A stretch of 64,000 nucleotides of DNA from Polyangiaceae bacterium (GTDB taxonomy: Bacteria > Myxococcota_A > Polyangia > Polyangiales > Polyangiaceae): NCBI GenBank assembly GCA_025936115.1, contig JAICTZ010000005.1:186001-250000 (forward strand), in the 5' to 3' direction. The notes below the pieces were generated by a model. It was not told the DNA's origin, made no database searches, and saw only the letters and a list, made by a program, of their open reading frames with translations. This document shows positions 1 to 64,000 of the stretch, piece by piece. The position numbers were made by a program, and so were the translations under genes. Numbering within the stretch: the stretch's first letter is position 1; every line of letters starts with the position of its first letter.

Positions 1-312
1 TGAGAGCACGAACGGCAAGAACGCGAGCCAGCCGACGGCGAGGCGCAGGCGTTTGCCGCGCACGATCGCGCCGTGCAGCGTCTCGTGCGCGACGAACGCG
101 AGGCCCGCGAACGAGCAGCCGATGACCAGCGAGACGAGCGGCGCGAAGAGGCCGCGCGCCCAATGCTCGGCGAGCGCCAGCGTGCCCGCGAAGACGACGC
201 CGACATGTACCGGCAACCAGAGCAGGCGCGAGCGTGCTGGCTCGAACACACGCGCTGGCAGATGTGGTTTGAGCTCTCCCGCGTAAACCGAAGTCGGTCG
301 CAGAGATATCAC
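1..312 (-). CDS. Fatty acid desaturase, N-terminal part (cut by window edge)
   Basis: The minus-strand frame stays open from the window edge to a GTG at 312-310, which is preceded directly by an in-frame TAA, so this GTG is the only usual start available. The 104 visible residues hold two hydrophobic stretches and the motif HETLHG at about residues 81-86, which fits the first histidine box (HxxxH) of membrane di-iron fatty acid desaturases. The remaining histidine boxes would lie outside the window. Likely an inner-membrane acyl-lipid or acyl-CoA desaturase; substrate cannot be told. No strong ribosome binding site precedes the GTG. Confidence 0.6.
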   Translation of the reverse strand, partial: MISLRPTSVYAGELKPHLPARVFEPARSRLLWLPVHVGVVFAGTLALAEHWARGLFAPLVSLVIGCSFAGLAFVAHETLHGAIVRGKRLRLAVGWLAFLPFVLS

Positions 313-713
313 CCATTAGGTATGTGACTAAGCGAGTGCTCGCGCCGTCATGCTTGAGTCAGGAACACGCTTGTTTCGCGTGGAGAGCCGTGACGCGGCG
401 TGACGCGACCCGGCGCAGGCGCCACCGGACGTCACGTCCGCCCCGTCGCGCTGCGTCGCGGGCGCATCGCAGCGCGTCGCAACGGATCGCCGGCGTCACG
501 TGGCAGTCGAGGCGCCGCCAGCGCGTTCGAGTCGTCCGGCGACCCGAAGTCTCGAGTGTGCCCGCAACGTTCGCTCACTCCGTCTTACAGCGCCCGACAC
601 GCGCGCGACGGTTGAGCCGTCCGGAGCTCGAAGTCCCACCTGGGAGGGCGTGGACAGGGTCGCGCCGAAGTGTGCAAGATGATGGTGACCACTCGGGTCG
701 GAGGAGCTGCTGA
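313..713. other. Gene-free stretch between divergent genes
   Basis: About 400 bases between the divergently transcribed desaturase and the fibro-slime lipoprotein. I see no convincing coding frame, RNA gene or repeat here. It must contain promoters for both flanking genes, but no clear -35/-10 pair stands out. A good ribosome binding site (GAGGAG, 701-706) lies at its right end. Confidence 0.5.
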
Positions 714-3584
714 ATGCCGCGCTTGAGCTTGCTTGTAGTCGTGGGCCTCGTCCTCACCGGGGCGCTTGGCTGTGGAGTCGATGCCACGCCGAACCGGGAT
801 TTGTCGTACTCGGAACCGGACGGGAGCGGCGGCACGGCGGGCGGCAGCGGTGGGACGGTCGCAACCGGCGGGAGCGGGAACGCGCCGGGCAATGGCGGAT
901 CCATTGGTGTCGGCGGCGATGTCGGAGTCGGCGGTTCCGTGGGGGGCTCTGAGGCCGAGTGCACGCCGCCCACGGGTCCGTTCTGCGGCGACGGCATGGT
1001 CAATCAGCCGAACGAGACGTGCGACGACGGTAACCTCCTGCCCGGCGACGGCTGCACGGGCGTCTGCACCACCGAGCCATACTTCGCGTGTCCGCCAGCG
1101 GGCGGCGCGTGCAGCTCGACGCTGCGTTGCGGGGACGGCACGCGTTCGCCTGGCGAGGCCTGCGACGACGGTAACACTGCGGCCAACGACGGCTGTGCCG
1201 CGGACTGCTCGCTCGTCGAGCCCGGCTACTTTTGCCCGACGGCCGGTCAGCCGTGCATGCGCTCCGAGGGCGCGTGCGGCGACTCCAAGGTGCAGCCCGG
1301 CGAAACGTGCGACGACGGCGGTACGGTCGACGGCGACGGCTGTAGCGCGCAGTGCCGCGTCGAGCCTGGATTTCGCTGCACGCAGCCGGGTAAGCCGTGC
1401 ATCGTCGTGGCGGCTTGTGGCAACGGCACGAAGGAAGGCGCCGAGGCGTGCGACGACACGAACACGACGTCCGGCGACGGCTGCTCGAGCACGTGCCACG
1501 TCGAAATCGGGTGGGTATGTGCCACGCCGGGGATGCCTTGCAGAAAGACGATGTGCGGCGACGGTAAGAAGGAGGGCACGGAGTGTTGCGACGACGGCAA
1601 CACCGTCCCGATGGACGGCTGCACGGCGGATTGTCGCTGCGAACCGACCTGCCCCGCGATCGGCGCCTGCACGCCCAAGTGCGGCAACGGCATCGTCGAG
1701 GGCAGCGAGGTGTGCGACGACGGCAACGCGGCCGACGGTGACGGCTGCTCCGCCGCGTGCAAGCCGGAGCCGGGTTTCGCTTGCATGACGCCGGCCTGCA
1801 CGCTCGTGAACGGGCAATGCGCGCTCGTCGTCCCGGCGACCTTCCGAGATTTCAACGCTTACAACGCGACGGGCGGCCACCCGGACTTCCAGCCCGGAAG
1901 CAACTCGAGCGGCGCCATTCAGGGGCTCGTGCAGGACAAGCTCGATAGCGACGGCAAGCCCGTGCTTTCGTCGGCCGCCGGCACGTCGGCGGCCGGCGGT
2001 TTCATGCACGGGCAGTCCGCCTTCGCGCAGTGGTACCGCAACGGTGCGCCGTCGAGCGGCCCGATCCCGGGCCAAATCATCCTGTGGAACAACGGTAACG
2101 GCGGCTTCGTCAACCGCTGGGGAGCCAACGGCGAGCCGTGGCTCGGCTACCCGCAAGGCATGTTCGAGGGGCAGACGTTTCCGAACCCACAGCAGTGCTC
2201 GGACACCGACTGCACGGCGTGCGGCGCCGTGCCGGCCGATCTCAACGGCGTGCCGGCGCCGCCCGGTGCGGAGATCGTGTGCCTCGACGACTGCGTCCCG
2301 TGGAACTCCACGCAAGCGTGCTTCGTCGCGCAAGCGAGTTACGACGGCAATCCGCTGTTTTTCCCGCTCGACTCGGCCAAGGGCATTTTGACCGAGGCGC
2401 GCAAGCCGGCAAAGGTTCCCGAGCAATATGGCTGGAACGGCTGGCCCCTCGAATCCGACGTTGCGACGCGCCTCGGCGTGCGCACGGCGGTGCAGACCGC
2501 AACGGCGCCGTTTCCGTCGGCGACTCACAACTTCAGCTTCACGACGGAAGTGAAGTACTGGTTCAAGTACGACGCGGCGACGCCCGCAACGCTCGATTTC
2601 ACGGGTGACGACGACGTGTGGGTGTTTTTGAACGGGCACCTCGCGGTCGATCTCGGCGGGTGGCACGTGCCGTTGAACGGCACGCTCAGCATCAACGGAG
2701 GCACGATCAACGCCACCACGCAGATCGCCTACGAGGCGAACGGCCCCGGCACCGTCACGAAGAAGAACGGCACGGCGGCGACTTACGAGCTCACGGACGG
2801 CAACGTCTACCAGATCCAGATTTTTCACGCCGAGCGCGAAGTCGACGGGTCGTCCTTCAAACTCACGCTCTCCGGCTTTGCCATGATTCCGAGCTCTTGC
2901 ACGGAGACGTGCGGCGACGGCATCGTGACCGTGTCGGAAGAATGCGACGACGGCGCGAACAACAGCGACGACGCGTGCGGCGCGTGCACGACCGAGTGCA
3001 AGTTCGGCGCGCGCTGCGGCGACGGCAAGACGCAGGCCGACTGCGGTGAGGCGTGCGACGACGGGGTCAACATCGGCGGCTACAACCAGTGCGACGTGGG
3101 CTGCAAGCTCGGACCGCGCTGTGGTGACGGCGTCGCCCAAGCGGACTTCGGCGAACAGTGCGACGATGGCCCGAACAACGGCATGCCCGGTGCGTGCACG
3201 ACGGGTTGCGGCGTGCCGGCTTTCTGCGGCGACGGCGTGGTGCAGGCGCCCGAGGAGTGCGACAACGGCGTGAACGACAACAGCTACGGCGGTTGTTCCT
3301 CGGACTGCCACTTCGGGCCGCGTTGCGGTGACGGGGTCGTCCAAGCCGACGCCGGTGAAACATGCGACTTAGCCGACGGCAACTCGAACGCGTACGGCGG
3401 CTGCACGCCCCAATGCCGCATCGGCCCGCACTGCGGCGACGGCATCATTCAAGCACCCGAGCAGTGCGACGCCGGTGACGGCACGACGCCGCCCATGATG
3501 AGCATGAGCGGGCTCGATCCGGCATGCAACGACGCGAACAGTAGCTGCACGTCGACCTGTCGCATCCACGTCATCACGCGCTGA
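714..3584 (+). CDS. Fibro-slime domain lipoprotein with flanking DUF4215 Cys-rich repeats
   Basis: 956 aa. GAGGAG at 701-706 supports the ATG at 714. The N-terminus is a signal peptide with a lipobox-like end (ALGC, Cys about residue 20) and then a Gly/Ser-rich linker. Residues about 80-365 hold repeated Cys-rich units of the pattern CGDGxxxxxExCDDGN...DGC...C (DUF4215, 'Myxococcus cysteine-rich repeat'). Residues about 380-725 match the fibro-slime domain, with TGDDDVWVFLNGHLAVDLGG at about 630 and an IFHAERE segment. More DUF4215 units follow to the C-terminus. By family this is a cell-surface, disulphide-rich protein, possibly adhesive or matrix-binding; the partner is not known. The even CGDG spacing suggests expansion by internal duplication. 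Confidence 0.85.
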   Translation: MPRLSLLVVVGLVLTGALGCGVDATPNRDLSYSEPDGSGGTAGGSGGTVATGGSGNAPGNGGSIGVGGDVGVGGSVGGSEAECTPPTGPFCGDGMVNQPNETCDDGNLLPGDGCTGVCTTEPYFACPPAGGACSSTLRCGDGTRSPGEACDDGNTAANDGCAADCSLVEPGYFCPTAGQPCMRSEGACGDSKVQPGETCDDGGTVDGDGCSAQCRVEPGFRCTQPGKPCIVVAACGNGTKEGAEACDDTNTTSGDGCSSTCHVEIGWVCATPGMPCRKTMCGDGKKEGTECCDDGNTVPMDGCTADCRCEPTCPAIGACTPKCGNGIVEGSEVCDDGNAADGDGCSAACKPEPGFACMTPACTLVNGQCALVVPATFRDFNAYNATGGHPDFQPGSNSSGAIQGLVQDKLDSDGKPVLSSAAGTSAAGGFMHGQSAFAQWYRNGAPSSGPIPGQIILWNNGNGGFVNRWGANGEPWLGYPQGMFEGQTFPNPQQCSDTDCTACGAVPADLNGVPAPPGAEIVCLDDCVPWNSTQACFVAQASYDGNPLFFPLDSAKGILTEARKPAKVPEQYGWNGWPLESDVATRLGVRTAVQTATAPFPSATHNFSFTTEVKYWFKYDAATPATLDFTGDDDVWVFLNGHLAVDLGGWHVPLNGTLSINGGTINATTQIAYEANGPGTVTKKNGTAATYELTDGNVYQIQIFHAEREVDGSSFKLTLSGFAMIPSSCTETCGDGIVTVSEECDDGANNSDDACGACTTECKFGARCGDGKTQADCGEACDDGVNIGGYNQCDVGCKLGPRCGDGVAQADFGEQCDDGPNNGMPGACTTGCGVPAFCGDGVVQAPEECDNGVNDNSYGGCSSDCHFGPRCGDGVVQADAGETCDLADGNSNAYGGCTPQCRIGPHCGDGIIQAPEQCDAGDGTTPPMMSMSGLDPACNDANSSCTSTCRIHVITR

Positions 3585-3718
3585 AGCTCTGGCACAGCCC
3601 GGCACATCGCGCCGGGTGTTCGCGTCATGGTGGCGCGCGCGTTGCGGTCGTGGCGCCCGCTACTTTCGCGCGTTCACTCGTGGCACGCGCCGTGCTTGGC
3701 GGCGGGCGGAGGCTCGCG

Positions 3719-4972
3719 ATGATTCGACGCAGCGCAGTGTGGGGGTGTCTCGGAATTGCGGTGTTGCTCGCTGCGTGCGCGGGCGAGGGCAGCGATTCGA
3801 CCTCGAACGAACTCCCACCCGCGGCCAGTGGCGAGGCGAAGGGGGACGCTTCCCCGTCATCTGGATCGGCCGGAAGCCTGTCGTTGACGCCGTCCCCGGC
3901 GGAAGGCGCGCCGGACCGCGGCGACGCGGCGAGCGGCGGCACGAGTGGCATTGAACCCGGTGCGGGCGGCACGAGCACCTCAGCGGCACCGCCGAGCTCG
4001 TCCGGTGTGGACGTGCCGGGGGCTGGCGGCGGCGGCGCTTCGACGAGCCCGCCGAGCGGCTCGGCTACTTCGAACCCGAGGGCCGGCACGCTGACTGCCG
4101 GCGCGTGGGACGACAATCTGAATTTCGACTTTTTTAGTGCTTACCGCGAGCGCATGGACGCCGCCGAGGTAGCCGATCTCTTACCGCTCGGCCTGGACGA
4201 CTACCGCGCGGCCAACCTGAAGTACGCGCAGACGCCCGGGCCGAAGCAAACCCTCGACCTGTCGCTCGTGATCGATACGACGGGCAGCATGGGGGACGAG
4301 ATGGCGTACTTGCAGACGGAGTTCAGCGCGCTTTCGAAGGCGATCGCGGACGCTCATCCGAACGCGGCGCAACGCTGGTCGCTCGTCGTGTATCGCGACG
4401 TAGGTGACGAGTACGTCGTGCGCAGCTTCGATTTCAGCGACGACCTCGTCACCTTTCAGAAGCACCTGGCCGTGCAGGTCGCGAACGGCGGTGGCGATTT
4501 CCCCGAGGCCCCCGAGCTGGCGCTCGCCGCCCTGCGGTCGCTCACTTGGCGCGACCGCGACCAGAGTGCGCGCCTCGCGTTCTGGGTCGCCGACGCACCG
4601 AACCACCCCGAGAACAACCAGGCCATGGTTGACGCGATCCAAAGTGTCGGCGCGCTTGGCGTCCACATCTACCCCGTGGCCTCGAGCGGCATCAACGAGC
4701 TCACGGAGCTCACGATGCGCTCGGCGGCGGAGCTCACCGGTGGGCGCTATCTTTTCCTTACCGACGATTCCGGCGTTGGCGATTCGCACGAGGAACCGAC
4801 CATCCCCTGCTACTTCGTGACGCGGCTCGACAAGGCGATCGAGCGCATGGTCGATATCGAGCTCAGCGGTACTTACCGTGAGCCCGACCCCGAGGACATC
4901 ATCAGGACCGGCGGCGATCCGCAGAGTCGCGCCTGTGAGCTCGACTCCGGGGATGCGGTCTTCGCCTACTGA
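3719..4972 (+). CDS. VWA-domain lipoprotein
   Basis: 417 aa. I chose the ATG at 3719 over an in-frame start at 3650 because GGAGG (3708-3712) lies six bases upstream and the protein then opens with a textbook lipoprotein signal ending in LLAAC. Residues about 25-135 are a Ser/Gly/Pro-rich linker. From about residue 179 there is a von Willebrand factor A domain with the MIDAS-like motif DTTGSMGDEM, in place of canonical DxSxS. The middle part resembles extracellular VWA proteins that monitor or bind a ligand through a divalent metal. Probably anchored to the outer membrane or periplasmic face. Function beyond ligand binding is not evident. Confidence 0.8.
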   Translation: MIRRSAVWGCLGIAVLLAACAGEGSDSTSNELPPAASGEAKGDASPSSGSAGSLSLTPSPAEGAPDRGDAASGGTSGIEPGAGGTSTSAAPPSSSGVDVPGAGGGGASTSPPSGSATSNPRAGTLTAGAWDDNLNFDFFSAYRERMDAAEVADLLPLGLDDYRAANLKYAQTPGPKQTLDLSLVIDTTGSMGDEMAYLQTEFSALSKAIADAHPNAAQRWSLVVYRDVGDEYVVRSFDFSDDLVTFQKHLAVQVANGGGDFPEAPELALAALRSLTWRDRDQSARLAFWVADAPNHPENNQAMVDAIQSVGALGVHIYPVASSGINELTELTMRSAAELTGGRYLFLTDDSGVGDSHEEPTIPCYFVTRLDKAIERMVDIELSGTYREPDPEDIIRTGGDPQSRACELDSGDAVFAY

Positions 4973-5061
4973 GGCGCGTCGTTCGTGGTGTGCTCCGCAG
5001 GCCGCTTCAGTAGGACCGTAGGCTCTTGCGTTCAGTGCGGCTGCGGTCTTAGGTGAACGGA

Positions 5062-5502
5062 ATGTCCGACAAGACGCCGCTTGCGCCTGGCCTCACGGCG
5101 ACGCTCTCGTTCGTGGTTCCCGAGCACAAGACCGTGCCTCATCTCTATCCCGAGGCGCCCGAGTTTCGCACGATGCCCGCCGTCTTCGCGACCGGCTTCA
5201 TGGTGGGTCTCATCGAGTGGGCGTGCATGCGCGCGATCGCGCCGTGCCTCGACGTTCCGGCGCAGCAATCCGTGGGCACCGACGTGAGGCTGAGTCACAC
5301 GGCCGCCACGCCACCCGGCCTCACGGTGACCGTCCAGGCACGCCTCGAGCGCGTCGAAGGCAGAAAGCTCGCGTTTTCGATCTCGGCGCACGACGGCGTC
5401 GACGAAATTTGTCGCGGTACGCACGAGCGCTTCGTGATCGACACCGCTCGTTTCGAAGCGAAAGCCCGCGAAAAACGCGCGCGGGCGCTGTCGAACGGAT
5501 AG
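5062..5502 (+). CDS. FlK-like thioesterase family protein (hotdog fold)
   Basis: 146 aa from the ATG at 5062; a GTG at 5053 is an in-frame alternative, but AGGTGA at 5051-5056 is well spaced only for the ATG. The sequence follows the fluoroacetyl-CoA-specific thioesterase (FlK) family pattern: a Thr/Glu pair in ATGFMVGLIEW, a conserved VGTDVRLSH, and TPPG after the histidine. Those Thr, Glu and His match the catalytic set known in FlK. Likely a cytosolic acyl-CoA thioesterase; the real substrate is unknown and need not be fluorinated. It is followed 11 bases later by the DUF72 gene, so the two are probably co-transcribed. Confidence 0.75.
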   Translation: MSDKTPLAPGLTATLSFVVPEHKTVPHLYPEAPEFRTMPAVFATGFMVGLIEWACMRAIAPCLDVPAQQSVGTDVRLSHTAATPPGLTVTVQARLERVEGRKLAFSISAHDGVDEICRGTHERFVIDTARFEAKAREKRARALSNG

Positions 5503-5513
5503 CGCTCTTCGCC

Positions 5514-6536
5514 GTGCCCTCGCGCATCCCCCCCATCCCCGAGCCCGACCCCGAGCAATACCGCGCGGCGCGGGAGCTCGCGTCGCGGGCGTCCGAGCCG
5601 GCCGTCACGGGGAACGTGCTCTTCGGCACGGTCGGCTGGACGGATCCGACGCTGCTCAAAGCCGGCACTTTTTATCCGAAAGGCGCGAAGACCGCGCGCG
5701 ACCGGCTCGGCTACTACGCGCGCCACTTTTCGCTCGTGGAGGTGGCGGCCACTTATTACAGCTTGCTCCCGCGTGAAAACGCCGAGCAATGGGTCGAAGC
5801 CACGCCGCCGAACTTCGTGTTCGACGTGAAGGCACACCCCGTGCTGACGACACACCCCATCGAGGTGGCGCGGCTCCCCGCCGATCTCAAAGCCGCCTGC
5901 GTGCGAGCCGGGTTCGAAGCGCGCGTTTATCCGGCGAAGCTACCCGCCGAGCTGCGGAGTGAAATCGAAGCGCGCTTCCGTGCGTTGCTCGAGCCGCTCG
6001 TCGCGGCCGGGCGGCTCGGCGCCGTCGTGCTGCAGTTTCCCGCGTGGTTCGTGCGAAGTCGCGAGAACATCGCCGAGCTCGAGCGTTTGGCGGCGAGCTT
6101 TCACGACGTGCCGCTCGCCGTGGAGTTCCGGCACGCGACGTGGCTCACCGAAAATAGCCGGCAGCACACGCTCGACTTACTGCGCCGTTCGGCGATGAGC
6201 TACGTCGTCGTCGACGAGCCGGCCGTCGCGGGCGCCGTCCCCGCGGTCGTCGCCGTCACGAATCCGAAGCTCGCGATCGTGCGTTTCCACGGGCGGAATA
6301 GCCGCACCTGGCTCAAGCGCGGAGCCTCCGTGCACGAACGCTTCGATTACCTGTACTCGAAGCCCGAGCTCACGCCGTGGATCGCCTCGCTCGAGACGCT
6401 CGCCGCCGAAGCAGAGAGCGTGCACGGCAGCTTCAACAACTGCGTGCGCGACTACGCCGTGCTGAACGCGAAAGAGCTCTCGGTCTTGGTCGAGGAACGC
6501 CGCGCAGAGGATGGAGCGGTGCCGTCCCCCGCGTGA
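5514..6536 (+). CDS. DUF72 (YecE-like) family protein
   Basis: About 340 aa from a GTG at 5514, chosen because it lies just after the thioesterase stop and leaves the normal family N-terminus; the start is not firm. DUF72 features seen are GTVGWTDPTLLKAGTFYP near residue 45, YYxxHFSLVEVAATYYSLL, FDVKAHPVLT, LGAVVLQFP, and VEFRHATWL. A later segment with FHGRNSRTW and the terminal NNCVRDYAVLNA complete the TIM-barrel-like family signature. DUF72 proteins are widespread; their biochemical role is not established. Probably in an operon with the upstream thioesterase. Confidence 0.8.
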   Translation: MPSRIPPIPEPDPEQYRAARELASRASEPAVTGNVLFGTVGWTDPTLLKAGTFYPKGAKTARDRLGYYARHFSLVEVAATYYSLLPRENAEQWVEATPPNFVFDVKAHPVLTTHPIEVARLPADLKAACVRAGFEARVYPAKLPAELRSEIEARFRALLEPLVAAGRLGAVVLQFPAWFVRSRENIAELERLAASFHDVPLAVEFRHATWLTENSRQHTLDLLRRSAMSYVVVDEPAVAGAVPAVVAVTNPKLAIVRFHGRNSRTWLKRGASVHERFDYLYSKPELTPWIASLETLAAEAESVHGSFNNCVRDYAVLNAKELSVLVEERRAEDGAVPSPA

Positions 6537-6583
6537 GGTTTCCGCCTGTGCCGCGCCGAGGAGGCGCGCTAGCATGCCGGCCG

Positions 6584-7150
6584 ATGCTCAAGGAATTTCG
6601 CGGCAGCTCGGCGACGCGCGCGCGAGCGCTCGCCGGCGCGCTGGCCGTGACGCTCGTCGCACTCGCTCTGCGCGGCTGTGCGACTCACCCGGGGTACGAG
6701 CGACTCGCGAACGGCGATTTGCACGTCGCCTGCAGGGCCCCTCTCGCCAACTGCCTCTTGCCCGTCGCCGACGCGTGCGCGGAGCACGGCTTCGACGTGG
6801 TCACGGCGACCGAGCGGCACGCGAGGACCGGTGCGCCCACGGAACAGGCGGACATGCTGCATTCCGAGGCCACGGTGCGTTGCCGCCGAGCCGTTCCGCT
6901 CTTCGGTCACGATCCGAACCAACCCGTGGCACCCCAGGTCGCGGCCGTGACCGCGTCCGCGTCCGCGTCCGCGTCGCGTGCGGGCCCGCCACGCTGTGTA
7001 CCCGGCGCGAGCCAGGCGTGCGCGATGACGACCGGCTGCTCCGGCGCGCAGGTTTGCGTTGCGGACGGGACGCACTTTGGTCCCTGTGAGTGCGCGGTTG
7101 CGCCGGCCTCGCCCGGTGCCGTGACGACGACGGACGGCGGCGCGCTGTAG
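6584..7150 (+). CDS. Small Cys-containing lipoprotein, function unknown
   Basis: 188 aa from ATG 6584. The N-terminus has a basic region, a hydrophobic core and ALRGC as a lipobox. The mature part contains ten or so cysteines, including an ANCLLPVADAC segment, an Ala/Ser-repeat stretch (a short run of repeated GCGTCC codons near 6955-6975), and a C-terminal half rich in Cys (CVPGASQAC...GCSGAQVC). This last pattern is common in secreted myxobacterial proteins. No enzymatic domain recognised. The gene ends at the left border of the repeat element at 7152, with only a single base between them. Confidence 0.6.
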   Translation: MLKEFRGSSATRARALAGALAVTLVALALRGCATHPGYERLANGDLHVACRAPLANCLLPVADACAEHGFDVVTATERHARTGAPTEQADMLHSEATVRCRRAVPLFGHDPNQPVAPQVAAVTASASASASRAGPPRCVPGASQACAMTTGCSGAQVCVADGTHFGPCECAVAPASPGAVTTTDGGAL

Positions 7151-7151
7151 C

Positions 7152-7526
7152 CTCGAGTTGGTCGATCTTGGAAGACCAGATCGCGATCGGCACGAGAGAC
7201 CAAGAGCTACGTGAAGAACCGGCGAGACCGGCGCGTTGTGGGTCAGTGATCGGGAACGGACGCTGGACTCTGAGCGAGGTCGCCGTGCTCCCATCAACGT
7301 CAAAAAGTCCGCGGGAGGGCTTTCCATCGCCTCACGCGAGTGCGGCGACGGGGCCGACCTGCAAACCACAATGCTCCGGCCTCGCCGGTTTTCGCATGCA
7401 TTTCGGCTTCCTCGACGATCGTGATCTTTCCTCCCGAGACTGCCAAACTCGAGCCTTGTGATCTTTCCTCCCAAGACTGCCGAACTCGAGCGCGTGATCT
7501 TTCGTCCCAAGAGCGCCCAACTCGAG
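7152..7526. repeat. MITE-like element, copy 1, with nested inverted repeats
   Basis: A non-coding 375-bp block bounded by CTCGAGTTGG at 7152-7161 and its complement CCAACTCGAG at 7517-7526. The outer 31 bases of each end pair at 24 of 31 positions when inverted. A second inverted pair lies inside, at 7217-7241 and 7366-7390, matching at 22 of 25 positions. The right arm carries three 36-37 bp tandem units (7421-7530). Sequence of the same family recurs in opposite orientation at 33353-33762. I see no transposase reading frame. The shape (terminal plus subterminal inverted repeats, small size, no gene) fits a non-autonomous mobile or MITE-like element; movement itself is inferred. Confidence 0.7.
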
Positions 7527-7530
7527 TCTA
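7421..7530. repeat. Three tandem 36-37 bp units in repeat element arm
   Basis: Three units, 7421-7457, 7458-7493 and 7494-7530, each starting GTGATCTTTC and ending near AACTCGAG. They differ from each other at a few positions. Single related units close the other copies of the element (about 33486-33514 and 33731-33762) and, inverted, its left end at 7152-7184, so the triplication looks specific to this arm. Confidence 0.75.
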
Positions 7531-7965
7531 GCGCGGTGGCGCACGTGCGCGTGTCGGAAGTCGCACGCATGACGTCGCCGTCGTGATCGCGCGCACCAGC
7601 GTTCGCACGTCGAGCGCGCGTATCGGTTTCGAGAACGTTCTTCTCGAATTCAGGACGACGTGCAGAGGGGAGTCTCGAATCGACCGCGAATTGGCGCAAT
7701 CGGGAGTTGGCCCGAGCGTTGCAATCTCGTTCGGTGTGCGCGCGACGCTCGCGGTGGCGAGGCGGATCGGGCGCTCAACACCTTGCAACGAATCCGCCGG
7801 AACGACCCATCCGGCGGATTCGTTGTCTCTATTTCGAAGGGCGGCATGACATCCGAGTCGCAGCGAGCAACGCGTTCGGGCGCACTCGAGCACTCGCGAG
7901 TCGTCGTGCGTCGCCCGCGGCCGGTGGTTCGGCAGGCGCGCCGCGTGGTGCTACCCTCGGCTCGC
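7527..7965. other. Gene-free stretch after the repeat
   Basis: About 440 bases with no convincing gene on either strand. The one clear structure is the 15-bp perfect hairpin at 7786-7825, listed separately. Confidence 0.5.
7786..7825 (+). terminator. Strong 15-bp perfect hairpin, terminator-like
   Basis: CAACGAATCCGCCGG (7786-7800) is followed by a ten-base loop and its exact complement (7811-7825), then TCTCTATTT. The stem is long and perfect; the U-tract is interrupted. It could end transcription running in from the repeat element or the upstream lipoprotein, or be part of an RNA structure. Confidence 0.45.
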
Positions 7966-8355
7966 GTGTCCTCCCTCACTCGAACCCCGGTCGAAGGCGG
8001 CGTCTGCGAAAACATCGGCCCGCGCGAGCGCATGAAGCGCGTGAAGGCGGGGATCGTGGCACTCATCGTGCTCGACGTCGTGGCGGTCGTGCTCGTCCTG
8101 GAACAGGCGGCGCGGCCTTGGCGGCTCGCGATTTTCCCGCTGGCGCTCGCTGCCGCCATCAGCCTGATCCAAGTGCGCGAGCGAACGTGCGTGGCGCTCG
8201 CCGCGCGCAACGTCCGCGACATGGACGACGGTGAAAAGCCCGTGACCGAGCCAGGCGAGCAGCGCCGCATCGCCGCGCAGGCGCGTCGCGTGTACCTGCA
8301 CTCGGTCTTGATCGCCGTGGCGCTCACGGCGGCGTTCTTCTTCTGGCCGGGCTGA
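7966..8355 (+). CDS. Small two-segment membrane protein, function unknown
   Basis: 129 aa from the GTG at 7966; an in-frame ATG at 8032 is the alternative. I prefer the upstream start because the CENIGPRER stretch before the first membrane helix looks conserved-domain-like. Two hydrophobic segments (about residues 28-48 and 52-65) are followed by a charged segment with CVALAARNVRDMDDGE, and a final helix near the C-terminus. Convergent with the exporter operon, whose last gene ends six bases away. No known function assigned. Confidence 0.55.
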   Translation: MSSLTRTPVEGGVCENIGPRERMKRVKAGIVALIVLDVVAVVLVLEQAARPWRLAIFPLALAAAISLIQVRERTCVALAARNVRDMDDGEKPVTEPGEQRRIAAQARRVYLHSVLIAVALTAAFFFWPG

Positions 8356-8361
8356 ACGGCC

Positions 8362-9237
8362 TCAGCGAATCTCGACCTCGACGCGCTGGCCGAGCCGGAG
8401 CGGCACGGGTTCGTCGAGTCGGATCTTCACGAGCAAGACGCGCGTATCGACCGGGCGTGAGGGGTCGAGCGGCTTCATTTGTCGCGCGACGACCTCGTCC
8501 GGGATTTCCTCGACGCTGCCGCGCCAGGTCGGCGCGTAGCCTTCGGCGCGCAGCGTCACCTTCGCGCCGAGCGCCACGCGGGCCGCGTCGAATTCGCCGA
8601 TTTCGGCTTGCACGCGCAGTCGCGTGAGATCCACGAGCGTGACGATCGGTGCGCCCGGGGACACGTAAGCGCCCGCCTCGACGAAGCGAGTCGTCACCGT
8701 GCCGGCGATGGGCGCGCGCACGGTCGCTTTGTCGACCTGCGCTTTGAGCCGCGCGGATGTCGCGAGCAGCGCCGCGCGGTGCCGAGTGGCGCTCTCCGCG
8801 TCGTGGCTGCTCTTGTCGTAGGCGGCGCGAGCGACCGCGTTTTGCGCGAAGAGCTGCTCGCTCCGGCTCCGCTCCTGCTCGAGGTAGGCGATGTCGGGGT
8901 CCGCTTCTTTCACGCGCGCCCACGCTTCGTTCAGCGCCGCGCGTTGCTCGACCACGTCGACTTCTGCGAGCACGTCGCCGCGCTCGACGCGGTCGCGCTC
9001 GTGCACGAGGAGCTTTACCAGTTTGCCGCCCGTCTCGGCTCCCAGCGTGACCTCGGCGTCCGGGTACGCCACGAGCCGGCCTTCGGCGAGCACCGCGCTC
9101 GTTTTCGCCTTCGGCGCGGCCCTGGCGGGCAGCGTCGCGCTCTTGGCCTGGTGCCACTCGTAGCTCGCGACCCCCAACGCGACGCCCACGAAAACCAACA
9201 CACTCGCCCGTGCTCTCAGCGTTTCGATGATGCTCAT
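8362..9237 (-). CDS. HlyD/DevB-type periplasmic adaptor of ABC exporter
   Basis: 291 aa with one N-terminal membrane anchor (residues about 10-27). The middle holds a biotinyl-lipoyl-like half motif (GGKLVKLLVHERDRVERGD), a coiled-coil hairpin, and the second half-motif IAGTVTTRFVEAGAYVSPGA, then a beta-barrel domain: the standard membrane-fusion-protein order. It is the last gene of the TetR-permease-ATPase-adaptor operon and would link the inner-membrane ABC unit to an outer-membrane channel. No TolC-like gene lies nearby, so the outer channel is probably encoded elsewhere. The cargo is unknown; DevBCA systems elsewhere export glycolipids. Confidence 0.85.
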   Translation of the reverse strand: MSIIETLRARASVLVFVGVALGVASYEWHQAKSATLPARAAPKAKTSAVLAEGRLVAYPDAEVTLGAETGGKLVKLLVHERDRVERGDVLAEVDVVEQRAALNEAWARVKEADPDIAYLEQERSRSEQLFAQNAVARAAYDKSSHDAESATRHRAALLATSARLKAQVDKATVRAPIAGTVTTRFVEAGAYVSPGAPIVTLVDLTRLRVQAEIGEFDAARVALGAKVTLRAEGYAPTWRGSVEEIPDEVVARQMKPLDPSRPVDTRVLLVKIRLDEPVPLRLGQRVEVEIR

Positions 9238-9267
9238 GCTGCCTCCGTGAATGCCCGTCGACGCCGC

Positions 9268-9939
9268 TCAGGCGGCGATGCGTCCGTCTGCGATACCCAC
9301 CACGCGATCCGCCACGTGACGCACGCGCGGGTCGTGCGTCACGATCAAGAGTGAGCGCTGCTCACGCCGCGCGAGCTCGCCGAAGAGCTCGAGCACCTGC
9401 GTCGCGACGCTCGCGTCGAGGTTCGCCGTTGGCTCGTCCGCCAAAATCACGGACGGCGACGCGACGAGCGCGCGTGCGATCGCGACGCGCTGCTTCTGCC
9501 CGCCCGACAGGTCACGCGGCAAGAAGCGCATGCGATCGGCCATGCCGACCCGCTCGAGCAGCTCTCGGGCCTGCGCTTTGGCCGCAGTGCCGTCGACACC
9601 CTTCAGGTTGAGCGCGTACTCGACGTTTTCCGCGGCCGTTAGCGCGGGGAACAGATTGAACTGCTGAAAGACGAACCCGATGTGCCGCCGCCGCACGGCT
9701 TGGCACGCCGACGGCCGCGCCTGATCCACCTTTTCGCCCGCGATCACGACGTGCCCGCTCGTCGCTGACAGCAAACAGCCGAGGATCGACAAGAAAGTCG
9801 TCTTGCCCGAGCCCGACGGACCCTCGAGCGCGACGACCTCACCCGCTTCCACGTGCAGGCTCGCGCCCTTGAGCACGGCCACGGTCTCGCGGCCTTCGCG
9901 AAAAGTTTTGGTCACGTCTTCGGCAACGACGGTGAACAT
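9268..9939 (-). CDS. ABC transporter ATP-binding protein (DevA/LolD/MacB type)
   Basis: 223 aa. Start ATG at 9939 gives the family N-terminus (MFTVVAEDVTKTFREG). Walker A is GPSGSGKT, the Q-loop lies in FVFQQFNLFPALT, the signature is LSGGQKQRVAIARAL, and Walker B is VILADEPTANLD, so all catalytic motifs are intact. The length is normal for this class of stand-alone ATPase. It sits between the permease and adaptor genes and should drive the mechanotransmission-type exporter they form. Confidence 0.92.
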   Translation of the reverse strand: MFTVVAEDVTKTFREGRETVAVLKGASLHVEAGEVVALEGPSGSGKTTFLSILGCLLSATSGHVVIAGEKVDQARPSACQAVRRRHIGFVFQQFNLFPALTAAENVEYALNLKGVDGTAAKAQARELLERVGMADRMRFLPRDLSGGQKQRVAIARALVASPSVILADEPTANLDASVATQVLELFGELARREQRSLLIVTHDPRVRHVADRVVGIADGRIAA

Positions 9940-9962
9940 GCTGATGCCTCCGGTTCCGAGCG

Positions 9963-11090
9963 TCAGGTGCGAAACACGAGCGCTGGATCGATGTTTTTGA
10001 CTTTGCGGAAGGACACGATCGCCGACAGCAGACAGAGCACGACCGTGCCCACGAAGACCACGGCCGTGAGCTCGGGGCGGATGATGAGCTTGAGGCCTGC
10101 GCCGGCGATGACCGGCTTCAAGAGCTCTGCCGGCACGTAGCCGAGCGCGAAGCCGACGACGGCGGCGATGGAGGCCTGCTGGCCCAGCATGCGGTAAATG
10201 TCGAGGTTCGAGCCGCCGATCGCCTTCACGGTGCCGAACTCCTTCAAGTGCTCCATCGTCGAGGTGTAGAGGGTTTGCGCCACGACCACGACGCCGACGA
10301 GGCAGCCGAGAAAGACCGTGAGGAACGCGTTGAAGCCGATGCCCGTATTGGCCACCCAGTAGTCGCGCGAGCGCTCGGCCCACGCCTTGGCGGTGTAAAC
10401 GTCGTTGTACGGCAAGCGGCGCTCGAGCTCGGCTTTCACGGCCGCGGGGTCGGCGTCCGGCGCGAGCTTGACGACGATGTACGACGTCTTGCCCGACAGC
10501 AGGTCGGGTTGGAGCTCCTGGGCGCGATGGAAATCCATGAACGCGAGCGGCGTCGTCGTGAAGCTCTTGGCGCCGCGAGTCTTGCCGACCACGCGAAAGC
10601 GGTGACCGTTCACTTCGCGGTAGTCACCGACCTCGAAGGGCCCGAAGCGCTTGCTCGCCGACTCGTCGAACGCGACGAACGAGCCGCTCTCGAGGCCGTC
10701 GAGTGAGCCGGCCTCGAGCTCCCACGGCACGCCCCAGCGGCTGAAGTCCTGCATGGCGTACACGATGGTCGTCTCTTCGGCGCCCGTCGGCAGCGCGACC
10801 TGCATGAACGACAGGATCAGATTGTCGGCGCGCGAAATGCCCGGGACCGAGCGCGCACGGTACAGGTTGGAATCGGGGAACTGATGGACGAAGTCGAGGT
10901 TCGGCGAGTTCTTGGAGGTGATCCAGAGATCGGCGCCGAGCTTTTCGATCGTGATGGTCGAGTTGTCGAGCAGGCCCACGAAGAGTCCGCCCTGCACGAG
11001 CACGAGCGTCACGGCGAACGCGACGCCCGAGACGGTGATGAGGAAGCGCACCTTGTCGAAGAGCAGAGTCTTGAGCCCGAGGTCCACCAT
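9963..11090 (-). CDS. DevC/FtsX-type ABC exporter permease
   Basis: 375 aa. I chose ATG 11090 (MVDLGLKTLLFDKVRF), since GAAGGAAG in the 3' end of the TetR gene is well placed for it and the TetR stop is only two bases upstream, implying translational coupling. One N-terminal helix, a large extracytoplasmic domain (about residues 45-240) with LGADLWI, and three C-terminal helices form the MacB/DevC architecture. The closing FRKVKNIDPALVFR is typical of the family. Partner of the ATPase and adaptor downstream. Confidence 0.88.
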   Translation of the reverse strand: MVDLGLKTLLFDKVRFLITVSGVAFAVTLVLVQGGLFVGLLDNSTITIEKLGADLWITSKNSPNLDFVHQFPDSNLYRARSVPGISRADNLILSFMQVALPTGAEETTIVYAMQDFSRWGVPWELEAGSLDGLESGSFVAFDESASKRFGPFEVGDYREVNGHRFRVVGKTRGAKSFTTTPLAFMDFHRAQELQPDLLSGKTSYIVVKLAPDADPAAVKAELERRLPYNDVYTAKAWAERSRDYWVANTGIGFNAFLTVFLGCLVGVVVVAQTLYTSTMEHLKEFGTVKAIGGSNLDIYRMLGQQASIAAVVGFALGYVPAELLKPVIAGAGLKLIIRPELTAVVFVGTVVLCLLSAIVSFRKVKNIDPALVFRT

Positions 11091-11092
11091 GG

Positions 11093-11818
11093 TCACGCTT
11101 CCTTCTTGGTTGCGGGTAGTGCCAGGCCGAGTCCCCACGCCTTGCCAGCGTCCTCGGCAAGCACCTGGCGCAGGCGCCGGATGGCATCGTCGGGATCACG
11201 TGACAGCGAGCGCGCGACGGCCTCGAGCGCGGCCGCGAAGCGTTCGCCCCGAGGCCTGAAATCGAGCCAGGGTCCGGTGTTGGCCAGCGTGAGCTCGAGC
11301 GCCGCCGCGCCGTGCACGATGGCCCATGCCGTCTGCGCGGCGAGGTCGACATCCTCGAGCTCCGGGCGCAAGAGATCTGCACGCAGGAGGTCGGCTGTGA
11401 GCGCGCGCAAGAAGACGTAGGCGTTCTGGGTCGGGTCGTCGCGCTCCTGCTCGTTCGGCGGGACGGGCGGCAGGCCGCCCATGAACATCACGCGGTAGTG
11501 CTGAGGGTGGCGCACGGCGAAGTCCAGGTAGACGAGGCCGACGCGCGCGAAGCGCTCGTAGGGTCCGCTGCTGCTCGCCGCCGCTTCGATGAAGAGCGCA
11601 GCGAGCGCGTTGAAATCGTTACGGCAGAGCTCGCGCACGAGCTCTTCTTTGTCGACGAAGTGTTTGTAGAGGGCCGTCGCCGAATACTCGATGCGCTTGG
11701 CGATCTCGCGCATCGTCACCGCCTCGTAGCCGCGCTCGGCGAAGAGCTCGCGAGCTGCGTCGAGGATCTTCTGACGAAGCTCCTTCCGTTCGCGTTCGCG
11801 CCGTTCGGCAATGCCCAT
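11093..11818 (-). CDS. TetR/AcrR-family regulator of the exporter operon
   Basis: 241 aa. Residues about 10-57 are the TetR helix-turn-helix domain (ILDAARELFAERGYEAVTMR... SATALYKHF). The C-terminal domain, with YLDFAVRHPQHYRVMF, resembles the WHG-type ligand-binding domain found in many TetR repressors. It is the first gene of its operon, so it probably controls its own expression together with the exporter in response to a small molecule. Ligand unknown. Confidence 0.88.
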   Translation of the reverse strand: MGIAERRERERKELRQKILDAARELFAERGYEAVTMREIAKRIEYSATALYKHFVDKEELVRELCRNDFNALAALFIEAAASSSGPYERFARVGLVYLDFAVRHPQHYRVMFMGGLPPVPPNEQERDDPTQNAYVFLRALTADLLRADLLRPELEDVDLAAQTAWAIVHGAAALELTLANTGPWLDFRPRGERFAAALEAVARSLSRDPDDAIRRLRQVLAEDAGKAWGLGLALPATKKEA

Positions 11819-11844
11819 CGTTCACCCGCGCCAGGAACTCCGTG

Positions 11845-11873
11845 AACTTAGAGAACAACGTTAACTATGTCAA
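11845..11873 (-). promoter_or_regulatory. Sigma-70-like promoter of tetR-exporter operon
   Basis: On the minus strand TTGACA (11873-11868) is separated by exactly 17 bases from TAAGTT (11850-11845), about 27 bases before the TetR start. The spacer contains GTTAAC and AACGTT palindromes, reasonable targets for the TetR protein itself. Confidence 0.55.
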
Positions 11874-11930
11874 CGGTGTTTCGGACAATGTGGAAATTTA
11901 TAATAATAACGATAGGTTATAGCTAGCCGC

Positions 11931-11954
11931 AGCCCGGGGAATGAAACCCGGGCT
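11931..11954. terminator. Hairpin between the tetR promoter and yjgA
   Basis: AGCCCGGG (11931-11938), eight-base loop, CCCGGGCT (11947-11954): a perfect 8-bp stem. There is no T-run on either side, so intrinsic termination of the leftward yjgA transcript is only possible, not shown. Confidence 0.35.
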
Positions 11955-12028
11955 CGGAATACGGCTGTCGTTGCAGCGCCTGCGTCTGCCGCGTCGCCGA
12001 GCCAGCGACCCTGCAAAGCGGGCGAGAA

Positions 12029-12607
12029 CTACGCTCGGCCGGTGCGCGAGCTGCGCAAGAAGCCGCGGATCGCGTCGGCGAGCTTGCGTTCCGCCTTCAC
12101 GCGCCGCTCGTGCGTGCTGCGATCGACGCGGTGGATGAGATCCTTCAAGCGAGCGCGGTCGGCCCGCGGGAACTCGGCGAGAAACGCGTCGAGTCCCATG
12201 AATCCTTCACCGAGCAGGCGCGCCACCCACTTCGCTTCGACGCCGGCAAGCTCGGCTTCGGCGCCGGTCGCTGCCGCGGGCAACGTGCCGTGCTCGAGCA
12301 GGTGACGCACACGCTCGGAGATGACATCCCAGTCGATATTGCGCAGCGCGATGCGAACGAGGCGGAGCTGGCGCTGGCGAGCGGGCGGGCTCTTGATCGC
12401 CTGCGCCCCCGTCACCGCGTCGAGCACGGACTCCGGCAGTTCGAGCAGCGCGAGCTGACGGCGGCTGAGGCTCGCGAGATCCTGTGTCAGCCGAGCGAGG
12501 GTCTCTTCGACGACCCGGTTGGCGCGCCGGAGATCGCCGCGCGACGTGAGATCCTCCGCCTCTTCGAGAGTAGCGTCTTCGCGGGGAGCTCTGGGGCGGG
12601 GCGGCAT
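12029..12607 (-). CDS. yjgA: DUF615 / YjgA family ribosome-associated protein
   Basis: 192 aa. The ATG at 12607 has a near-perfect ribosome binding site (AGGAGG, four to five bases away). The sequence follows the DUF615 pattern: charged N-terminus, LTQDLASLSRRQLALLELPE, SPPARQRQLRLVRIALRNID, and a C-terminal EFPRADRARLKDLIHRV. In Escherichia coli YjgA (DarP) associates with late 50S ribosomal precursors. This copy has a slightly unusual Ala-rich insertion (PAAATGAEAELAG) before the last helices. Cytosolic. Confidence 0.78.
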   Translation of the reverse strand: MPPRPRAPREDATLEEAEDLTSRGDLRRANRVVEETLARLTQDLASLSRRQLALLELPESVLDAVTGAQAIKSPPARQRQLRLVRIALRNIDWDVISERVRHLLEHGTLPAAATGAEAELAGVEAKWVARLLGEGFMGLDAFLAEFPRADRARLKDLIHRVDRSTHERRVKAERKLADAIRGFLRSSRTGRA

Positions 12608-12728
12608 GCCACCTCCTCTAGACCACGCACGAGCGCATGACTACCTCGCCCGACGGTCGACTCGCGGACCGCCGGGCAAGCTCGTTTTGGAGGCGTTTTC
12701 GCTGGGATCCGACCTCAGCGAATCAGCA

Positions 12729-14555
12729 TCACCAGTTGACGGCGTCGACGTAGGCGGTGCCCGTCCAGGTCGAGCTCGTCGCGAATTGGACGCCGAGCTC
12801 GGCGAGGGGCGCGGCGTTTGCCGGAACACTGACGGTGATGGTGTTCCAGGCGTTGGTAGTCAGGCTCGATGCCGTCTTGTAATTGCCCGTCCAGGTCCAA
12901 TTGCCGGACGCGCCTTGAAGCACGTACGGTTGGAGCGCGCTGATCGCGCTGCCGCTCGGGATCCAGACGTGGAACGTGACGGTTGCGCCCGCGGGTGCCG
13001 AGGGTGAGCTCACGCGCACGTATTGACTGCCGGCCGGGCCGTTGAAGCTCGCCGCGAGTGAATGCGTGCCCGCGAAAGCGCGCGTCGTCGAGCTCGCGAC
13101 GCCCGTGATCATGCCGCCGCTCGTCGCCCACGACTGGGTGCCGCTCTCGAAGTTGTAGCGTGACGTATCGCCCGACCCGCCGCTACCCGAGGTGCCGCCC
13201 GTACCCGACGTGCCACCCGAGCCGCCCGTACCCGAGGTGCCGCCTGTACCTCCGGTGCCACCCGTACCTCCGGTGCCACCCGAGCCGCTCCCGGTCGCGA
13301 GCGGCAAGCCGCCCGCGTTGAGAAACGCGCCCGCGCGGCTCTTCATGAACAGTTGTCCGTCGCTGTATTTGTCGTTGCCGTACGAGCTCTGCCCGCTCGC
13401 GCCCGCTCCGAAGAGCAGCGCGATGACGCCCACGTCCGCGAATTTCTGCAGGTGCGCCGTGCCGCTGCTGAAAAAGTATTCGGGACGATTGTCCTTGTAG
13501 CCTTGGCCGGGACTGCCGTTGTTGTAGACGTTCAGGCTCGCGGAGTTGCCGATGGGGATTTGCCAGAGCACCCAGCGCTTGTTCGCTTCGACGTTCCAGA
13601 GCCTGAGCCACTCGGCGTAGCGGTTGAAGCTCTTCGACGAAATCGAGGCCGAATCGCTGGCGTCCCACCAGCGATCTTGGCCTTGCGTGAGCCGGTAGTA
13701 ATCGGAGTCACGATCGAGCGGATCGCCCACGAGCACGTCGAAGGTCGAGCCGGTCACGTTGCTCGCGACGCCCAAGGGGGCGAGGAAGTTATAGACCTTG
13801 TCGACCTCGGGGCCGAGCGCGTCGGTCACGTTGAAGTAGGAGATGTCCTTGCCCGAAGCCCAACTCGAAATGTGGACGCCGAGCACGACCTTGCTCGCGC
13901 CGACCGACTTCCTGAGCTGCAAGAACGCGAGGCCCCAGCCGGCGACGGTGTTCGGCAAACCCTGGAGCTCCGCCATGCCCGTGTCCTCGATGGCGGCGTA
14001 GGTATTCGGATTGCTCGAAGTCTGTTGTTGCAAAAAGCCGAAGCCGTCGCCTTCGAGCAGGACGACGAAGGGCTTGCCGAAGTCCTTGGCTCGCTGCATC
14101 AAGAGCTTGAAATCCCCGAAATACGAGGCCATGGTCGTCGCGTTCTGGACCTTGCTCAAGAACGCCGACTCGCCGCCACCGGCTTCGCCGTTGATTTGGT
14201 AATACTGAGCGACAGGTAGGTAGTGCTGGGTGTCGCACTCGCGCATGTAGGAGAGTGCCCAGGAGCCGTCGCGCGAGCCATAACCCCAGTTGTTGACCCA
14301 GCCTTTGGTGAAGTACTGGTAGCGGTAATCCCAGGCCGCGCCGCTCGTTTTCATCCAGGTGCCACCGGGTCCTTCGAATAGCCCGACGCCGAGCCGCGCT
14401 GGGAGGCCCGCTGGGAGCACACCATGCGCGTTGCTGCCGGCGAGCGCTTCACCGACCGAGCTCACCTGCTCGCTGCCGCTCCCCTCGGCCGCGCCGCAGC
14501 CTGCGCCGAGGACCAACAAACAACCGGCCACCCAATGAACGAGCTTCGTCTGCAT
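12729..14555 (-). CDS. Secreted lipoprotein with glycosidase-like and carbohydrate-binding-like domains
   Basis: 608 aa from ATG 14555, which is preceded by AAAGGG and opens a signal peptide ending LVLGAGC. Residues about 45-410 form a domain with many Trp and Tyr residues and TIM-barrel-like strand spacing (LLEGDGFGFLQ, VLGVHISSW, VLWQIPIG). Then comes a Gly/Thr/Ser linker (about residues 425-465) and a C-terminal beta-sandwich starting YNFESGTQSWATSGG, which resembles carbohydrate-binding modules. Likely an outer-membrane-anchored polysaccharide-acting protein. The exact family of the N-terminal domain was not recognised and catalytic residues cannot be named. Confidence 0.65.
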   Translation of the reverse strand: MQTKLVHWVAGCLLVLGAGCGAAEGSGSEQVSSVGEALAGSNAHGVLPAGLPARLGVGLFEGPGGTWMKTSGAAWDYRYQYFTKGWVNNWGYGSRDGSWALSYMRECDTQHYLPVAQYYQINGEAGGGESAFLSKVQNATTMASYFGDFKLLMQRAKDFGKPFVVLLEGDGFGFLQQQTSSNPNTYAAIEDTGMAELQGLPNTVAGWGLAFLQLRKSVGASKVVLGVHISSWASGKDISYFNVTDALGPEVDKVYNFLAPLGVASNVTGSTFDVLVGDPLDRDSDYYRLTQGQDRWWDASDSASISSKSFNRYAEWLRLWNVEANKRWVLWQIPIGNSASLNVYNNGSPGQGYKDNRPEYFFSSGTAHLQKFADVGVIALLFGAGASGQSSYGNDKYSDGQLFMKSRAGAFLNAGGLPLATGSGSGGTGGTGGTGGTGGTSGTGGSGGTSGTGGTSGSGGSGDTSRYNFESGTQSWATSGGMITGVASSTTRAFAGTHSLAASFNGPAGSQYVRVSSPSAPAGATVTFHVWIPSGSAISALQPYVLQGASGNWTWTGNYKTASSLTTNAWNTITVSVPANAAPLAELGVQFATSSTWTGTAYVDAVNW

Positions 14556-14845
14556 GCTTACCCTTTCGCTTCCCGCCTCAACGCGACGTTCGGCCGCGCC
14601 GTCGACGAACGAGGCAGGGTTCGTCATCTCGTCGAGGTCGGCCACGACGCGGTGCGGCGCGGCGAGTACCGCGATTCCGTCGGGAGCGCTCAGCGCTGCA
14701 CGGTGCACGCGCTGAGCGCGCATATATCGACGCTCGATACACGTGAGTCGTCCGTTTGGGGCTTTTTACCCCCGTGCTGCTGCTGTTTTACAGAGTCGAT
14801 GTGCCGTCGATTTCGGCGCCGGCAGCCGTCACGTTCGCGTGCAGA

Positions 14846-15649
14846 TCACCGCGTGCAGTCTTGATACGCCGTCGCCTCCGCCTCGCAAGCGGGCGAGTCG
14901 CCGGACGAACAGTCTGGCAGGGCAGCCAGACACGACAAGCGCGCCCGGTACTGGTCTCTGCAGCTCGGGAAGAGCTCGCCCGAGGCGACGCAGCTGACGG
15001 CGCAGTCGCTCACGTCGGTAGCATCCACCCCGCAGGCGTCGTTCCGGGCCGTGCAGTAGTCCGCGCAGGCGTCGTAAAGCGTCGAGAGCATGGCGGCGCT
15101 CTTGGCGAGGTCCAAGTTGACGCCGGGGTCGACGCCCTCGAGCAGCCCACCGTGGACCCACGTCGCAGGGTAGAGCTTGGCGTGCACCTCGCGAGTGTTC
15201 ACGGTCACCGGTGCATCGTACGCAAGCGCGCTCACCACGTAGGCCGGGAAGTCGGCGCTCGTGGGCAGGGAAATCGACTCGCCGGCGGCATCGCACGACG
15301 AATGGAAGACCCGCACGAGCGTCGGGACGGAGATGGCATATCCGAAGACGCCGAGGCTGTCCCGATTGGCGTGGACGCCGATGGCTTGTCCGGATTCCGA
15401 GTAGGTCGGAGCGACAGCGTCAGGTGGCGTCGGCAGCGCGAAGGACGCGGGAGTGTCGCAGCCCTCGAGGATGAGCCGTGCATCGGCGTCGAGCGGGGCC
15501 GGGAGATCGAATTGGGCGTAGGTGCCGTCGGTCTCCCCCATCAATACGTCGCCGCCCGTCTCGAGCTGGATGCTTTTGACGCACGTAGTATTGAAGAAGC
15601 ACTTTTTGACTGCCGCGAGCTCCCACGTGCCGCTATGGCAACGCCGCAA
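14846..15649 (-). CDS. Cys-rich hypothetical protein without visible signal peptide
   Basis: 267 aa from a TTG at 15649; a TGA lies three codons upstream in frame, so no longer start exists. The C-terminal 70 residues carry nine cysteines in a spacing typical of secreted myxobacterial proteins (ADYCTARNDACG... CAVSCVASGELFPSC). The first 200 residues look like one or two beta-rich domains. A disulphide-rich protein with no export signal is odd: the 5' end may be lost, or the protein begins inside an older domain. Function unknown. Confidence 0.5.
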   Translation of the reverse strand: MRRCHSGTWELAAVKKCFFNTTCVKSIQLETGGDVLMGETDGTYAQFDLPAPLDADARLILEGCDTPASFALPTPPDAVAPTYSESGQAIGVHANRDSLGVFGYAISVPTLVRVFHSSCDAAGESISLPTSADFPAYVVSALAYDAPVTVNTREVHAKLYPATWVHGGLLEGVDPGVNLDLAKSAAMLSTLYDACADYCTARNDACGVDATDVSDCAVSCVASGELFPSCRDQYRARLSCLAALPDCSSGDSPACEAEATAYQDCTR

Positions 15650-15761
15650 GCTGTCGTATCACCCGCATGGGCGCCCTACAGCAAGGCGCGTACCCGCACG
15701 CGCGGCGCGATAAGCCCGCGTAACTACGCGCGGGAACGACGGCAAGTGTCGCTACTGAGCG

Positions 15762-16232
15762 TCACTGTGCGGCCGCCGCCCAGGCGCGCTCTTCCGCGGA
15801 GGGCAAGAGCAGTCGCTTCCAAGCGGTGCCGGGAGAGACGCGACGGCCGAAGGCGCGCCGTCCGCGCGGTCGCCCGGCTCGGTGACGGCGCACGGCGAGC
15901 AGGTGATCCAAGTGTTCGGCGAGCGTCAGCCGGTCAACCGCGCTTGCCTCCACGACCTCGAAGGCTTCACGGGAGCCGACTGCACGGACCGGACGGACGG
16001 TGACGTGGACCGGCGTGGTCGCGCCGGGCACGAATAGGTCAAGCTCGAACCGCTGCGTCACCCGGAAATCCACGGGGTGGCGGCGCCCGACGACCTCGAG
16101 CACCACGCCCGTCGCCGACAACTCGACCGCGCGCGCGTAGATACTCCGCTCCCGGTTACGGAGCAGCGCCCAGCACCTCGCCGGAAGCCGCAAGCCGCGT
16201 CGGCGCTCAGTCGTAGATGCTAAGTGTTGCAT
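15762..16232 (-). CDS. PilZ-like domain protein
   Basis: 156 aa from ATG 16232. The arginine cluster ERRRGLRL and, about 25 residues later, VELSATGV match the two c-di-GMP-binding motifs of PilZ domains (RxxxR and D/NxSxxG), with Asp replaced by Glu in the second. The beta-barrel region ends near LAEHLDHLL, followed by a basic Arg-rich tail of about 40 residues. Probably a cytosolic c-di-GMP effector. Convergent to none; it lies just downstream of the exonuclease gene on the same strand. Confidence 0.6.
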   Translation of the reverse strand: MQHLASTTERRRGLRLPARCWALLRNRERSIYARAVELSATGVVLEVVGRRHPVDFRVTQRFELDLFVPGATTPVHVTVRPVRAVGSREAFEVVEASAVDRLTLAEHLDHLLAVRRHRAGRPRGRRAFGRRVSPGTAWKRLLLPSAEERAWAAAAQ

Positions 16233-16365
16233 GCCTGACGGTATGCAGATCCCGCGCCGGCGGTCGTCCAGGCCAGAGCGGGCATTTGCGGCCGGCGAGT
16301 CGAGACACGAAGTCCCAAAACGCACGATCGCCACGCCGCCGTCGCCATTCGGGAGCAGCTCGCGT

Positions 16366-17280
16366 TCAGGGTCCGGGGTAGCTGAGCGAGTCGAGTCGCG
16401 CGACGAGGCTCTTGAATTCGAGTTCGGTGAAGAAGCGCTCGAGTCGCGCGCGCGCCGATGACGTGAGCGGCGCCGCCATCGGGCCATCGGCGAGCGGCAC
16501 GTCGCGTCGCAACGTCGCGAGCTCTTCGTTGAGCAGCGCCTGCTCGCGATACCGGTTCAGTGTTTCACGGAGCTTCGGTGCCTCGATGCGGTCGAGGTTT
16601 TCGAGCAGCCCGGCGATACTGCCGTGCTCGGCCACGAGCTTTGCCGCCGTGCGCGCTCCGATTCCCGGCACACCGGGCAGATTGTCCGAGGTGTCCCCCA
16701 CGAGCGCGACGTAACTTGGCAGCCTGGAAGCGGGTAGCTCGAAGCGAGCCTCGATCGCGGGTTGGTCGAACAGCACGGGCGCTTGCTGGCGCGCTCCGAC
16801 GAAGAGCACGTTCGTGCGTGGGCCGACGAGCTGCAAGAGGTCGCGATCGCCGCTCACGACCACCGAACGCTGCTCCTCGCGCTCCAAGCGGTGACACAAG
16901 GTCGCGAGCACGTCGTCGGCCTCGAACCCGGGCACACAAAAGAGTGGCGCCTCGAACGCGCCGAGCAGCTCTGGCAGGCGCTCGATTTGGCGCGAGAGCG
17001 CGGACGGCGCGCGCGGGCGGCCGGCTTTGTAGCCCGCGTAGCGTTCGGCGCGGAAAGTTCGAGTTTTGGCGTCGAGCGCGAAGGCCAGGCGCGCGGGACG
17101 TTGCTCGCGAAGCACGCGAATGACGACGGAACACAAGCCGTAGAGCGCCGAGGTGGGCTCGCCGGCCTTGGTCGTGAGCGGCGGCAGCGCGTGAAAGGCA
17201 CGAAAAAGCAGTGAGTAGCTGTCGAACAGCGCCGCGTCGGGCGGGTCGGAGGAGGGCTTGGGGGTTTTCGCGCGCGGCAT
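16366..17280 (-). CDS. 5'-3' exonuclease (DNA polymerase I N-terminal type, flap nuclease family)
   Basis: 304 aa, the normal size for a stand-alone PolA-like 5'-3' exonuclease. Motifs seen are FDSYSLLFRAFHALPPLTT near the N-terminus, FEADDVLATL, VVSGDRDLLQLV with acidic metal ligands, and GDTSDNLPGVPGIGARTAAKL, the helix-hairpin-helix DNA-binding part. There is no polymerase domain. Likely removes RNA primers or flaps. Its start is only 18 bases from the divergent methyltransferase gene start. Confidence 0.88.
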   Translation of the reverse strand: MPRAKTPKPSSDPPDAALFDSYSLLFRAFHALPPLTTKAGEPTSALYGLCSVVIRVLREQRPARLAFALDAKTRTFRAERYAGYKAGRPRAPSALSRQIERLPELLGAFEAPLFCVPGFEADDVLATLCHRLEREEQRSVVVSGDRDLLQLVGPRTNVLFVGARQQAPVLFDQPAIEARFELPASRLPSYVALVGDTSDNLPGVPGIGARTAAKLVAEHGSIAGLLENLDRIEAPKLRETLNRYREQALLNEELATLRRDVPLADGPMAAPLTSSARARLERFFTELEFKSLVARLDSLSYPGP

Positions 17281-17298
17281 GGTTCGGCTTCAGCGAGT

Positions 17299-20295
17299 AT
17301 GTTCCTCGCCGACGTGACGATCGATCGAACGCCGACGGCGGGACATGTGTCCACGGCAGGGTACCTCGGCATCGCCGGGCTCGACGAGCTCGCTGATGCT
17401 TCCTCGCTGCTGTCGAGCCGCTGGTCGCGGGACAACGTCGTCACGGCCCATCCGGCCCGGCTGTACGACGGGCGCGTGCTCGAGCGCATCGGGCCGGACA
17501 CGCTCGAGTACCTCGTAGAGAACATCGCCGCCGAGCGCGGTCCGTTCGAGGTCGGTGCGGGGCGGATGGGGGTCATCACTTGGGACGTAAGCTGCCGCGA
17601 CTCGGCCGGCGCGTTCGTGCTGCAGATCCCGGTCGCGCTCGACGAAGTCGGTGCCCACGGTCGTGCCAAACGCGACGTGCCACGGCTCAATTTCGAGAAC
17701 GCGCGCTACTTTCGGGCGCGAGGGCTCGGGCGCTTCGTCCTCGAACCCGAGCGCGCGTTGACGCTCGCTGGCGGCGTACCTGCCGCCGTTTTTCGTGCGT
17801 TGTCGGGGCATCGCCCGCTCACGTTCGGCGCCGGAGCGGTTCGGGTCCGTCACGCGGAGGGTTGGGTCGCTTCGCTCGGCCCGCGTGGAACGGCCGAGCT
17901 CTTGGCCGAAATGGTCGCCGTGCTCGTGTACCACTACGAGCCAGAGCTCGAGGGCGGCACCGCGCTCACGGACGTGTTCGTCAACGACGGTGACTTCGTC
18001 GCCCGGCGACGTGACGACGGGACGTTCGACGTGCGCCTCACGGCCGCGCGCCGCCGCGAGCCGAAGGTCGGTCCGAATCTGCTGCTGCTCTACCTGCTTC
18101 AACTGATGGCGTACGAAGATTGGAGCATCGACGGGGCGCTCACGGGCCTGCCCGTGCTCGTCTCGAATCCTGCCGTCGCCTTCGAGGGCATCCTGCGAGG
18201 TCTGCGCTATCGCTATCGTGATCTCGGTGGGCAGGAAGAGCAGGCGGTGCGGGACGCTCGCGCGTGGATCGCGAGCTTCGCGCACGGGGCCGAAGGTCGC
18301 GCGTACCGGCCTTGGGCCGAGCGCTTCCTCGACGGCCGCCTGCCGCTCCGGTTCGGCGCCGATCCGCGCGAACGCTGGTGGCGGCTCTACCCGCTCGAGC
18401 GCAAACAGCGGCTGCTCGAGTTACGCGGGAAAGTCGAGCCCGCCTCGGGCGTCGCCGGTTCGGCGCGCGCGCTCAGGAGCTTCCTCGACCGTCTCGGGCG
18501 CGAAATCGGGCGCCTTCCCGCGCACGCTCCGGAACTCGCATACCTCAACGAGCTCGATCGGGACGGCATGCTCGCGCTGCTCGACGCAGCGAACGTCGAA
18601 GCGACCGCGCGCGAGCGCGTCGCGGGCGAGATTTTCGCGCAATGGCCCGAGCGCAGCTTGGATCGGCTGCTCGCGCTCGTGCCGGCGGCGCGGGGACTTC
18701 GGCGGCTCAAGAGCCGGATCTCCTTCGGCGTCAGCTTTGCCGCGAGCGAGGAAGGTACGCTGAAGTCCCTCGGGCCCGGCGGGAAGACGAGCGGGTCGGA
18801 CCGTCCACTTGCCAATCACGAGCTCTTCGCCGCGCTCGAGCTCTCTCCTTCGCTCGCCGCCGAAGCGGCACGCACGTTCCCGACGTTCGAAGCCTACATG
18901 GACGCGGCCCTTCACGATCCGACATGGGGCTACTACGGGCACGCCGTCGTCATCGGCAAAGACGGTCACTTCGACACTCACCCCGAAGAGCTGAGCCCCG
19001 ACTACGGGCGCTGGGTCGCGGCGCGCGCCTTCGACGCATGGCGCGAGCTGGTTGCGCACGGCGAGCTCTCGGAGCACGAGGCCTTTCCCATCATCGAATT
19101 CGGCGCCGGCAACGGCAGGCTCGCCCGCGACGTTCTCGATGCCGTGGCGCAGCCGAACAGCGAGCTCGCCCGCGCGGAACCGGTGGCGTTCGCGACGTTC
19201 GCGGCGCGCCTCGAATACCGCATCTACGAGATGTCCGAGTCGCTGCGGGCGCGGCAGCGCGAGCTCGTCGGTGAACGGGCCGTCGTCGGCGCGGGTGACG
19301 CGCGCTCACCGCGTTCGGCGCTCGAGCGTGATTTCCCCGACGGCGTGCGGGGTTTCGTCGTCACGAACGAGCTCCCTGACGCTTTCGGAGTGCACAAAGT
19401 CGCGCTCGCGGCGGACGGGCGCGCCTGGGTCGCGCTCGTCGTGCCTCGCGTCGAGGCAGGCGTCGACGCACTCGTGGGGCCGGAGGTCGTGGCGCGCATT
19501 GGCGTCGTCGACGCAACCCTGCGCAAAGCGTTCGGCTGGGTGCACCACGCTACCGAGCGTTACCTGGATGAACGGACGTTCGGCATGGTCATGCGAGCGC
19601 TCGCGGGCCTCGCGCCCGCCGCCCGCGAGCCGGGACTCTCGTGCCTCTGGTTCGAGGAGACGTACGTTCCCGTGGCGGTCGTGCCTGCGCTCGCGGCACA
19701 TCTAGCCAAGAACGCGCGACAGTATGCGATCGCGCTCGCGGCAGAAGGCTCGGGCGTCGTCGCCTACGTGAACCTACATGCGAGCCGTTTCATCGAGGAG
19801 CTCGCTCGCGTGCTCCGGGCCGGCTTCGTCGTGACCATCGATTACGGCAACTCCACGTGGGGTCTCGTCCAGGGGGCACGGCGTGGCGAGTTTCCTTTTC
19901 GCGTTTACGGAGACCAGCGCGCGGACGTTCCGCGTCCGAATGATCCGTACGCCGCCCCGGGCACTCAGGACATGACGGCGGACGTGAATTTCACCGAGCT
20001 CGCGAACGCCGGCGAAGGGGCGGGCCTGAAGCTCATCCACTACGGACCCGAGCGAGATTTGGTCGGTGCGGAGCTGCCCGCGCTGCTGCGCGCCGCGGCG
20101 GAGGACGGGCGTGTCGCGAAATTCCTGGGGCATCCAGGGTTTCAAGTACTCGTGCTCGGGACAACGGAGAGCTCTCTGTTCTCGATTCCTTTGATGACGC
20201 CGTTGCCGCTGCGCGCTCGCGAGCAGGACGTGCCCAAGTCCGAGCGGCACCGCATCGCCGAGCTCGAGCGACGGCTCCTCGACGGTTCTCGTTAG
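17299..20295 (+). CDS. 998-aa protein with C-terminal MidA-type SAM methyltransferase
   Basis: The last 470 residues match the MidA/NDUFAF7 (DUF185) family: FPTFEAYMDAALHDPTWGYY near residue 535, HPEELSPDYGRWVA, the SAM-binding IIEFGAGNGRLARDVL near residue 598, VVTNELPDAF, GFVVTIDYGN, and DMTADVNFTELA. MidA proteins methylate arginine in respiratory complex I assembly in mitochondria. The first 510 residues are unlike that family, lack membrane segments and signal peptide, and were not recognised. No stop or linker indicates a frameshift, so it reads as a true fusion. The ATG at 17299 lacks a good ribosome binding site; a GTG at 17314 or later is possible. Confidence 0.75.
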   Translation: MFLADVTIDRTPTAGHVSTAGYLGIAGLDELADASSLLSSRWSRDNVVTAHPARLYDGRVLERIGPDTLEYLVENIAAERGPFEVGAGRMGVITWDVSCRDSAGAFVLQIPVALDEVGAHGRAKRDVPRLNFENARYFRARGLGRFVLEPERALTLAGGVPAAVFRALSGHRPLTFGAGAVRVRHAEGWVASLGPRGTAELLAEMVAVLVYHYEPELEGGTALTDVFVNDGDFVARRRDDGTFDVRLTAARRREPKVGPNLLLLYLLQLMAYEDWSIDGALTGLPVLVSNPAVAFEGILRGLRYRYRDLGGQEEQAVRDARAWIASFAHGAEGRAYRPWAERFLDGRLPLRFGADPRERWWRLYPLERKQRLLELRGKVEPASGVAGSARALRSFLDRLGREIGRLPAHAPELAYLNELDRDGMLALLDAANVEATARERVAGEIFAQWPERSLDRLLALVPAARGLRRLKSRISFGVSFAASEEGTLKSLGPGGKTSGSDRPLANHELFAALELSPSLAAEAARTFPTFEAYMDAALHDPTWGYYGHAVVIGKDGHFDTHPEELSPDYGRWVAARAFDAWRELVAHGELSEHEAFPIIEFGAGNGRLARDVLDAVAQPNSELARAEPVAFATFAARLEYRIYEMSESLRARQRELVGERAVVGAGDARSPRSALERDFPDGVRGFVVTNELPDAFGVHKVALAADGRAWVALVVPRVEAGVDALVGPEVVARIGVVDATLRKAFGWVHHATERYLDERTFGMVMRALAGLAPAAREPGLSCLWFEETYVPVAVVPALAAHLAKNARQYAIALAAEGSGVVAYVNLHASRFIEELARVLRAGFVVTIDYGNSTWGLVQGARRGEFPFRVYGDQRADVPRPNDPYAAPGTQDMTADVNFTELANAGEGAGLKLIHYGPERDLVGAELPALLRAAAEDGRVAKFLGHPGFQVLVLGTTESSLFSIPLMTPLPLRAREQDVPKSERHRIAELERRLLDGSR

Positions 20296-20547
20296 CGGGC
20301 GCTCGTTAAAGGAGAGCAAGCGATCGCGGTGCCGCGCTGCGGTTCAACGAGCGTTGGAAAATTGCGGCAACAGACGAGCGCAACGGCGCGAATTCATTGG
20401 AGCACCACCCCAAACCGGAAAATTGCACGTCGGAAGCGCCGAAAGATCGTCGCGCGGCGTGGGGGTCAATTTACCGAGCACGCTGCGGGCATAACACCCT
20501 CGACGGTTCACTTGCGCGAAACACCAACGCACCGCGAGGTCAGTGTC

Positions 20548-22395
20548 ATGTACATGTGGAGGAGTGCAGTATGCGTAGCAGCCACGCTCGCCGTGGGCTG
20601 CACGGCGGACGTTCACGCACCCCCTGGTTCTTCCGGCGGTCTCGGCTCGGGCTCTCCTGGTTCCGGCGCCGGAACGAGCGTGGGCAGCGGCGGCACGACC
20701 ACTCCAGGCAGCGGCGGTTCTAAAGCGAACGGCTCGGGTGGCAGCGCAAGCCCCGGCAGCGGTGGCAGCACGGGCGGCACGTCATCGAGCACGGGTGGCA
20801 CGTCGTCGAGCACGGGCGGCACGGCGGTGGGCGCCAATTGCACACCGAGCGTCAAAGCGACCTCGCAGATCCCGCGCCTCACGAACGCGCAATACGACCG
20901 CACGATTCGCGATCTGCTCGGCGTGACGAACCTCGCGACCGCGAACAACGTCGTTCCATCGACCTTGCTCGCCGCGGACCAAGACGGCGGCCTCACCGAC
21001 CTCGCTTGGGCCAACTACAAGGACGTGGCCGACAAGATCGCCACGCAGGTCATGGGCGATGCGAAACTGAAGGCTAACTTCATCAAATGCACGCCCACGG
21101 CCGGTGACACGAGCTGTTTCCATCAGACCATCATCGAATTCGGGCGGCGTGCGTTCCGCCGGGCGCTCACGACGGCCGAGGTCGCGCGCTTCGACAAGGT
21201 CGTGGCGGCCGGCGCGACCATCACCGCCACGGGCGCTCCGAACGAGATCGCGCAAACGCTGCTCTACATGTTCCTGATCTCGCCGACGTTCCTGCAGCGC
21301 GCCGAGACGACGGAGGTGTCGGACGGTGCTGGCCACTTCGCGCTGTCGAGCACGGAGGTCGCTCAGCGGCTGTCTTATATGCTGTGGGGAACGACACCCG
21401 ACGTGACGCTCAGTCAGGCCGCCGACGCCGACCAGCTCAAGACCACCGATCAGATCGCGACTCAGGCGCAGCGCATGCTGCAGGACCCCAAAGCGCGCGA
21501 CATGGTCCAGGCCTTCCACGAATACTACCTGCTCATGAACTCCGAGTCGCACTGGGGTTCGGCGAATAGGGACCCGGCCCAGTTTCCGAAGTTCACGCCC
21601 GCGATCGCGGGGGTGCTCACTGACGAGACACTCAAGTTCTTCGACAAGGTCACGTTTACTCAAGGCGCGACCTTCAAGGACTTCCTCACGAGCCCGGTCG
21701 CCTTCGTGAACAAGGACACGGCGCCGCTCTACGGGCTCGATCCGAGTAAATTCGGCACCGATCTCACCGAGACGACGCTCGATGCCAAGCAGCGGCCCGG
21801 CTTTTTGACGCGCCTCGGCTTCCTCATGAACTTCGCGTCGTACACGCGCACGAATCCGATTTATCGCGGCGCGTTCATCACGAAGCAGGTGCTCGGCATC
21901 AAGATCGACTCGCCACCGCCGGGCGCCACGCAGACGCCGCTCCCGAGTTCGGCCGATCTCGACACCAACCGCAAGCAGGTGGACGCGCAGACGTCGGGCG
22001 CCGACTGCGTCGGGTGTCATCACGGTTACATCAACCCGCCCGGCTTCGTGATGGAGGCGTTCGACGCCATGGGCCAGGCGCGCACGACCGAGTCCGACGG
22101 CGTCGCGCTCGACACGACGGCGGACGTGACCGTCGTCGATGGACAAGACCCGGTGCACATCACGAACCCGGCCGAATTGATGACGGCCATCGCGAACGCG
22201 CCCGGCGCGTCGCAACAGTACGTCGCGAAATGGGTGTCCTACGCGTACCAGCGTGAAGCCGATCCGGCGGACGCGTGCACGGTCAGCCAACTGGCCGCCA
22301 AAATGAACACGAGCAACTACGGCGTGCTCAACCTGGTCACCGATCTTACCCAGACTCAATCGTTCCGAGTCCGAGCTGTCGAGGTTTCCCAATGA
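20548..22395 (+). CDS. DUF1592/DUF1588/DUF1585-family lipoprotein
   Basis: 615 aa. GAGG at 20535-20538 serves the ATG at 20548; a second ATG two codons later is an alternative. Signal peptide ends LAVGC, followed by a Gly/Ser/Thr linker of about 70 residues. The domain order is the planctomycete-type series: RLTNAQYDRTIRDLLGV (DUF1587), FGRRAFRRALTTAEV (DUF1595), STEVAQRLSYMLW (DUF1592), RPGFLTRLGFL (DUF1588) with CVGCHH, a c-type-heme-like motif, and a C-terminal DUF1585 region. Its stop overlaps the start of the DUF1552 gene (ATGA). The pair is widespread in Planctomycetes and myxobacteria; function is unknown, though the CxxCH motif suggests redox chemistry. Confidence 0.82.
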   Translation: MYMWRSAVCVAATLAVGCTADVHAPPGSSGGLGSGSPGSGAGTSVGSGGTTTPGSGGSKANGSGGSASPGSGGSTGGTSSSTGGTSSSTGGTAVGANCTPSVKATSQIPRLTNAQYDRTIRDLLGVTNLATANNVVPSTLLAADQDGGLTDLAWANYKDVADKIATQVMGDAKLKANFIKCTPTAGDTSCFHQTIIEFGRRAFRRALTTAEVARFDKVVAAGATITATGAPNEIAQTLLYMFLISPTFLQRAETTEVSDGAGHFALSSTEVAQRLSYMLWGTTPDVTLSQAADADQLKTTDQIATQAQRMLQDPKARDMVQAFHEYYLLMNSESHWGSANRDPAQFPKFTPAIAGVLTDETLKFFDKVTFTQGATFKDFLTSPVAFVNKDTAPLYGLDPSKFGTDLTETTLDAKQRPGFLTRLGFLMNFASYTRTNPIYRGAFITKQVLGIKIDSPPPGATQTPLPSSADLDTNRKQVDAQTSGADCVGCHHGYINPPGFVMEAFDAMGQARTTESDGVALDTTADVTVVDGQDPVHITNPAELMTAIANAPGASQQYVAKWVSYAYQREADPADACTVSQLAAKMNTSNYGVLNLVTDLTQTQSFRVRAVEVSQ

Positions 22396-24008
22396 CTCCC
22401 AAGCGGCCTCCGTTGAATCGCAGGATTTTCTTGAAGGGCGTTGCCGGCGCCTGCCTGGCGGCCCCCTTCCTGAGCTCCGTCCATGAGCAATGGGCCAAGG
22501 CCCAAGGTGTGGCGGCGACGGCTCCGAAGCGCCTCGTGATCTTCTACACGCACAACGGCTGTCTCACGACGCGCTGGTTCCCGACGAACGAGAACGGCGC
22601 GATGCAGGCGTCCGATCTCAAGGGCACGTACCTCGAGCCGCTCTCGCCGTACGTGAACAAGCTGCTCATGCCGCGCGGCTTCCGTTCCTTGAACCAGTAC
22701 GGCTCCGGCCAGAGCATCGATCCTCACGATCAGGCGTGCGGCTCGAAGCTCACGTGCGCCTACATTTCGACGGAGTCGAACCGCTACGCGACGGCCGAAT
22801 CGCTCGACCACACCATCGCCAAGCAAATCAACCCCGGCGACAAGACGCCCCTCGTGCTGAGCGTCGGCGCGCCGAGCACGTTGATCAAGGAAGTCATCTC
22901 CTTTTCGGGGCCGAGCCAGGCGTTTCCCTCGAACGTGAACCCGCAGAGCGTCTACAAGCTGCTCTCGGGCGTCGTGATGAGCGGAGGCGGCACGACCACG
23001 GGCGGCACGACCGGTGGCGGCACGATGACTCAAGCCGACTACCTCGTTCAACGCGGCAAGAGCGTGATCGACCTCGTCTCCGACGACTTGCAAACGTACA
23101 AACGCCTCAACATGAGCAAGGCCGACCAGACGCGCGTCGATACTTGGCTTTCGCTCCTGCGCGATACGGAAACGGGCATGCAGGATCCGGCGATGGTGGC
23201 GGCGTGCAATGCCGCGACGCAGGCCACGCTCGGCATCACCGACGCCGCGCTGACGGCCGCGAGTCCTACCGGCATGATTACGGCCGGTAACGTACTCGGT
23301 CCCAAGGGCACGGCGGACGGCGACGCGAACCTTGCGACCTCGTTCACCAAGGGCGGCGACATGATGATGAACCTGATGGCGCTCGCCATGACGTGCGACA
23401 TCAATCGAGTCTTGGTCTTCCTGTATCCCGGTTACGTCACGTACAAGTGGGACGGGATGATGATGACGAAAGAGCATCATGGCCTTTCGCATCGCACGGG
23501 CGACTTCACCGTGGGCGGCAACTGCTACGCGGGCGTCGTCGACATGATTGCCCAGATCGACACCTGGCTCGCCAGTAAGTTCACTCGCCTGGTCCAGACC
23601 TTCGACAGCTTGCCGGAAGGCGACGGCACGCTGCTCGACAACACCGCAACCATGTGGCTGCCGGAGCTTTCGGACGGCGCCGCTCACAACTTGAACAACC
23701 TGCCGGTCTTGATCGCGGGCAGCTGCGGCGGCTACCTCAAGCAGGGCGCGATCGTGAACGTCGAGGGCAAGGGCACCATCGGCAAGGGCAACAGCGAGAG
23801 CTCGTGCCAAAACGGCGGCACCATCGGCAACACGGGCTCGAGCGGCGGTAACTTCCCGATCAACAAACTGTACGTGACGCTGATGAACGCAGTCGGTTGC
23901 AAGGCGTCGGACGGCGGCCCCGTGACTCAGTTCGGCGTGTTCGACGGCAACAAGGACACGGACGGCATCAAGAACCCGGGTGAAGTCACGGCGCTCAAAG
24001 CTTCCTGA
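22392..24008 (+). CDS. DUF1552 protein with Tat signal
   Basis: 538 aa from ATG 22392, overlapping the upstream stop by four bases. The N-terminus LNRRIFLKGVAGACLAAP is a twin-arginine export signal (RRxFLK), so the protein is folded before export. The body contains the DUF1552 pattern, including RLVIFYTHNGCLTTRWFP, a conserved DHTIAKQI, and MMMTKEHHGLSHR; a short Gly/Thr insertion occurs near residue 200. DUF1552 is related in layout to DUF1501 sulfatase-like proteins. Works presumably with the DUF1592 lipoprotein. Confidence 0.82.
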   Translation: MTPKRPPLNRRIFLKGVAGACLAAPFLSSVHEQWAKAQGVAATAPKRLVIFYTHNGCLTTRWFPTNENGAMQASDLKGTYLEPLSPYVNKLLMPRGFRSLNQYGSGQSIDPHDQACGSKLTCAYISTESNRYATAESLDHTIAKQINPGDKTPLVLSVGAPSTLIKEVISFSGPSQAFPSNVNPQSVYKLLSGVVMSGGGTTTGGTTGGGTMTQADYLVQRGKSVIDLVSDDLQTYKRLNMSKADQTRVDTWLSLLRDTETGMQDPAMVAACNAATQATLGITDAALTAASPTGMITAGNVLGPKGTADGDANLATSFTKGGDMMMNLMALAMTCDINRVLVFLYPGYVTYKWDGMMMTKEHHGLSHRTGDFTVGGNCYAGVVDMIAQIDTWLASKFTRLVQTFDSLPEGDGTLLDNTATMWLPELSDGAAHNLNNLPVLIAGSCGGYLKQGAIVNVEGKGTIGKGNSESSCQNGGTIGNTGSSGGNFPINKLYVTLMNAVGCKASDGGPVTQFGVFDGNKDTDGIKNPGEVTALKAS

Positions 24009-24033
24009 GGCACTTCGAAGCGCGGAGGCGGCT

Positions 24034-24070
24034 CGCCACGCGTCGTCAAAGACGCGTGGCGGCCGATTTT
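24034..24070 (+). terminator. Intrinsic terminator after DUF1552 gene
   Basis: An 11-bp perfect stem (24034-24044 with 24051-24061, CGCCACGCGTC and its complement) with a six-base loop is followed by GCCGATTTT. It lies 26 bases after the DUF1552 stop and before the next gene, so it should limit read-through to the cytochrome-like lipoprotein. Confidence 0.6.
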
Positions 24071-24094
24071 GCCCGTGTGTTCTGCTGGCGAGTG

Positions 24095-24730
24095 ATGCGT
24101 GGATGTACTAATAGTCATCGATTGTCGGACGTAGCTTTCGAGTTCAAGAGCTTGGGATTGGCAGTCCTAGTGTGTGCGGGTTGCAGCACCGCGGCGCCCG
24201 GGACGGAGGCCATGGGGGCCGGGGGCGGCGGCCATACGAATGCGGCTGCGGGTAATGGAAATGGGCTAGGCGGCGCCGCCGGCAGCGGTGGAATGCCTGG
24301 CACTGCGGGGCTTGCTGCGGCCGGCGGTAGTGTCGGGGGCGCGTCCGGCGCGAGCAGCAGTGCTGGCTCGGCGGGCTCGGGCTCGGGAACGGCGACGTTC
24401 GCCGCCGTCGCGAGCATCATGTCGCAAGAGTGCGGCAAGCCGCTGTGTCACGGCGGCGCGGCGCCGGCGCAAATGCTGAACTTCACGAACATGACGACCC
24501 TCTACGCGACGCTCACGAGCAGAGTCGTGGACGAGTGCAAGGGCGAGAAGCTCGTCGTGCCAGGCGATCCGACGAATAGCGCGCTTTTGAAGTTGCCGAC
24601 GTGGGAGTGCACCGACCCGATGGGTGCGCCGTTCGTCATGCCACAGGGTTGTATCGACGACGTCTGCTTGCCCGACGCGGAGCTTGCGACGCTCAGGGCG
24701 TGGATAGCAGCTGGCGCGCCGCAGCAGTGA
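24095..24730 (+). CDS. Cytochrome-c-like lipoprotein
   Basis: 211 aa from ATG 24095 (a GTG lies one codon upstream); the signal peptide ends VLVCAGC. A Gly/Ala linker of about 50 residues leads to a 110-residue domain with ECGKPLCHGG (CxxxCH, a variant heme-binding or redox motif), VVPGDPTNSALL, a later Cys pair, and LRAWIAAGAP, the typical closing of planctomycete-type cytochrome domains. The usual distal Met may be in FVMPQG. Proteins of this type often accompany DUF1592/DUF1552 pairs, as here, and may pass electrons to them; that role is inferred. Confidence 0.65.
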   Translation: MRGCTNSHRLSDVAFEFKSLGLAVLVCAGCSTAAPGTEAMGAGGGGHTNAAAGNGNGLGGAAGSGGMPGTAGLAAAGGSVGGASGASSSAGSAGSGSGTATFAAVASIMSQECGKPLCHGGAAPAQMLNFTNMTTLYATLTSRVVDECKGEKLVVPGDPTNSALLKLPTWECTDPMGAPFVMPQGCIDDVCLPDAELATLRAWIAAGAPQQ

Positions 24731-24777
24731 CGCGCGCGACCCGGCGCCAAAGTGTCACCCGCCGACGGCGCCGCGCT

Positions 24778-25752
24778 TCAACGCGGATCCCGAACCGCCG
24801 ATTCGAACGGCCGCTCACCTGCCAGCCATCCGCGCGACACTGACGGCTCGCTCTCGAGCAAGAGCAGCATGGCAGCCGTCAAGTCGAGCGCGCGGGTGTC
24901 GAGCTGGTAGAGCTCCGAAAGGCCGAGCTGTAGCCCGGCGCTCACGGCGCGAAATGCGCTGATTGGCTCGATGAAACAGCGCCCGCCGTGCCCCCGCGCG
25001 AGAAACTCCGCGCGCGCGGCTGGATCGCGGAGCCGCGCTTCGCACTCGGAGGCGTCGAGTGAATTCATGCCCCGGCACGAGAGCGGCCGGACCTCGTAGA
25101 TGGAACAGCTGCCGGCTTCGAGAAACGGGCAGGGGTGCTGGGCGGAAAAGCGCTCGGCCGACGAAAGTCCGCGTGAGCGCGCGTGAAGATCGGCCACGTG
25201 CGCTCGCAAGCGTTCGAGCTCGTCCGTGCTGCGCGTCCGCACGACGTGCGCGTGAATCGTGAACGCTTCGGCCGCCGTGACGCCCACGACCTGGTAGCAG
25301 CAGTGGTCGCAGCCGGAGCGGCAGGCGAGCGCGCCCTCGGGCGCACGAGCGAGCAGGCCAGCGATGAGACGCGACGTTGATGCCATGGCGCGTTCGGTGA
25401 GCTCGAGCACGCCTTCGAGCGTCGGCGCGTGGCCGAGCACGCCGAGCGCGGTGTTGGCGGCCGAGGTGGCGACTTCGTTTTGCCACTCGGCGTCGAACAA
25501 GGGCGCTTTGAGCGTGAGGTGCTCGCCGCCCGTCGCCGGGTCGCGGTGCAGTTTGAGGTGCAGTCGCCCGGCGTCGTCGCGAAAAGCCCGTTCTTTACGG
25601 CGTTTTCGCTCCGCGGCGGCGCGCTCCGCTTTTCGGCTCCGGCCGCTCAAGGCGTACTCACGGCTTGGGAGTCCGGCCTCATCGGCATCAATCCAAAACG
25701 AGAGTAGCGCGCGCACGTGCCGTTCGCCAGCGCGCGAATCGACGTTCCGCAC
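24778..25752 (-). CDS. YkgJ-family cysteine cluster protein
   Basis: 324 aa from a GTG at 25752 with AGAGG just upstream. The C-terminal two thirds hold the YkgJ (CxxCxxxxC-type, zinc- or iron-binding) cluster: ACRSGCDHCCYQVVGV near residue 145, CPFLEAGSCSIYEVRPLSCR near 210-230. The N-terminal third is basic, with a short ERKRRKERAF stretch, and no signal peptide. YkgJ proteins are thought to bind metal ions and may act as metalloproteins; the reaction is unknown. Confidence 0.75.
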   Translation of the reverse strand: MRNVDSRAGERHVRALLSFWIDADEAGLPSREYALSGRSRKAERAAAERKRRKERAFRDDAGRLHLKLHRDPATGGEHLTLKAPLFDAEWQNEVATSAANTALGVLGHAPTLEGVLELTERAMASTSRLIAGLLARAPEGALACRSGCDHCCYQVVGVTAAEAFTIHAHVVRTRSTDELERLRAHVADLHARSRGLSSAERFSAQHPCPFLEAGSCSIYEVRPLSCRGMNSLDASECEARLRDPAARAEFLARGHGGRCFIEPISAFRAVSAGLQLGLSELYQLDTRALDLTAAMLLLLESEPSVSRGWLAGERPFESAVRDPR

Positions 25753-25780
25753 GGCCTCTGGGCACGCGTCGCGTCTTCGT

Positions 25781-26275
25781 TCAGAAGGCGCCCTGAATCG
25801 GCGGATGCCCCCCGATGAGCGAGAGCGGCAGGTGATTGCCAGGCGGGACCAAGCGCGCTCTGGCCTCCTCCGCGGCCGCTTGCTTCAAGCGCGCGTTGTC
25901 GCACACGTTCGGATCGGCGGCGCAAGCGGATGCAAACACGGCCGCTTGTCCGTCGAAGTTCGCGTCGACGAGCCCGAAGCGGATGAACACCCGAGCTTGT
26001 CGTACGCCCACGGTCGTGTCGAGGGCATCGAGCTCGAACTTGGCCAGCGTCTTCGCCGCCTCGCCGCTCCCGAGCGTCCAGGCGGCGTTGTCCATCACGC
26101 GCGCCGGCACGAGCTCGAGCTGTTTGCGCTCGTGTTCGGAAAGCGAGGACGTGTTCGTGAAGAGCTCGCCGCGTTCTCGTTTGGCACGAAGACTGCCGAG
26201 CTCGCCCGCGACGGCCCCCACGGCGAGCGGTCCGAGAAACCAGATAACGACATGGAGAATGCGTCGATTCGTCAC
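25781..26275 (-). CDS. Single-pass membrane protein, function unknown (operon gene 2)
   Basis: 164 aa from the GTG at 26275, which overlaps the upstream gene's stop codon by four bases (GTGA). One N-terminal membrane helix (about residues 6-26, ILHVVIWFLGPLAVGAVAG) precedes a soluble alpha-rich domain with AWTLGSGEAAKTLAKFELDAL and a Cys pair near residue 125. No known domain recognised. Co-transcribed with the preceding membrane protein gene. Confidence 0.6.
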   Translation of the reverse strand: MTNRRILHVVIWFLGPLAVGAVAGELGSLRAKRERGELFTNTSSLSEHERKQLELVPARVMDNAAWTLGSGEAAKTLAKFELDALDTTVGVRQARVFIRFGLVDANFDGQAAVFASACAADPNVCDNARLKQAAAEEARARLVPPGNHLPLSLIGGHPPIQGAF

Positions 26276-26691
26276 GGCCGGCTCCGTTGACGCAATACCG
26301 CGAGCGCTTGCTCGTCGCAGCGCGGCCACTTGAGCGCACGACAGCTTTGCCGAGCCGCGGGCACGTCGAGGTTCCCGCCGTTCTGAAGCCCGCGGACGGC
26401 GGTGACGAGGTCGAACACCTCGCGCGCAGGCGAGCTCAAGCCGGCGCGCACCGTCGCGATGTCTTCGCGGAGCGCAGCCGAGGTCCGGGCGTCGGCGTTC
26501 CAAGTTTCGCGCGTCAGCGCCCAGCCGACGCGCGCGAGCGGTGTCGACGTGGACGTTCGCAACGGGCCGTACGGCAAGAGCCCGTGCGCTCCGAGCAGAT
26601 AGCCGAGGCCCAGCGCGGCGGCGTACGTAACGCCGAGCGCGCCCGCGTATCGAATTCTGCGCAGTTTCGCCGCCGGGTTCGCTTCTGCCAC
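26272..26691 (-). CDS. Single-pass membrane protein, function unknown (operon gene 1)
   Basis: 139 aa with one membrane segment at about residues 15-35 (GALGVTYAAALGLGYLLGA) and a C-terminal helical domain (VFDLVTAVRGLQNGGNLDV, then two cysteines). It overlaps its downstream neighbour. The pair looks like subunits of one membrane-linked complex, each with one helix and a similar-sized outer domain, but nothing shows its job. Confidence 0.6.
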   Translation of the reverse strand: MAEANPAAKLRRIRYAGALGVTYAAALGLGYLLGAHGLLPYGPLRTSTSTPLARVGWALTRETWNADARTSAALREDIATVRAGLSSPAREVFDLVTAVRGLQNGGNLDVPAARQSCRALKWPRCDEQALAVLRQRSRP

Positions 26692-26788
26692 GCAGCCGTC
26701 GCCACTCTACCCCTTTGCTCGCTTCGACGTCGCCCAAAATTGAGAGCATGGGGCCGCAAAAGCGGGCGCGCTACGCTCAGCGAGAGCC

Positions 26789-27313
26789 ATGCCCCGACTG
26801 CGCGACGTCGTCGTCCAAAATCCAAAGCTCCTGCTCGTGGGCATCAATCCGGGCCTACGCTCTGGCGCGCTCGGCCATCATTTTGCGGGCAACGGTAATC
26901 CCTTTTGGCGACTGCTCTACGAGGCGCGCCTGATTCCAGAGCCACTCACCTACGCCGAAGACGCGCGCCTCGCAGAGTACGGCATTGCGCTCACGAACCT
27001 ATGCCCGCGCCCCACGCGTTCGGCGGCCGAGCTCACGAGGGACGAAATCGCCAGCGGTCGCCGGACACTCGCGCGCAAATGCCAGAAGCTTCGGCCGCGC
27101 GTCGTCGCCTTCGTCGGCCTGAGTCTCTATCAACTCTACTTTGCGCTGCCCGCGAGCGGCGGCGCGGGCCCAAAGCCCGAAACCCTGGCGGGTGCACGCG
27201 TCTTCGTCGTGCCGAATCCGAGCGGCCTGAACGCGAGTTTCCCCGGCTTTCGGCACAAGCTCGTGTGGTTCGTCGCGCTCCGAAAATTCCTGGACCGCGA
27301 TCACCGCGCATGA
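26789..27313 (+). CDS. mug: Mismatch-specific uracil/thymine DNA glycosylase
   Basis: 174 aa. GINPGLRSGALGHHFAGN near residue 19 and PNPSGLNA near residue 146 are the two active-site motifs of the Mug subfamily of uracil-DNA glycosylases (GINPG and NPSGL). The length matches Escherichia coli Mug. It removes U or T from mismatches with G, in the cytosol. A start at 26789 (MPRLRDVVVQNPKLLLVGINPG) leaves a normal N-terminus. Confidence 0.88.
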   Translation: MPRLRDVVVQNPKLLLVGINPGLRSGALGHHFAGNGNPFWRLLYEARLIPEPLTYAEDARLAEYGIALTNLCPRPTRSAAELTRDEIASGRRTLARKCQKLRPRVVAFVGLSLYQLYFALPASGGAGPKPETLAGARVFVVPNPSGLNASFPGFRHKLVWFVALRKFLDRDHRA

Positions 27314-27328
27314 GCGGCTCGCGCAAGA

Positions 27329-27437
27329 GTTCGGCGCCCGGGCTGCGCGCCGTCTGTTCGCTGAAGGCGAGAAAGCGGCGGAGCTCGTAGCGAAACGCCG
27401 CGAGCGCTCGGTCGGCGGGGGTGACCTTGGGCGCGTC
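27329..27437 (-). pseudogene. MarR-family regulator remnant (fragment)
   Basis: In one minus-strand frame, directly after a TAA (27440-27438), the translation runs DAPKVTPADRALAAFRYE followed by LRRFLAFSEQTARS. This resembles the N-terminal helix region of MarR-type regulators. After about 40 residues the frame drifts into sequence antisense to the mug gene and no helix-turn-helix follows. It looks like the truncated start of a lost gene. The call rests on about 30 residues only. Confidence 0.35.
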
Positions 27438-27620
27438 TTAGGCATCGCCCAGCCGGCCCGTGGCCGCCATGCTGCGCCGTGAAATGGCCGTTATTCGACG
27501 AGCTCGTAGGCGGCGGCGTAGACGCGCCCGTCGTTCGGGGCGCAGGCCGTCGCCTTGCTGCTCTCGTCGATAGCGCTGACGGGCTTGCCCGCGGCCGAAA
27601 AAGTAATACGGGAGGGAAGC

Positions 27621-27857
27621 GTGTCGCTGATTCTGTTTCTCCTCGACCTCTATTCGTTCGTGCTCTTCGTGAGCGTCGCGCTGTCGTGGCTGCGGCTGTC
27701 TCCCGCCAACCCCGTCGTGCGCGTGACGAGCGCGCTCACCGAGCCGCTGCTCGCGCCGCTCAGGCGCGTGATTCCCTCGGTGGGCGGCTTCGACCTCACG
27801 CCGCTGGTCCTTTTGCTTTTGATTCAGCTCATCAAGCGGCTGCTCTTCAGCTTCTGA
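27621..27857 (+). CDS. yggT: YggT-family small membrane protein
   Basis: 78 aa from the GTG at 27621, chosen because GGAGGG (27611-27616) lies directly upstream. Two hydrophobic segments flank the family motif SPANPVVRVTSALTEPLL, ending in RRVIPSVGGFDLTP, the YggT signature. Length is normal for a single-repeat YggT. Inner membrane. Family members are linked to cell division or osmotic responses; not proven here. Confidence 0.82.
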   Translation: MSLILFLLDLYSFVLFVSVALSWLRLSPANPVVRVTSALTEPLLAPLRRVIPSVGGFDLTPLVLLLLIQLIKRLLFSF

Positions 27858-27914
27858 CGTCGATTGTCCGTGACTCGCGCGGAAAGTTTCGTAGGCTCGC
27901 GTTCGGTGTGACGC

Positions 27915-28847
27915 ATGGCTGCCGCGAGTTTCGAGTGGTCTGACGTGCCCGAGCCGCACGCCGCGCGCCGGCGGGCCATGCTTGCGAAGTACCCCGAGCT
28001 CAAGCGGCTGTACGGTCCGTGCGCGCGGACCAAGTATGTCTGCACGGCGCTCGTCGCCGTGCAGGTCTTGGCCGCCTATGGCTTGCGAGATGCGCCGTGG
28101 TGGTGCGTCGTTGCCGTGGCCTACCTCTTCGGTGGCGTGGTCAATCAAGCCCTCTTGCTCGCCATCCACGAGCTTTCCCACAACCTCGCGTTCGAGCGGC
28201 CCTGGCAGAACCGGCTCTTCGCCGTGTTCGTCAATCTGCCGGTCGGTGTGCCCGTGGCGGAGACCTTTCGCTACTATCACCTGCTGCACCACGTGCATCA
28301 GGGCAACGCTCGCCTCGACACGGATTTGCCGACTGAGCTCGAAGCGCGGCTCGTGCGAGGACGCCTCGCGAAGACGCTCTGGCTCACGTTCCAGGGCTTC
28401 GCCTACGCGCTCCGTCCGCTCGTCGTGCATCCCAAAAAACCGAGCGCCGCGGAGCTTGTGAACCTACTCGTGCAAGTCGCGTTCGATCTGGCGATCCTGC
28501 ACTTTTGGGGTGTGAAGGCGCTCGCCTACCTGCCGATTGGCTCGCTCTTGGTCATGGGGCTGCACCCCGTCGCAGGCCATTACATCTCCGAACATTACGT
28601 GTTCCGGCCGGGGCAAGAGACGTACTCGTACTACGGGCCTTTGAACCTCCTTGCGTTCAACGTCGGCTATCACAACGAGCATCACGATTTTCCGTACATT
28701 GCCGGCTCGCGTTTGCCGGAGCTGCGTCGCACGGCCCCCGAGTTCTATGCGTCGCTGCACCAGCATCATTCGTGGACGGCAACGCTTTGGCACTACGTCA
28801 CGCGTCGGGAGCTCGGCGGCTTCAGTCGCATCAAGCGTCACGGTTGA
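27915..28847 (+). CDS. Sphingolipid delta-4 desaturase (dihydroceramide desaturase, DEGS1-like)
   Basis: 310 aa, very close in layout to animal DEGS1. The N-terminal lipid-DES region begins FEWSDVPEPHAARRRAMLAK. The three histidine boxes are present: HELSH near residue 85, HLLHHVH near 125-130, and HNEHHDFP near residue 252, with GHYISEHYVF and TYSYYGPLNLL between. Several hydrophobic segments span the membrane. In eukaryotes the enzyme introduces the 4,5-trans double bond into dihydroceramide using a di-iron centre and reduced cytochrome b5. A bacterial member implies ceramide-type lipids in this organism, or another amide lipid as substrate. No neighbouring sphingolipid synthesis gene is visible. 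Confidence 0.85.
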   Translation: MAAASFEWSDVPEPHAARRRAMLAKYPELKRLYGPCARTKYVCTALVAVQVLAAYGLRDAPWWCVVAVAYLFGGVVNQALLLAIHELSHNLAFERPWQNRLFAVFVNLPVGVPVAETFRYYHLLHHVHQGNARLDTDLPTELEARLVRGRLAKTLWLTFQGFAYALRPLVVHPKKPSAAELVNLLVQVAFDLAILHFWGVKALAYLPIGSLLVMGLHPVAGHYISEHYVFRPGQETYSYYGPLNLLAFNVGYHNEHHDFPYIAGSRLPELRRTAPEFYASLHQHHSWTATLWHYVTRRELGGFSRIKRHG

Positions 28848-28950
28848 GTTGCCGCATTGGTGTCGATGCCCCGCGCGCCGCACGGCTGGCCGCCGGGTCG
28901 TGTGACAATTCGAACAACTCGGGAACCTAAACGCCCCGACGCGCACAACC

Positions 28951-29685
28951 ATGGACGCCACCATGGCGACGAAGCAGCGCGCGACGAGGTACGATATCGG
29001 AGCAGGATCCGCGACACTCCCTGACATCGACGCCACGAAAGGTGACTGGGCTCACGAGGTTCGCCCGTCGACGCTCATCGACGAAGCCTCGCATTGGAAC
29101 GAACAGACGGTTCCCGATCTCCCGCTGCGCATCTCCATGTCGACGCCGCCCGCGGCGCGCGCCGCGACGAACACCGCGATCCCACGCTCGGGGACGCGCC
29201 ATCGCGCCGTCTCGGCACCGCCGCCGCCAGCGCCGCTCGCCGAGCTCGCCCAGTTTGCCGAGTCACCGCCCGTGACACCGGAGGCACAGGAAGACGTTCG
29301 TCCGAGCTTCGTTCCGCACGCGAGGGCGCGCCCCTCGACGTGGGCTCCTTTCGCCGTCGCCGTGACGGGCGTCGCCGCGGCCGTCGGCGTAGCGCTCGGC
29401 AACGCGAGTTTGACGTGGAAGTTCGGCGCGAATGAACCGGCGGCGCCGCTCCCGTCCGCTGCGGCGCGCGTCCTCGCCCGGTCGGCGCCCGTCGTGACCG
29501 CGCCGCTCGCACGGCCTCACGAGACCGCCGCTGCACCGCTCGAGCCACGCGCCCGCTCGAGCGCACTCGCCGTTCCAGAGGTGCGCTACGAGGACTTACC
29601 CGTCATTCAAAACGACGCGTCGAGCGCAACGGACCCGCGAGCCGCCGGTGCACGCCGGCGCCGGGTCAAGGCGCACGCGCGGTAA
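28951..29685 (+). CDS. Proline/alanine-rich protein with one membrane segment, function unknown
   Basis: 244 aa; ATG at 28951 or the in-frame ATG at 28963. Low-complexity Pro/Ala regions surround a single hydrophobic segment near residues 130-150 (WAPFAVAVTGVAAAVGVAL). The C-terminus is basic (RRRRVKAHAR). The last 20 bases overlap the 3' end of the convergent ECF sigma gene. The layout (cytosolic tail, one helix, outer tail) is like that of many anti-sigma factors, but no zinc motif or anti-sigma domain is visible, so I do not call it one. Confidence 0.55.
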   Translation: MDATMATKQRATRYDIGAGSATLPDIDATKGDWAHEVRPSTLIDEASHWNEQTVPDLPLRISMSTPPAARAATNTAIPRSGTRHRAVSAPPPPAPLAELAQFAESPPVTPEAQEDVRPSFVPHARARPSTWAPFAVAVTGVAAAVGVALGNASLTWKFGANEPAAPLPSAAARVLARSAPVVTAPLARPHETAAAPLEPRARSSALAVPEVRYEDLPVIQNDASSATDPRAAGARRRRVKAHAR

Positions 29686-30265
29686 ACCAGCTCACGAGCT
29701 CGCTCAGGACGGCGCCGCGCACGTCTTCCCGCAGCCGAGTGCCCGCGAGCTCGTGCTTGAGCGCGGCGCGACCGCGCGAGAGTCGGCTCTTCACCGTACC
29801 GACGGGGATGCGGAGCGCGCGCCCGATTTCTTCGAGCGAAAGCTCCTCCCAGTAAAATTTCCTCAGCACGACCGACAGGTCCGGCTCGACACGACCGAGC
29901 GCCGAGACGAGGATCACGTGCTCCTGGCGCACGGCGGCGAGCTGACTCGGGCCGTCCTCCGGCGCGGTATTCAGCGTGATCGGCTCGTGGGCGGCGAACG
30001 CCTCGGCGCGCCGGAACGACAAATACTGATTGCGCGCGATCCCGAACAGGTACGTGCGAAAGGTGGAGCGTCCCTCGAACCGCCCGAGCCCTTGCGTGCA
30101 GGCGAGCAGCGTGCGCTGCACGAGCTCTTCGGCATGGTGCGCCGCGCGCCGCCCGAAGAAAACCGTGAGCTCGGAGACGTAGCGGTGGAGCAGCCGGTCG
30201 CCGGCCTTGCGATCCCCGGATCGCCAGTGACGGAGCAATGTGTTCGTGGTGTCTTCGCGCGACAA
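29666..30265 (-). CDS. ECF-type RNA polymerase sigma factor
   Basis: About 199 aa from a TTG at 30265, preferred because AGGGG lies seven bases upstream; longer in-frame starts exist. Region 2 is seen in LLHRYVSELTVFFGRRA... FRTYLFGIARNQYL and region 4 in LSLEEIGRALRIPVGTVKSR, the helix-turn-helix. Region 3 is absent, as expected for group IV factors. It lies convergent with a membrane protein gene; no anti-sigma gene could be identified with certainty. Directs transcription of an unknown regulon. Confidence 0.82.
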   Translation of the reverse strand: MSREDTTNTLLRHWRSGDRKAGDRLLHRYVSELTVFFGRRAAHHAEELVQRTLLACTQGLGRFEGRSTFRTYLFGIARNQYLSFRRAEAFAAHEPITLNTAPEDGPSQLAAVRQEHVILVSALGRVEPDLSVVLRKFYWEELSLEEIGRALRIPVGTVKSRLSRGRAALKHELAGTRLREDVRGAVLSELVSWFTARAP

Positions 30266-30513
30266 TGGAGAACCCCTGATCTTCAAGACTAGAGCCTCGC
30301 TCGCGCTCCGCAACACGGATTCAGGAGTACAGGGAGGAGAGCTCCCACACGCCGCCGGGCTCTCCCACAAGGTGCGCCGCAGAGCAGCGCGCTGATGGCA
30401 GCCATCTGCGTCACCCCGCGCTCTGGCGCGCGGAATCTGCGAAGCCGCACGTGTTGCCGGCCCGTTTCACCCGCATTGGCAGCGCTCCCTCGTCCATACC
30501 GTACACTCGGCCG

Positions 30514-31389
30514 ATGACTGACACGACGATGCGGCGCATGCCCGCCGTTTTCTTCGGACACGGTAGTCCGATGAACGCGCTCGAGGTGAACCGCTACACG
30601 TCGACGTGGCAGGCCTTCGGGGCGAGCGTTCCGCGCCCGCGCGCGATCCTCGTCGTGTCCGCGCACTGGTTCGTGGGCGTCACTGCCGTCACCGCCATGC
30701 CGAGCCCGCGGACGATCCACGATTTTTTCGGCTTCCCCCAACAGCTGTTCGACGTCGAGTACCCCGCGCCGGGTGACACGGCCTTCGCGCAGGAAGTCGC
30801 CGACATCGCAAAGCCGACGCGCGTCGGGCTCGATCACGACAGCTGGGGTCTCGATCACGGCACGTGGTCCGTCCTCGTCCACGCATTTCCAAAAGCCGAC
30901 ATTCCCGTCGTCCAGCTCGCGATCGATGCGCGCAAGGATTTCGACTTTCACTTCGAGCTCGGCGCCCGGCTCGCGCCCCTCCGCGAGCAAGGCGTGCTCA
31001 TCCTCGGCAGCGGCAACGTCGTCCACAACCTGCGCGCCATCGATTGGTCCAAGCCCGAGCTCGGCTTCGATTGGGCAGAGCGGTTCGACGAGAGAGCGCG
31101 CGCCGTCATGGCCGAGCGCCCGCACGAGGCCCCGCGCCTCCGCGATCATGCGGACTATCGCAATGCCGCACCCACGCCCGAGCACTTCATCCCGCTCTTA
31201 CACTTGGCCGGGCTTGCCTCCGTGGCACGACAAGGCGCTCAAGTCCTCACGGACGGCTTCACGCTCGGCTCTTTGTCGATGACCTCGTTCACGCTCGAGG
31301 GGAAATGCCCGACGCCGGCCAGCGACTCGCGGCCCGGAGCAGGCTTGCCCGACCCGCGGGAGATCCCGGCGGAAGACACGAACGTGTGA
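30514..31389 (+). CDS. ygiD: DODA-type extradiol ring-cleavage dioxygenase
   Basis: 291 aa from ATG 30514; ATGs at 30529 and 30538 are alternatives. FFGHGSPMNAL near the N-terminus, SAHW, a VEYPAPGD, DHGTWSVL and LILGSGNVVHNLRAI carry the conserved His residues that bind iron or zinc in the LigB/DODA superfamily. The closest known type is YgiD, a 4,5-DOPA-extradiol dioxygenase-like protein. Cytosolic; ring-cleaves catechols. The natural substrate here is unknown. Confidence 0.85.
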   Translation: MTDTTMRRMPAVFFGHGSPMNALEVNRYTSTWQAFGASVPRPRAILVVSAHWFVGVTAVTAMPSPRTIHDFFGFPQQLFDVEYPAPGDTAFAQEVADIAKPTRVGLDHDSWGLDHGTWSVLVHAFPKADIPVVQLAIDARKDFDFHFELGARLAPLREQGVLILGSGNVVHNLRAIDWSKPELGFDWAERFDERARAVMAERPHEAPRLRDHADYRNAAPTPEHFIPLLHLAGLASVARQGAQVLTDGFTLGSLSMTSFTLEGKCPTPASDSRPGAGLPDPREIPAEDTNV

Positions 31390-31487
31390 GCCGTGGCCGC
31401 GCACGGCGGCGGCCCGGGTGACGGAGGGCGCAGCGACCGTTGCCGTACGCGCCATCGAGGCTCTAAAGTCGCCGATCGAGGAAGACC

Positions 31488-32042
31488 ATGCGACTCGTAC
31501 GAATGTTGACGGTGGGCGCCGTGGCGGCGGCTGGTTTGGTTTCGGCGCCGGCGTTCGCCGAACCTGCGACCGCCAATTCGATTCAGCTCGGGCTCGGGTT
31601 CCGCTACGGCATCGAGATGAATCCGGGTGACGTGAATCCGTGGGGCATCGGGCTCGGCCTCGACGGCGGCTACACGCTGCCGAACGCGGTCTACCTGGGC
31701 GGTAACATCGAGTACTTCTTCGGTGACAGCGTGGGCGACGACACCAACGGCGCGACCACCAACATCTGGCAGCTCTCCGCTGAGGGCGGTTACGACATCG
31801 GCCTCGGGCCGATTTTCGTGCTGCGCCCCAAGCTGGGTCTCGGCCTCGCCAACATTCACGAGAAGGGGTGCGTACTCGGTGCCTGCACTTCCGACACGGA
31901 GAGCAAATTCGCGCTGCTTCCGGGCGCTACCTTCATGGTCATGCCGCCCGGGTTCAATCTGTCTGCTGACTTGCGCTACGAGCTCATCTTTGCCGACGAG
32001 GTCGAAAAGGCGCTGCTGATTGCGGTCGGCATCGGTTTCTGA
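31488..32042 (+). CDS. Outer-membrane beta-barrel-like protein
   Basis: 184 aa. GAGGAAG at 31478-31484 precedes the ATG. A Sec signal peptide ends at APAFA. The mature part has alternating hydrophobic strands rich in Gly and aromatic residues (QLGLGFRYGIEM, GIGLGLDGGYTL, YLGGNIEYFFGD, LRPKLGLGLANI) and ends in a short strand LLIAVGIGF, a typical barrel closing strand. Two cysteines near residue 127. Likely an 8-strand outer-membrane barrel; no substrate recognised. Confidence 0.72.
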   Translation: MRLVRMLTVGAVAAAGLVSAPAFAEPATANSIQLGLGFRYGIEMNPGDVNPWGIGLGLDGGYTLPNAVYLGGNIEYFFGDSVGDDTNGATTNIWQLSAEGGYDIGLGPIFVLRPKLGLGLANIHEKGCVLGACTSDTESKFALLPGATFMVMPPGFNLSADLRYELIFADEVEKALLIAVGIGF

Positions 32043-32068
32043 TCAGCGCTCGGCAGGCGACCTCGGAT

Positions 32069-32674
32069 TCACCCGAGAAATAGGCGACGGCCGGCCTCGA
32101 ACGCCGCTGCCCAAGCGGCGGGCTCCTCGCGCGCTGCGTCGGTGGGCGAGCGTCGCGCTGGTGGCGCTTGGTCGCGCGGGTTGAGCTCGAGCTGCCACCA
32201 GCCGACGTCGTGCCAGGCACCGAGCTTGTGGCCGACTTTGGGATAGCGAGCGACCGGCACGAAGCCGAACGCCTCGTGCAAACCGACGCTCGCGACGTTC
32301 GGCAGCGTGACGCCGGCATGCACGGCGCAAAAGCCCTGCAGCCGGCCGAGCTCGAACAGCGTCGTGTAGAGCGCGCGGCCGAGGCCCGCGCGACGACGGC
32401 CGTTCGCGACGTACACCGCGCAATCGACGGACCATTGGTACGCGGCGCGCTCGTGATGCCGCGACAAGTACGCGTAGCCGGTCACGCCGTGCTCCTCTTC
32501 GACGACGAGCCACGGTGCGTGCGCCGTGACGCGTGCGATGCGTTCGGCCATTTCGGCACCGGACGGCGGAACGAGCTCGAAGGAAATCGGGGTGCTCGCG
32601 ACGTAGGGCGCGTACACGGCGGCGATGCCCGCGGCGTCGTCGAGCGTGGCTGTTCGCAGACTGAAGCGCGACAT
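32069..32674 (-). CDS. GNAT acetyltransferase, phosphinothricin/methionine-sulfoximine acetyltransferase-like
   Basis: 201 aa. SLRTATLDDAAGIAAVYAPYV and TPISFELVPPSGAEM match the Pat/Bar subgroup of GNAT enzymes. The acetyl-CoA site is RRAGLGRALYTTLFE (RRxGxG) near residue 95, followed by VTLPNVASVGLHEAFGFVPVA. The C-terminal 30 residues are extra and Ala-rich. Acetylates a small amine or amino acid; some members give resistance to glufosinate-like compounds. Its start is divergent from the truncated LysR gene, 71 bases away. Confidence 0.82.
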   Translation of the reverse strand: MSRFSLRTATLDDAAGIAAVYAPYVASTPISFELVPPSGAEMAERIARVTAHAPWLVVEEEHGVTGYAYLSRHHERAAYQWSVDCAVYVANGRRRAGLGRALYTTLFELGRLQGFCAVHAGVTLPNVASVGLHEAFGFVPVARYPKVGHKLGAWHDVGWWQLELNPRDQAPPARRSPTDAAREEPAAWAAAFEAGRRLFLG

Positions 32675-32722
32675 CTGCCGAATCTAGCGGGTCGAGCGCC
32701 CATGCATCAAGACGATTGATCG

Positions 32723-32735
32723 GATACGTAGTATC
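32723..32735. promoter_or_regulatory. Palindrome in lysR/GNAT intergenic space
   Basis: GATAC, GTA, GTATC: a perfect 13-bp dyad between the divergent GNAT and lysR genes, ten bases before the lysR ATG, followed by the palindrome CGATATCG. It fits a LysR-type operator by position, though the canonical T-N11-A pattern is not clearly met. Confidence 0.35.
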
Positions 32736-32745
32736 GACGATATCG

Positions 32746-33459
32746 ATGGATACGTCGCAGTTACTAGCCTTTCAGCGCGTCGTGCGCGAGGGCACGTTCA
32801 GCCGCGCGGCGCTCACGCTCAACATCGGACAACCGGCGCTCAGCGCCCGCATTCAAGCGCTCGAGCACGAGCTCGGCGGCGCGCTCTTCACGCGCGGTCG
32901 TCGCGTCGCGCTCACGCCGCTCGGCACGAGCTTCCTGCCGTACGTGCGGCGCGCCCTCGAGACCCTCGAGGAGGGCGCGCGCGTGGCTCGCTCGGCCGAA
33001 CGTGGTGAGCACGGCCGCGTGACGATCGCGAGCCTCGGCTCGCTCGCCGGCGGCTTGGTCGGACCGGCGCTGGTTGCTCTGCTCCGCGCGCATCCCGACG
33101 TCGAGTGCCACGCGCGCTCGGGCGCTCACGAGTTCGTGCTCGAGCTCTTGTGGGACGGCGTCGTCGAGCTCGGGGTCGTCGCCTGGCCGTGCCACGACAC
33201 GAGCGCGCGCGAGCTCACGGCACTCGCTACGTTCAGCGAGCCTGTCGTGCTCGTGGTTGCTCCCGCCCACCCGCTCGCGAAGAAGCGTAGCGTGAGCTCC
33301 GCCGAGCTCGTCCGACTCGGACGCCCGCTCTTGAAACTGCGCTGGTTCCGCGGGGACTGTTTGACGTTGATGGAAGCACGGCGACCTCGCTCAGAGTCGA
33401 GCGTCCGTTGCCGACCACTGACCCACAACGCACAGGTGCTCGCCGGTTTTTTCACGTAG
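32746..33459 (+). pseudogene. LysR-family regulator truncated by repeat element
   Basis: ATG at 32746 opens a LysR helix-turn-helix (QLLAFQRVVREGTFSRAAL... QPALSARIQALE) and the start of the substrate-binding domain. At about residue 203 (DNA near 33352) the homology stops, and the remaining 35 codons read straight through repeat element copy A, ending at a stop supplied by it. A normal LysR protein has about 300 residues, so the C-terminal third of the effector domain is missing. The protein may still bind DNA but should have lost ligand response. No remainder of the gene is seen on the far side of the repeats. Confidence 0.75.
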
Positions 33460-33514
33460 TTCTTGGTCACTCGTGCCGATCGCGATCTGGCCTTCCAAGA
33501 CCGCCCAAGTCGAG
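33353..33514. repeat. Repeat element copy A (partial)
   Basis: About 162 bp matching the inner-to-outer half of copy 1, in opposite orientation: the stretch running from GACGTTGATGG to the terminal CGAG. It lacks the other arm. It begins inside the lysR gene and supplies its premature end. Mismatches with copy 1 are scattered, so this is not a recent duplication of it. Confidence 0.7.
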
Positions 33515-33517
33515 TCA

Positions 33518-33762
33518 AGGAAGCCGAAACACACGCGAGAACCGGCGAGGTGCATTGTGACTCGCAGGTCGGCCTTGTCGCCGCGCTCGTGTGAGGCGAT
33601 GGGAAGCCCTCCCGCCGAGTTTTTTGGTTGATGGGAGCACGGCGATCTTGCTCAAAGTCCAGCGTCCGTTGCCGATCACTGACCCACAACGCGCCGGTCT
33701 CGCCGGTTTTTCACGCGGCGTGCCGATCGCGATCTGGTCTTCCAAAGATCGCCCAACTCGAG
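33518..33762. repeat. Repeat element copy B (longer partial)
   Basis: About 245 bp matching copy 1 (inverted) from its GGAAGCCGAAA region to the terminal CTCGAG at 33757-33762, with a 16-17 bp internal deletion relative to copy 1 and high identity elsewhere by eye. It follows copy A after three bases and ends five bases before the truC start, so the two copies lie in tandem. Confidence 0.7.
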
Positions 33763-33766
33763 CCAA

Positions 33767-34423
33767 GTGACGCTCGTTCCCACTCTTCTGTATCAGAGCG
33801 CCGCGCTCGTCGCGGTGAACAAGCCGAGCGGACTCGCCGTGCATCGCGGACAGTCGCGCGATCCGGTGCATGCACTCGAGCTCGTGCGCGACACGGTGAA
33901 GGCTTACGTCTATCCCGTGCACCGGCTCGACCGCGCGACGAGCGGTGTGCTCGTCTTCGCTTTGTCGCAAGCCGCAGCCAAGGAGCTCGGAGCCGCCTTC
34001 GCGCTCGGAAGCGTGGACAAGCAGTACCTCGCGCTCGTGCGCGGCAATCCGCCCGACCATGTCGTCGTCGACCACCCGCTGTCGCAGGACGACGGCAAAT
34101 CGCCACAGGCCGCGCGCACCGAAATCACGACCCGCGCGCGCTACGGACGCTACGCGCTCGTGGAGGCGACGCCAGAAACGGGGCGCACCCACCAGATCCG
34201 CCGGCATCTCAAGCACCTCTCGTGTCCCATCATCGGCGACGTGCGCTACGGCAAGGGTGAGCACAATCGCTTCTTTCGCACGGAATTCGCGCTCCATCGA
34301 CTGGCGCTCCACGCGACGAGCCTCACGCTCTCCGATCCGGCGACGGGCGAACGCGTGACGATTCGGGCGCCCTTGCCGGCGGAGCTCGAGCGCACGCTTC
34401 GCGCCCTCGAGCGCGGGCCATAG
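33767..34423 (+). CDS. truC: tRNA pseudouridine synthase C (RluA family)
   Basis: 218 aa from a GTG at 33767. LLYQSAALVAVNKPSGLAVH opens the domain, HRLDRATSGVLVFAL near residue 46 holds the catalytic Asp, and GRTHQIRRHLKHLSCPIIGD near residue 140 is the second conserved motif; KPSGL and the compact size without an S4 domain match TruC, which modifies U65 in tRNAs. The start lies right after repeat copy B, so its promoter may be provided or replaced by the element. Confidence 0.85.
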   Translation: MTLVPTLLYQSAALVAVNKPSGLAVHRGQSRDPVHALELVRDTVKAYVYPVHRLDRATSGVLVFALSQAAAKELGAAFALGSVDKQYLALVRGNPPDHVVVDHPLSQDDGKSPQAARTEITTRARYGRYALVEATPETGRTHQIRRHLKHLSCPIIGDVRYGKGEHNRFFRTEFALHRLALHATSLTLSDPATGERVTIRAPLPAELERTLRALERGP

Positions 34424-34452
34424 TTCGTCCTTTGCGTGCTAGCCTGCGAGGC

Positions 34453-35582
34453 GTGGCAAGTGGGAAGAGTGCGTGGATCGTCATGCTCGCGGTGGCGTCT
34501 GCGTGTGGTTCATCCAAAGGTGAGCGCCAGACAGCGCGTTCGAGTGGCAGGGCGGGGCAAGCAGGCGCGGGCGGTGGCGCGCCCGGCCTGTCTGGCGCGG
34601 CGGTTCGGCCGGGCATGTCGGGGGCGCTGGGCACACGGCAGCTGGCGCTTCGGGAACTGGCGGTGCGGGAGGCACGACTTCCGGCGGTCGAGGCCAAGGC
34701 GGTGCCGCGGGAGCCGTGGCAGGCGCGGCGGGCTCGGGGAGAGGCGGCGGTGGGGCGGGTCTACCGGGTTCAGGCGGTAGCACCGGGGGAGTGAGCGAAA
34801 CCGCCGGACAAGGCGGCGAGGCCGGTGAACTCGGCTCCGACCTCGGCCCGCTCGGTCCGCTGATTGCGACGTACTGCGCGGCGGCGCGTCACTGCTGCAC
34901 GCAGGCCGGAATGACTGGTGCACTCGATAACTGCGAGGCGTCGTTCGCGGCGCAGAGCGACAACGTCAGACTCGTCGCGGACGGTAAGGCTCTCGTCAAC
35001 GCCGAGGCGCTCGCGCGCTGCGTGGCCGCGTACGAGACTGCAGGCACCACCTGCACGCTAGCAGGAATTTCGGCGGCGTGTCGCGGGATACTGGTCGGCA
35101 CGGTTGCCGACGACGGCGCATGCACGGACGCCCTCGCGTGCGATCGCAAGAGCGGGGCCAAGGTCTGCCTGAAAATCCAGGGAGCTCCGAGCGACGTCGG
35201 TACTTGCAAGACGCCGCCCCGCGGCACGAGCGGTGACCCTTGCGCTCAGAGTTGCGAGGACGGGGCCGAATGCTCGAGCACGACGTCGTCGCCCGACGAC
35301 AGCGTGCCCACGACTCTTTGCTACGAAGCAGACGGTCTGTATTGCGAGCTCGGCTACTCGTGCGAGACAATCGTCGGTGCGGGCCAAGGGTGCACGTGGA
35401 ACGAGGCGTGCGGCTCGGGCCAATTCTGCGATTCGACTTGCCAGCCGCTCGGTCAGTCCGGGGACTCCTGTCAGTTCACCTTCGGCTGCGCCGACGGGCT
35501 CTCCTGCGTGGCGGGTAGCTGCGCGCCAGCTCCGCTTGCGAGCAACTACGTCTGCGTCGGCTATCCGCCGAGCTTCGACTAA
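34453..35582 (+). pseudogene. Lipoprotein gene with a -1 frameshift in its Gly-rich linker
   Basis: A GTG at 34453 starts a lipoprotein signal (WIVMLAVASAC) and a Gly/Ala linker in one frame. Between about 34594 and 34604 (the GGCGCGGCGG tract) the Gly-rich reading continues only in another frame, which then runs without stop to 35582 through a Cys-rich domain of about 260 residues (YCAAARHCCTQAG, then many CxxC-like pairs, ending CVGYPPSFD). Joined, the parts make a normal secreted myxobacterial lipoprotein of about 375 residues. One base lost or gained explains it: a real mutation, slippage in a GC-rich tract, or a sequencing error. A GTG at 34716 could start the second part alone, but without an export signal. 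Confidence 0.65.
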
Positions 35583-35895
35583 CGTCGCGTCGGGGTCAGG
35601 CTGCTTCCTCCGGTCGCGCCGCCTTCGGCGTGCCGCCCGTGGCCGGTGCCCGTATCGGCGGCTCGCATTGCCCCGTGCCGGCGCCGCCCATGCTCGCGCA
35701 GTCGCCTGGCTTTCCCTCTTCTCAGCATCGAGCCGCAACTCGCACCACAAATGCTAATGCAGCAAGCGTGGAGGCACGGGATCGTCCGCCCATGCTCTTG
35801 GTTGCTCGAAGCTCGGGATCTTGTTACGCGGCCCTTCGGCGTCCAGACTCTTGAATTCCAGAGCGACCGAGGTCACGACGAGGCGCTCCGCCCAC
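35583..35895. other. Gene-free stretch before the ECF operon
   Basis: About 310 bases without a convincing gene on either strand and no clear repeat. It probably carries the promoter of the four-gene sigma operon that starts at 35896. Confidence 0.45.
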
Positions 35896-36972
35896 ATGGC
35901 GCGCACGCTCAAGTTTCTGTTTGCGCTCGGCTGCGCAGGAGTCTGCATGGGCCTGCGCGAGCCTCAGAGCAGCGCGAAGGCGCCGGCGCCCCTCTATGTC
36001 AACCTTCACTACGAGGTCGAAGGTGCAGCCGAACGCTGTTGGGACGAAGCGGAGTTCCGTAGACAGGTCGCGAGTTCCGTCGGCTACGACCCCTTTCGCG
36101 CGGGGGCCCCGTTCGACGTCGATGTGCACGTCGACGGCTCGCGAGGTCTGGTCGCTGGTCGCGTCGAGTGGCACAGCGTCGACGGGGCGAGGCTGGGTGA
36201 GCGCCGCTTTCGCGCCAAGGACGGCGATTGCACCCGGCTGCTCATGGAGATGAGCTTCGCCGTGGGGCTGCAGATCGAGCTCTTGCGGCCCAAGCCGAGC
36301 GCGGAGGGCACTGTGGCGGCCGCTCCGGCCGGCACGAGCTCCTCGACTGCGTCATCGTCGACAACAGCCTCGGCGAGCGCGCCGCCACGCGCGAAGGCAC
36401 CCGCACCACCCGTGCCCACGCCGCCACAGGGCGCCGGAAAATCAGCAGTCGCGACGAGCGACCGAGTAGCGCGCACGAACGACTGGCGCGCGTGGGTCGG
36501 CCTCGGCCCGTCGCTCGCGTTCGGGAGCTCGCCGTCCGTCACCGGCCACGCGCGATTCTTCCTCGGAGCGCGCTACCGCGATCTGTCACTCGAGCTCGGC
36601 GCCGAAGGCACGCTCCCAGTGACGGAGCGCGAGCCCGACGGCGCTGGATTCAGGCAACGTTTGCTCGGCGGCAGCGCGATGGCGTGCGGCCACCGCGGTT
36701 TCGCGCTGGGTTGCGTGATGGGTAAGCTCAGCCAGCTCCGCATCGCGGGTCTGGACGTCGACCAGCCGGAGTCGCCGACCGCGCTCGTTGCACAGGCCGG
36801 TCTACGCGTGGGCGTCCAGTGGGAGCCGTCGCGCGTGTTGTTCGTGACGCCGCACCTCGATGCTTTGCTGCTGCTCACTCCCCGCAGGGTCACGCTGAAC
36901 CTTTCGGAGGTGTGGGAGATGCCCCCACTTTCTGCCTTGGTCGGAATCGACCTCGGAGCACGTTTTCGATAA
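35896..36972 (+). CDS. Envelope protein with C-terminal beta-rich domain (sigma-operon gene 1)
   Basis: 358 aa from ATG 35896. A short signal peptide (FLFALGCAGVCMG) leads to a domain with ERCWDEAEFRRQVASSVGYD, a Ser/Thr/Pro/Ala linker (about residues 140-200), and a beta-strand-rich C-terminal half (WRAWVGLGPSLAFGSSP, then six more strands) ending GIDLGARFR, like an outer-membrane barrel. No enzyme motif. It is followed by an ECF sigma gene 36 bases on, then by two overlapping genes, so it may be the surface component sensed by the system; that is inference. Confidence 0.6.
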   Translation: MARTLKFLFALGCAGVCMGLREPQSSAKAPAPLYVNLHYEVEGAAERCWDEAEFRRQVASSVGYDPFRAGAPFDVDVHVDGSRGLVAGRVEWHSVDGARLGERRFRAKDGDCTRLLMEMSFAVGLQIELLRPKPSAEGTVAAAPAGTSSSTASSSTTASASAPPRAKAPAPPVPTPPQGAGKSAVATSDRVARTNDWRAWVGLGPSLAFGSSPSVTGHARFFLGARYRDLSLELGAEGTLPVTEREPDGAGFRQRLLGGSAMACGHRGFALGCVMGKLSQLRIAGLDVDQPESPTALVAQAGLRVGVQWEPSRVLFVTPHLDALLLLTPRRVTLNLSEVWEMPPLSALVGIDLGARFR

Positions 36973-37008
36973 CAAAACCGGCCGAGCCCGAGCAATAGCT
37001 GGAAGGCG

Positions 37009-37530
37009 GTGTCCTCCCATTCGAACGACGACGCCTGTCTGGAAGCGTACCGGCGTGAGCTCGACTACCTCATGAGAACTTTGCGGCGTCTCGGCGTTGC
37101 GCCCGAGGATCTCGAGGACGTGGCTCATGACGTCTTCTTGGTTCTGCGCGGAGCTTGGCAAGACTACGATCAGGCGCGCCCGTTCCGGCCGTATCTCTTC
37201 GGGATTGCGTTCCGGCTGGCTTCCTCCCACCGGCGTCGTCACTGGCGGGAGGTGTCGTACGCCGTGGTCGAAGCGCAAGATCAGGCGCTCGAGCCCGATC
37301 GGGCGCTCGAGTCGCATCAAGCCCGCGCCATCGTGCTCGCCGCGCTGCAACAGATCCCGCTCGCACGGCGCGTCGTTCTGATCCTGCACGATCTCGACGA
37401 GATCCCGATGCGCGAGGTCGCCAAAACCCTCGGTATCCCGCTCTTCACGGGTTACTCCCGCTTGCGCAAGGCGCGACGTGAGCTCGAGGCGAGCGTCCGA
37501 CGCGCGCAGACGAGGAGCGCTGTGGGATGA
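37009..37530 (+). CDS. ECF-type sigma factor (sigma-operon gene 2)
   Basis: 173 aa from a GTG at 37009. Region 2 is LDYLMRTLRRLGVAPEDLED with FRPYLFGIAFRLAS, region 4 is QIPLARRVVLILHDLDEIPM and VAKTLGIPLFTGYSRLRKA, the last with Phe-Thr-Gly-Tyr where VGTVKSR is usual. This atypical region 4.2 suggests an unusual -35 specificity. The stop overlaps the next start (ATGA). Confidence 0.8.
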   Translation: MSSHSNDDACLEAYRRELDYLMRTLRRLGVAPEDLEDVAHDVFLVLRGAWQDYDQARPFRPYLFGIAFRLASSHRRRHWREVSYAVVEAQDQALEPDRALESHQARAIVLAALQQIPLARRVVLILHDLDEIPMREVAKTLGIPLFTGYSRLRKARRELEASVRRAQTRSAVG

Positions 37531-38270
37531 AGTCCAAGTCCAGCGAAGCGAAGCCGTCTCCCTTCTCTCCTCCCGTCGAGAAGCTGGTGGCGCACGAGCG
37601 CACCGTGCCCGTGGAGTCAGACGAAGTGCGCGCCCGCTTGATGTCGCGCGCGCATGCAGCGACGCTCGAGGGGCCGCCTGCGCCGACCCCGAGGTTGCCG
37701 CGCGCAAGCGCGAGCCCGGCCGTCGCCGGCACGGTCGGACTCGCGGTCGTCGGTGTCGCCGTGGCGCTCTACCTCTGGCGCGGTTCGGCACCGAGCGCGC
37801 CTCCGGCCGTCAAAGCGCCCGTCACGGTGCCCGTCGCGCCGCCGTCTGCTGTCGTCACACCGGCCGTCACCGCTACTGTCACACCGGCCGTCGCCGCTAC
37901 TAGCGAGCCCACCTCGGCGAGCGACACCGCGAGCGGGACGGCCGCGTCCGCCGGCACGGCCGCGCCGAATCCCCGCGCAACGAGCTCGAGCCCGAAGGAC
38001 GGTGGCCTCGAGGAGATCCAGCTCTTGAGCCGCGCGCGCAAGGCCGATGCGCAAGGAGACTACGCCGAGGTGCTCTCGATCCTGAGCGAGCACGAGCGCC
38101 GCTTTCCCGGCGGGCGCCTGTCGGAAGAGCGCGAGGTGCTGCGCGTCAAGGCGCTCGTCGGCCTCGGCCGGAGCGAGCAAGCCAAGCGCGCGGGCGCGCG
38201 GTTCCGGCGCGGGTTTCCTCACAGCGTGCTCCTGCACAAGGTCGACGAGATGCTAGCCTCGCTACCGTGA
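37527..38270 (+). CDS. Membrane protein with TPR-like C-terminus (sigma-operon gene 3)
   Basis: 247 aa. Residues about 1-65 are cytosolic and Pro-rich, one membrane helix follows (about residues 68-88, VAGTVGLAVVGVAVALYLW), then a Thr/Ala/Val-rich linker, and a C-terminal helical domain (LLSRARKADAQGDYAEVLSI, LSEEREVLRVKALVGLGR) like one or two TPR repeats. Sigma-factor operons often encode a membrane protein that holds the sigma factor; this N-terminal segment is a candidate, without a known anti-sigma motif. Overlaps the previous and following genes by four bases each. Confidence 0.65.
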   Translation: MKSKSSEAKPSPFSPPVEKLVAHERTVPVESDEVRARLMSRAHAATLEGPPAPTPRLPRASASPAVAGTVGLAVVGVAVALYLWRGSAPSAPPAVKAPVTVPVAPPSAVVTPAVTATVTPAVAATSEPTSASDTASGTAASAGTAAPNPRATSSSPKDGGLEEIQLLSRARKADAQGDYAEVLSILSEHERRFPGGRLSEEREVLRVKALVGLGRSEQAKRAGARFRRGFPHSVLLHKVDEMLASLP

Positions 38271-39280
38271 GCTGCTTCGGCGCGACGCGTTGCACTTGGT
38301 GGCGCGCCGCAGTGCTCGCGCTCCTCGGGCCCGCTTGCCAGAGCCGAACACTGGACGCGGGCAAGGACGTTCCGCACGGCGTGCTGCCCGTCGACGAGCG
38401 CAACCCGGTCATTCTGAGCAACGACGGCACCGGCAACTGGTACGGACTCTATGCCGTGCTGTTCTCGAATGCCGGGGGACCGCCGCTCGCCGGTATCGCC
38501 GTCAACGCGAGTAGCTACGCCACGAACCTCGACGACAACCTCGCAGTTTGGGACGAGCTCGTGGCGGCAGCGCAGGCGAGCGGCATGCGCGGCATCCCCG
38601 ACCCGATCGGCAGCCTTGGGCCACCGCTCGTTCGCCCCGCGAGCGGCGACATCGACGAGACGCCCGCGAACGGATCGGACGGGGCGCGCCTCATCGTCGA
38701 CGTTTCCGCGCGCCTGGCCACTCCGATTCGTCCCGTCGTGGTCGTCGCGGGGGGGCGCCTCACCGACGTCGCGGACGCGTACCTCCTCGATCATGCCGTC
38801 GCGGACCGAGTCGTCGTCACGGCGGCGCTCGGATCGAGCTCCCCGTCCGGCGGTGTCATGGGCGCGCCCAACGGCGAGCTCGATCCGTGGGCGGACTGGA
38901 TCGTCACGCAGCGTCTCCGCTACGTCCAGGTGAGCACGTACTACGACGCCACGTTGGATCTCCCGTCGTCGGAGCTCACGAACCTGCCGAAAAACCCGCT
39001 CGGCGAGCTCGTCGGTCGGCTGCAGCCGAACATCACGAGCGTCCCGACCGAAAACGACCAGGTTGCGATCCTCGCCGTCGGGTTACCCGATTTCGTCGTC
39101 GCGGCGGAGCAAGTCGAGCGCGACCCCGCGCTCACCTTCGACCCCAACATGGGTCCCGAGCTCGTGCCGGCGAGCGGCGGCCGCGCGTGGCTCGTCACCG
39201 AGATCGATCAGAACGCCCCGGGCGTGCGCCTCCAGCAAATGCTGCATGACCCGAGCACGTTCGGCGAAAAAACGCAGTGA
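38267..39280 (+). CDS. Nucleoside-hydrolase-like lipoprotein (sigma-operon gene 4)
   Basis: 337 aa from a GTG that overlaps the upstream stop. The signal peptide ends LLGPAC. The body resembles the inosine/uridine nucleoside hydrolase fold: IAVNASSYATNLDDNLAVW, then NGELDPWADWIV. The usual N-terminal DxDxGxDD calcium-binding signature is replaced by SNDGTGNW, so hydrolase activity is uncertain. An extracytoplasmic location for such a fold is unusual. Its 3' end is convergent with the Rhs gene. Confidence 0.6.
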   Translation: MSCFGATRCTWWRAAVLALLGPACQSRTLDAGKDVPHGVLPVDERNPVILSNDGTGNWYGLYAVLFSNAGGPPLAGIAVNASSYATNLDDNLAVWDELVAAAQASGMRGIPDPIGSLGPPLVRPASGDIDETPANGSDGARLIVDVSARLATPIRPVVVVAGGRLTDVADAYLLDHAVADRVVVTAALGSSSPSGGVMGAPNGELDPWADWIVTQRLRYVQVSTYYDATLDLPSSELTNLPKNPLGELVGRLQPNITSVPTENDQVAILAVGLPDFVVAAEQVERDPALTFDPNMGPELVPASGGRAWLVTEIDQNAPGVRLQQMLHDPSTFGEKTQ

Positions 39281-39285
39281 GCCGC

Positions 39286-39311
39286 CGCCGGTGCAGTCGG
39301 TTGCACCGGCG
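39286..39311. terminator. Hairpin between convergent sigma operon and Rhs gene
   Basis: CGCCGGTGCA (39286-39295), loop GTCGGT, TGCACCGGCG (39302-39311): a perfect 10-bp stem placed exactly between two converging genes. No T-run on either side; a bidirectional terminator by position. Confidence 0.45.
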
Positions 39312-39359
39312 TCCGTACACGCGTCGTGAAGCACGGCCCCCGGTCCGCGGGTGACCGGC

Positions 39360-42300
39360 TCAGTTGCCCCACAGGAAGAGGCTACTGTCGGCGCCGCAAT
39401 TGATACATAGACCGGGAGCCGCTTTCAGCTGCATGTTCATCCACCATTGGGCACCGGCTCCCACGCTCTTTTCGACGGCTTTGCTACCGGCAGGCCCGAG
39501 CGCGGGCTCAGCCATCTTTCCGAAGCCGTCGCCCATGAGATTGCCGAACGCCTCGGCCTTTTGCTCGGTAGTGGACTCGGGGTCGAACATCACCGCGACA
39601 TTTGCTGCGTCGGCAATCCAGCTCGCCACTCCGAGGACGTTGAATCTGCCTTTCCACTTGAAGCCATTCGTGATCTGCTGGTTGCGCATGCTGCGATCGA
39701 GCCGTTGCTTTCCGAGCATGATGTGGAGATCACTCAGGGTCTTGCCTCCGGCACTCACGTCGTCGGCTGTACTCGCCGTGTCCTTGACGTCGTTGACGAC
39801 GCTCCGGAGATTGACGCCGCCTCCATTCGCGCCGCCCGCGCCGTCCACACCTTGCCCGCTGTGCCCGTCCATCGCGCCGCGGTAGGTGCTCGATGGAGGA
39901 GTCCCCTTGGCAGCCGGGGCCGGACTCGGATTGGCCTTGGCTGTCTGGGAAGCAGATGTCTGGGAAGTCTGCTTAGATTTGTTCACGTTGATGACGGCGT
40001 CGTCGCAGGTGATTTTCCGTGCCTTCCGGTCCTCGACCACGCAGCGCGTGGCTGCGAAATCGTCGCTCGCCCCTGGACTGACGGGGACCGCGTTGGGATC
40101 GCCCGTCTCGGTCTGACCGGGGTTGTCGCTTTGGGAGAATTGATAGTTCACCGAGGCGCCGCCGTTCGCGTTGGCCGTGAAACCAGTGGGATCCGTACGC
40201 GACAACGGGTTGTTCGAGACGTAGCTGTAGCGGTTGAAGGCCTGGCTCGAGAGCGGATCGTCGACTACCGGATCCGGCGACAAGAAGCGCCGAATGCGCG
40301 GGTCGTAGAGCCGCCCCCGCATGTTGATGAGGCCGATATCGTCGTCGTACTCGTGCCCCGTGATGCCGAAGTGGACGGCCGCATTGCCGGAGTTGCCGCT
40401 GCTCGGATTGTCACCGTCGGCGAGGCGTTGACCGAAGGGCTCGTAACGCGGTCGCGTCACGTTCCCGGCGGGATCGAGGATGACGACGGGCGAGCCGAGG
40501 TGATCATCGAGCAGGTAGGTGGCCGCGGGCGCAGCGTTCGGCGCGCTTTCGTCGACTTGCAGCGCCGCCAGCTCGCGCCCGCCGAGGCGCAAGTGAATGA
40601 CGTGGTGGGTCCCCTGCGCGTCTCGGCGTCGCTCGTAGTCCGAGCCCGCGTACGTCGTCGCGGAGCCTGACGAGCTCTTGAAGGTACGCTGATGGAGGGC
40701 GTCGTATTCGAAGTGGTCCGACTGCGACGCCGTCGTAACGCTGAGCGGCAAGTGGAAAGGCGCGAAAACCGCCGTGCGACCGGGCGCCACCGTCTGGTCG
40801 CCGTTCGGGTCGTATTGGTACGTGCCCCAAGGTGCCGTCGTGAGCTGGTGCGGGCCGGCGCCGCGCTCCGCGTAGCCGTAGACTTCTGCTATGCCGGCGG
40901 CGCCGCGCAGAGTGACCTGACGCTGAGTCAGGTTGCCGATGTCGTCGTACTGGTACTCGACGGTGAAGACTCCCGTGTTGGACGTCCAGTGCCGGAGCCT
41001 CGCGAGCGCGTCGTAATCGAAGGTCTCCGCGACTCCGAGCGAGCCCAATCCCGGGGCGGTGTCCACCCGCGACATCACGTTGCCTCGGTAATCGTAGGCG
41101 ACGTTCAGATCCTGCAGGACCGTCCCCTGCCGTACGGCGTGCGCGGTGGCGAGGCCGCCGAAGAGGGGATCGTAGCCGCGCGTCCGCTGCAAATCCGAGC
41201 CGAAGAGCTCTTCGGTGATGCGCGAGCTTGCATCTTGGCTCACGACTTGGAAATACGGGGTGGCCGAGCCGGGTGCCGCCAGCGCCGCAACCTCGCCGTT
41301 CGTGGAGGCATAGCGCGTCTCGACCGCGACGCGATCGGTGCGGCCAGGGATTACCGGATAACTCACCGTCGCGAGCTTTCCGACCTCGGGCCCGCTCTGA
41401 TTGAACGCGTAGTCGAGCACGAACGGCTCGCCATGCACGAGGTACGACTCGCGCGTCACGCGACCGGCAACGTCGTACACGCGCCCGATCTCGGTGTCTC
41501 CCGCGCCGTCTTCGCTCGAACTCGAAGCGAGTCTTCCGACGCCGAACGGCGCGCTGTCCCACTCGAAGCTGCTCTCGCCGATCGGCGAATGCTCGGCAAA
41601 GATGCGACCGAGCGCGTCGCGGTCGCTCGTCGTCGTTTGGAGCTTCGCGTCGCTCCGCGAAACCTCTTCCCCCCATGCGTCGAACTCGAAGCGCGTCGTT
41701 CCGGAATCCAAATCCGAGCGCGAGCTCATCCGGCCGCGCTGATCGTAGCGAAGTTCGAGCGCGGGTCCCGTCGGCGACAGACTCTGGACGTTACGCGGCA
41801 CGCCGAAGGCTCCGTACGTGTACGTCGTCGCGACGCCGGCGGACTCGGAGCTGTCCTTGTAGTCCACCGCCTGTATCGGTCTATCGTGATCATCCAGGGT
41901 CACGAGGTGAACCGGACGCACGACGCCTTCCTCCGTCGATACGATGGCGTCGACCCAGAGCTTGTCCCGGCCGTCGTAGAAACCGAAGCTGTCGGCGACG
42001 ACGACGTTCTGGTTGTCGGTGACGCGCTTCATCGTCATACGATCGCGGACGTCGTAGCCGAAAGTGAACGTGCTCCGCGGCTGCTCTCCGGGGAACGCGG
42101 GCAGCGTCGAGCTCACGAGTTGTCCGAGCCGGCTGTAACTCTTGGTGGCGCTCGCTAGCCGCCCGTCGAAAGTGCGGGTTTGCTGCTGGACGACACGATC
42201 GATCCTATCGAAAATGATGCTGGAGAAGTGGTTGTCGCTCGTCGTCGTGCTGACGGTGGGGCCGCGCGCGTAGGTCACTGACTCGAAGCTGCCGTCCGAG

Positions 42301-45300
42301 TGCTCTTTGGCTTTCAGGCGACCGAAACGATCGTAGCTCTGTGTCTCTACCGCTCCGTTCGGATCGGTCGAGAACACCGGCAACCCGTAGCCCGAGTGGT
42401 ACACGGTCTGGCTGACGTGTCCGAGCGCATTGCGCTCGCGGACGCGGTAGACCCCATCGGAATCGTACGTGTACTCCGTTCGCCGCGTGGCGCCTCGGTT
42501 GTCGTTCGTGGTCGTGGCCGTCACGTTGCCGAAAGCGTCACGCTCGAGCACCGTTTTGAGAAAGAGACTATCGTCGCCATCGGGCTCAATCGTCTCGGTC
42601 GCGAGCTGGCCGCCCGTGTCGTACGTGTAGTCGGTGGTCCGCGTCACGGGCGCGTCACCGTTGGTCGGCGTGCTCGTTTCCGTCACGTGGGTCGGCAGGC
42701 CGAGCAGCCATTGCGGCCCGGAAGTGCGATTGTCGTACTGAGTCTCGCGCACGACCACCTCGCCGTTCTCGTAGGCATCCGTCGCCGTCTTCACATTGCC
42801 GTAGTCATCGTAGAGGAACGTTCTCTCGATGTGGCGGATGGGTCTGATGCTCGCGCCCGTATCGCTTTCATCGATCGCGACGTGCCCGGGCAGGATGGCC
42901 ACGATGTCGCTGCGGAAATCGAGCGGGAACGTGAGCGTGTAGTCGAAGTTGGTGATCTTGCGGTAGCGCACCGCTTCGTTCGCGTGCACGGACACATCGT
43001 GCGCCGGCAAGTCGATGGTGACTTCCTCCGAGCTCGGCCTGAAGCGCCCCCAGAAAAAGTCCGAGCCCACCTTCGCTGTGGTGTCGTACGTCGTGACGGT
43101 GGTCATGCCTCGCGTTACGTCCAAGATGGTGCGCTTGGTGAAGCCGAGCCAATCCCCGTCAGTGAGGCTCACGCGGCCGTTCTCGTACCCGTACAGGAAT
43201 CGATTGTAGCTGCCCGACTCCGACCGACCGCAAGCACCGCAGTTTGCGGGATCCTCGTCGCGACTCAAGGTTCCGTCGTCGATGTCCACCTCGCCAACGG
43301 CCCAGACCCCCTTGTCCGTCCCGTAGAGCGGATAACTGCATTCTTCCGTACGCGAATAAAAGGGAATCTGCTTCGACGAAGGGATCTCGTTCTTGGCATC
43401 GATGGGGTCATGGTCCCCGAGCGAACGGTACTTCACCAAGATGTCGTGTCCGACGCCGTCCACGACGCCGGTGAGCAGATCGACACGCCCGCCCTGACGG
43501 ACGTACACGTTCGGGCCGACCACCATGTCGGTGAGCCCGTCACCGTTCACGTCGAGCGGAGTGGCGACGTGCAGGTGACCTCCGGGATACGGGCTCACCG
43601 GACCGACGCTGGCGACGTAGTTGGTCGCGTCCTCGTGCCACATGCTGCCGACGCGGTTCGAGGAGCTCGTCCCTCCACTGTAGACGGGGTGCGGCGGATT
43701 GAGCCGAACTTGCGACGACTCGAACACGGCGACCTTGCGCGCCCCGAAATCGTCCTTGACGGCATTGTCGCGGAACTCGCCCAAGAGCACGAGGTCCTCT
43801 GCACCGTCCTGATTGTAATCCATGCGCCAGGCCCTGACTCCGGCGTCCGCCCAGTGCGTCTCGACGCCGGCGTCCTGCTCGGTCAGGAATTGACCGCCGA
43901 TGTTGCGAAGAAATGAGACGAAATGCGTATAACCGTCTTCCACGCAATGCGGCGTCCCGGTGCAGAGGACTGCGTTGGCGTTGCTGGACACTTTCACGAC
44001 CTCGGGCAGTCCGTCGCCGTTGAGGTCGAGCGTTAGAGGCGCGAGGAACGCCTCGTCGGCCAAGCTCGGGTCGCGCACGGAAGTGGAGCCGCCGAAATCG
44101 AGACTGAGCGCGCTCAACTGGTTGATTCCCGACCGGTCGTCCCCGTCGACGATGAGGGTGGCTTTGGTGGGGATCAGAAACTGCATTCCCGCTCGCTGCT
44201 CGAGCCGTTCGGTGATCACGGTCTCGTGAGGGAATTGGTTGGGAGCTTCGAGGAAGCCGTCGTGCGCGGTGAGGCCTGGGATGGCTGTGCCGAGCGACCC
44301 GTCGGTCCGTCCATGGAAGACGTGCCAGTCGATTGGTAGCCATTGCCTCTGTGAGCTGTGCGGATCCAGCGAGGTGGTGCCCTGAAGCACGTCGACGAGC
44401 CCGTCGCCGTCCATGTCCGCGAAGTAGGGGTGGCTCTTGAACACCCCCGAGCCGCTGCTGTCGTTAGCGTTGGGTTGAACCACGAGCAGAGGCTGCGCGC
44501 TCTGCGCGAACTGCACGTCTGGACTCACGCCGCCCGCCGGAGTCGTCCGAGCTGTCGTGCTGTAGAATGCATAGTAACCCGCTGGCCCGTTACTCGGACC
44601 CGAGCCCAAGGCCGCGAGCACGTCGGTCTTGCCGTCTCCGTTCAGGTCCGCGACGTAGATGGGCAAGGTGGCGTTCGCAACGAGCTTGCTGCTGAGGTCG
44701 ATTTCGGGCCCGAGCCCGTGGCCGTCGCTCAGCCTGCAGAGGAAATAGGACGTGCCTGGAAGATCCATACCGAGCTCAGGGGAGTGGTAGGTGTACTTGG
44801 TGAACGCGTAGATAACGTCGTCGAGACCGTCGCCGTTCAAGTCCACCACGGTGGCGTCGGTGCGCTGGCTCGTGTTCTGATTGCAGCAACTGCCCGTCCC
44901 GTCGTAACAGCACCACGGATTGACGTCGTAGGAGATTTCCGGAAAAGAACCCGGGTGAAGCTCGTATTGTGGGCTCGAATCGTCGGAGTAGTAGAATTTG
45001 GTCGGGCGTTTGCACACGCCGTTCGGCCCTTCGCACTCCGTTACCGAGGCCAAGACGTCACGCCCGCTGAGCGCACCCGTCGTGTAGCCCAGCCGATACT
45101 CGCGTAGCACGCTCGGCGTCGTCGGGTTCGGCCCGATTACCTGGATCGTCTTCACGCGGCTCCTGAGCGGCATCGGCACCTGCCACTGCAAGCGATGGAG
45201 CGGTTTCGCGAGCGCCTCGTAGGCGAAAACGACGCTGCGGGTCGGTGTCGTCTGGCTCGCACCCGAGAACACGTAGTCGATGCGATTGAGCAGGTATTCG

Positions 45301-47348
45301 GGCCTGTCTTGCGTGAGCGGATCGGCGTCGGATCTAATGTTTTGTACGTAGCTGTACTGAATCACGTTGCCGTCGAGGTCGCGCTCGCTCGCGATCGACC
45401 ACTCGAGCTCGCGCTTCGGCAGAACGGTCGACCGCAGCGCAGGCGGTGCGACCGTCGCGTTGCCACCACCGTACATCGCGACGGAGCCATCGCGCCGCTG
45501 CACCTCGAACGTCACGGAGGAGCTCAGGTCTCCCTGCTGCAGCACGCGAGTGAAGCTCGACTCCGCCTCCCAATACTCGCTGCCGTCGCCACCGGCACCG
45601 GAGACGAGCATCAGCCGCTGACCGTCGAGGCAGAGCGCGTCGCCGGCGGCAAAGTTCGGTATCGAAGCCACTTGATCGATCGCGACGTTCTTGTCGCAGT
45701 GCGCGATTTGAGAAACGCCGGCGAGGCCCCAGCCGATTCCGAAATGACCCAGCGTGCTGCGGCTGTTGTAGGAGAGCCCGAGCGAGGGCGTGAATCCGTC
45801 GCGGCCGGGGCTCACCCATAGCGGAATCTCGTAGCTCGCGGCGCCATCGGCGGTGACCGCGAACGTGCCGTCCGTCTTGCCCACCGTCAGCCCCGTCGCG
45901 ATCGTGTCCGTCGCAACGATTCCATACGCAGGATTGAAGCCGAGCGAAACCTGAGAGCCACCGGGTAGATCAGCGACGGGTCCGCGCGGCGTGTCGTGCG
46001 TCGGCAACGTCGGGCCGGCGAGATTCGCCGTGGCACTCAGCCGGCGAACGGTCCACGTGAGCGTACTGGTCGTCATCGGCACGACCAACGCGCCCGGATG
46101 ATCGCCGCTCAAGAACCATTCCGGCACCGCGACCGGCGGCGTGGACAAGAGCCCCGTCGTGTCCGACAGCGAATTGTCCGAGCCGTATGGAATATCGACG
46201 TTCTCGTTCGAAGTGTTCGTGTAGCTGAAGACGGCTTGAGTGACGCCACCGATGCTCGCGATGCCCTCGAAACGCGGGGTGACGAGGCAATCCGCCGCTC
46301 CCTGGCCGACGCAAGTGCCGGATTGGCAGCTGTCCGGCTGCGTGCAGGCGTTGCCGTCCGAGCAACTGGTTCCGTTCGGCGCGTTCGGCTGCGAGCACAC
46401 GCCGGTCACGCGGTCACAAGTCCCGGTGACGTGACAGACGTCCGCTGCGGCGCAGGCGATCGGATTGGTCCCCGTACACACTCCCGATTGGCACGTGTCC
46501 GTCTGCGTGCAAGCGTTGCCGTCGCTGCATGCAGTGCCGTTCGCCTTGGCGACCGGCGCCGGACACCCGCTCGTCGGAACGCACGCGCCGACCGTGTGGC
46601 AACTGTCGGTCGTGCACGTCACGTTCGAGGCCGGCTGGCACTGCCCCGCTTGGCACGTCTCCGCGGAGGTGCAGAGGTTCGAATCGTCGCAGGACGTACC
46701 GTTCGGACGTCCGGGGCACTCGCTCGGTTTTGCCGCGATGAAGCGCAAATTGTCCAAGCGATAGACGCCGGTCGTGGGCACGGGCACGTTGACGACGACG
46801 GTGATCCGCAAGTCGGAGTAGCCGGCGTTCACCAGCGAAGCGAGCGTGGAGTCGGCCACCGGAAACGTGAGCGTCGTCCAGGTATTGAGCGGCTTACCCG
46901 TCAGCTCGATCTGAGCCAAAAATGCGTTGCTGATATTGCGGGACGGGCAATTCAGGTAGATCTGCGCGGTCCCGTACCAGGACGGATTCGGCTGCTGCGC
47001 CGGCAGCATGATGTCGAACGCGAGCTTCTGCGCGACCGTGCTCGGCTTACCGAGCGCGGCGCTGGTGATCGGCGTGTTGCCGTTGCTGGAGGAGGGGTGA
47101 AGCTCGAGCGAAAAGCTTCCCTGGTCGTGAGTCGTGGAGCGAACGAGCGTGGCGCCCGTCGTCGTTGTCGACCAACCGCTCGGATCTTCGAAGCCGAGTA
47201 CGTCCGTCCCCGTGAGCGCCGCGCGGGCAACCCCGACTTGCTCGCTCGGATTAGCGCGATGACACCCGACAATGGCTGCAAGCAGCGAGAACAGCGCGAC
47301 CCGGCGAGCACGAACGGCCAGCGTGTGGCCGTACAGTTTAAGTTTCAA
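39360..47348 (-). CDS. Giant Rhs/SpvB-type lipoprotein with polymorphic C-terminus
   Basis: 2662 aa from a TTG at 47348 with AGGAG just upstream. Order of parts: lipoprotein signal ending AAIVGC (Cys 29); a carbohydrate-binding-like beta domain (about 45-205); a Cys-rich region (205-345) of CDDSNLCTSAETCQ-type units; an SpvB N-terminal domain (about 485-560, SLGLSYNSRSTLGHFGIGWG); about six FG-GAP/VCBS-like repeats with DxNGDGxxD calcium loops (830-1270); a TcdB middle region; YD/RHS repeats (about 1430-2280); the Rhs core (LLDDHLGSPVVI to RRFLSPDPV, about 2283-2384), then a 278-residue unique tail. Such proteins build a shell around a C-terminal toxin. The tail's activity was not recognised. 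It is surface-anchored by its lipid. Confidence 0.85.
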   Translation of the reverse strand: MKLKLYGHTLAVRARRVALFSLLAAIVGCHRANPSEQVGVARAALTGTDVLGFEDPSGWSTTTTGATLVRSTTHDQGSFSLELHPSSSNGNTPITSAALGKPSTVAQKLAFDIMLPAQQPNPSWYGTAQIYLNCPSRNISNAFLAQIELTGKPLNTWTTLTFPVADSTLASLVNAGYSDLRITVVVNVPVPTTGVYRLDNLRFIAAKPSECPGRPNGTSCDDSNLCTSAETCQAGQCQPASNVTCTTDSCHTVGACVPTSGCPAPVAKANGTACSDGNACTQTDTCQSGVCTGTNPIACAAADVCHVTGTCDRVTGVCSQPNAPNGTSCSDGNACTQPDSCQSGTCVGQGAADCLVTPRFEGIASIGGVTQAVFSYTNTSNENVDIPYGSDNSLSDTTGLLSTPPVAVPEWFLSGDHPGALVVPMTTSTLTWTVRRLSATANLAGPTLPTHDTPRGPVADLPGGSQVSLGFNPAYGIVATDTIATGLTVGKTDGTFAVTADGAASYEIPLWVSPGRDGFTPSLGLSYNSRSTLGHFGIGWGLAGVSQIAHCDKNVAIDQVASIPNFAAGDALCLDGQRLMLVSGAGGDGSEYWEAESSFTRVLQQGDLSSSVTFEVQRRDGSVAMYGGGNATVAPPALRSTVLPKRELEWSIASERDLDGNVIQYSYVQNIRSDADPLTQDRPEYLLNRIDYVFSGASQTTPTRSVVFAYEALAKPLHRLQWQVPMPLRSRVKTIQVIGPNPTTPSVLREYRLGYTTGALSGRDVLASVTECEGPNGVCKRPTKFYYSDDSSPQYELHPGSFPEISYDVNPWCCYDGTGSCCNQNTSQRTDATVVDLNGDGLDDVIYAFTKYTYHSPELGMDLPGTSYFLCRLSDGHGLGPEIDLSSKLVANATLPIYVADLNGDGKTDVLAALGSGPSNGPAGYYAFYSTTARTTPAGGVSPDVQFAQSAQPLLVVQPNANDSSGSGVFKSHPYFADMDGDGLVDVLQGTTSLDPHSSQRQWLPIDWHVFHGRTDGSLGTAIPGLTAHDGFLEAPNQFPHETVITERLEQRAGMQFLIPTKATLIVDGDDRSGINQLSALSLDFGGSTSVRDPSLADEAFLAPLTLDLNGDGLPEVVKVSSNANAVLCTGTPHCVEDGYTHFVSFLRNIGGQFLTEQDAGVETHWADAGVRAWRMDYNQDGAEDLVLLGEFRDNAVKDDFGARKVAVFESSQVRLNPPHPVYSGGTSSSNRVGSMWHEDATNYVASVGPVSPYPGGHLHVATPLDVNGDGLTDMVVGPNVYVRQGGRVDLLTGVVDGVGHDILVKYRSLGDHDPIDAKNEIPSSKQIPFYSRTEECSYPLYGTDKGVWAVGEVDIDDGTLSRDEDPANCGACGRSESGSYNRFLYGYENGRVSLTDGDWLGFTKRTILDVTRGMTTVTTYDTTAKVGSDFFWGRFRPSSEEVTIDLPAHDVSVHANEAVRYRKITNFDYTLTFPLDFRSDIVAILPGHVAIDESDTGASIRPIRHIERTFLYDDYGNVKTATDAYENGEVVVRETQYDNRTSGPQWLLGLPTHVTETSTPTNGDAPVTRTTDYTYDTGGQLATETIEPDGDDSLFLKTVLERDAFGNVTATTTNDNRGATRRTEYTYDSDGVYRVRERNALGHVSQTVYHSGYGLPVFSTDPNGAVETQSYDRFGRLKAKEHSDGSFESVTYARGPTVSTTTSDNHFSSIIFDRIDRVVQQQTRTFDGRLASATKSYSRLGQLVSSTLPAFPGEQPRSTFTFGYDVRDRMTMKRVTDNQNVVVADSFGFYDGRDKLWVDAIVSTEEGVVRPVHLVTLDDHDRPIQAVDYKDSSESAGVATTYTYGAFGVPRNVQSLSPTGPALELRYDQRGRMSSRSDLDSGTTRFEFDAWGEEVSRSDAKLQTTTSDRDALGRIFAEHSPIGESSFEWDSAPFGVGRLASSSSEDGAGDTEIGRVYDVAGRVTRESYLVHGEPFVLDYAFNQSGPEVGKLATVSYPVIPGRTDRVAVETRYASTNGEVAALAAPGSATPYFQVVSQDASSRITEELFGSDLQRTRGYDPLFGGLATAHAVRQGTVLQDLNVAYDYRGNVMSRVDTAPGLGSLGVAETFDYDALARLRHWTSNTGVFTVEYQYDDIGNLTQRQVTLRGAAGIAEVYGYAERGAGPHQLTTAPWGTYQYDPNGDQTVAPGRTAVFAPFHLPLSVTTASQSDHFEYDALHQRTFKSSSGSATTYAGSDYERRRDAQGTHHVIHLRLGGRELAALQVDESAPNAAPAATYLLDDHLGSPVVILDPAGNVTRPRYEPFGQRLADGDNPSSGNSGNAAVHFGITGHEYDDDIGLINMRGRLYDPRIRRFLSPDPVVDDPLSSQAFNRYSYVSNNPLSRTDPTGFTANANGGASVNYQFSQSDNPGQTETGDPNAVPVSPGASDDFAATRCVVEDRKARKITCDDAVINVNKSKQTSQTSASQTAKANPSPAPAAKGTPPSSTYRGAMDGHSGQGVDGAGGANGGGVNLRSVVNDVKDTASTADDVSAGGKTLSDLHIMLGKQRLDRSMRNQQITNGFKWKGRFNVLGVASWIADAANVAVMFDPESTTEQKAEAFGNLMGDGFGKMAEPALGPAGSKAVEKSVGAGAQWWMNMQLKAAPGLCINCGADSSLFLWGN

Positions 47349-47691
47349 GCGAATCTCCTAAGTATCCGTAGATGTCGGGCATGCCTGACCACACCGCAGG
47401 GTTATCGCGACTATCACGAGCGTCGCTGCAGCAAGGACGGCGGAGCTCGACCCTGAGCAAAGGCCATGCCGTAGCTCGAGGACGCGCACGGCGGCCCTGA
47501 CGGAGACGACGGCGCAGCTCGCGCCAAATCTTGGCGCACGATGAGCCACGTCGTGGCGCGAATTGCGCCGACGCTTCGTGCGCGCAAGATCACCCGGGAG
47601 GCGCCGCGCGCGTTTCGACCGCTTCCTGCACCGTCCTGCGCGCTCGCGCAGTCCTGACAGTCAAGAGGTTAGGCTTCGAACGCTCCGCCGA
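47349..47691. other. Gene-free stretch upstream of the Rhs gene
   Basis: About 340 bases between the Rhs start and the 3' end of the next lipoprotein gene, same strand. No coding frame is convincing. It contains the inverted repeats at 47521-47570, listed separately. Confidence 0.5.
47521..47537. promoter_or_regulatory. Perfect inverted repeat upstream of Rhs gene
   Basis: GCGCCAA, spacer ATC, TTGGCGC. A second, shorter dyad (GGCGC, GAATT, GCGCC) starts about 20 bases further on, close to 47554. Both lie 170-220 bases upstream of the Rhs start codon and could be operators or an RNA hairpin. Confidence 0.35.
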
Positions 47692-49377
47692 TCAGCGAAC
47701 CTGCTCGAGGGTACAATACTGCTCGTTGTTGCGGATGGTGAGCACGTAGCCCGCGGGACAGCTGCCATCCGTGGGCGGCGGCGTGCAGCTAGTCGTCCCC
47801 GCGGCGGTGACGTAGGTCTTCCAGTCTGGGGGGCAGTCACCACTACCGGAACCACCGGAACCACCGGAACCACCGGAACCACCGGAGCCAGTCGGAGGAG
47901 GCGTGAAGCAACAACCGGCCGAGCACAGATCTCCCTCCGTGCAGTCGTCGTCGGTACTGCAGGGCAGGACATCCGCCGGGCACGCATTGCCCGCACAGAA
48001 GGTCACGCACGCCTCTCCCGCATCGCCGCCGATCTTGTTCTGGTCACCGTCGTGGACCATCACCTGGAAGCGGTAGTTGTGGCCGACTTCCAGTCGAATG
48101 TCCCAGCGCACCTCGGTGCCGAAGGCTTCGGCCTTGGTGATCGCGCCGGCGGGGGCCGTGTGCCCGTTGCCGTAGTTCTGATTGTTCTTGGCTGGATCCG
48201 CGTCTGGGGTGATGGACGCACCGCTTGCGTCCACGGTTCGGACCGCGCCCTTCCAGGTTCCGGCGATATAGGTCGGATTCACCGGCGCGCCGCCCCATTG
48301 CCAGTCGCCGGCGACGGATTCGGGGTGCTCCGTGATGTCAGTGATGAACATCGCAGGCCACATGGGACGTCCCACCGGATCCACGCCCGCGAGCTGCCCG
48401 AGGATCAGATTGGTACCCGTCTGGGGCGAATCGACGACGTCCGGGCTCATCGCGAGCGGTGAAACAGGGAACGACTGGGAGACCCCGTCGATGACGGCCT
48501 CGTGAACACCGAGCGTCATCGCGTGTTCGTCGTTGTAAAAGAGCTGGACGCTCGCAAAGGGGTATCCCCCCGAGGGGACTATCGCGGCGAGGACGCTGCT
48601 CTCGTTGAAGAGGATGCCCGTGAGCGGATTGCTGCTCGCAAACGGGTACCCGCATTCGCTGATGATGGTGCCGACCACCCCGGGCTGGCAGGCTGTTGCC
48701 GGCTCGCCGCTGCTGCCGCCTGTACCCATCTGAACGCTTCCCGAATCGCAGCTCCCGGTCTTGGCGTTGCAGCACATGCCGTCCGTGCAGGTAAGCCCGG
48801 GCTTGCACTTGTTCATGGGCTGGCACGAACACCCGAGCGATCCCGCCAGACACTCAGTCGTGTCGACGGTGCCCGAGGCACCTGCAGGGATCACACAGGC
48901 TCCGGATTCGCAGACGCCGCTAGCGCAATCGGGCCCAGTCTCGCAGGAGGTGTTCGGCAGCGGCACCGACGGCATGCACAGCCCGCCGCTGCACTGCCCG
49001 CTCTGGCAATCGCTCGGCTGCGTGCAGGACGAGCCTGCCGGCGAGCCCGGAATCCCACCGGAGTTTGCGCCAGCGGCATCTTCGGCGCCGCTCGCTCCGG
49101 CGGCGGACGAACCCCCCGTGGACGTCGAGCCGCCAACCGATAGCGAACCACCAGTCGACATCGAGCTCTTCCCACCGCTCGAGCCACCCACACCGCCGCT
49201 CGAGCTCTGACATACGCCCGACACGCACGGCTTGCCCGCGCAGTCTTGCGACGTGGTGCAGCGACCGCCCGGCGAGCCGTTGCTGCTGTGCTCGCTCGAG
49301 CTGCAGGCGACGCCCATCGCTCCGACGAGGAGAAACCCGAAGAGCCCCGCATATGCGCCACGCCGCCGATCAAACAT
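47692..49377 (-). CDS. Cys-rich lipoprotein with beta-sandwich domain, function unknown
   Basis: 561 aa from ATG 49377, with GAGG upstream; signal peptide ends GAMGVAC. The first 200 residues alternate Gly/Ser linkers with Cys pairs (CTTSQDCAGKPCVSGVC, CQSGQCSGGLC), like secreted myxobacterial proteins. Residues about 230-420 form a beta-rich domain (YPFASVQLFYNDEHAMTLGV, WDIRLEVGHNYRFQVMVHDG). More Cys pairs and a GGSGG linker follow near the C-terminus. No enzyme motif. It is the only gene between the Rhs gene and the TetR cluster. Confidence 0.68.
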   Translation of the reverse strand: MFDRRRGAYAGLFGFLLVGAMGVACSSSEHSSNGSPGGRCTTSQDCAGKPCVSGVCQSSSGGVGGSSGGKSSMSTGGSLSVGGSTSTGGSSAAGASGAEDAAGANSGGIPGSPAGSSCTQPSDCQSGQCSGGLCMPSVPLPNTSCETGPDCASGVCESGACVIPAGASGTVDTTECLAGSLGCSCQPMNKCKPGLTCTDGMCCNAKTGSCDSGSVQMGTGGSSGEPATACQPGVVGTIISECGYPFASSNPLTGILFNESSVLAAIVPSGGYPFASVQLFYNDEHAMTLGVHEAVIDGVSQSFPVSPLAMSPDVVDSPQTGTNLILGQLAGVDPVGRPMWPAMFITDITEHPESVAGDWQWGGAPVNPTYIAGTWKGAVRTVDASGASITPDADPAKNNQNYGNGHTAPAGAITKAEAFGTEVRWDIRLEVGHNYRFQVMVHDGDQNKIGGDAGEACVTFCAGNACPADVLPCSTDDDCTEGDLCSAGCCFTPPPTGSGGSGGSGGSGGSGSGDCPPDWKTYVTAAGTTSCTPPPTDGSCPAGYVLTIRNNEQYCTLEQVR

Positions 49378-49538
49378 GTGATGCCTCCGAGTAATCGCTG
49401 GATGCGCGAGTGCACCGAGCTCCAGCTCCTCCAAGCTATCAGCTGTCCCGTCGAAGCGCACCCGTCCGAACGCGAATCGGGAGTCCACTCGACTACATCA
49501 CCGCACACGCAGTCTACGGTGAGGTGAGGCGGCAATAC

Positions 49539-49567
49539 TTGACCCGTGGGTACAAAACGGTTATTTC
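49539..49567 (+). promoter_or_regulatory. Promoter of the tetR gene
   Basis: TTGACC (49539-49544), 17 bases, TATTTC (49562-49567), ten bases before the TetR ATG. The spacer contains GGTACAAAA, the same half-site as in the SnoaL operator, so this promoter is probably self-repressed. Confidence 0.5.
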
Positions 49568-49578
49568 CGTTGCTCGCA

Positions 49579-50157
49579 ATGGGACGGCCTAGACTTTTCG
49601 ACCTGGACGCTGCGGTCGGGAGCGCGCTCGAGGTCTTTTGGAAGCACGGGTACGCTGCGACGACGCCGGCCGAGTTGCTCGCAGCCATCGGAGTCGGGAA
49701 GGGCAGCTTCTACAACGCCTTCGAAAGCAAGCACGCGGTGTTCGAGCGAGCGCTCGAGCGCTACGGCGACGACCGCGTCACTGGATTGGCCCGCGCTCTC
49801 TCCGGGACGGGGTCGGTGCGCCAGCGCGTCAAACGCTACTTCGAACGCCTCGCAGCTCCCGAGAACGCGGCCTTGCTGCGCCGCGGCTGCTTTGCCGCCA
49901 ACACGGCCGGGGAGCTCGGCGGCCGGGACCCCGTGGCAACCAAGCTCGTCCGTGAGACGTTCGGGCGTATGGAGCGCGTGTTCGAAGCGACGTTTACGGA
50001 AGCTCAGGAGCGCGGCGAGTTGGCTCGCTCGCTCGACCCGAAGGCCTTCGCGACCCTCCTGCTCGCGGCGCTCGTCGGCATCACGGTAATAGCGCGAGTC
50101 GACGAACCGGCGACGCGCGCCAAACGGATCGCCCAAGCTTTCGCTGCGCTGCTCTAA
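49579..50157 (+). CDS. TetR-family regulator
   Basis: 192 aa from ATG 49579. MGRPRLFDLDAAVGSALEVF opens a TetR domain with GYAATTPAELLAAIGVGKGS and FYNAFESKHAVF as the helix-turn-helix. The C-terminal ligand domain contains GCFAANTAGELGGRDP, common in regulators of oxidoreductase genes. Its own promoter and the following SnoaL gene share a half-site, so it most likely represses itself and the SnoaL/monooxygenase genes until an aromatic or similar ligand binds. Confidence 0.85.
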   Translation: MGRPRLFDLDAAVGSALEVFWKHGYAATTPAELLAAIGVGKGSFYNAFESKHAVFERALERYGDDRVTGLARALSGTGSVRQRVKRYFERLAAPENAALLRRGCFAANTAGELGGRDPVATKLVRETFGRMERVFEATFTEAQERGELARSLDPKAFATLLLAALVGITVIARVDEPATRAKRIAQAFAALL

Positions 50158-50192
50158 CCTAGACATGTCCGAGCGCGCCGTTCGCGCGCTCG

Positions 50193-50216
50193 ATTTTGAA
50201 CCCAAAGGTACAAAAT
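50193..50216. promoter_or_regulatory. 24-bp palindromic TetR operator upstream of SnoaL gene
   Basis: Left half ATTTTGAACC (50193-50202), spacer CAAA, right half GGTACAAAAT (50207-50216). The halves pair at nine of ten positions. The right half recurs as GGTACAAAAC at the tetR promoter, and a similar GGTCCTAAAAT lies near 50692 before the monooxygenase gene. Best candidate operator in the window. Confidence 0.6.
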
Positions 50217-50226
50217 GGAGGTTCCG

Positions 50227-50685
50227 ATGCCGAGAGACAATCTAATGACCACGACGCTGCGCGAAGTCTGGGAGCACCTCGTTTCCCATCAGGTCACGCG
50301 AGACCTCGACGGCTGGCTGAGCTGCTTCGCCGTTGACGGCGTCATGGAATGGCCGTTCCCGATCAAGGGAGTACCGGCGCGCTTGGACGGGACAGAGGCC
50401 ATTCGGGCCGCGGTGGCCCCGGTCTGGGAACGAGCGCGGAAGACAAACCGACGCATCTTGGGTCACGACCACGTCGTTTTCCACGAGACGACGGACCCCG
50501 AGGTCATCATCGTCGAGTTCGACATGCTCGGCGAATCGGCGCGTGGGCCTTTCCGACTGGCGACTGTCTACCTGCTGCGCATCCGCCACGGACGCGTGGT
50601 TCTGTTGCGCGAATTCGTCGATACGGCTGCGTTGAGTGAGCTGTTTCAGGCGGGCGCGACTCCTCCTGCTTTGCGATCGTCGTGA
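50227..50685 (+). CDS. SnoaL-like / nuclear transport factor 2-like protein
   Basis: 152 aa. GGAGG (50217-50221) supports ATG 50227 rather than the ATG at 50215, which lies inside the operator. LREVWEHLVSHQVTRDLDGW and LSCFAVDGVMEWPF are typical of the SnoaL-like fold; the rest is strand-rich with VYLLRIRHGRVVLLREFVD. Such proteins act as small polyketide or steroid cyclases, isomerases or hydrolases. Lies between the TetR and FAD monooxygenase genes and likely acts in the same pathway. Confidence 0.78.
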   Translation: MPRDNLMTTTLREVWEHLVSHQVTRDLDGWLSCFAVDGVMEWPFPIKGVPARLDGTEAIRAAVAPVWERARKTNRRILGHDHVVFHETTDPEVIIVEFDMLGESARGPFRLATVYLLRIRHGRVVLLREFVDTAALSELFQAGATPPALRSS

Positions 50686-50739
50686 GAACGGTCCTAAAAT
50701 GGGCGCTTGCGTCAGCATCCGAGACGCTGGAGCGACCCT

Positions 50740-52416
50740 TTGCAGAACGAGCACGATTTACCAGCTCGCCCGATCGACGTGCTGATTGTCGGGGCGGGTC
50801 CGACCGGGCTCACACTCGCTGCGCAACTGAAGGCGTTTGGTGTCGATTTCCGCCTGATTGATCGCACGTCAGAGCGAGCGCACGAGTCGCGCGCTTTGGC
50901 CGTCCAAGCGCGGACGCTGGAGATCTTGCAGCGGCTGGGGCTCGGCGAGGCACTGGTTGGCCAGGGAAACTCGAGCACGAGCCTCGCGTTGCACTTCGAG
51001 GCGCGGCGGGTCGTAAAGGTACAGCTCGGCGGCTTTGCCGCGAGCGACACGAGGTTTCCGTTCATCCTGTTCGTGTCGCAGGCGGAGACGGAAGCGCTGC
51101 TCGGAGAGCACCTTGGTCGGAAGGGCGCGACGGTCGAGCGAGGCGTCGAGTTGCTCACGTCAAGGCTCGAGGACAAGGTCGTTCATTGTGTTTTACGGCA
51201 CGCTGACGGCCGCCAGGAGGCGGTGGACGCGCGTTACCTGGTTGGGTGCGATGGTGCTCACAGCGAAGTCAGGAAACAGTCAGGTATCGCGTTCGAAGGT
51301 GATGCGTATCTACAGGACTTTATGCTCGGGGATGTCGACGCCGATGGGCCTATCGAAGCCGATGTGCTCCATTCCTTCGCGGCGAACGGCTATGTTGCCA
51401 TGCTTTTTCCGCTGCGTTCGCCGGCGACTTGGCGGGTAATCGCAATCGGGCCGAGAGCGGGCCGCGCCGATCCGAATGAGTCGCATCGGAAAGAAGAACC
51501 GCTCACGCGGGGTGAGCTTGGGCTTGGCGAGCTTCAGCTTGCGGTCGACGGTGCTACGAGCCGTACCGTTCGGCTACGTGACCCCGTGTGGCTGACACAC
51601 TTCCGGCTGCACCACCGGCAGGCGCGGACGTACCGGATGGGCCGCGTATTCCTCGCCGGGGATGCCGCGCACATTCATAGCCCCGTCGCCGCCCAGGGCA
51701 TGAACACCGGCATGCAAGACGCTTGGAACCTTGGCTGGAAGCTTGCCCTGGTGGCGCTCGAGCGCGCCGACCAAAAGTTGCTCGACACGTACGAAGCGGA
51801 ACGCTGGCCCGTCGGTCGCAACTTGCTGCGTTACACCGATCGCCTCTTCAGCGTGTTCACACGGGTCATGTCGGCTAACGCCGTGGCCGCCTGGTTTCGG
51901 CGCACGGTCGTCGCGCGGGTGCTACCGCTGGTTTTTCGCTCGGCACGACTGCGCGGGTGGGCCTTCAGATTCGTCTCCGAGCTCGCCATTTCGTATCGAC
52001 GCAGCTCCGGCGTAATGGAGGGACGGCCGAGACTGCGGCGGGGACCCCGTGCCGGGGATCGCTTGCCAGATGCCGACGTTGAGCTCGATGGGCAGCGGGC
52101 GCATCTACAAGAGGCGCTATCGCCGACAGCATTCACGCTGCTGTTGTGCGGACGCTTCGAGGACTGGCACAGCGTCGCCATCGCGAGATTGGCTAACGAC
52201 TATGCTGGCCTGCTCGAGATCCGCCACCTGAGCCGGGAGCGTCGCGCAAGCGCACTACTAGACGAGGGCAACGCCCTTGCCCGTCTCGGTCTGAGTACGC
52301 CTGGCGACACAGCTCAATACTTGGTGCGCCCGGACGGCTACATCGCCTTCCGCTGCGCCGGCTGCAATCTCGCCGCGGTGGAGCGATTCGTCGCCATTTG
52401 GCATCACCACGTCTAG
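50740..52416 (+). CDS. FAD-dependent aromatic-ring monooxygenase (PheA/TfdB type)
   Basis: 558 aa from a TTG at 50740 (GGAG at 50729-50732). DVLIVGAGPTGLTLAAQL is the FAD-binding Rossmann motif, YLVGCDGAHSEVRKQSGI the DG motif, and GRVFLAGDAAHIHSPVAAQG the GD motif: a complete class A flavoprotein hydroxylase. The C-terminal thioredoxin-like domain follows, as in phenol hydroxylases and polyketide oxygenases. NADPH-dependent hydroxylation of an aromatic ring is likely. Preceded by the SnoaL gene; both look to be under the TetR operator. Confidence 0.85.
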   Translation: MQNEHDLPARPIDVLIVGAGPTGLTLAAQLKAFGVDFRLIDRTSERAHESRALAVQARTLEILQRLGLGEALVGQGNSSTSLALHFEARRVVKVQLGGFAASDTRFPFILFVSQAETEALLGEHLGRKGATVERGVELLTSRLEDKVVHCVLRHADGRQEAVDARYLVGCDGAHSEVRKQSGIAFEGDAYLQDFMLGDVDADGPIEADVLHSFAANGYVAMLFPLRSPATWRVIAIGPRAGRADPNESHRKEEPLTRGELGLGELQLAVDGATSRTVRLRDPVWLTHFRLHHRQARTYRMGRVFLAGDAAHIHSPVAAQGMNTGMQDAWNLGWKLALVALERADQKLLDTYEAERWPVGRNLLRYTDRLFSVFTRVMSANAVAAWFRRTVVARVLPLVFRSARLRGWAFRFVSELAISYRRSSGVMEGRPRLRRGPRAGDRLPDADVELDGQRAHLQEALSPTAFTLLLCGRFEDWHSVAIARLANDYAGLLEIRHLSRERRASALLDEGNALARLGLSTPGDTAQYLVRPDGYIAFRCAGCNLAAVERFVAIWHHHV

Positions 52417-52527
52417 CGGACGAGGTGCCGGGCCATGGTCGAGGATGAGGCGTCCTTCTCCGCACCATTTCGAACACCATCACACCCGGCGGCCTCTGTG
52501 CGCGTGTGAGCGGCACAGTCGCATTTT

Positions 52528-52538
52528 GACGTAACGTC
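52528..52538. promoter_or_regulatory. Palindrome before the copper protein gene
   Basis: GACGT, A, ACGTC: a perfect 11-bp dyad, overlapping a TTGACG -35-like sequence, 56 bases before the copper protein ATG. Possible operator. Confidence 0.35.
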
Positions 52539-52594
52539 CTCCAAGGCACGCCGCTTGCTCGATGCGACGCATTCACCAGCGAGGAGATGCTCCG

Positions 52595-53008
52595 ATGCAA
52601 GCGATCGAAACGATGCTGTCGACAACGCCGAACGCCCCCAAAATGGACCGGCGCGCGCTCCACAATCTCATCGACGCGGCCCTCGAATGTGCCGCGACGT
52701 GCACGGCCTGCGCTGACGCCTGTCTCGGGGAGGCGAACGTAACGCCGCTAAGACGCTGCATTCGACTCAACACGGATTGCGCGGACACTTGTGGCATTAC
52801 TGCGCGAATCCTCTCGAGGACGTCCGACGGGGATCCCGAATTCGTTCGTGCTCTGCTCGAAGCTTGCGCGCGCATTTGCGCCGCATGCGCGGCGGAATGT
52901 CAGCGGCACGCTGGCCACCACGGGCATTGCAAAATCTGCGCGGAGGTGTGCCTGCGATGCGAACAGCAGTGCCGTAAAACGCTCCGGGCGCTTCCGATCA
53001 GTGCCTAG
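52595..53008 (+). CDS. Four-helix-bundle copper-binding protein (Csp/DUF326)
   Basis: 137 aa from ATG 52595 with GAGGAG upstream. Fourteen or so cysteines lie in helices with the pattern CxxxC (LECAATCTACADACL, RRCIRLNTDCADTCG, CARICAACAAECQRH, CKICAEVCLRCEQQCR). This is the Csp family: copper storage bundles that hold many Cu(I) ions on inward-facing Cys. There is no Tat or Sec signal, so it resembles cytosolic Csp3 rather than exported Csp1. Near the CopA gene, so a copper-handling island is likely. Confidence 0.88.
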   Translation: MQAIETMLSTTPNAPKMDRRALHNLIDAALECAATCTACADACLGEANVTPLRRCIRLNTDCADTCGITARILSRTSDGDPEFVRALLEACARICAACAAECQRHAGHHGHCKICAEVCLRCEQQCRKTLRALPISA

Positions 53009-53018
53009 GGCCCCCTCC

Positions 53019-53636
53019 TCAGGGGCGATGGCGTTCCTTCAGATTCGACCCGCGCCGATGTCGTTGTGACGGCCGGGCGGTGAGTCCGCTTAGAATCATT
53101 TCAATCAACCTGGCGACCGCCTTGGGGGACGGCGTGCTCGCCGCGGCGCCGAGCGCATGAAGGCAATAGCTCGCGAGCTCCGCTGGCGGCACGTCGTTCC
53201 GAAAGATGCGTGCCTTGACGCCCTGCTCGAGCAAGTCTCGGAGCAGCTCGTCGAGATGCTGACGAGTCCTGGCCACGTGATGGCCCTGGTGAAGGAGCAC
53301 TGAGAGCTCCGTTCCAAGCTGATCGTGATTCATGCCCGCGTAGGCTTGGAGCACGGTCCGGAGCCGTTCGTCCGCTCTACCGGGACCGCTTGCGATGCCG
53401 ACGAGCCGCTCGAAGTGAGCGCCCACCTGGCGCTCATGCCAGGCGACCAGCATTTCCTCGACGCTCGCGAAGTACTTGTACAGGGTCGCGCGACCGATGC
53501 CCGAACCTTTCGCAATCTCGGACATGGTCACCCCTCGCAAGCCGAGCTTCTCCACCAAGCGCGCGGTGGTGTCCAAGATCGCGTCCCGCACGGCGCGGCG
53601 ATGGGAATCGATGGTCTGGTTCCAGAGCTTCGGCAC
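53019..53636 (-). CDS. TetR-family regulator next to copper genes
   Basis: 205 aa from a GTG at 53636, which gives the classic start VPKLWNQTIDSHRRAVRDAI. The helix-turn-helix is VTMSEIAKGSGIGRATLYKY. The C-terminal domain has ELSVLLHQGHHVARTRQHLD. It lies divergent to the small membrane protein genes and convergent to csp. Regulators of this subgroup accompany small membrane proteins and metal ATPases; no metal-binding Cys cluster is seen, so it may sense something other than copper. Confidence 0.82.
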   Translation of the reverse strand: MPKLWNQTIDSHRRAVRDAILDTTARLVEKLGLRGVTMSEIAKGSGIGRATLYKYFASVEEMLVAWHERQVGAHFERLVGIASGPGRADERLRTVLQAYAGMNHDQLGTELSVLLHQGHHVARTRQHLDELLRDLLEQGVKARIFRNDVPPAELASYCLHALGAAASTPSPKAVARLIEMILSGLTARPSQRHRRGSNLKERHRP

Positions 53637-53677
53637 GAGCCCGACTGTAGCGCGATGATTTTGCGATACGCCGTGAC

Positions 53678-53705
53678 TTGACGTAGACAGATTGTATCCT
53701 AAAAC
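53678..53705 (+). promoter_or_regulatory. Promoter of the small membrane protein operon
   Basis: TTGACG (53678-53683), 16 bases, TAAAAC (53700-53705), in the divergent space next to the TetR gene. It would give a short leader before the ATG at 53769. Confidence 0.45.
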
Positions 53706-53768
53706 AGTCGGATGACAGCTGCGAGAGGCCGTCCCGAACCAGCCGACCAGCCAAGATCCCGGGGAAAG

Positions 53769-53903
53769 ATGCCGACGTGGGTCAAAGCGTTCGGTCTCGT
53801 CACCCTCGTTTTCGTCGCGCTGGTCATCGTCCTGCATCTGAGCGGGCACGGAATGGGCGGTCACGCAGACCATTGGGCCGCGCCCCCTGGCGCTCGGCCA
53901 TGA
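53769..53903 (+). CDS. Small single-pass membrane protein
   Basis: 44 aa from ATG 53769 (GGGGAAAG upstream); a longer frame from 53712 starts almost at the expected transcription start, so it is less likely. One membrane helix (KAFGLVTLVFVALVIVLHL) followed by a His/Gly-rich outer tail (GHGMGGHADHW) that could bind a metal. The stop overlaps the next start (ATGA). Likely translated together with the DUF2269-like gene. Confidence 0.55.
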   Translation: MPTWVKAFGLVTLVFVALVIVLHLSGHGMGGHADHWAAPPGARP

Positions 53904-54415
53904 CGATGACCCCCCGCGCTCGCAAGCTCGTACTGACGGCGCACATCACGTCCTCGGTCGGTTGGCTCGGGGTGGTACTGGGCTTCCTCGCGCTGGCGCT
54001 CACGGGACTCGCTAGCCGAGACGAGCGCGTCGTGCGCGGGGTCTACGTTTCGATGAATGTCATGACCTGGTGGGCGATTGTCCCGCTGAGCTCGTTGTCT
54101 TTCGCCACGGGTCTCGTCGCGTCGCTCGGAACTGCCTGGGGTCTCGTTCGTCATTATTGGGTGCTCGTGAAGCTCGGACTGACGCTCGTCGCAACGCCAC
54201 TCCTGATCCTGCATACGCGCCCCATCGGTTGGATGGCGCAGGCGGCGTTGCGCGTCACACCGATCGCGGAGGCTCTCATGAGCCTCCGCGCGCAGCTCGT
54301 ATTGGATGCGGCCGCAGCAGCCGTCGTGTTGCTGGTCGCGACGGTCCTCAGCGTCTACAAGCCGCGAGGGCTTACGCCTTACGGTTCCGAACAGGGCGGC
54401 GGCGCGACCAAGTGA
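53900..54415 (+). CDS. DUF2269-like integral membrane protein
   Basis: 171 aa with four hydrophobic segments (VGWLGVVLGFLALALTGLA, WWAIVPLSSLSFATGLVASL, VLVKLGLTLVATPLLIL, LVLDAAAAAVVLLVATVL). The start RARKLVLTAHITSSVGWLG, with His in helix 1, and SFATGLVASLGTAWG are typical of this family, often beside copper or heme genes. Function not established. Overlaps the small protein by four bases; convergent with CopA. Confidence 0.65.
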   Translation: MTMTPRARKLVLTAHITSSVGWLGVVLGFLALALTGLASRDERVVRGVYVSMNVMTWWAIVPLSSLSFATGLVASLGTAWGLVRHYWVLVKLGLTLVATPLLILHTRPIGWMAQAALRVTPIAEALMSLRAQLVLDAAAAAVVLLVATVLSVYKPRGLTPYGSEQGGGATK

Positions 54416-54451
54416 CCGCCATGCCCAGCAGCGGGCAGGACTTGGTGAGTT

Positions 54452-56857
54452 TCAAACCTCGGCCCGTTTGAGGCGAAGGGCGTTCGCGATCACGGAGACG
54501 GAGCTGCCGCTCATGGCGGCGGCGGCAATGATGGGCGACAAGAGCAACCCGAAGAACGGGTAGAGGGCTCCGGCCGCAATCGGAACGCCCGCGGTGTTGT
54601 AGACGAACGCGAAGAACAGGTTCTGCTTGATGTTGGCGATGGTTTTCTGGCTGAGCGCTCGCGCGCGCGCGATGGCTCGCAGATCGCCTTTCACGAGGGT
54701 TACGCCTGCACTTTCCATCGCGACGTCGGTTCCAGTCCCCATAGCGATGCCGACTTGCGCTTGCGCGAGGGCAGGGGCGTCGTTGATGCCGTCGCCAGCC
54801 ATCGCAACGATGCGGCCCTCCTGCTGGAGGCGTTTGACGTGCGCGGCCTTCTCGTCCGGTTTCACTTCCGAGATGACTTCGTCGATCGAGAGTTTCCGGG
54901 CGACGGCGTCAGCCGTCGTGCGGCTGTCGCCCGTCAACATGACGATGCGAATCCCGTCGTCGTGAAGGGCACGGATGGCTTCAGCGGTGCTCGCCTTGAT
55001 CGGATCGGCTACGCCTACGAGCCCCGCGAGCTTCCCGTCCAGAGTCACGAACATGACCGTCTGGCCGTCGCGCCGCAGCGGCTCGGCCCGTCCCTCGATG
55101 CCCGTGACGTCACCTTTGACTTGCTCGATGAGTGCACGATTTCCGACCGCGACTTCACGGCCCTCCACGCGCCCTTTCACACCCTGTCCCGTGATCGATT
55201 CGAAGCCCTCCACGGATGCGAGCTCGATGTGTCGCTCCTCGGCGCCTTTCACGATGGCGGCGGCGAGTGGGTGCTCGCTGTTCCTTTCGAGGCTTGCGAC
55301 GAGCCGGAGCAACGTCTGGTCGTCGATTCCCGATTCGGCCGTGATGCTGACGAGCTTTGGCTTTCCTTCCGTGAGCGTGCCCGTCTTGTCGACCACCAGC
55401 GTGTTGACCTGCCGCAGCACTTCGATCGCCTCCGCGTTGCGGAACAGGACGCCCATGCTCGCACCCTTGCCGGTCGCGACCATGATCGACATCGGGGTGG
55501 CGAGACCGAGCGCGCAAGGGCAGGCGATGATGAGTACCGCGACGGCGTTGATGAGCGCGTGCGCCATGCGCGGCTCCGGGCCGACGAGTGCCCAGACGCT
55601 GAAGGTTGCGATCGCGATCAGGATGACGAGCGGAACGAAGTAGCCGGAAACGACGTCGGCGAGCTTCTGGATGGGGGCTCGGCTGCGTTGCGCTTCGGAG
55701 ACCATGGCAACGATGCGCGCGAGCAGCGTGTCTGCGCCTACCTTCTCCGCCCGCATCACGAACGCTCCCGTGCCGTTGACGGTAGCGCCGACGACTCGAT
55801 CGCCTTGCCGTTTTTCGACGGGGATCGGCTCGCCGCTCACCATCGACTCGTCGACGTGGCTCGTGCCCTCGAGCACGACACCGTCGACGGGCACTTTCTC
55901 ACCAGGCCTTACCCGCAGACGGTCGCCGACGACCACGTGCTCGAGGGGTACGTCTTCTTCGCCGCCGCCGTCTCGCAGCCGCCGAGCGGACTTCGCCGCC
56001 ATGCCGAGGAGTTTCTTGATTGCGGAGCTCGTCTGACTGCGAGCACGTAGCTCGAGGACCTGGCCGAGCAGGATGAGCGTGACAATCACGCTCGCGGCCT
56101 CGAAGTACACGGCGACGACGCCGCCCTCTCCGCGAAACGAAGCTGGAAATACGCCGGGCAGCAGCGTCGCGATCAGTGAATAGACGTAGGCGACGCTCAC
56201 GCCGAGACCGATCAGCGTGAACATGTTGAGGCTCTTGTTCTTCACGGATAGCGCGGCGCGCTCGAAGAACGGCCACGCCGCCCACGTGCAGACCGGCGTC
56301 GCGAGCCCGAGCTCGACGAACACTCGCGCACGCATCGAGATGAAACTTCCGAATGCCTCTCCGAAGAACATCTCGCCCATCGCGAGTAAAAAAAGCGGCG
56401 CCGTGAGCGCCGTCGCGAACCAGAAGCGACGCCGCATGTCACGGAGCTCGCGGTTTTCGCCCTCATCCTGCGACGGCGTGATCGGCTCGAGCGCCATGCC
56501 GCAGATCGGGCAGCTCCCAGGACGGTCGCTCCGAACCTCGGGGTGCATCGGGCACGTGTAGACGGCCGTTGCTGCGACCTTCGGCGTCGGCGGAGCTTCG
56601 GCGGGCTTCGTGCCGGCATGCTGATGCTCCGAGTCGCGTTGCCCGAGGTACCGCTCGGGCTCCGCTCTGAACTTCTCCAGGCACCCCTTGCTGCAGAAGC
56701 CGTACTCGCGACCGCCATGCTGGAGCCGGTGCGGGCTCGACGCTCTGACCGTCATGCCGCACACCGGATCCACGAGCGGGGCAACCTCGGCCGTATGCGG
56801 CGCCGAGCCTTCGCTCTTTTCGGGCGAATGCGAGTGCGTGTGGCTCGAGTGATCCAT
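54452..56857 (-). CDS. copA: Copper-translocating P1B-type ATPase with YHS and heavy-metal-binding domains
   Basis: 801 aa from ATG 56857 (GGGAAGG upstream). The His-rich N-terminus ([11 protein letters not shown]) is followed by a YHS domain (DPVCGMTV... [12 protein letters not shown], about 35-78), a heavy-metal-binding motif ([20 protein letters not shown], about 102-121), membrane helices, the copper CPC motif ([11 protein letters not shown], about 447), DKTGTLT with the phosphorylated Asp (about 488), and [10 protein letters not shown] (about 687). CPC with these N-terminal parts indicates Cu(I) efflux. Inner membrane; would remove cytosolic copper, with Csp storing it. Confidence 0.92.
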
Positions 56858-56959
56858 ACCTTCCCTCATGGGGCTCGGGTCGCGTCCGCGCTAGAGCGCT
56901 CGCTGTACCGTCCGGGGTAACCCTAGACCGCCGCCTCCCCGGGCGCGAGGCGTTCAGCC

Positions 56960-57340
56960 TCACCGCGAGCCGACCAGCTGCATGTGCGACGCGATCTGCG
57001 GTCCGACCGGTTCGCCACGCAGGCGCGTTGGGAAGTCGCGATAGCCGCTGCCTTGATGGATCTCGCCACCGGCGCACACGAGAACGAGGTGGGCACCCAT
57101 CTTGCGCGCCGGAAGTGACGCGACGGCAGCGGGCGGCGCGCTCGGCTTCGCAGGTGCAGTGCGCGAGAGCATGTCACGGTAACCAGCCGTGGGCTTCGCC
57201 TGGCTCTCGGCGCACATGTCGTAGACGTTGTCGGCTCGTTCCTGAGCTTCGACAAGCGCCGGCGGTCGTCGTGCAGAAGCGGCACCAGCGAGCGTCAGGG
57301 TGAACAGAAACGCCAACGAACGAGAAATGAGCTTCGACAT
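56960..57340 (-). CDS. Small secreted protein near copA, function unknown
   Basis: 126 aa from ATG 57340 with GGAGGAAC upstream; the signal peptide is LISRSLAFLFTLTLAGAASA. The mature protein has two cysteines, a Pro/Ala segment (TAPAKPSAPPAAVASLPARK) and a final GEIHQGSGYRDFPTRLRG. It may be periplasmic. No domain recognised. Same strand as copA; about 100 bases separate the two genes. Confidence 0.6.
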   Translation of the reverse strand: MSKLISRSLAFLFTLTLAGAASARRPPALVEAQERADNVYDMCAESQAKPTAGYRDMLSRTAPAKPSAPPAAVASLPARKMGAHLVLVCAGGEIHQGSGYRDFPTRLRGEPVGPQIASHMQLVGSR

Positions 57341-57822
57341 GTTCCTCCGAGTCTCTGTCCAACGGAGAGCAAGCCGCATGCCGCTCCGCGAGTGGGCCTT
57401 TGGCGCCTTTTCCCTTCACGATCGCGGTGTTGAAACGGTGGAACCAGCGTCGGGTGCAGGAAGTAGAGCAAGTTCGCCGCAGCGGGACCGAGGCCCTTGA
57501 TGCCCTTTTCGTCCAGCGAGTGAACCGCGGCGAGCAGCTGCTCCTCGGCCTGGCAGCACCAGCAAGTATCGAGAAAGCGATCGAACGCACGTTGATTCTC
57601 GGGGCTCTCGTAGATATCCGGGATCCGAAGCTTCGGTTTCCAGAGCCACGCGTGATCGGCCCCTTTGAAGAGCTGTCGCTGCTCGGCGATCGAATGCACC
57701 ACCGTCTCGAGCGAAGAGCCGCGATAGGCCGTGCCGAAGCTACTGTTTTCGATTCTCCACGACCGTCTGAATGCCGCGCCGGATGGCCCCGAGCCGGTAC
57801 CCGGTAGCGGTCGCACCGCCAA
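57341..57822 (-). pseudogene. Decayed, frameshifted gene (helix-hairpin-helix-like)
   Basis: One frame gives a plausible protein, including FKGADHAWLWKPKLRIPDIY and LDEKGIKGLGPAAANLLYFL, up to HPTLVPPF near 57442. The expected continuation NTAIVKG then appears only in another frame, so a single-base insertion or deletion is present near 57437-57442. After about 15 more residues similarity is lost and the sequence runs into the leader of the next gene. The GIKGLGPAAANLL part suggests a helix-hairpin-helix fold, as in some DNA glycosylases. Family not identified; the C-terminal part is missing. Confidence 0.45.
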
Positions 57823-58207
57823 CGCGGTCTCGTTCTTGCGGACGGGTTCACGTGCGCGCCCTCGATCGCAAACTCGTCCGCAGCATCCCCTAGGGTACGC
57901 GCAGAAGCTGCGTGCCTCGTCCCGACGGCGGCGAAAATTTCGTGATCGTAGTCAGCTGGGTATGTTTCGCGCATTTCCAGGCGCATCACTCGCGCGCGAT
58001 TGGCGGGCAAAGCCAAATATGGCGAGTCCGATGGCATGGTGATTGCTCAAGCGATGCGAGCAGTCCACGCATTCGTGGCTGTGACGGTCAGAGTTACTCG
58101 TCGATTGCGATCGACTGCGCGACGAAATGTCTCGCGAAACGTTCGCAATCAGCGAGAACCCCTACCTTACCGAGCCCCGGTAGCCATTCCATCGAAGGAG
58201 CCCGATC
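57823..58207. other. Gene-free stretch
   Basis: About 385 bases with no convincing gene; a piece next to the decayed gene may be its lost 5' part. The last bases hold a good ribosome binding site (AAGGAG, 58195-58200) for the next gene. Nothing else recognised. Confidence 0.45.
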
Positions 58208-58909
58208 ATGAATTCTTCAATCATCGCTTTAGCTGCGAGCGCTGCCGCGTTGGTGCTCGGTTGCGCCGCGGATCCCGGCACCCAACCGCACGACATGAGC
58301 CAGGCCCAGCATGAAGCGATGGCGCAGCAGGAGGACAAAGCCGCCACCGAGCACGCCGAACAGCACGACCCGAACGCGACTGAGGCAAAGACCCAATGCC
58401 CAGGCAAGGGTGCATGCTGGACGTCGATCTCGAATCCCACCGCCCAGCACGCGGACGATGCCAAGAAGCATCACGAGCTCGCGCAAAAACATCGGGCGGC
58501 AGCCGCAGCGCTCTCGAGCGCCGAAGCGAGCGCGTGCGCCGGGATCTCCGACGACGATCGCGATATCAGCCCGTTTGCTCATCGTGAGGACATCGCGTCC
58601 GTTTCCCCCCTCGTCGAGGAAACCAAGTCGGGTAAGAGCGTCACGAAGAAGGAGGTCGGCTCGACCATCGTCTTCCGCGCCGTGCCAGGCATGACCGCGG
58701 AATGGCTCCAGCGCGTGGTTGACTGTCATGTGGCACGCGCCGCAGCCGTCGGGCACGACATGCCGGAGATGAGCTACTGCCCGCTCGAGCTCAAGGGTGT
58801 GAAGGCGAAGGTCACCTCGACCGGCAGCGGCTTCGCCGTGAACGTCTCGGGAGACGACGCTGCCACCGTGGCGGAGATCCAGAAGCGCGCCAACGCGCTC
58901 AAGATGTAG
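58208..58909 (+). CDS. Lipoprotein with His-rich N-terminal region, function unknown
   Basis: 233 aa. AAGGAG at 58195-58200 precedes the ATG. Signal peptide ends AALVLGC. Residues about 25-95 are helical and rich in His, Gln and Ala (EDKAATEHAEQHDPN, HHELAQKHRAAAAALSS). Residues 110-233 form a domain with CAGISDDDRDISPFAHREDI, TIVFRAVPGMTAEWLQRVVD with CHVARAAAVGHD, and a C-terminal strand region. Envelope location expected. Unknown function; the His-rich part may bind metal. Confidence 0.65.
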   Translation: MNSSIIALAASAAALVLGCAADPGTQPHDMSQAQHEAMAQQEDKAATEHAEQHDPNATEAKTQCPGKGACWTSISNPTAQHADDAKKHHELAQKHRAAAAALSSAEASACAGISDDDRDISPFAHREDIASVSPLVEETKSGKSVTKKEVGSTIVFRAVPGMTAEWLQRVVDCHVARAAAVGHDMPEMSYCPLELKGVKAKVTSTGSGFAVNVSGDDAATVAEIQKRANALKM

Positions 58910-59033
58910 CTTACGTCGATGCGGAGAATCGTAACCGAGCCGAACATGAGTAACCGGGTCGGTTGCATTTAGCGGCCGCCCAATTCTCGCCGCTTGAGCC
59001 GAAAGCTCGGTCTCGGCCCACCTCCGCGCTACG

Positions 59034-59723
59034 ATGTTGGAGATGCCGCCCGTCGCCAGGCTCTTTCACGGCATCGTCGTCATGGGCGCTGCGCTCGGCT
59101 GCGGCGGACGCAGCGAGCGGGCCGGTGCCGAGGGCGTGACAGGGCAGGCCGGCGCTTCGTCCGGAACCGCAGGGTCCGGCGCGGCAAGCGGCGCTCCCAA
59201 CACCGGTGCAGCGGCGGCAGGTGCTGCGGCCGCGGCTGCCGCAGCCGGGGGTGCCGCAGCCGGCGGTGCCGCGGGTCGCGCCGTGATCGCGAGCCCGAAG
59301 GACTGCGCGGATCCGGCTCAGTTCGACTGCGCGGATCCGGACTTCTGGGGCAACTGCCAGTTGTTCACTCCTCCGCCTCCCGCATGCAGCACCGACGAAG
59401 CGAACCTGAACTGCTTCTGCAATGCGACCGCCCCGCAGAGTGCCACGGACTGTCCCTGGACTCAGCAGTTCACTTGCTGGGGGTATTACGACCAAACCGT
59501 CGTCGGCTGCCGCTGCGACCCGAACGCGCCGCTCGCTGCGACGGACTGCGTGGCCACTCAACAGTATCACTGCCGCGACCTCGCGCCCGAGGCCGGCTGC
59601 GAGTGCAACCTCGACGCCCCGCTGGCCGCTGCCGATTGCAGGGGCCGAACGGAGTTCACGTGCCGGAGCTACGAACCTCCGACTGATTGCAAATGCGTTT
59701 CGACCATCATTCTCACCAGATGA
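59034..59723 (+). CDS. Cys-rich lipoprotein
   Basis: 229 aa from ATG 59034 (an in-frame ATG at 59043 is close by). Signal peptide ends GAALGC. An Ala/Gly linker (about residues 25-85) leads to a 140-residue domain with 18 or so cysteines arranged in repeats of the form CADPAQFDC, ATDCPWTQQFTC, GCRCDPNAPLAATDC, CECNLDAPLAAADC. The repeats are disulphide-rich and probably structural. The stop overlaps the ferritin-like gene start by four bases. Confidence 0.65.
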   Translation: MLEMPPVARLFHGIVVMGAALGCGGRSERAGAEGVTGQAGASSGTAGSGAASGAPNTGAAAAGAAAAAAAAGGAAAGGAAGRAVIASPKDCADPAQFDCADPDFWGNCQLFTPPPPACSTDEANLNCFCNATAPQSATDCPWTQQFTCWGYYDQTVVGCRCDPNAPLAATDCVATQQYHCRDLAPEAGCECNLDAPLAAADCRGRTEFTCRSYEPPTDCKCVSTIILTR

Positions 59724-60457
59724 CGCGCGACGCCGGGCGCGAGCGTATCTCGCTCCCGGAGGACGGGACGGTGCGCGAGCTCGAGCCACGCGAGCGCGAG
59801 CAGGTCGGACGGCACTGGCTGGCGCGCGCGGAGAGCGAGCTCTCGACGGCGAGCGTCTGCGTGCGTGTCGCGCGAGGCGTGCTCGACTACGGCGCCGTCC
59901 CCGAAGTGACGTGGCTTGCGACGCGCGCCGTCGCAGACGAGGTGCGGCACGCGCGGCTCTGTCACGCTTTGGCCGAGCTCTACCTCGGCGAGCCGCTGCC
60001 GTTCCCTCGCGCGCGGTCGATGGGCGAAGCCAGCTTCGGGGACGCGCCGCCCGAGCTCAACGCTCTCTTGCTGCTCGTGTTGCAGTCGTGCATCAACGAA
60101 GGCATTGCGACCGCGTACCTGCAGGAAAATCTCCGACTCGCGAGCGCGCCGGCCGCGCGTGCGGTCATCCACGAGCTATTGCGCGACGATATCGAGCACG
60201 CTCGGCTCGGCTGGGCTCACTTGGCGTCAGCGAACGTGGACGAGGCAGCGCGGCGTCACGTGGGCTTGGCGCTCCCGACACTCTTGCGGCTCGGTCGCCA
60301 AGCGTGGAGCAAGGAGCTCACGTCCGCCGCGTTCGATTGCCCGGGCCACGGTTGCCTCGCGGGTTTCCGCCATGCCGCGATCGTCGACGCCGCGTTCGAG
60401 CAGCTGATCCTGCCAGGATTTTCGCACGTGGGGCTCAGAGGCGCCGCAGGAACGTGA
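59720..60457 (+). CDS. Ferritin-like domain protein
   Basis: 245 aa from ATG 59720, which overlaps the upstream stop (ATGA). Two ExxH motifs, ADEVRHARLC near residue 73 and RDDIEHARLGW near 157, with further acidic residues in LLVLQSCINEGIATAYL, fit a di-metal four-helix ferritin-like fold. No signal peptide. Family members may bind iron or handle oxidative stress. Translationally coupled to the Cys-rich lipoprotein. Confidence 0.72.
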   Translation: MTRDAGRERISLPEDGTVRELEPREREQVGRHWLARAESELSTASVCVRVARGVLDYGAVPEVTWLATRAVADEVRHARLCHALAELYLGEPLPFPRARSMGEASFGDAPPELNALLLLVLQSCINEGIATAYLQENLRLASAPAARAVIHELLRDDIEHARLGWAHLASANVDEAARRHVGLALPTLLRLGRQAWSKELTSAAFDCPGHGCLAGFRHAAIVDAAFEQLILPGFSHVGLRGAAGT

Positions 60458-60492
60458 GGTACGCCTGGTGCGCGGCAAGTGCGCGTTGCTCG

Positions 60493-61277
60493 TCACGGCT
60501 CGAGATCGACTTTGGCAATCAAGGCCGTCCACCAAGTGTCGAGCGCCGGAACGACACTGCCGTCGAGTAACGTCAGCTGACGCGTGAAGGCCGCCGTCAT
60601 GAAAAATCCGCCCGAAGGCAGCTGTTCACGAACCAACTACCTGCGCTGTCGGCCTGCAGCGGGTTGCCGGTGGGGTAGACGATCGGTCCGTCGCCGAGTG
60701 GGAGCGCTTTGCCGAAGAGATAGTTGCCGTCCGCGTCGTACTTGGCGAGGACGGCGTCGCCGGCGAGCCCGCCGCCGCGGAAATCGACCGCACTCCTGAC
60801 GAGTGAGACGAGGACGAGCGCGTTCCCAGCGCTGTCTGCGGCGACGTACCCGCTGTCGAACGAGATCGCGCCCGACCCGAACTGGCGAGACCAAACGACT
60901 TCACCTTCGGGATCGAGCTTTTCGAGACGCAGGAAACCGCTCGGGTCCTCGACCGAGTTCGAAGTGGCATCGAGATCCTGCTCCAAGCACAAAATGTTGT
61001 CGTTGCCGTCTATGCTGATCGCTGAACGCGGCTCGGCATTCACGGACTCGAGCGATTTGGACCAGAGCGTGTGCCCCGCCGAATCGAGCTTATCCAGGCG
61101 CGTTGGCCACGCCAAGATGATGTTGCCCTGACTATCGAGCTCGAGCCGCGCCCACCTATCGAGCTGCTGCATCCAGCGGACGGGGCTTGCTCGTCTGCCC
61201 GTTCCGCGCCACACCCAATGCAAAGCAACGGTCCGAGCAGGAGTTGCGAGACCACCTGCTGCGCCCGCACCATCCAC
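60493..61277 (-). pseudogene. Beta-propeller-like lipoprotein remnant, 5' truncated and frameshifted
   Basis: From about 61190 down to 60610 one frame reads a repeat-type beta-propeller: LELDSQGNIILAWPTRLDKL, WSKSLESVNAEPRSAISIDG, VAADSAGNALVLVS, AVLAKYDADGNYLFGKALPL, each with a DxxGN-like turn. At about 60605 that frame stops (ADFS then TGA), but another frame continues sensibly (SGGFFMTAAFTRQLTLLDGS... LIAKVDLEP) to a stop at 60493-60495. The N-terminal signal and first blades are absent. Thus one frameshift plus 5' loss. Confidence 0.5.
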
Positions 61278-61396
61278 ACATTCTTACGCGGCAGCCCAAT
61301 GACAGCAAGCAGCAGGCGATCGGGGCGTTTGCCAGTGTCGGCTCGAGGACAACGGGAACCGCTGCCTGTCGCCACTGCCGATAGAACCCCAGTCTA

Positions 61397-62836
61397 ATGA
61401 GCACCGCCGTCATGCCGAACCGCCGCCGATTGTCCGCCATACCCCGTACCCGCACGTTCGCGCGAAGTCTCGTGGCGCTCCTCGCGGCAGCGAGCGGGGC
61501 GTGCGGGAACGATGCCGGCTCTGGAGGAACCGCGGGCGGTGACGTTGGTGGCACGCCGTCGGCAACGGCGGGCACTTCGGGAACGCTCGGTGGCGGCGGT
61601 CGCCTCGGCTCGAGCGGTGGCGCTCCGCAAGCCGGCGCCGGAGCGCAGGCGGGAGCGGGGGCGGCGGGCAGCGCAGGCGCGGGGAACGCCGGCGGACGTT
61701 CGGCGAGCTCGGGTGGCGCGCGCGGCAACCTCGGCGGGATGGGAAATGGAGGAATGCAGGGTGCGGCCGCGAGCGCGGGGGCCGGCACGGGCGGCGGTGC
61801 CGATGCAGGCGTCGGTGGTCGTGTCAATGCGGGCGGCACGTCGGGCGCGGGCGGTCGTTCGTCGGGGAACGGAGGGCGGGGCGGCAATCCGGGAAGCGCC
61901 GGCACGACGGGCTCGGCCGGGACGAGCGGCGGCGGCGTCTTCAGTCCCTGTCAATTTCACTTCGGCACGATCGATTCGATCGCGAAGGCGAACCCGTCGA
62001 TGATCGCGCAGCTCGACTTCTTTACGCCCGGCTGGATGGGCCAGAAGGACACGTTCGACATGAAATACGTCTGCGACGAGGCGAATACCGGCGGCGAGCT
62101 CGCGGGCAAGGTACCCGTCATCGTCGCCTACGTCGCCGCGTTTTATGCGAAGCGCCACTTGGGCCGCTGCGATTGCAACGTCAATACCTGCGGCACGAAC
62201 AACGACCTTTGCCACGACGGTGCCGCCGACGTGCAGGGCAACTTGAGCGCGATCATCAACGTGTACAAGAGCTACGCGCAGGGGTTCGCGAGCTGCTACG
62301 GCACGACGAAGCCGATCGTGTTCGAGATGGAGCCCGACTGGTATCAGTACACGATAAGCTCCCAGACCCAGCCGATGACGGCGGCACAGGCCGGCTCGAT
62401 CATGAGTCAGTTCGTCACGGCCGTGAAGGAGTCGCTGCCGAACGCGCGCTTCTCGATGGACATCTCGCCGTGGGTCGGCTCGAACGGCGCCGACAACGGG
62501 GCCGATTGGTATTCGCACTTCGACATGAGCCTCTTCAGCTTCATCAACACGTCAGGCGGCAGCACGCAGGCGAACGCGACGAAAATTCGGTCCAGCAACG
62601 AGATGACGTGGGCGGGCGTCAGCAAGGCGACGGGCAAGCCGATCCTCGCCGACACCGGCTACGGAGCGAACGGCGCCTCCGCCGGCCCCGATCCGAACTG
62701 GGACACCGCCAGCAACATCAACGCGCGCATCGCCGACGGGGTCGTCGCGATCAGCCAGTACAACCCCGCGTCCAATTGGGGCGCGACCATTGCGTCGGTA
62801 CGCTCTCAGCTGAACACGCCAAAGACGTGCCCTTGA
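61397..62836 (+). CDS. Lipoprotein with TIM-barrel-like glycosidase-like domain
   Basis: 479 aa; ATG at 61397 (ATG 61412 possible). Signal peptide ends AAASGAC. A Gly/Ser/Ala linker of about 145 residues precedes a 300-residue domain with FGTIDSIAKANPSMIAQLDF, VPVIVAYVAAFYAKRH, IVFEMEPDWYQYT, and FSMDISPWVGSNG. The acidic residues at strand ends (EMEP and MDIS) look like possible catalytic or substrate-binding residues of a TIM-barrel glycoside hydrolase. Four cysteines lie at CDCNVNTCGTNNDLC. Exact family not recognised. Confidence 0.62.
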   Translation: MSTAVMPNRRRLSAIPRTRTFARSLVALLAAASGACGNDAGSGGTAGGDVGGTPSATAGTSGTLGGGGRLGSSGGAPQAGAGAQAGAGAAGSAGAGNAGGRSASSGGARGNLGGMGNGGMQGAAASAGAGTGGGADAGVGGRVNAGGTSGAGGRSSGNGGRGGNPGSAGTTGSAGTSGGGVFSPCQFHFGTIDSIAKANPSMIAQLDFFTPGWMGQKDTFDMKYVCDEANTGGELAGKVPVIVAYVAAFYAKRHLGRCDCNVNTCGTNNDLCHDGAADVQGNLSAIINVYKSYAQGFASCYGTTKPIVFEMEPDWYQYTISSQTQPMTAAQAGSIMSQFVTAVKESLPNARFSMDISPWVGSNGADNGADWYSHFDMSLFSFINTSGGSTQANATKIRSSNEMTWAGVSKATGKPILADTGYGANGASAGPDPNWDTASNINARIADGVVAISQYNPASNWGATIASVRSQLNTPKTCP

Positions 62837-62837
62837 G

Positions 62838-62990
62838 CCCCGGCGCAAGAACCGAGAATGCGTAGAGCGGATTCGAGGTGAACGACTCATTGGTGGCGGT
62901 GTTCGTGAGCTTGATCGTGAACGTCGAGCCGCCAAGCCTGCTTGCCGCCCGACACCAGCACCTGCGACGGCAACGTCATCACTTGTGTAC
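62838..62990 (-). pseudogene. Fragment of a decayed secreted-protein gene
   Basis: On the minus strand the text TLPSQVLVSGGKQA and, one base out of frame, GGSTFTIKLTNTATNESFTS continues to NPLYAFSVLAPGLKG. This resembles a beta-sandwich region of a secreted protein. Both ends lack continuation, and one indel is needed. Low confidence. Confidence 0.25.
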
Positions 62991-63648
62991 CGTCAGCGTG
63001 TCTGTCGCGCGGTGGCCTGGGATGTCGCAGGGGTGGCTGAGCCCACGGCGCAGCTCATGGCGCATCCTCGATCCCAGACTGCAAGTCCAACCAGGAGTAA
63101 TAATTTCAGTGTGTGCGGTCGCAGTCGATCCGCAGACTTCCGCCTTGACGCCATTGGGCCTCGGTGCGGAACAAGGGCAACGTCACGCCAGTCGATGCCA
63201 CTCGCGAGCGCTAACGTGGTTTGTTCCTGTCTCAGTATGGAGCACCACATGTGCCAGCTCACGGCACGGTGGTATTGAGTACTTACGGGGGACTCCAACC
63301 GTGCATGCTTTCAAACATGAAATTGCAAAAGCGGTTGCGAAACGACGCCGTGACGAGCGCCCGAGCTGACCACGGGCCAGAAGTGGCCAATTGCCCGAAA
63401 AAAACAGGGACGCCCGTTTTGTCGAGCGTCCCTGGTGCGACACGCGGCTAGCGTCTCGCGAGTGGCACAGCTCTCAGGTGCACGCCACGTGCCCTCAGAA
63501 GTAGCTTCTAAGTACCTGGAAGTATTGGCGGGCTAGCCCCGAACCTCGTCATTGTCCTGCACGCCTGCAACGGCACGCGCGTTGCTTTGGCGAGCTGCTT
63601 CACGCGACTCAAGCCGGCCGGGCCGAACGAGAGCGGTCACGATCAGGC
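62991..63648. other. Gene-free stretch before the right-edge gene
   Basis: About 660 bases without a convincing gene. It holds the leftward terminator at 63398-63434. The rest shows no repeat or RNA signature that I can support. Confidence 0.45.
63398..63434 (-). terminator. Rho-independent terminator (leftward)
   Basis: Read on the minus strand, CAGGGACGC (63434-63426), loop, GCGTCCCTG (63413-63405), then seven T (63404-63398). A perfect 9-bp stem with a clean T-run. It should end transcription from the gene at the right edge, whose stop lies about 215 bases upstream of it. Confidence 0.75.
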
Positions 63649-64000
63649 TCAGAGATGCCGCAGGAACGTGAGGTTCGAGATGGTGAAGTCGTAAGCAGTG
63701 GCGGTGGCCGTGCTCGTTGGCACGTGGAACTTGATGCCGAGCAGGCGAGCGAGGTCAAAGGCGTAGACACCGGCCTTCGGCGCCTGCACTTGGTCCCAGG
63801 TGATCGTGTTCGGGCCCTCGACGACCGGCGAGTTCGGGTACTTGCCGTCATTCTTCGCTCCCCAGTAAGGCGAGCCCGCTGAATGGTACTCGGTCGTCGG
63901 CGACGTCCCGGTGATGGGCGGCGCGTCGGCTGCTGCCTCTGACGCGGTGAGCGCCATGGGGAACTCGACGCGCATGCCGTGTGGCGTGCCTTGAATCGTG
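63649..64000 (-). CDS. Secreted carbohydrate-binding-like protein, C-terminal part (cut by window edge)
   Basis: The minus-strand frame is open from the right edge to a TGA at 63651-63649. The visible 116 residues include TPHGMRVEFPMALTASEAAA, YWGAKNDGKYPNSP, ITWDQVQAPKAGVYAFDLAR and a closing YDFTISNLTFLRHL. These strands and the closing segment look like the last domain of a secreted carbohydrate-active protein. The start and catalytic domain lie outside. The clear terminator at 63398-63434 follows it. Confidence 0.55.
   Translation of the reverse strand, partial: TIQGTPHGMRVEFPMALTASEAAADAPPITGTSPTTEYHSAGSPYWGAKNDGKYPNSPVVEGPNTITWDQVQAPKAGVYAFDLARLLGIKFHVPTSTATATAYDFTISNLTFLRHL

Follow-up and report, generated by a model that had tools for sequence, protein, structure and literature searches.

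What kind of sequence is the non-coding block, bounded by inverted repeats, that occupies positions 7152-7526 of the window, the 64,000-nucleotide stretch of a Polyangiaceae genome analysed here? The evidence assembled below indicates that it is very probably a copy of a MITE (a non-autonomous DNA transposon), spread by insertion at NCTAGN with a 6-bp duplication of this target and predicted to be mobilised in trans. A preliminary description had placed the block between a tip and its inverted copy, and the window sequence bears this out: CTCGAGTTGG starts at 7152, its inverted copy ends at 7526, and the inverted ends are both tipped CTCGAG. In a repeat search, the outer arms (7143-7185 and 7493-7535) are 74% complementary across 43 nt, and the inner inverted pair, reported earlier as 22 of 25 positions, was recovered at 7217-7241 and 7366-7390 with exactly that count (88%). 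When the block is folded as one RNA strand together with its flank bases (7146-7532), it forms a long hairpin of -171 kcal/mol (z -4.8; none of 100 shuffles as low).

The right end of the element has a feature absent from the preliminary description. It consists of three tandem units of 36/37 bp (7420-7456, 7457-7493 and 7493-7529), and the canonical element is thus 7152-7453, or 302 bp, with 7454-7526 comprising two additional right-end copies outside it. Tandem 36-37-bp units at the end of the right arm are present at four loci (L002:1501, L005:1834, L021:1448 and window 7457-7526), which have linker bases in common (AAGG or CGCG), as if transposition had passed the duplicated end on. The features of the window and the locations of two related groups are collected in Table 1. 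The bit scores given there for the two arms of the window element derive from R1, a sequence-only arm profile of 41 rows, and are not independent, as both arms are among the rows from which the model was built.

Table 1. Coordinates of the window element, its neighbours in the window and related groups elsewhere (L, locus)
Feature	Position	Strand	Basis
Target-site copy on the left, TGTAGC (one base off NCTAGN)	7146..7151	.	
Complete present insertion, tip to outermost tip	7152..7526	+	
Left arm: tip CTCGAGTTGG and conserved box of ~90 nt (TCTTGGAAGACCAGATCGCGATCG...ACCGGCGAG-ACCGG)	7152..7241	+	R1 model, 79.4 bits; alignment A3
Central spacer, arm to arm	7242..7363	.	
Right arm, box inverted; canonical end at 7453	7364..7453	-	R1 model, 65.1 bits
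Extra tandem right-end unit, copy 1	7458..7490	-	R1 model, repeats
Extra tandem right-end unit, copy 2, now the outermost tip	7494..7526	-	R1 model, repeats
Right target-site copy, TCTAGC	7527..7532	.	
Second family member; distal tip absent where the next copy joins	33515..33762	-	R1 model
Third member, truncated; joins the distal arm of the 33515-33762 member at CCTTGA	33351..33514	-	R1 model
Hairpin-capped insertions	L094-L116, L118, L120 (e.g. L100:3456-3630, L103:3395-3569)		
Subfamily with ACTACT/ACTAATT-type tips	L055:1549, L111:3485, L049:3388-3655, L054:1355-1624		

Related sequences are dispersed throughout the genome to which the window belongs (G000, an 8.06-Mb draft in 83 contigs). 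Within the window itself, the inverted relative noted earlier at a distance of 26 kb was confirmed and proves to be two abutting copies, 33515-33762 and 33351-33514. A BLAST search of the draft with the block and its flanks returned 83 matches at E≤10, among which are 15 near-full-length copies, a count that includes the window's own and leaves out partial ones. These are 67-100% identical to the query: ten of the others are 84-89% identical over nearly the entire canonical element and four more 67-74%. The terminal inverted repeats are common to the copies, and a 33-bp end pattern, allowed up to three mismatches, occurs 60 times in the genome, compared with 0 for the reversed control. When inward-facing tips 40-420 bp apart are joined, 25 paired elements result (24 by script and one, of 59 bp, by hand), spanning 59-375 bp.

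Paired copies of this length are too short to hold a transposase gene, in agreement with the earlier claim that the block has no transposase frame. A protein-coding role was considered and rejected: the best Pfam match of the scanned frame 7090-7461 is Integrase_DNA (E 0.044), at 14.2 bits relative to a cut-off of 27. Across 16 copies of 285-380 bp, the three forward frames are fully open in 6, 0 and 2 and the three reverse frames in 7, 4 and 4, and thus no single frame is kept.

CTAG lies exactly at -5..-2 of 27 of 50 tips, while the whole 64-kb window has just 28 CTAG. Since CTAG is palindromic, a duplicated target and an inverted tip look alike, and its presence on both sides of many copies could also mean that it belongs to the element ends, no duplication being made. 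The two possibilities are distinguished by the bases outside CTAG. Across all 24 scripted G000 pairs, the positions outside CTAG are identical between the two target copies in 21 of 48 cases, with 13.8 expected (as high in 254 of 20,000 shuffles, p 0.013), a count that retains the 8 pairs in which only 0-2 of the 6 target bases agree. Restricting the comparison to the 13 pairs whose two sides both show a CTAG-like core gives 15/26 versus 9.2 expected (p 0.009). In other genera, a set of 40 loci fetched from four genomes (G250, G028, G020 and G251) gave 15 tip pairs; they were picked by a CTAG-like core on both sides, the outer bases playing no part, and two or three may be chance pairings. Here the outer bases agree at 24 of 30 positions versus 7.7 expected (0 of 100,000 shuffles), and 6 of the 15 pairs are perfect. 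Agreement of flank bases beyond CTAG indicates that the duplication is 6 bp in length, NCTAGN, and directly abuts CTCGAG. The pair that flanks the window copy, TGTAGC and TCTAGC, mismatches at one of six bases.

The same question is informed by sites that lack the element. For 10 paired loci, the two flanks were joined and compared with the 8 genomes of the genus, G000 among them. In three cases the alignment to the sister genome G007 runs through the junction. At one of these, C24:24922, the joined flank with a single copy of ACTAGC aligns to GCTCAGC in G007, a match that argues against CTAG as part of the ends; at the other two (C19:336738 and C22:243382) the G007 junction shows no recognisable CTAG, as would be expected if it were. 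Five further G007 stretches are element-free by the end model (C22:96830, C67:107073, C22:3733, C63:161921 and C80:55104, the last two with just one flank matched in G007), and for the remaining two loci, C13:35962 and C33:366148, no flank match was found there. At C22:3733, G007 reads ...CCCCTAGCACC at the G000 insertion point and already has CTAG, as the stop codon ...CCCCTAG. Together with the outer-base agreement, these sites largely refute the proposal that CTAG is carried by the element, to which we assign a very small probability. Element-free sites thus comprise three aligned junctions and five fetched stretches among the 10 loci, and the insertions look recent relative to the split of G000 and G007, because G007 is without the element at these places. 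The preliminary description had staked its case for a non-autonomous mobile element on the genome holding at least five copies with common ends and target duplications; the 15 near-full-length copies, 60 ends and 25 paired elements, with their NCTAGN duplications and empty sister sites, sustain it.

The TAG of the left target copy, TGTAGC, terminates the open frame 6377..7150 in the window. In G000, TAG ends a long codon-biased frame at 12 of 25 elements. The proportion is 32 of 174 among other CTAG sites drawn from fetched G000 stretches (p 0.002) and 3 of 27 among those of the window (p 0.004). The frame at the window copy does not reach the threshold applied in this count. In the other genera the corresponding figures, 6 of 13 elements and 10 of 28 CTAG sites, do not differ significantly (p 0.38), and the stop-codon preference is evidence at the level of the window's species only.

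Members of the family are also found outside the genus. When 317 genomes of the class were searched with R1 under strict filters, at most 13 candidates being scored per genome, matches were obtained in 38. Seven genomes have at least 12-13 matches each: G000, G007 and G001 (g1), G250, G020 and G251 (g14) and G028 (g22). G005 and G006 (g1) have 4 and 3, with a best E of ~1e-8, and the remaining 29 genomes have one or two at E 2e-5 to 1e-3, which are possibly chance. Counts of the CTAG-CTCGA tip are 66 in G000, 41 in G250, 25 in G028, 13 in G251, 9 in G020, 3 in G007 and 0 in G001, with 0-3 per genome for the reversed control (2 in G001). Given the rarity of the tip in G007 and its absence from G001, the matches in G001 are assigned to the hairpin-capped or another type, as probably are most of the G007 ones. 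A core-pattern scan of the genome contig collection yielded seven stretches, four of them from the sister MAG JAICUB01 and one from a Myxococcales MAG; the other two, in Chamaesiphon and Pseudothermotoga, look like chance. Plasmid, phage and viral collections contained no match to the element.

The forms that these genomes carry differ in size. Most elements in G250 and G028 consist of one unit, 197-202 bp long (at most 229 bp), with the organisation CTCGACTTGGGCAGTCTTG...box...GCCCAAGTCGAG. The box (the first 85 columns of alignment A4, 17 rows) has a mean column identity of 0.85 versus 0.63 for the rest of the 200-bp elements. Small elements of about 49-65 bp carry two tips, and at least two of them are flanked by perfect duplications: GCTAGG/GCTAGG around a 49-bp element at L265 and TCTAGC/TCTAGC around a 59-bp element at G000 C29:36174. 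A further subfamily keeps the inner TCTTGG box and has ACTACT/ACTAATT-type tips, which adjoin CTAG (or CTAA).

Approximately 20 intergenic loci in G000 and G007 contain the same box of ~90 nt with a GC hairpin in place of the CTCGAG tip. At 17 of 21 such loci (including L041, whose excerpt is out of register), the GC-rich hairpin ends 16-18 nt before TCTTGG, and its arms vary between copies yet are complementary; the mean stem score is 21.4, compared with a maximum of 14.9 in 100 single-base shuffles. The box tree groups these relatives loosely. Joined flanks of five hairpin-capped loci were compared with G007, where three are element-free, one (L095) is a shared insertion and one is clearly alignable on the left only. 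At two of the three element-free sites, the extra G000 sequence also takes in several tens of bases that precede the hairpin, which makes the ends assigned there approximate. The hairpin-capped relatives also look like insertions. Several observations accompany this group. Where a contig ends, the hairpin-capped unit forms a tandem array with a spacing of ~172 bp (L106:3456-3755 and L098:1-260), and the break between C58 and C22 probably falls within this array, because in G007 a single unit lies between the two flanking genes. One hairpin-capped insertion adjoins a TPP riboswitch (67 bits, minus strand, L100:3307-3416). At L103, short repeats resembling CCTCTGACGAAAG form an array just upstream of the unit, and the gene that follows it is, judged by eye, presumably leuD-like.

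The strong conservation of the box across genera and the hairpin held at a near-fixed distance before it in ~20 relatives would both suit a conserved structured RNA or a regulatory DNA, repeated for its function rather than by transposition. The comparisons made here make such an origin most unlikely. Sites free of the element exist in G007 for the tip-bearing and the hairpin-capped groups alike, and Rfam has no match to the element or elsewhere in the window; in the nine hairpin-capped loci searched at E≤1 it found nothing but the TPP riboswitch beside one. RNAalifold, moreover, predicted eight pairs for the 200-bp elements, none with changes on both sides, and nine for the hairpin-capped group, one of them changed on both sides, without recovering the hairpin. 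A structured RNA formed by the box was likewise rejected as a candidate: folding of six single units gave a z of -2.8 in one case and values from -1.6 to 0.3 in the other five.

A MITE depends on a transposase encoded elsewhere, and one bearing these tips was sought in several ways. Searches of G000 for rve_3 and rve found no transposase with these ends; they returned one broken IS481, whose ends are of the TGTCAGG type, and one gene that we take by eye to be IS21-like. Frames next to solo ends in G000 (17) and to left ends in G250 and G028 (12) were judged by eye, and none appeared transposase-like. Matches to the IS481 model at E≤0.001 occur in all seven genomes searched, in none of them above the curated cut-off, and the 59 relatives' loci that match this model (30 and 29, most below the cut-off) do not carry these ends, one of them (L304) having a tip match at two mismatches. 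The transposase-bearing relative with the same ends that the preliminary description had proposed to look for was accordingly not found as far as these searches went, in mostly draft genomes (G250, in 5 contigs, is nearly complete). With no IS481 match above the cut-off and no such ends at the 59 loci, we infer the helper family from its target alone.

An entirely different enzyme would be implied if the element were REPIN-like, that is, an inverted pair of short units moved by a RAYT, a Y1 tyrosine transposase, and making no target duplication. The 302-bp type is indeed one unit present twice in inverted orientation, pairs of 49-65 bp exist, and a frame that we take by eye to be RAYT-like (REP-associated Y1 transposase) is present in the genome at L123:2149-3006. 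This frame adjoins a broken IS481 remnant with TGTCAGG-type ends. REP units are hairpins preceded by GTAG, unlike the tips here, and REPINs are not known to make a 6-bp target duplication, whereas NCTAGN is duplicated here over 6 bp. The two short inverted units are thus a likeness to REPINs and REP doublets, while the duplication and a non-hairpin unit of ~90 nt, with no RAYT seen linked to it, are differences that leave a REPIN-like origin with scarcely any probability.

If the element is a MITE, as we consider very probable, a transposase encoded elsewhere is predicted to bind the tip CTCGA(G/C)TTNGG-NNN-TCTTGG and to move the element in trans. Such a helper would be a DDE-type enzyme with an IS481-like target rule. 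The small members suggest that ~25-30 bp per end is enough for transposition and may be what the enzyme needs; alternatively, these forms shrank by deletion after insertion. The 302-bp type may have arisen from the single unit of ~200 bp through head-to-head joining of two left-end boxes, and the window copy is likely such a head-to-head (foldback) derivative. Its tandem end units could have originated by duplication of an end and subsequently moved together with the element, since the target copies abut the outermost unit. It is also possible, though rather doubtful, that the family is modular, with one tip of ~25-30 bp and an undescribed NCTAGN-seeking transposase common to the mini pairs, the ~200-bp units and the 302-bp dimer, the box being kept for an extra function and the siting at stop codons in the window's species sparing genes. 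In such a family, the hairpin-capped relatives would have the ~90-nt box and the inner portion of the tip in common with the other forms, but not CTCGAG itself.

Bacterial MITEs such as Correia/NEMIS, RUP and others are short, non-coding elements with terminal inverted repeats, target duplication, a capacity for foldback and many copies, and the window family shares all of these traits. The target of Correia elements is TA. The present family differs from Correia/NEMIS and RUP in sequence, in its 6-bp NCTAGN target, in a foldback form with arms of ~90 nt and in forms as small as 49 bp. IS481-family elements, for example ISLxc2 and TnRErm46/ISRe46, are reported to target NCTAGN and to duplicate these 6 bp (PMC2516522, PMC6794481), and a gene next to TnRErm46 reportedly takes its stop codon from the TAG of the duplication (PMC6794481). 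The window family duplicates NCTAGN in the same manner. The elements described in those reports have inverted repeats that begin with TGT and encode a transposase (PMC2516522, PMC6794481), whereas the tips here read CTCGA(G/C)TTNGG and enclose no gene.

The MITE kind is itself already known, and the family is a new one, which includes a foldback form, copies with tandem ends and some very small elements. The titles and abstract openings on myxobacterial MITEs, non-autonomous MITEs of IS481 and CTAG-duplicating MITEs contain no description of the element, and the family spans several genera of Polyangiaceae, a group in which, in those titles and openings, no MITE is described as such. The strict target rule, the empty sister sites and the 49-bp forms together allow natural copies to serve as a guide to the shortest ends that the missing transposase would need. 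For annotation, the family serves as a warning: where long hairpins and short open frames recur at the ends of genes in such genomes, they can represent the ends of a transposon.
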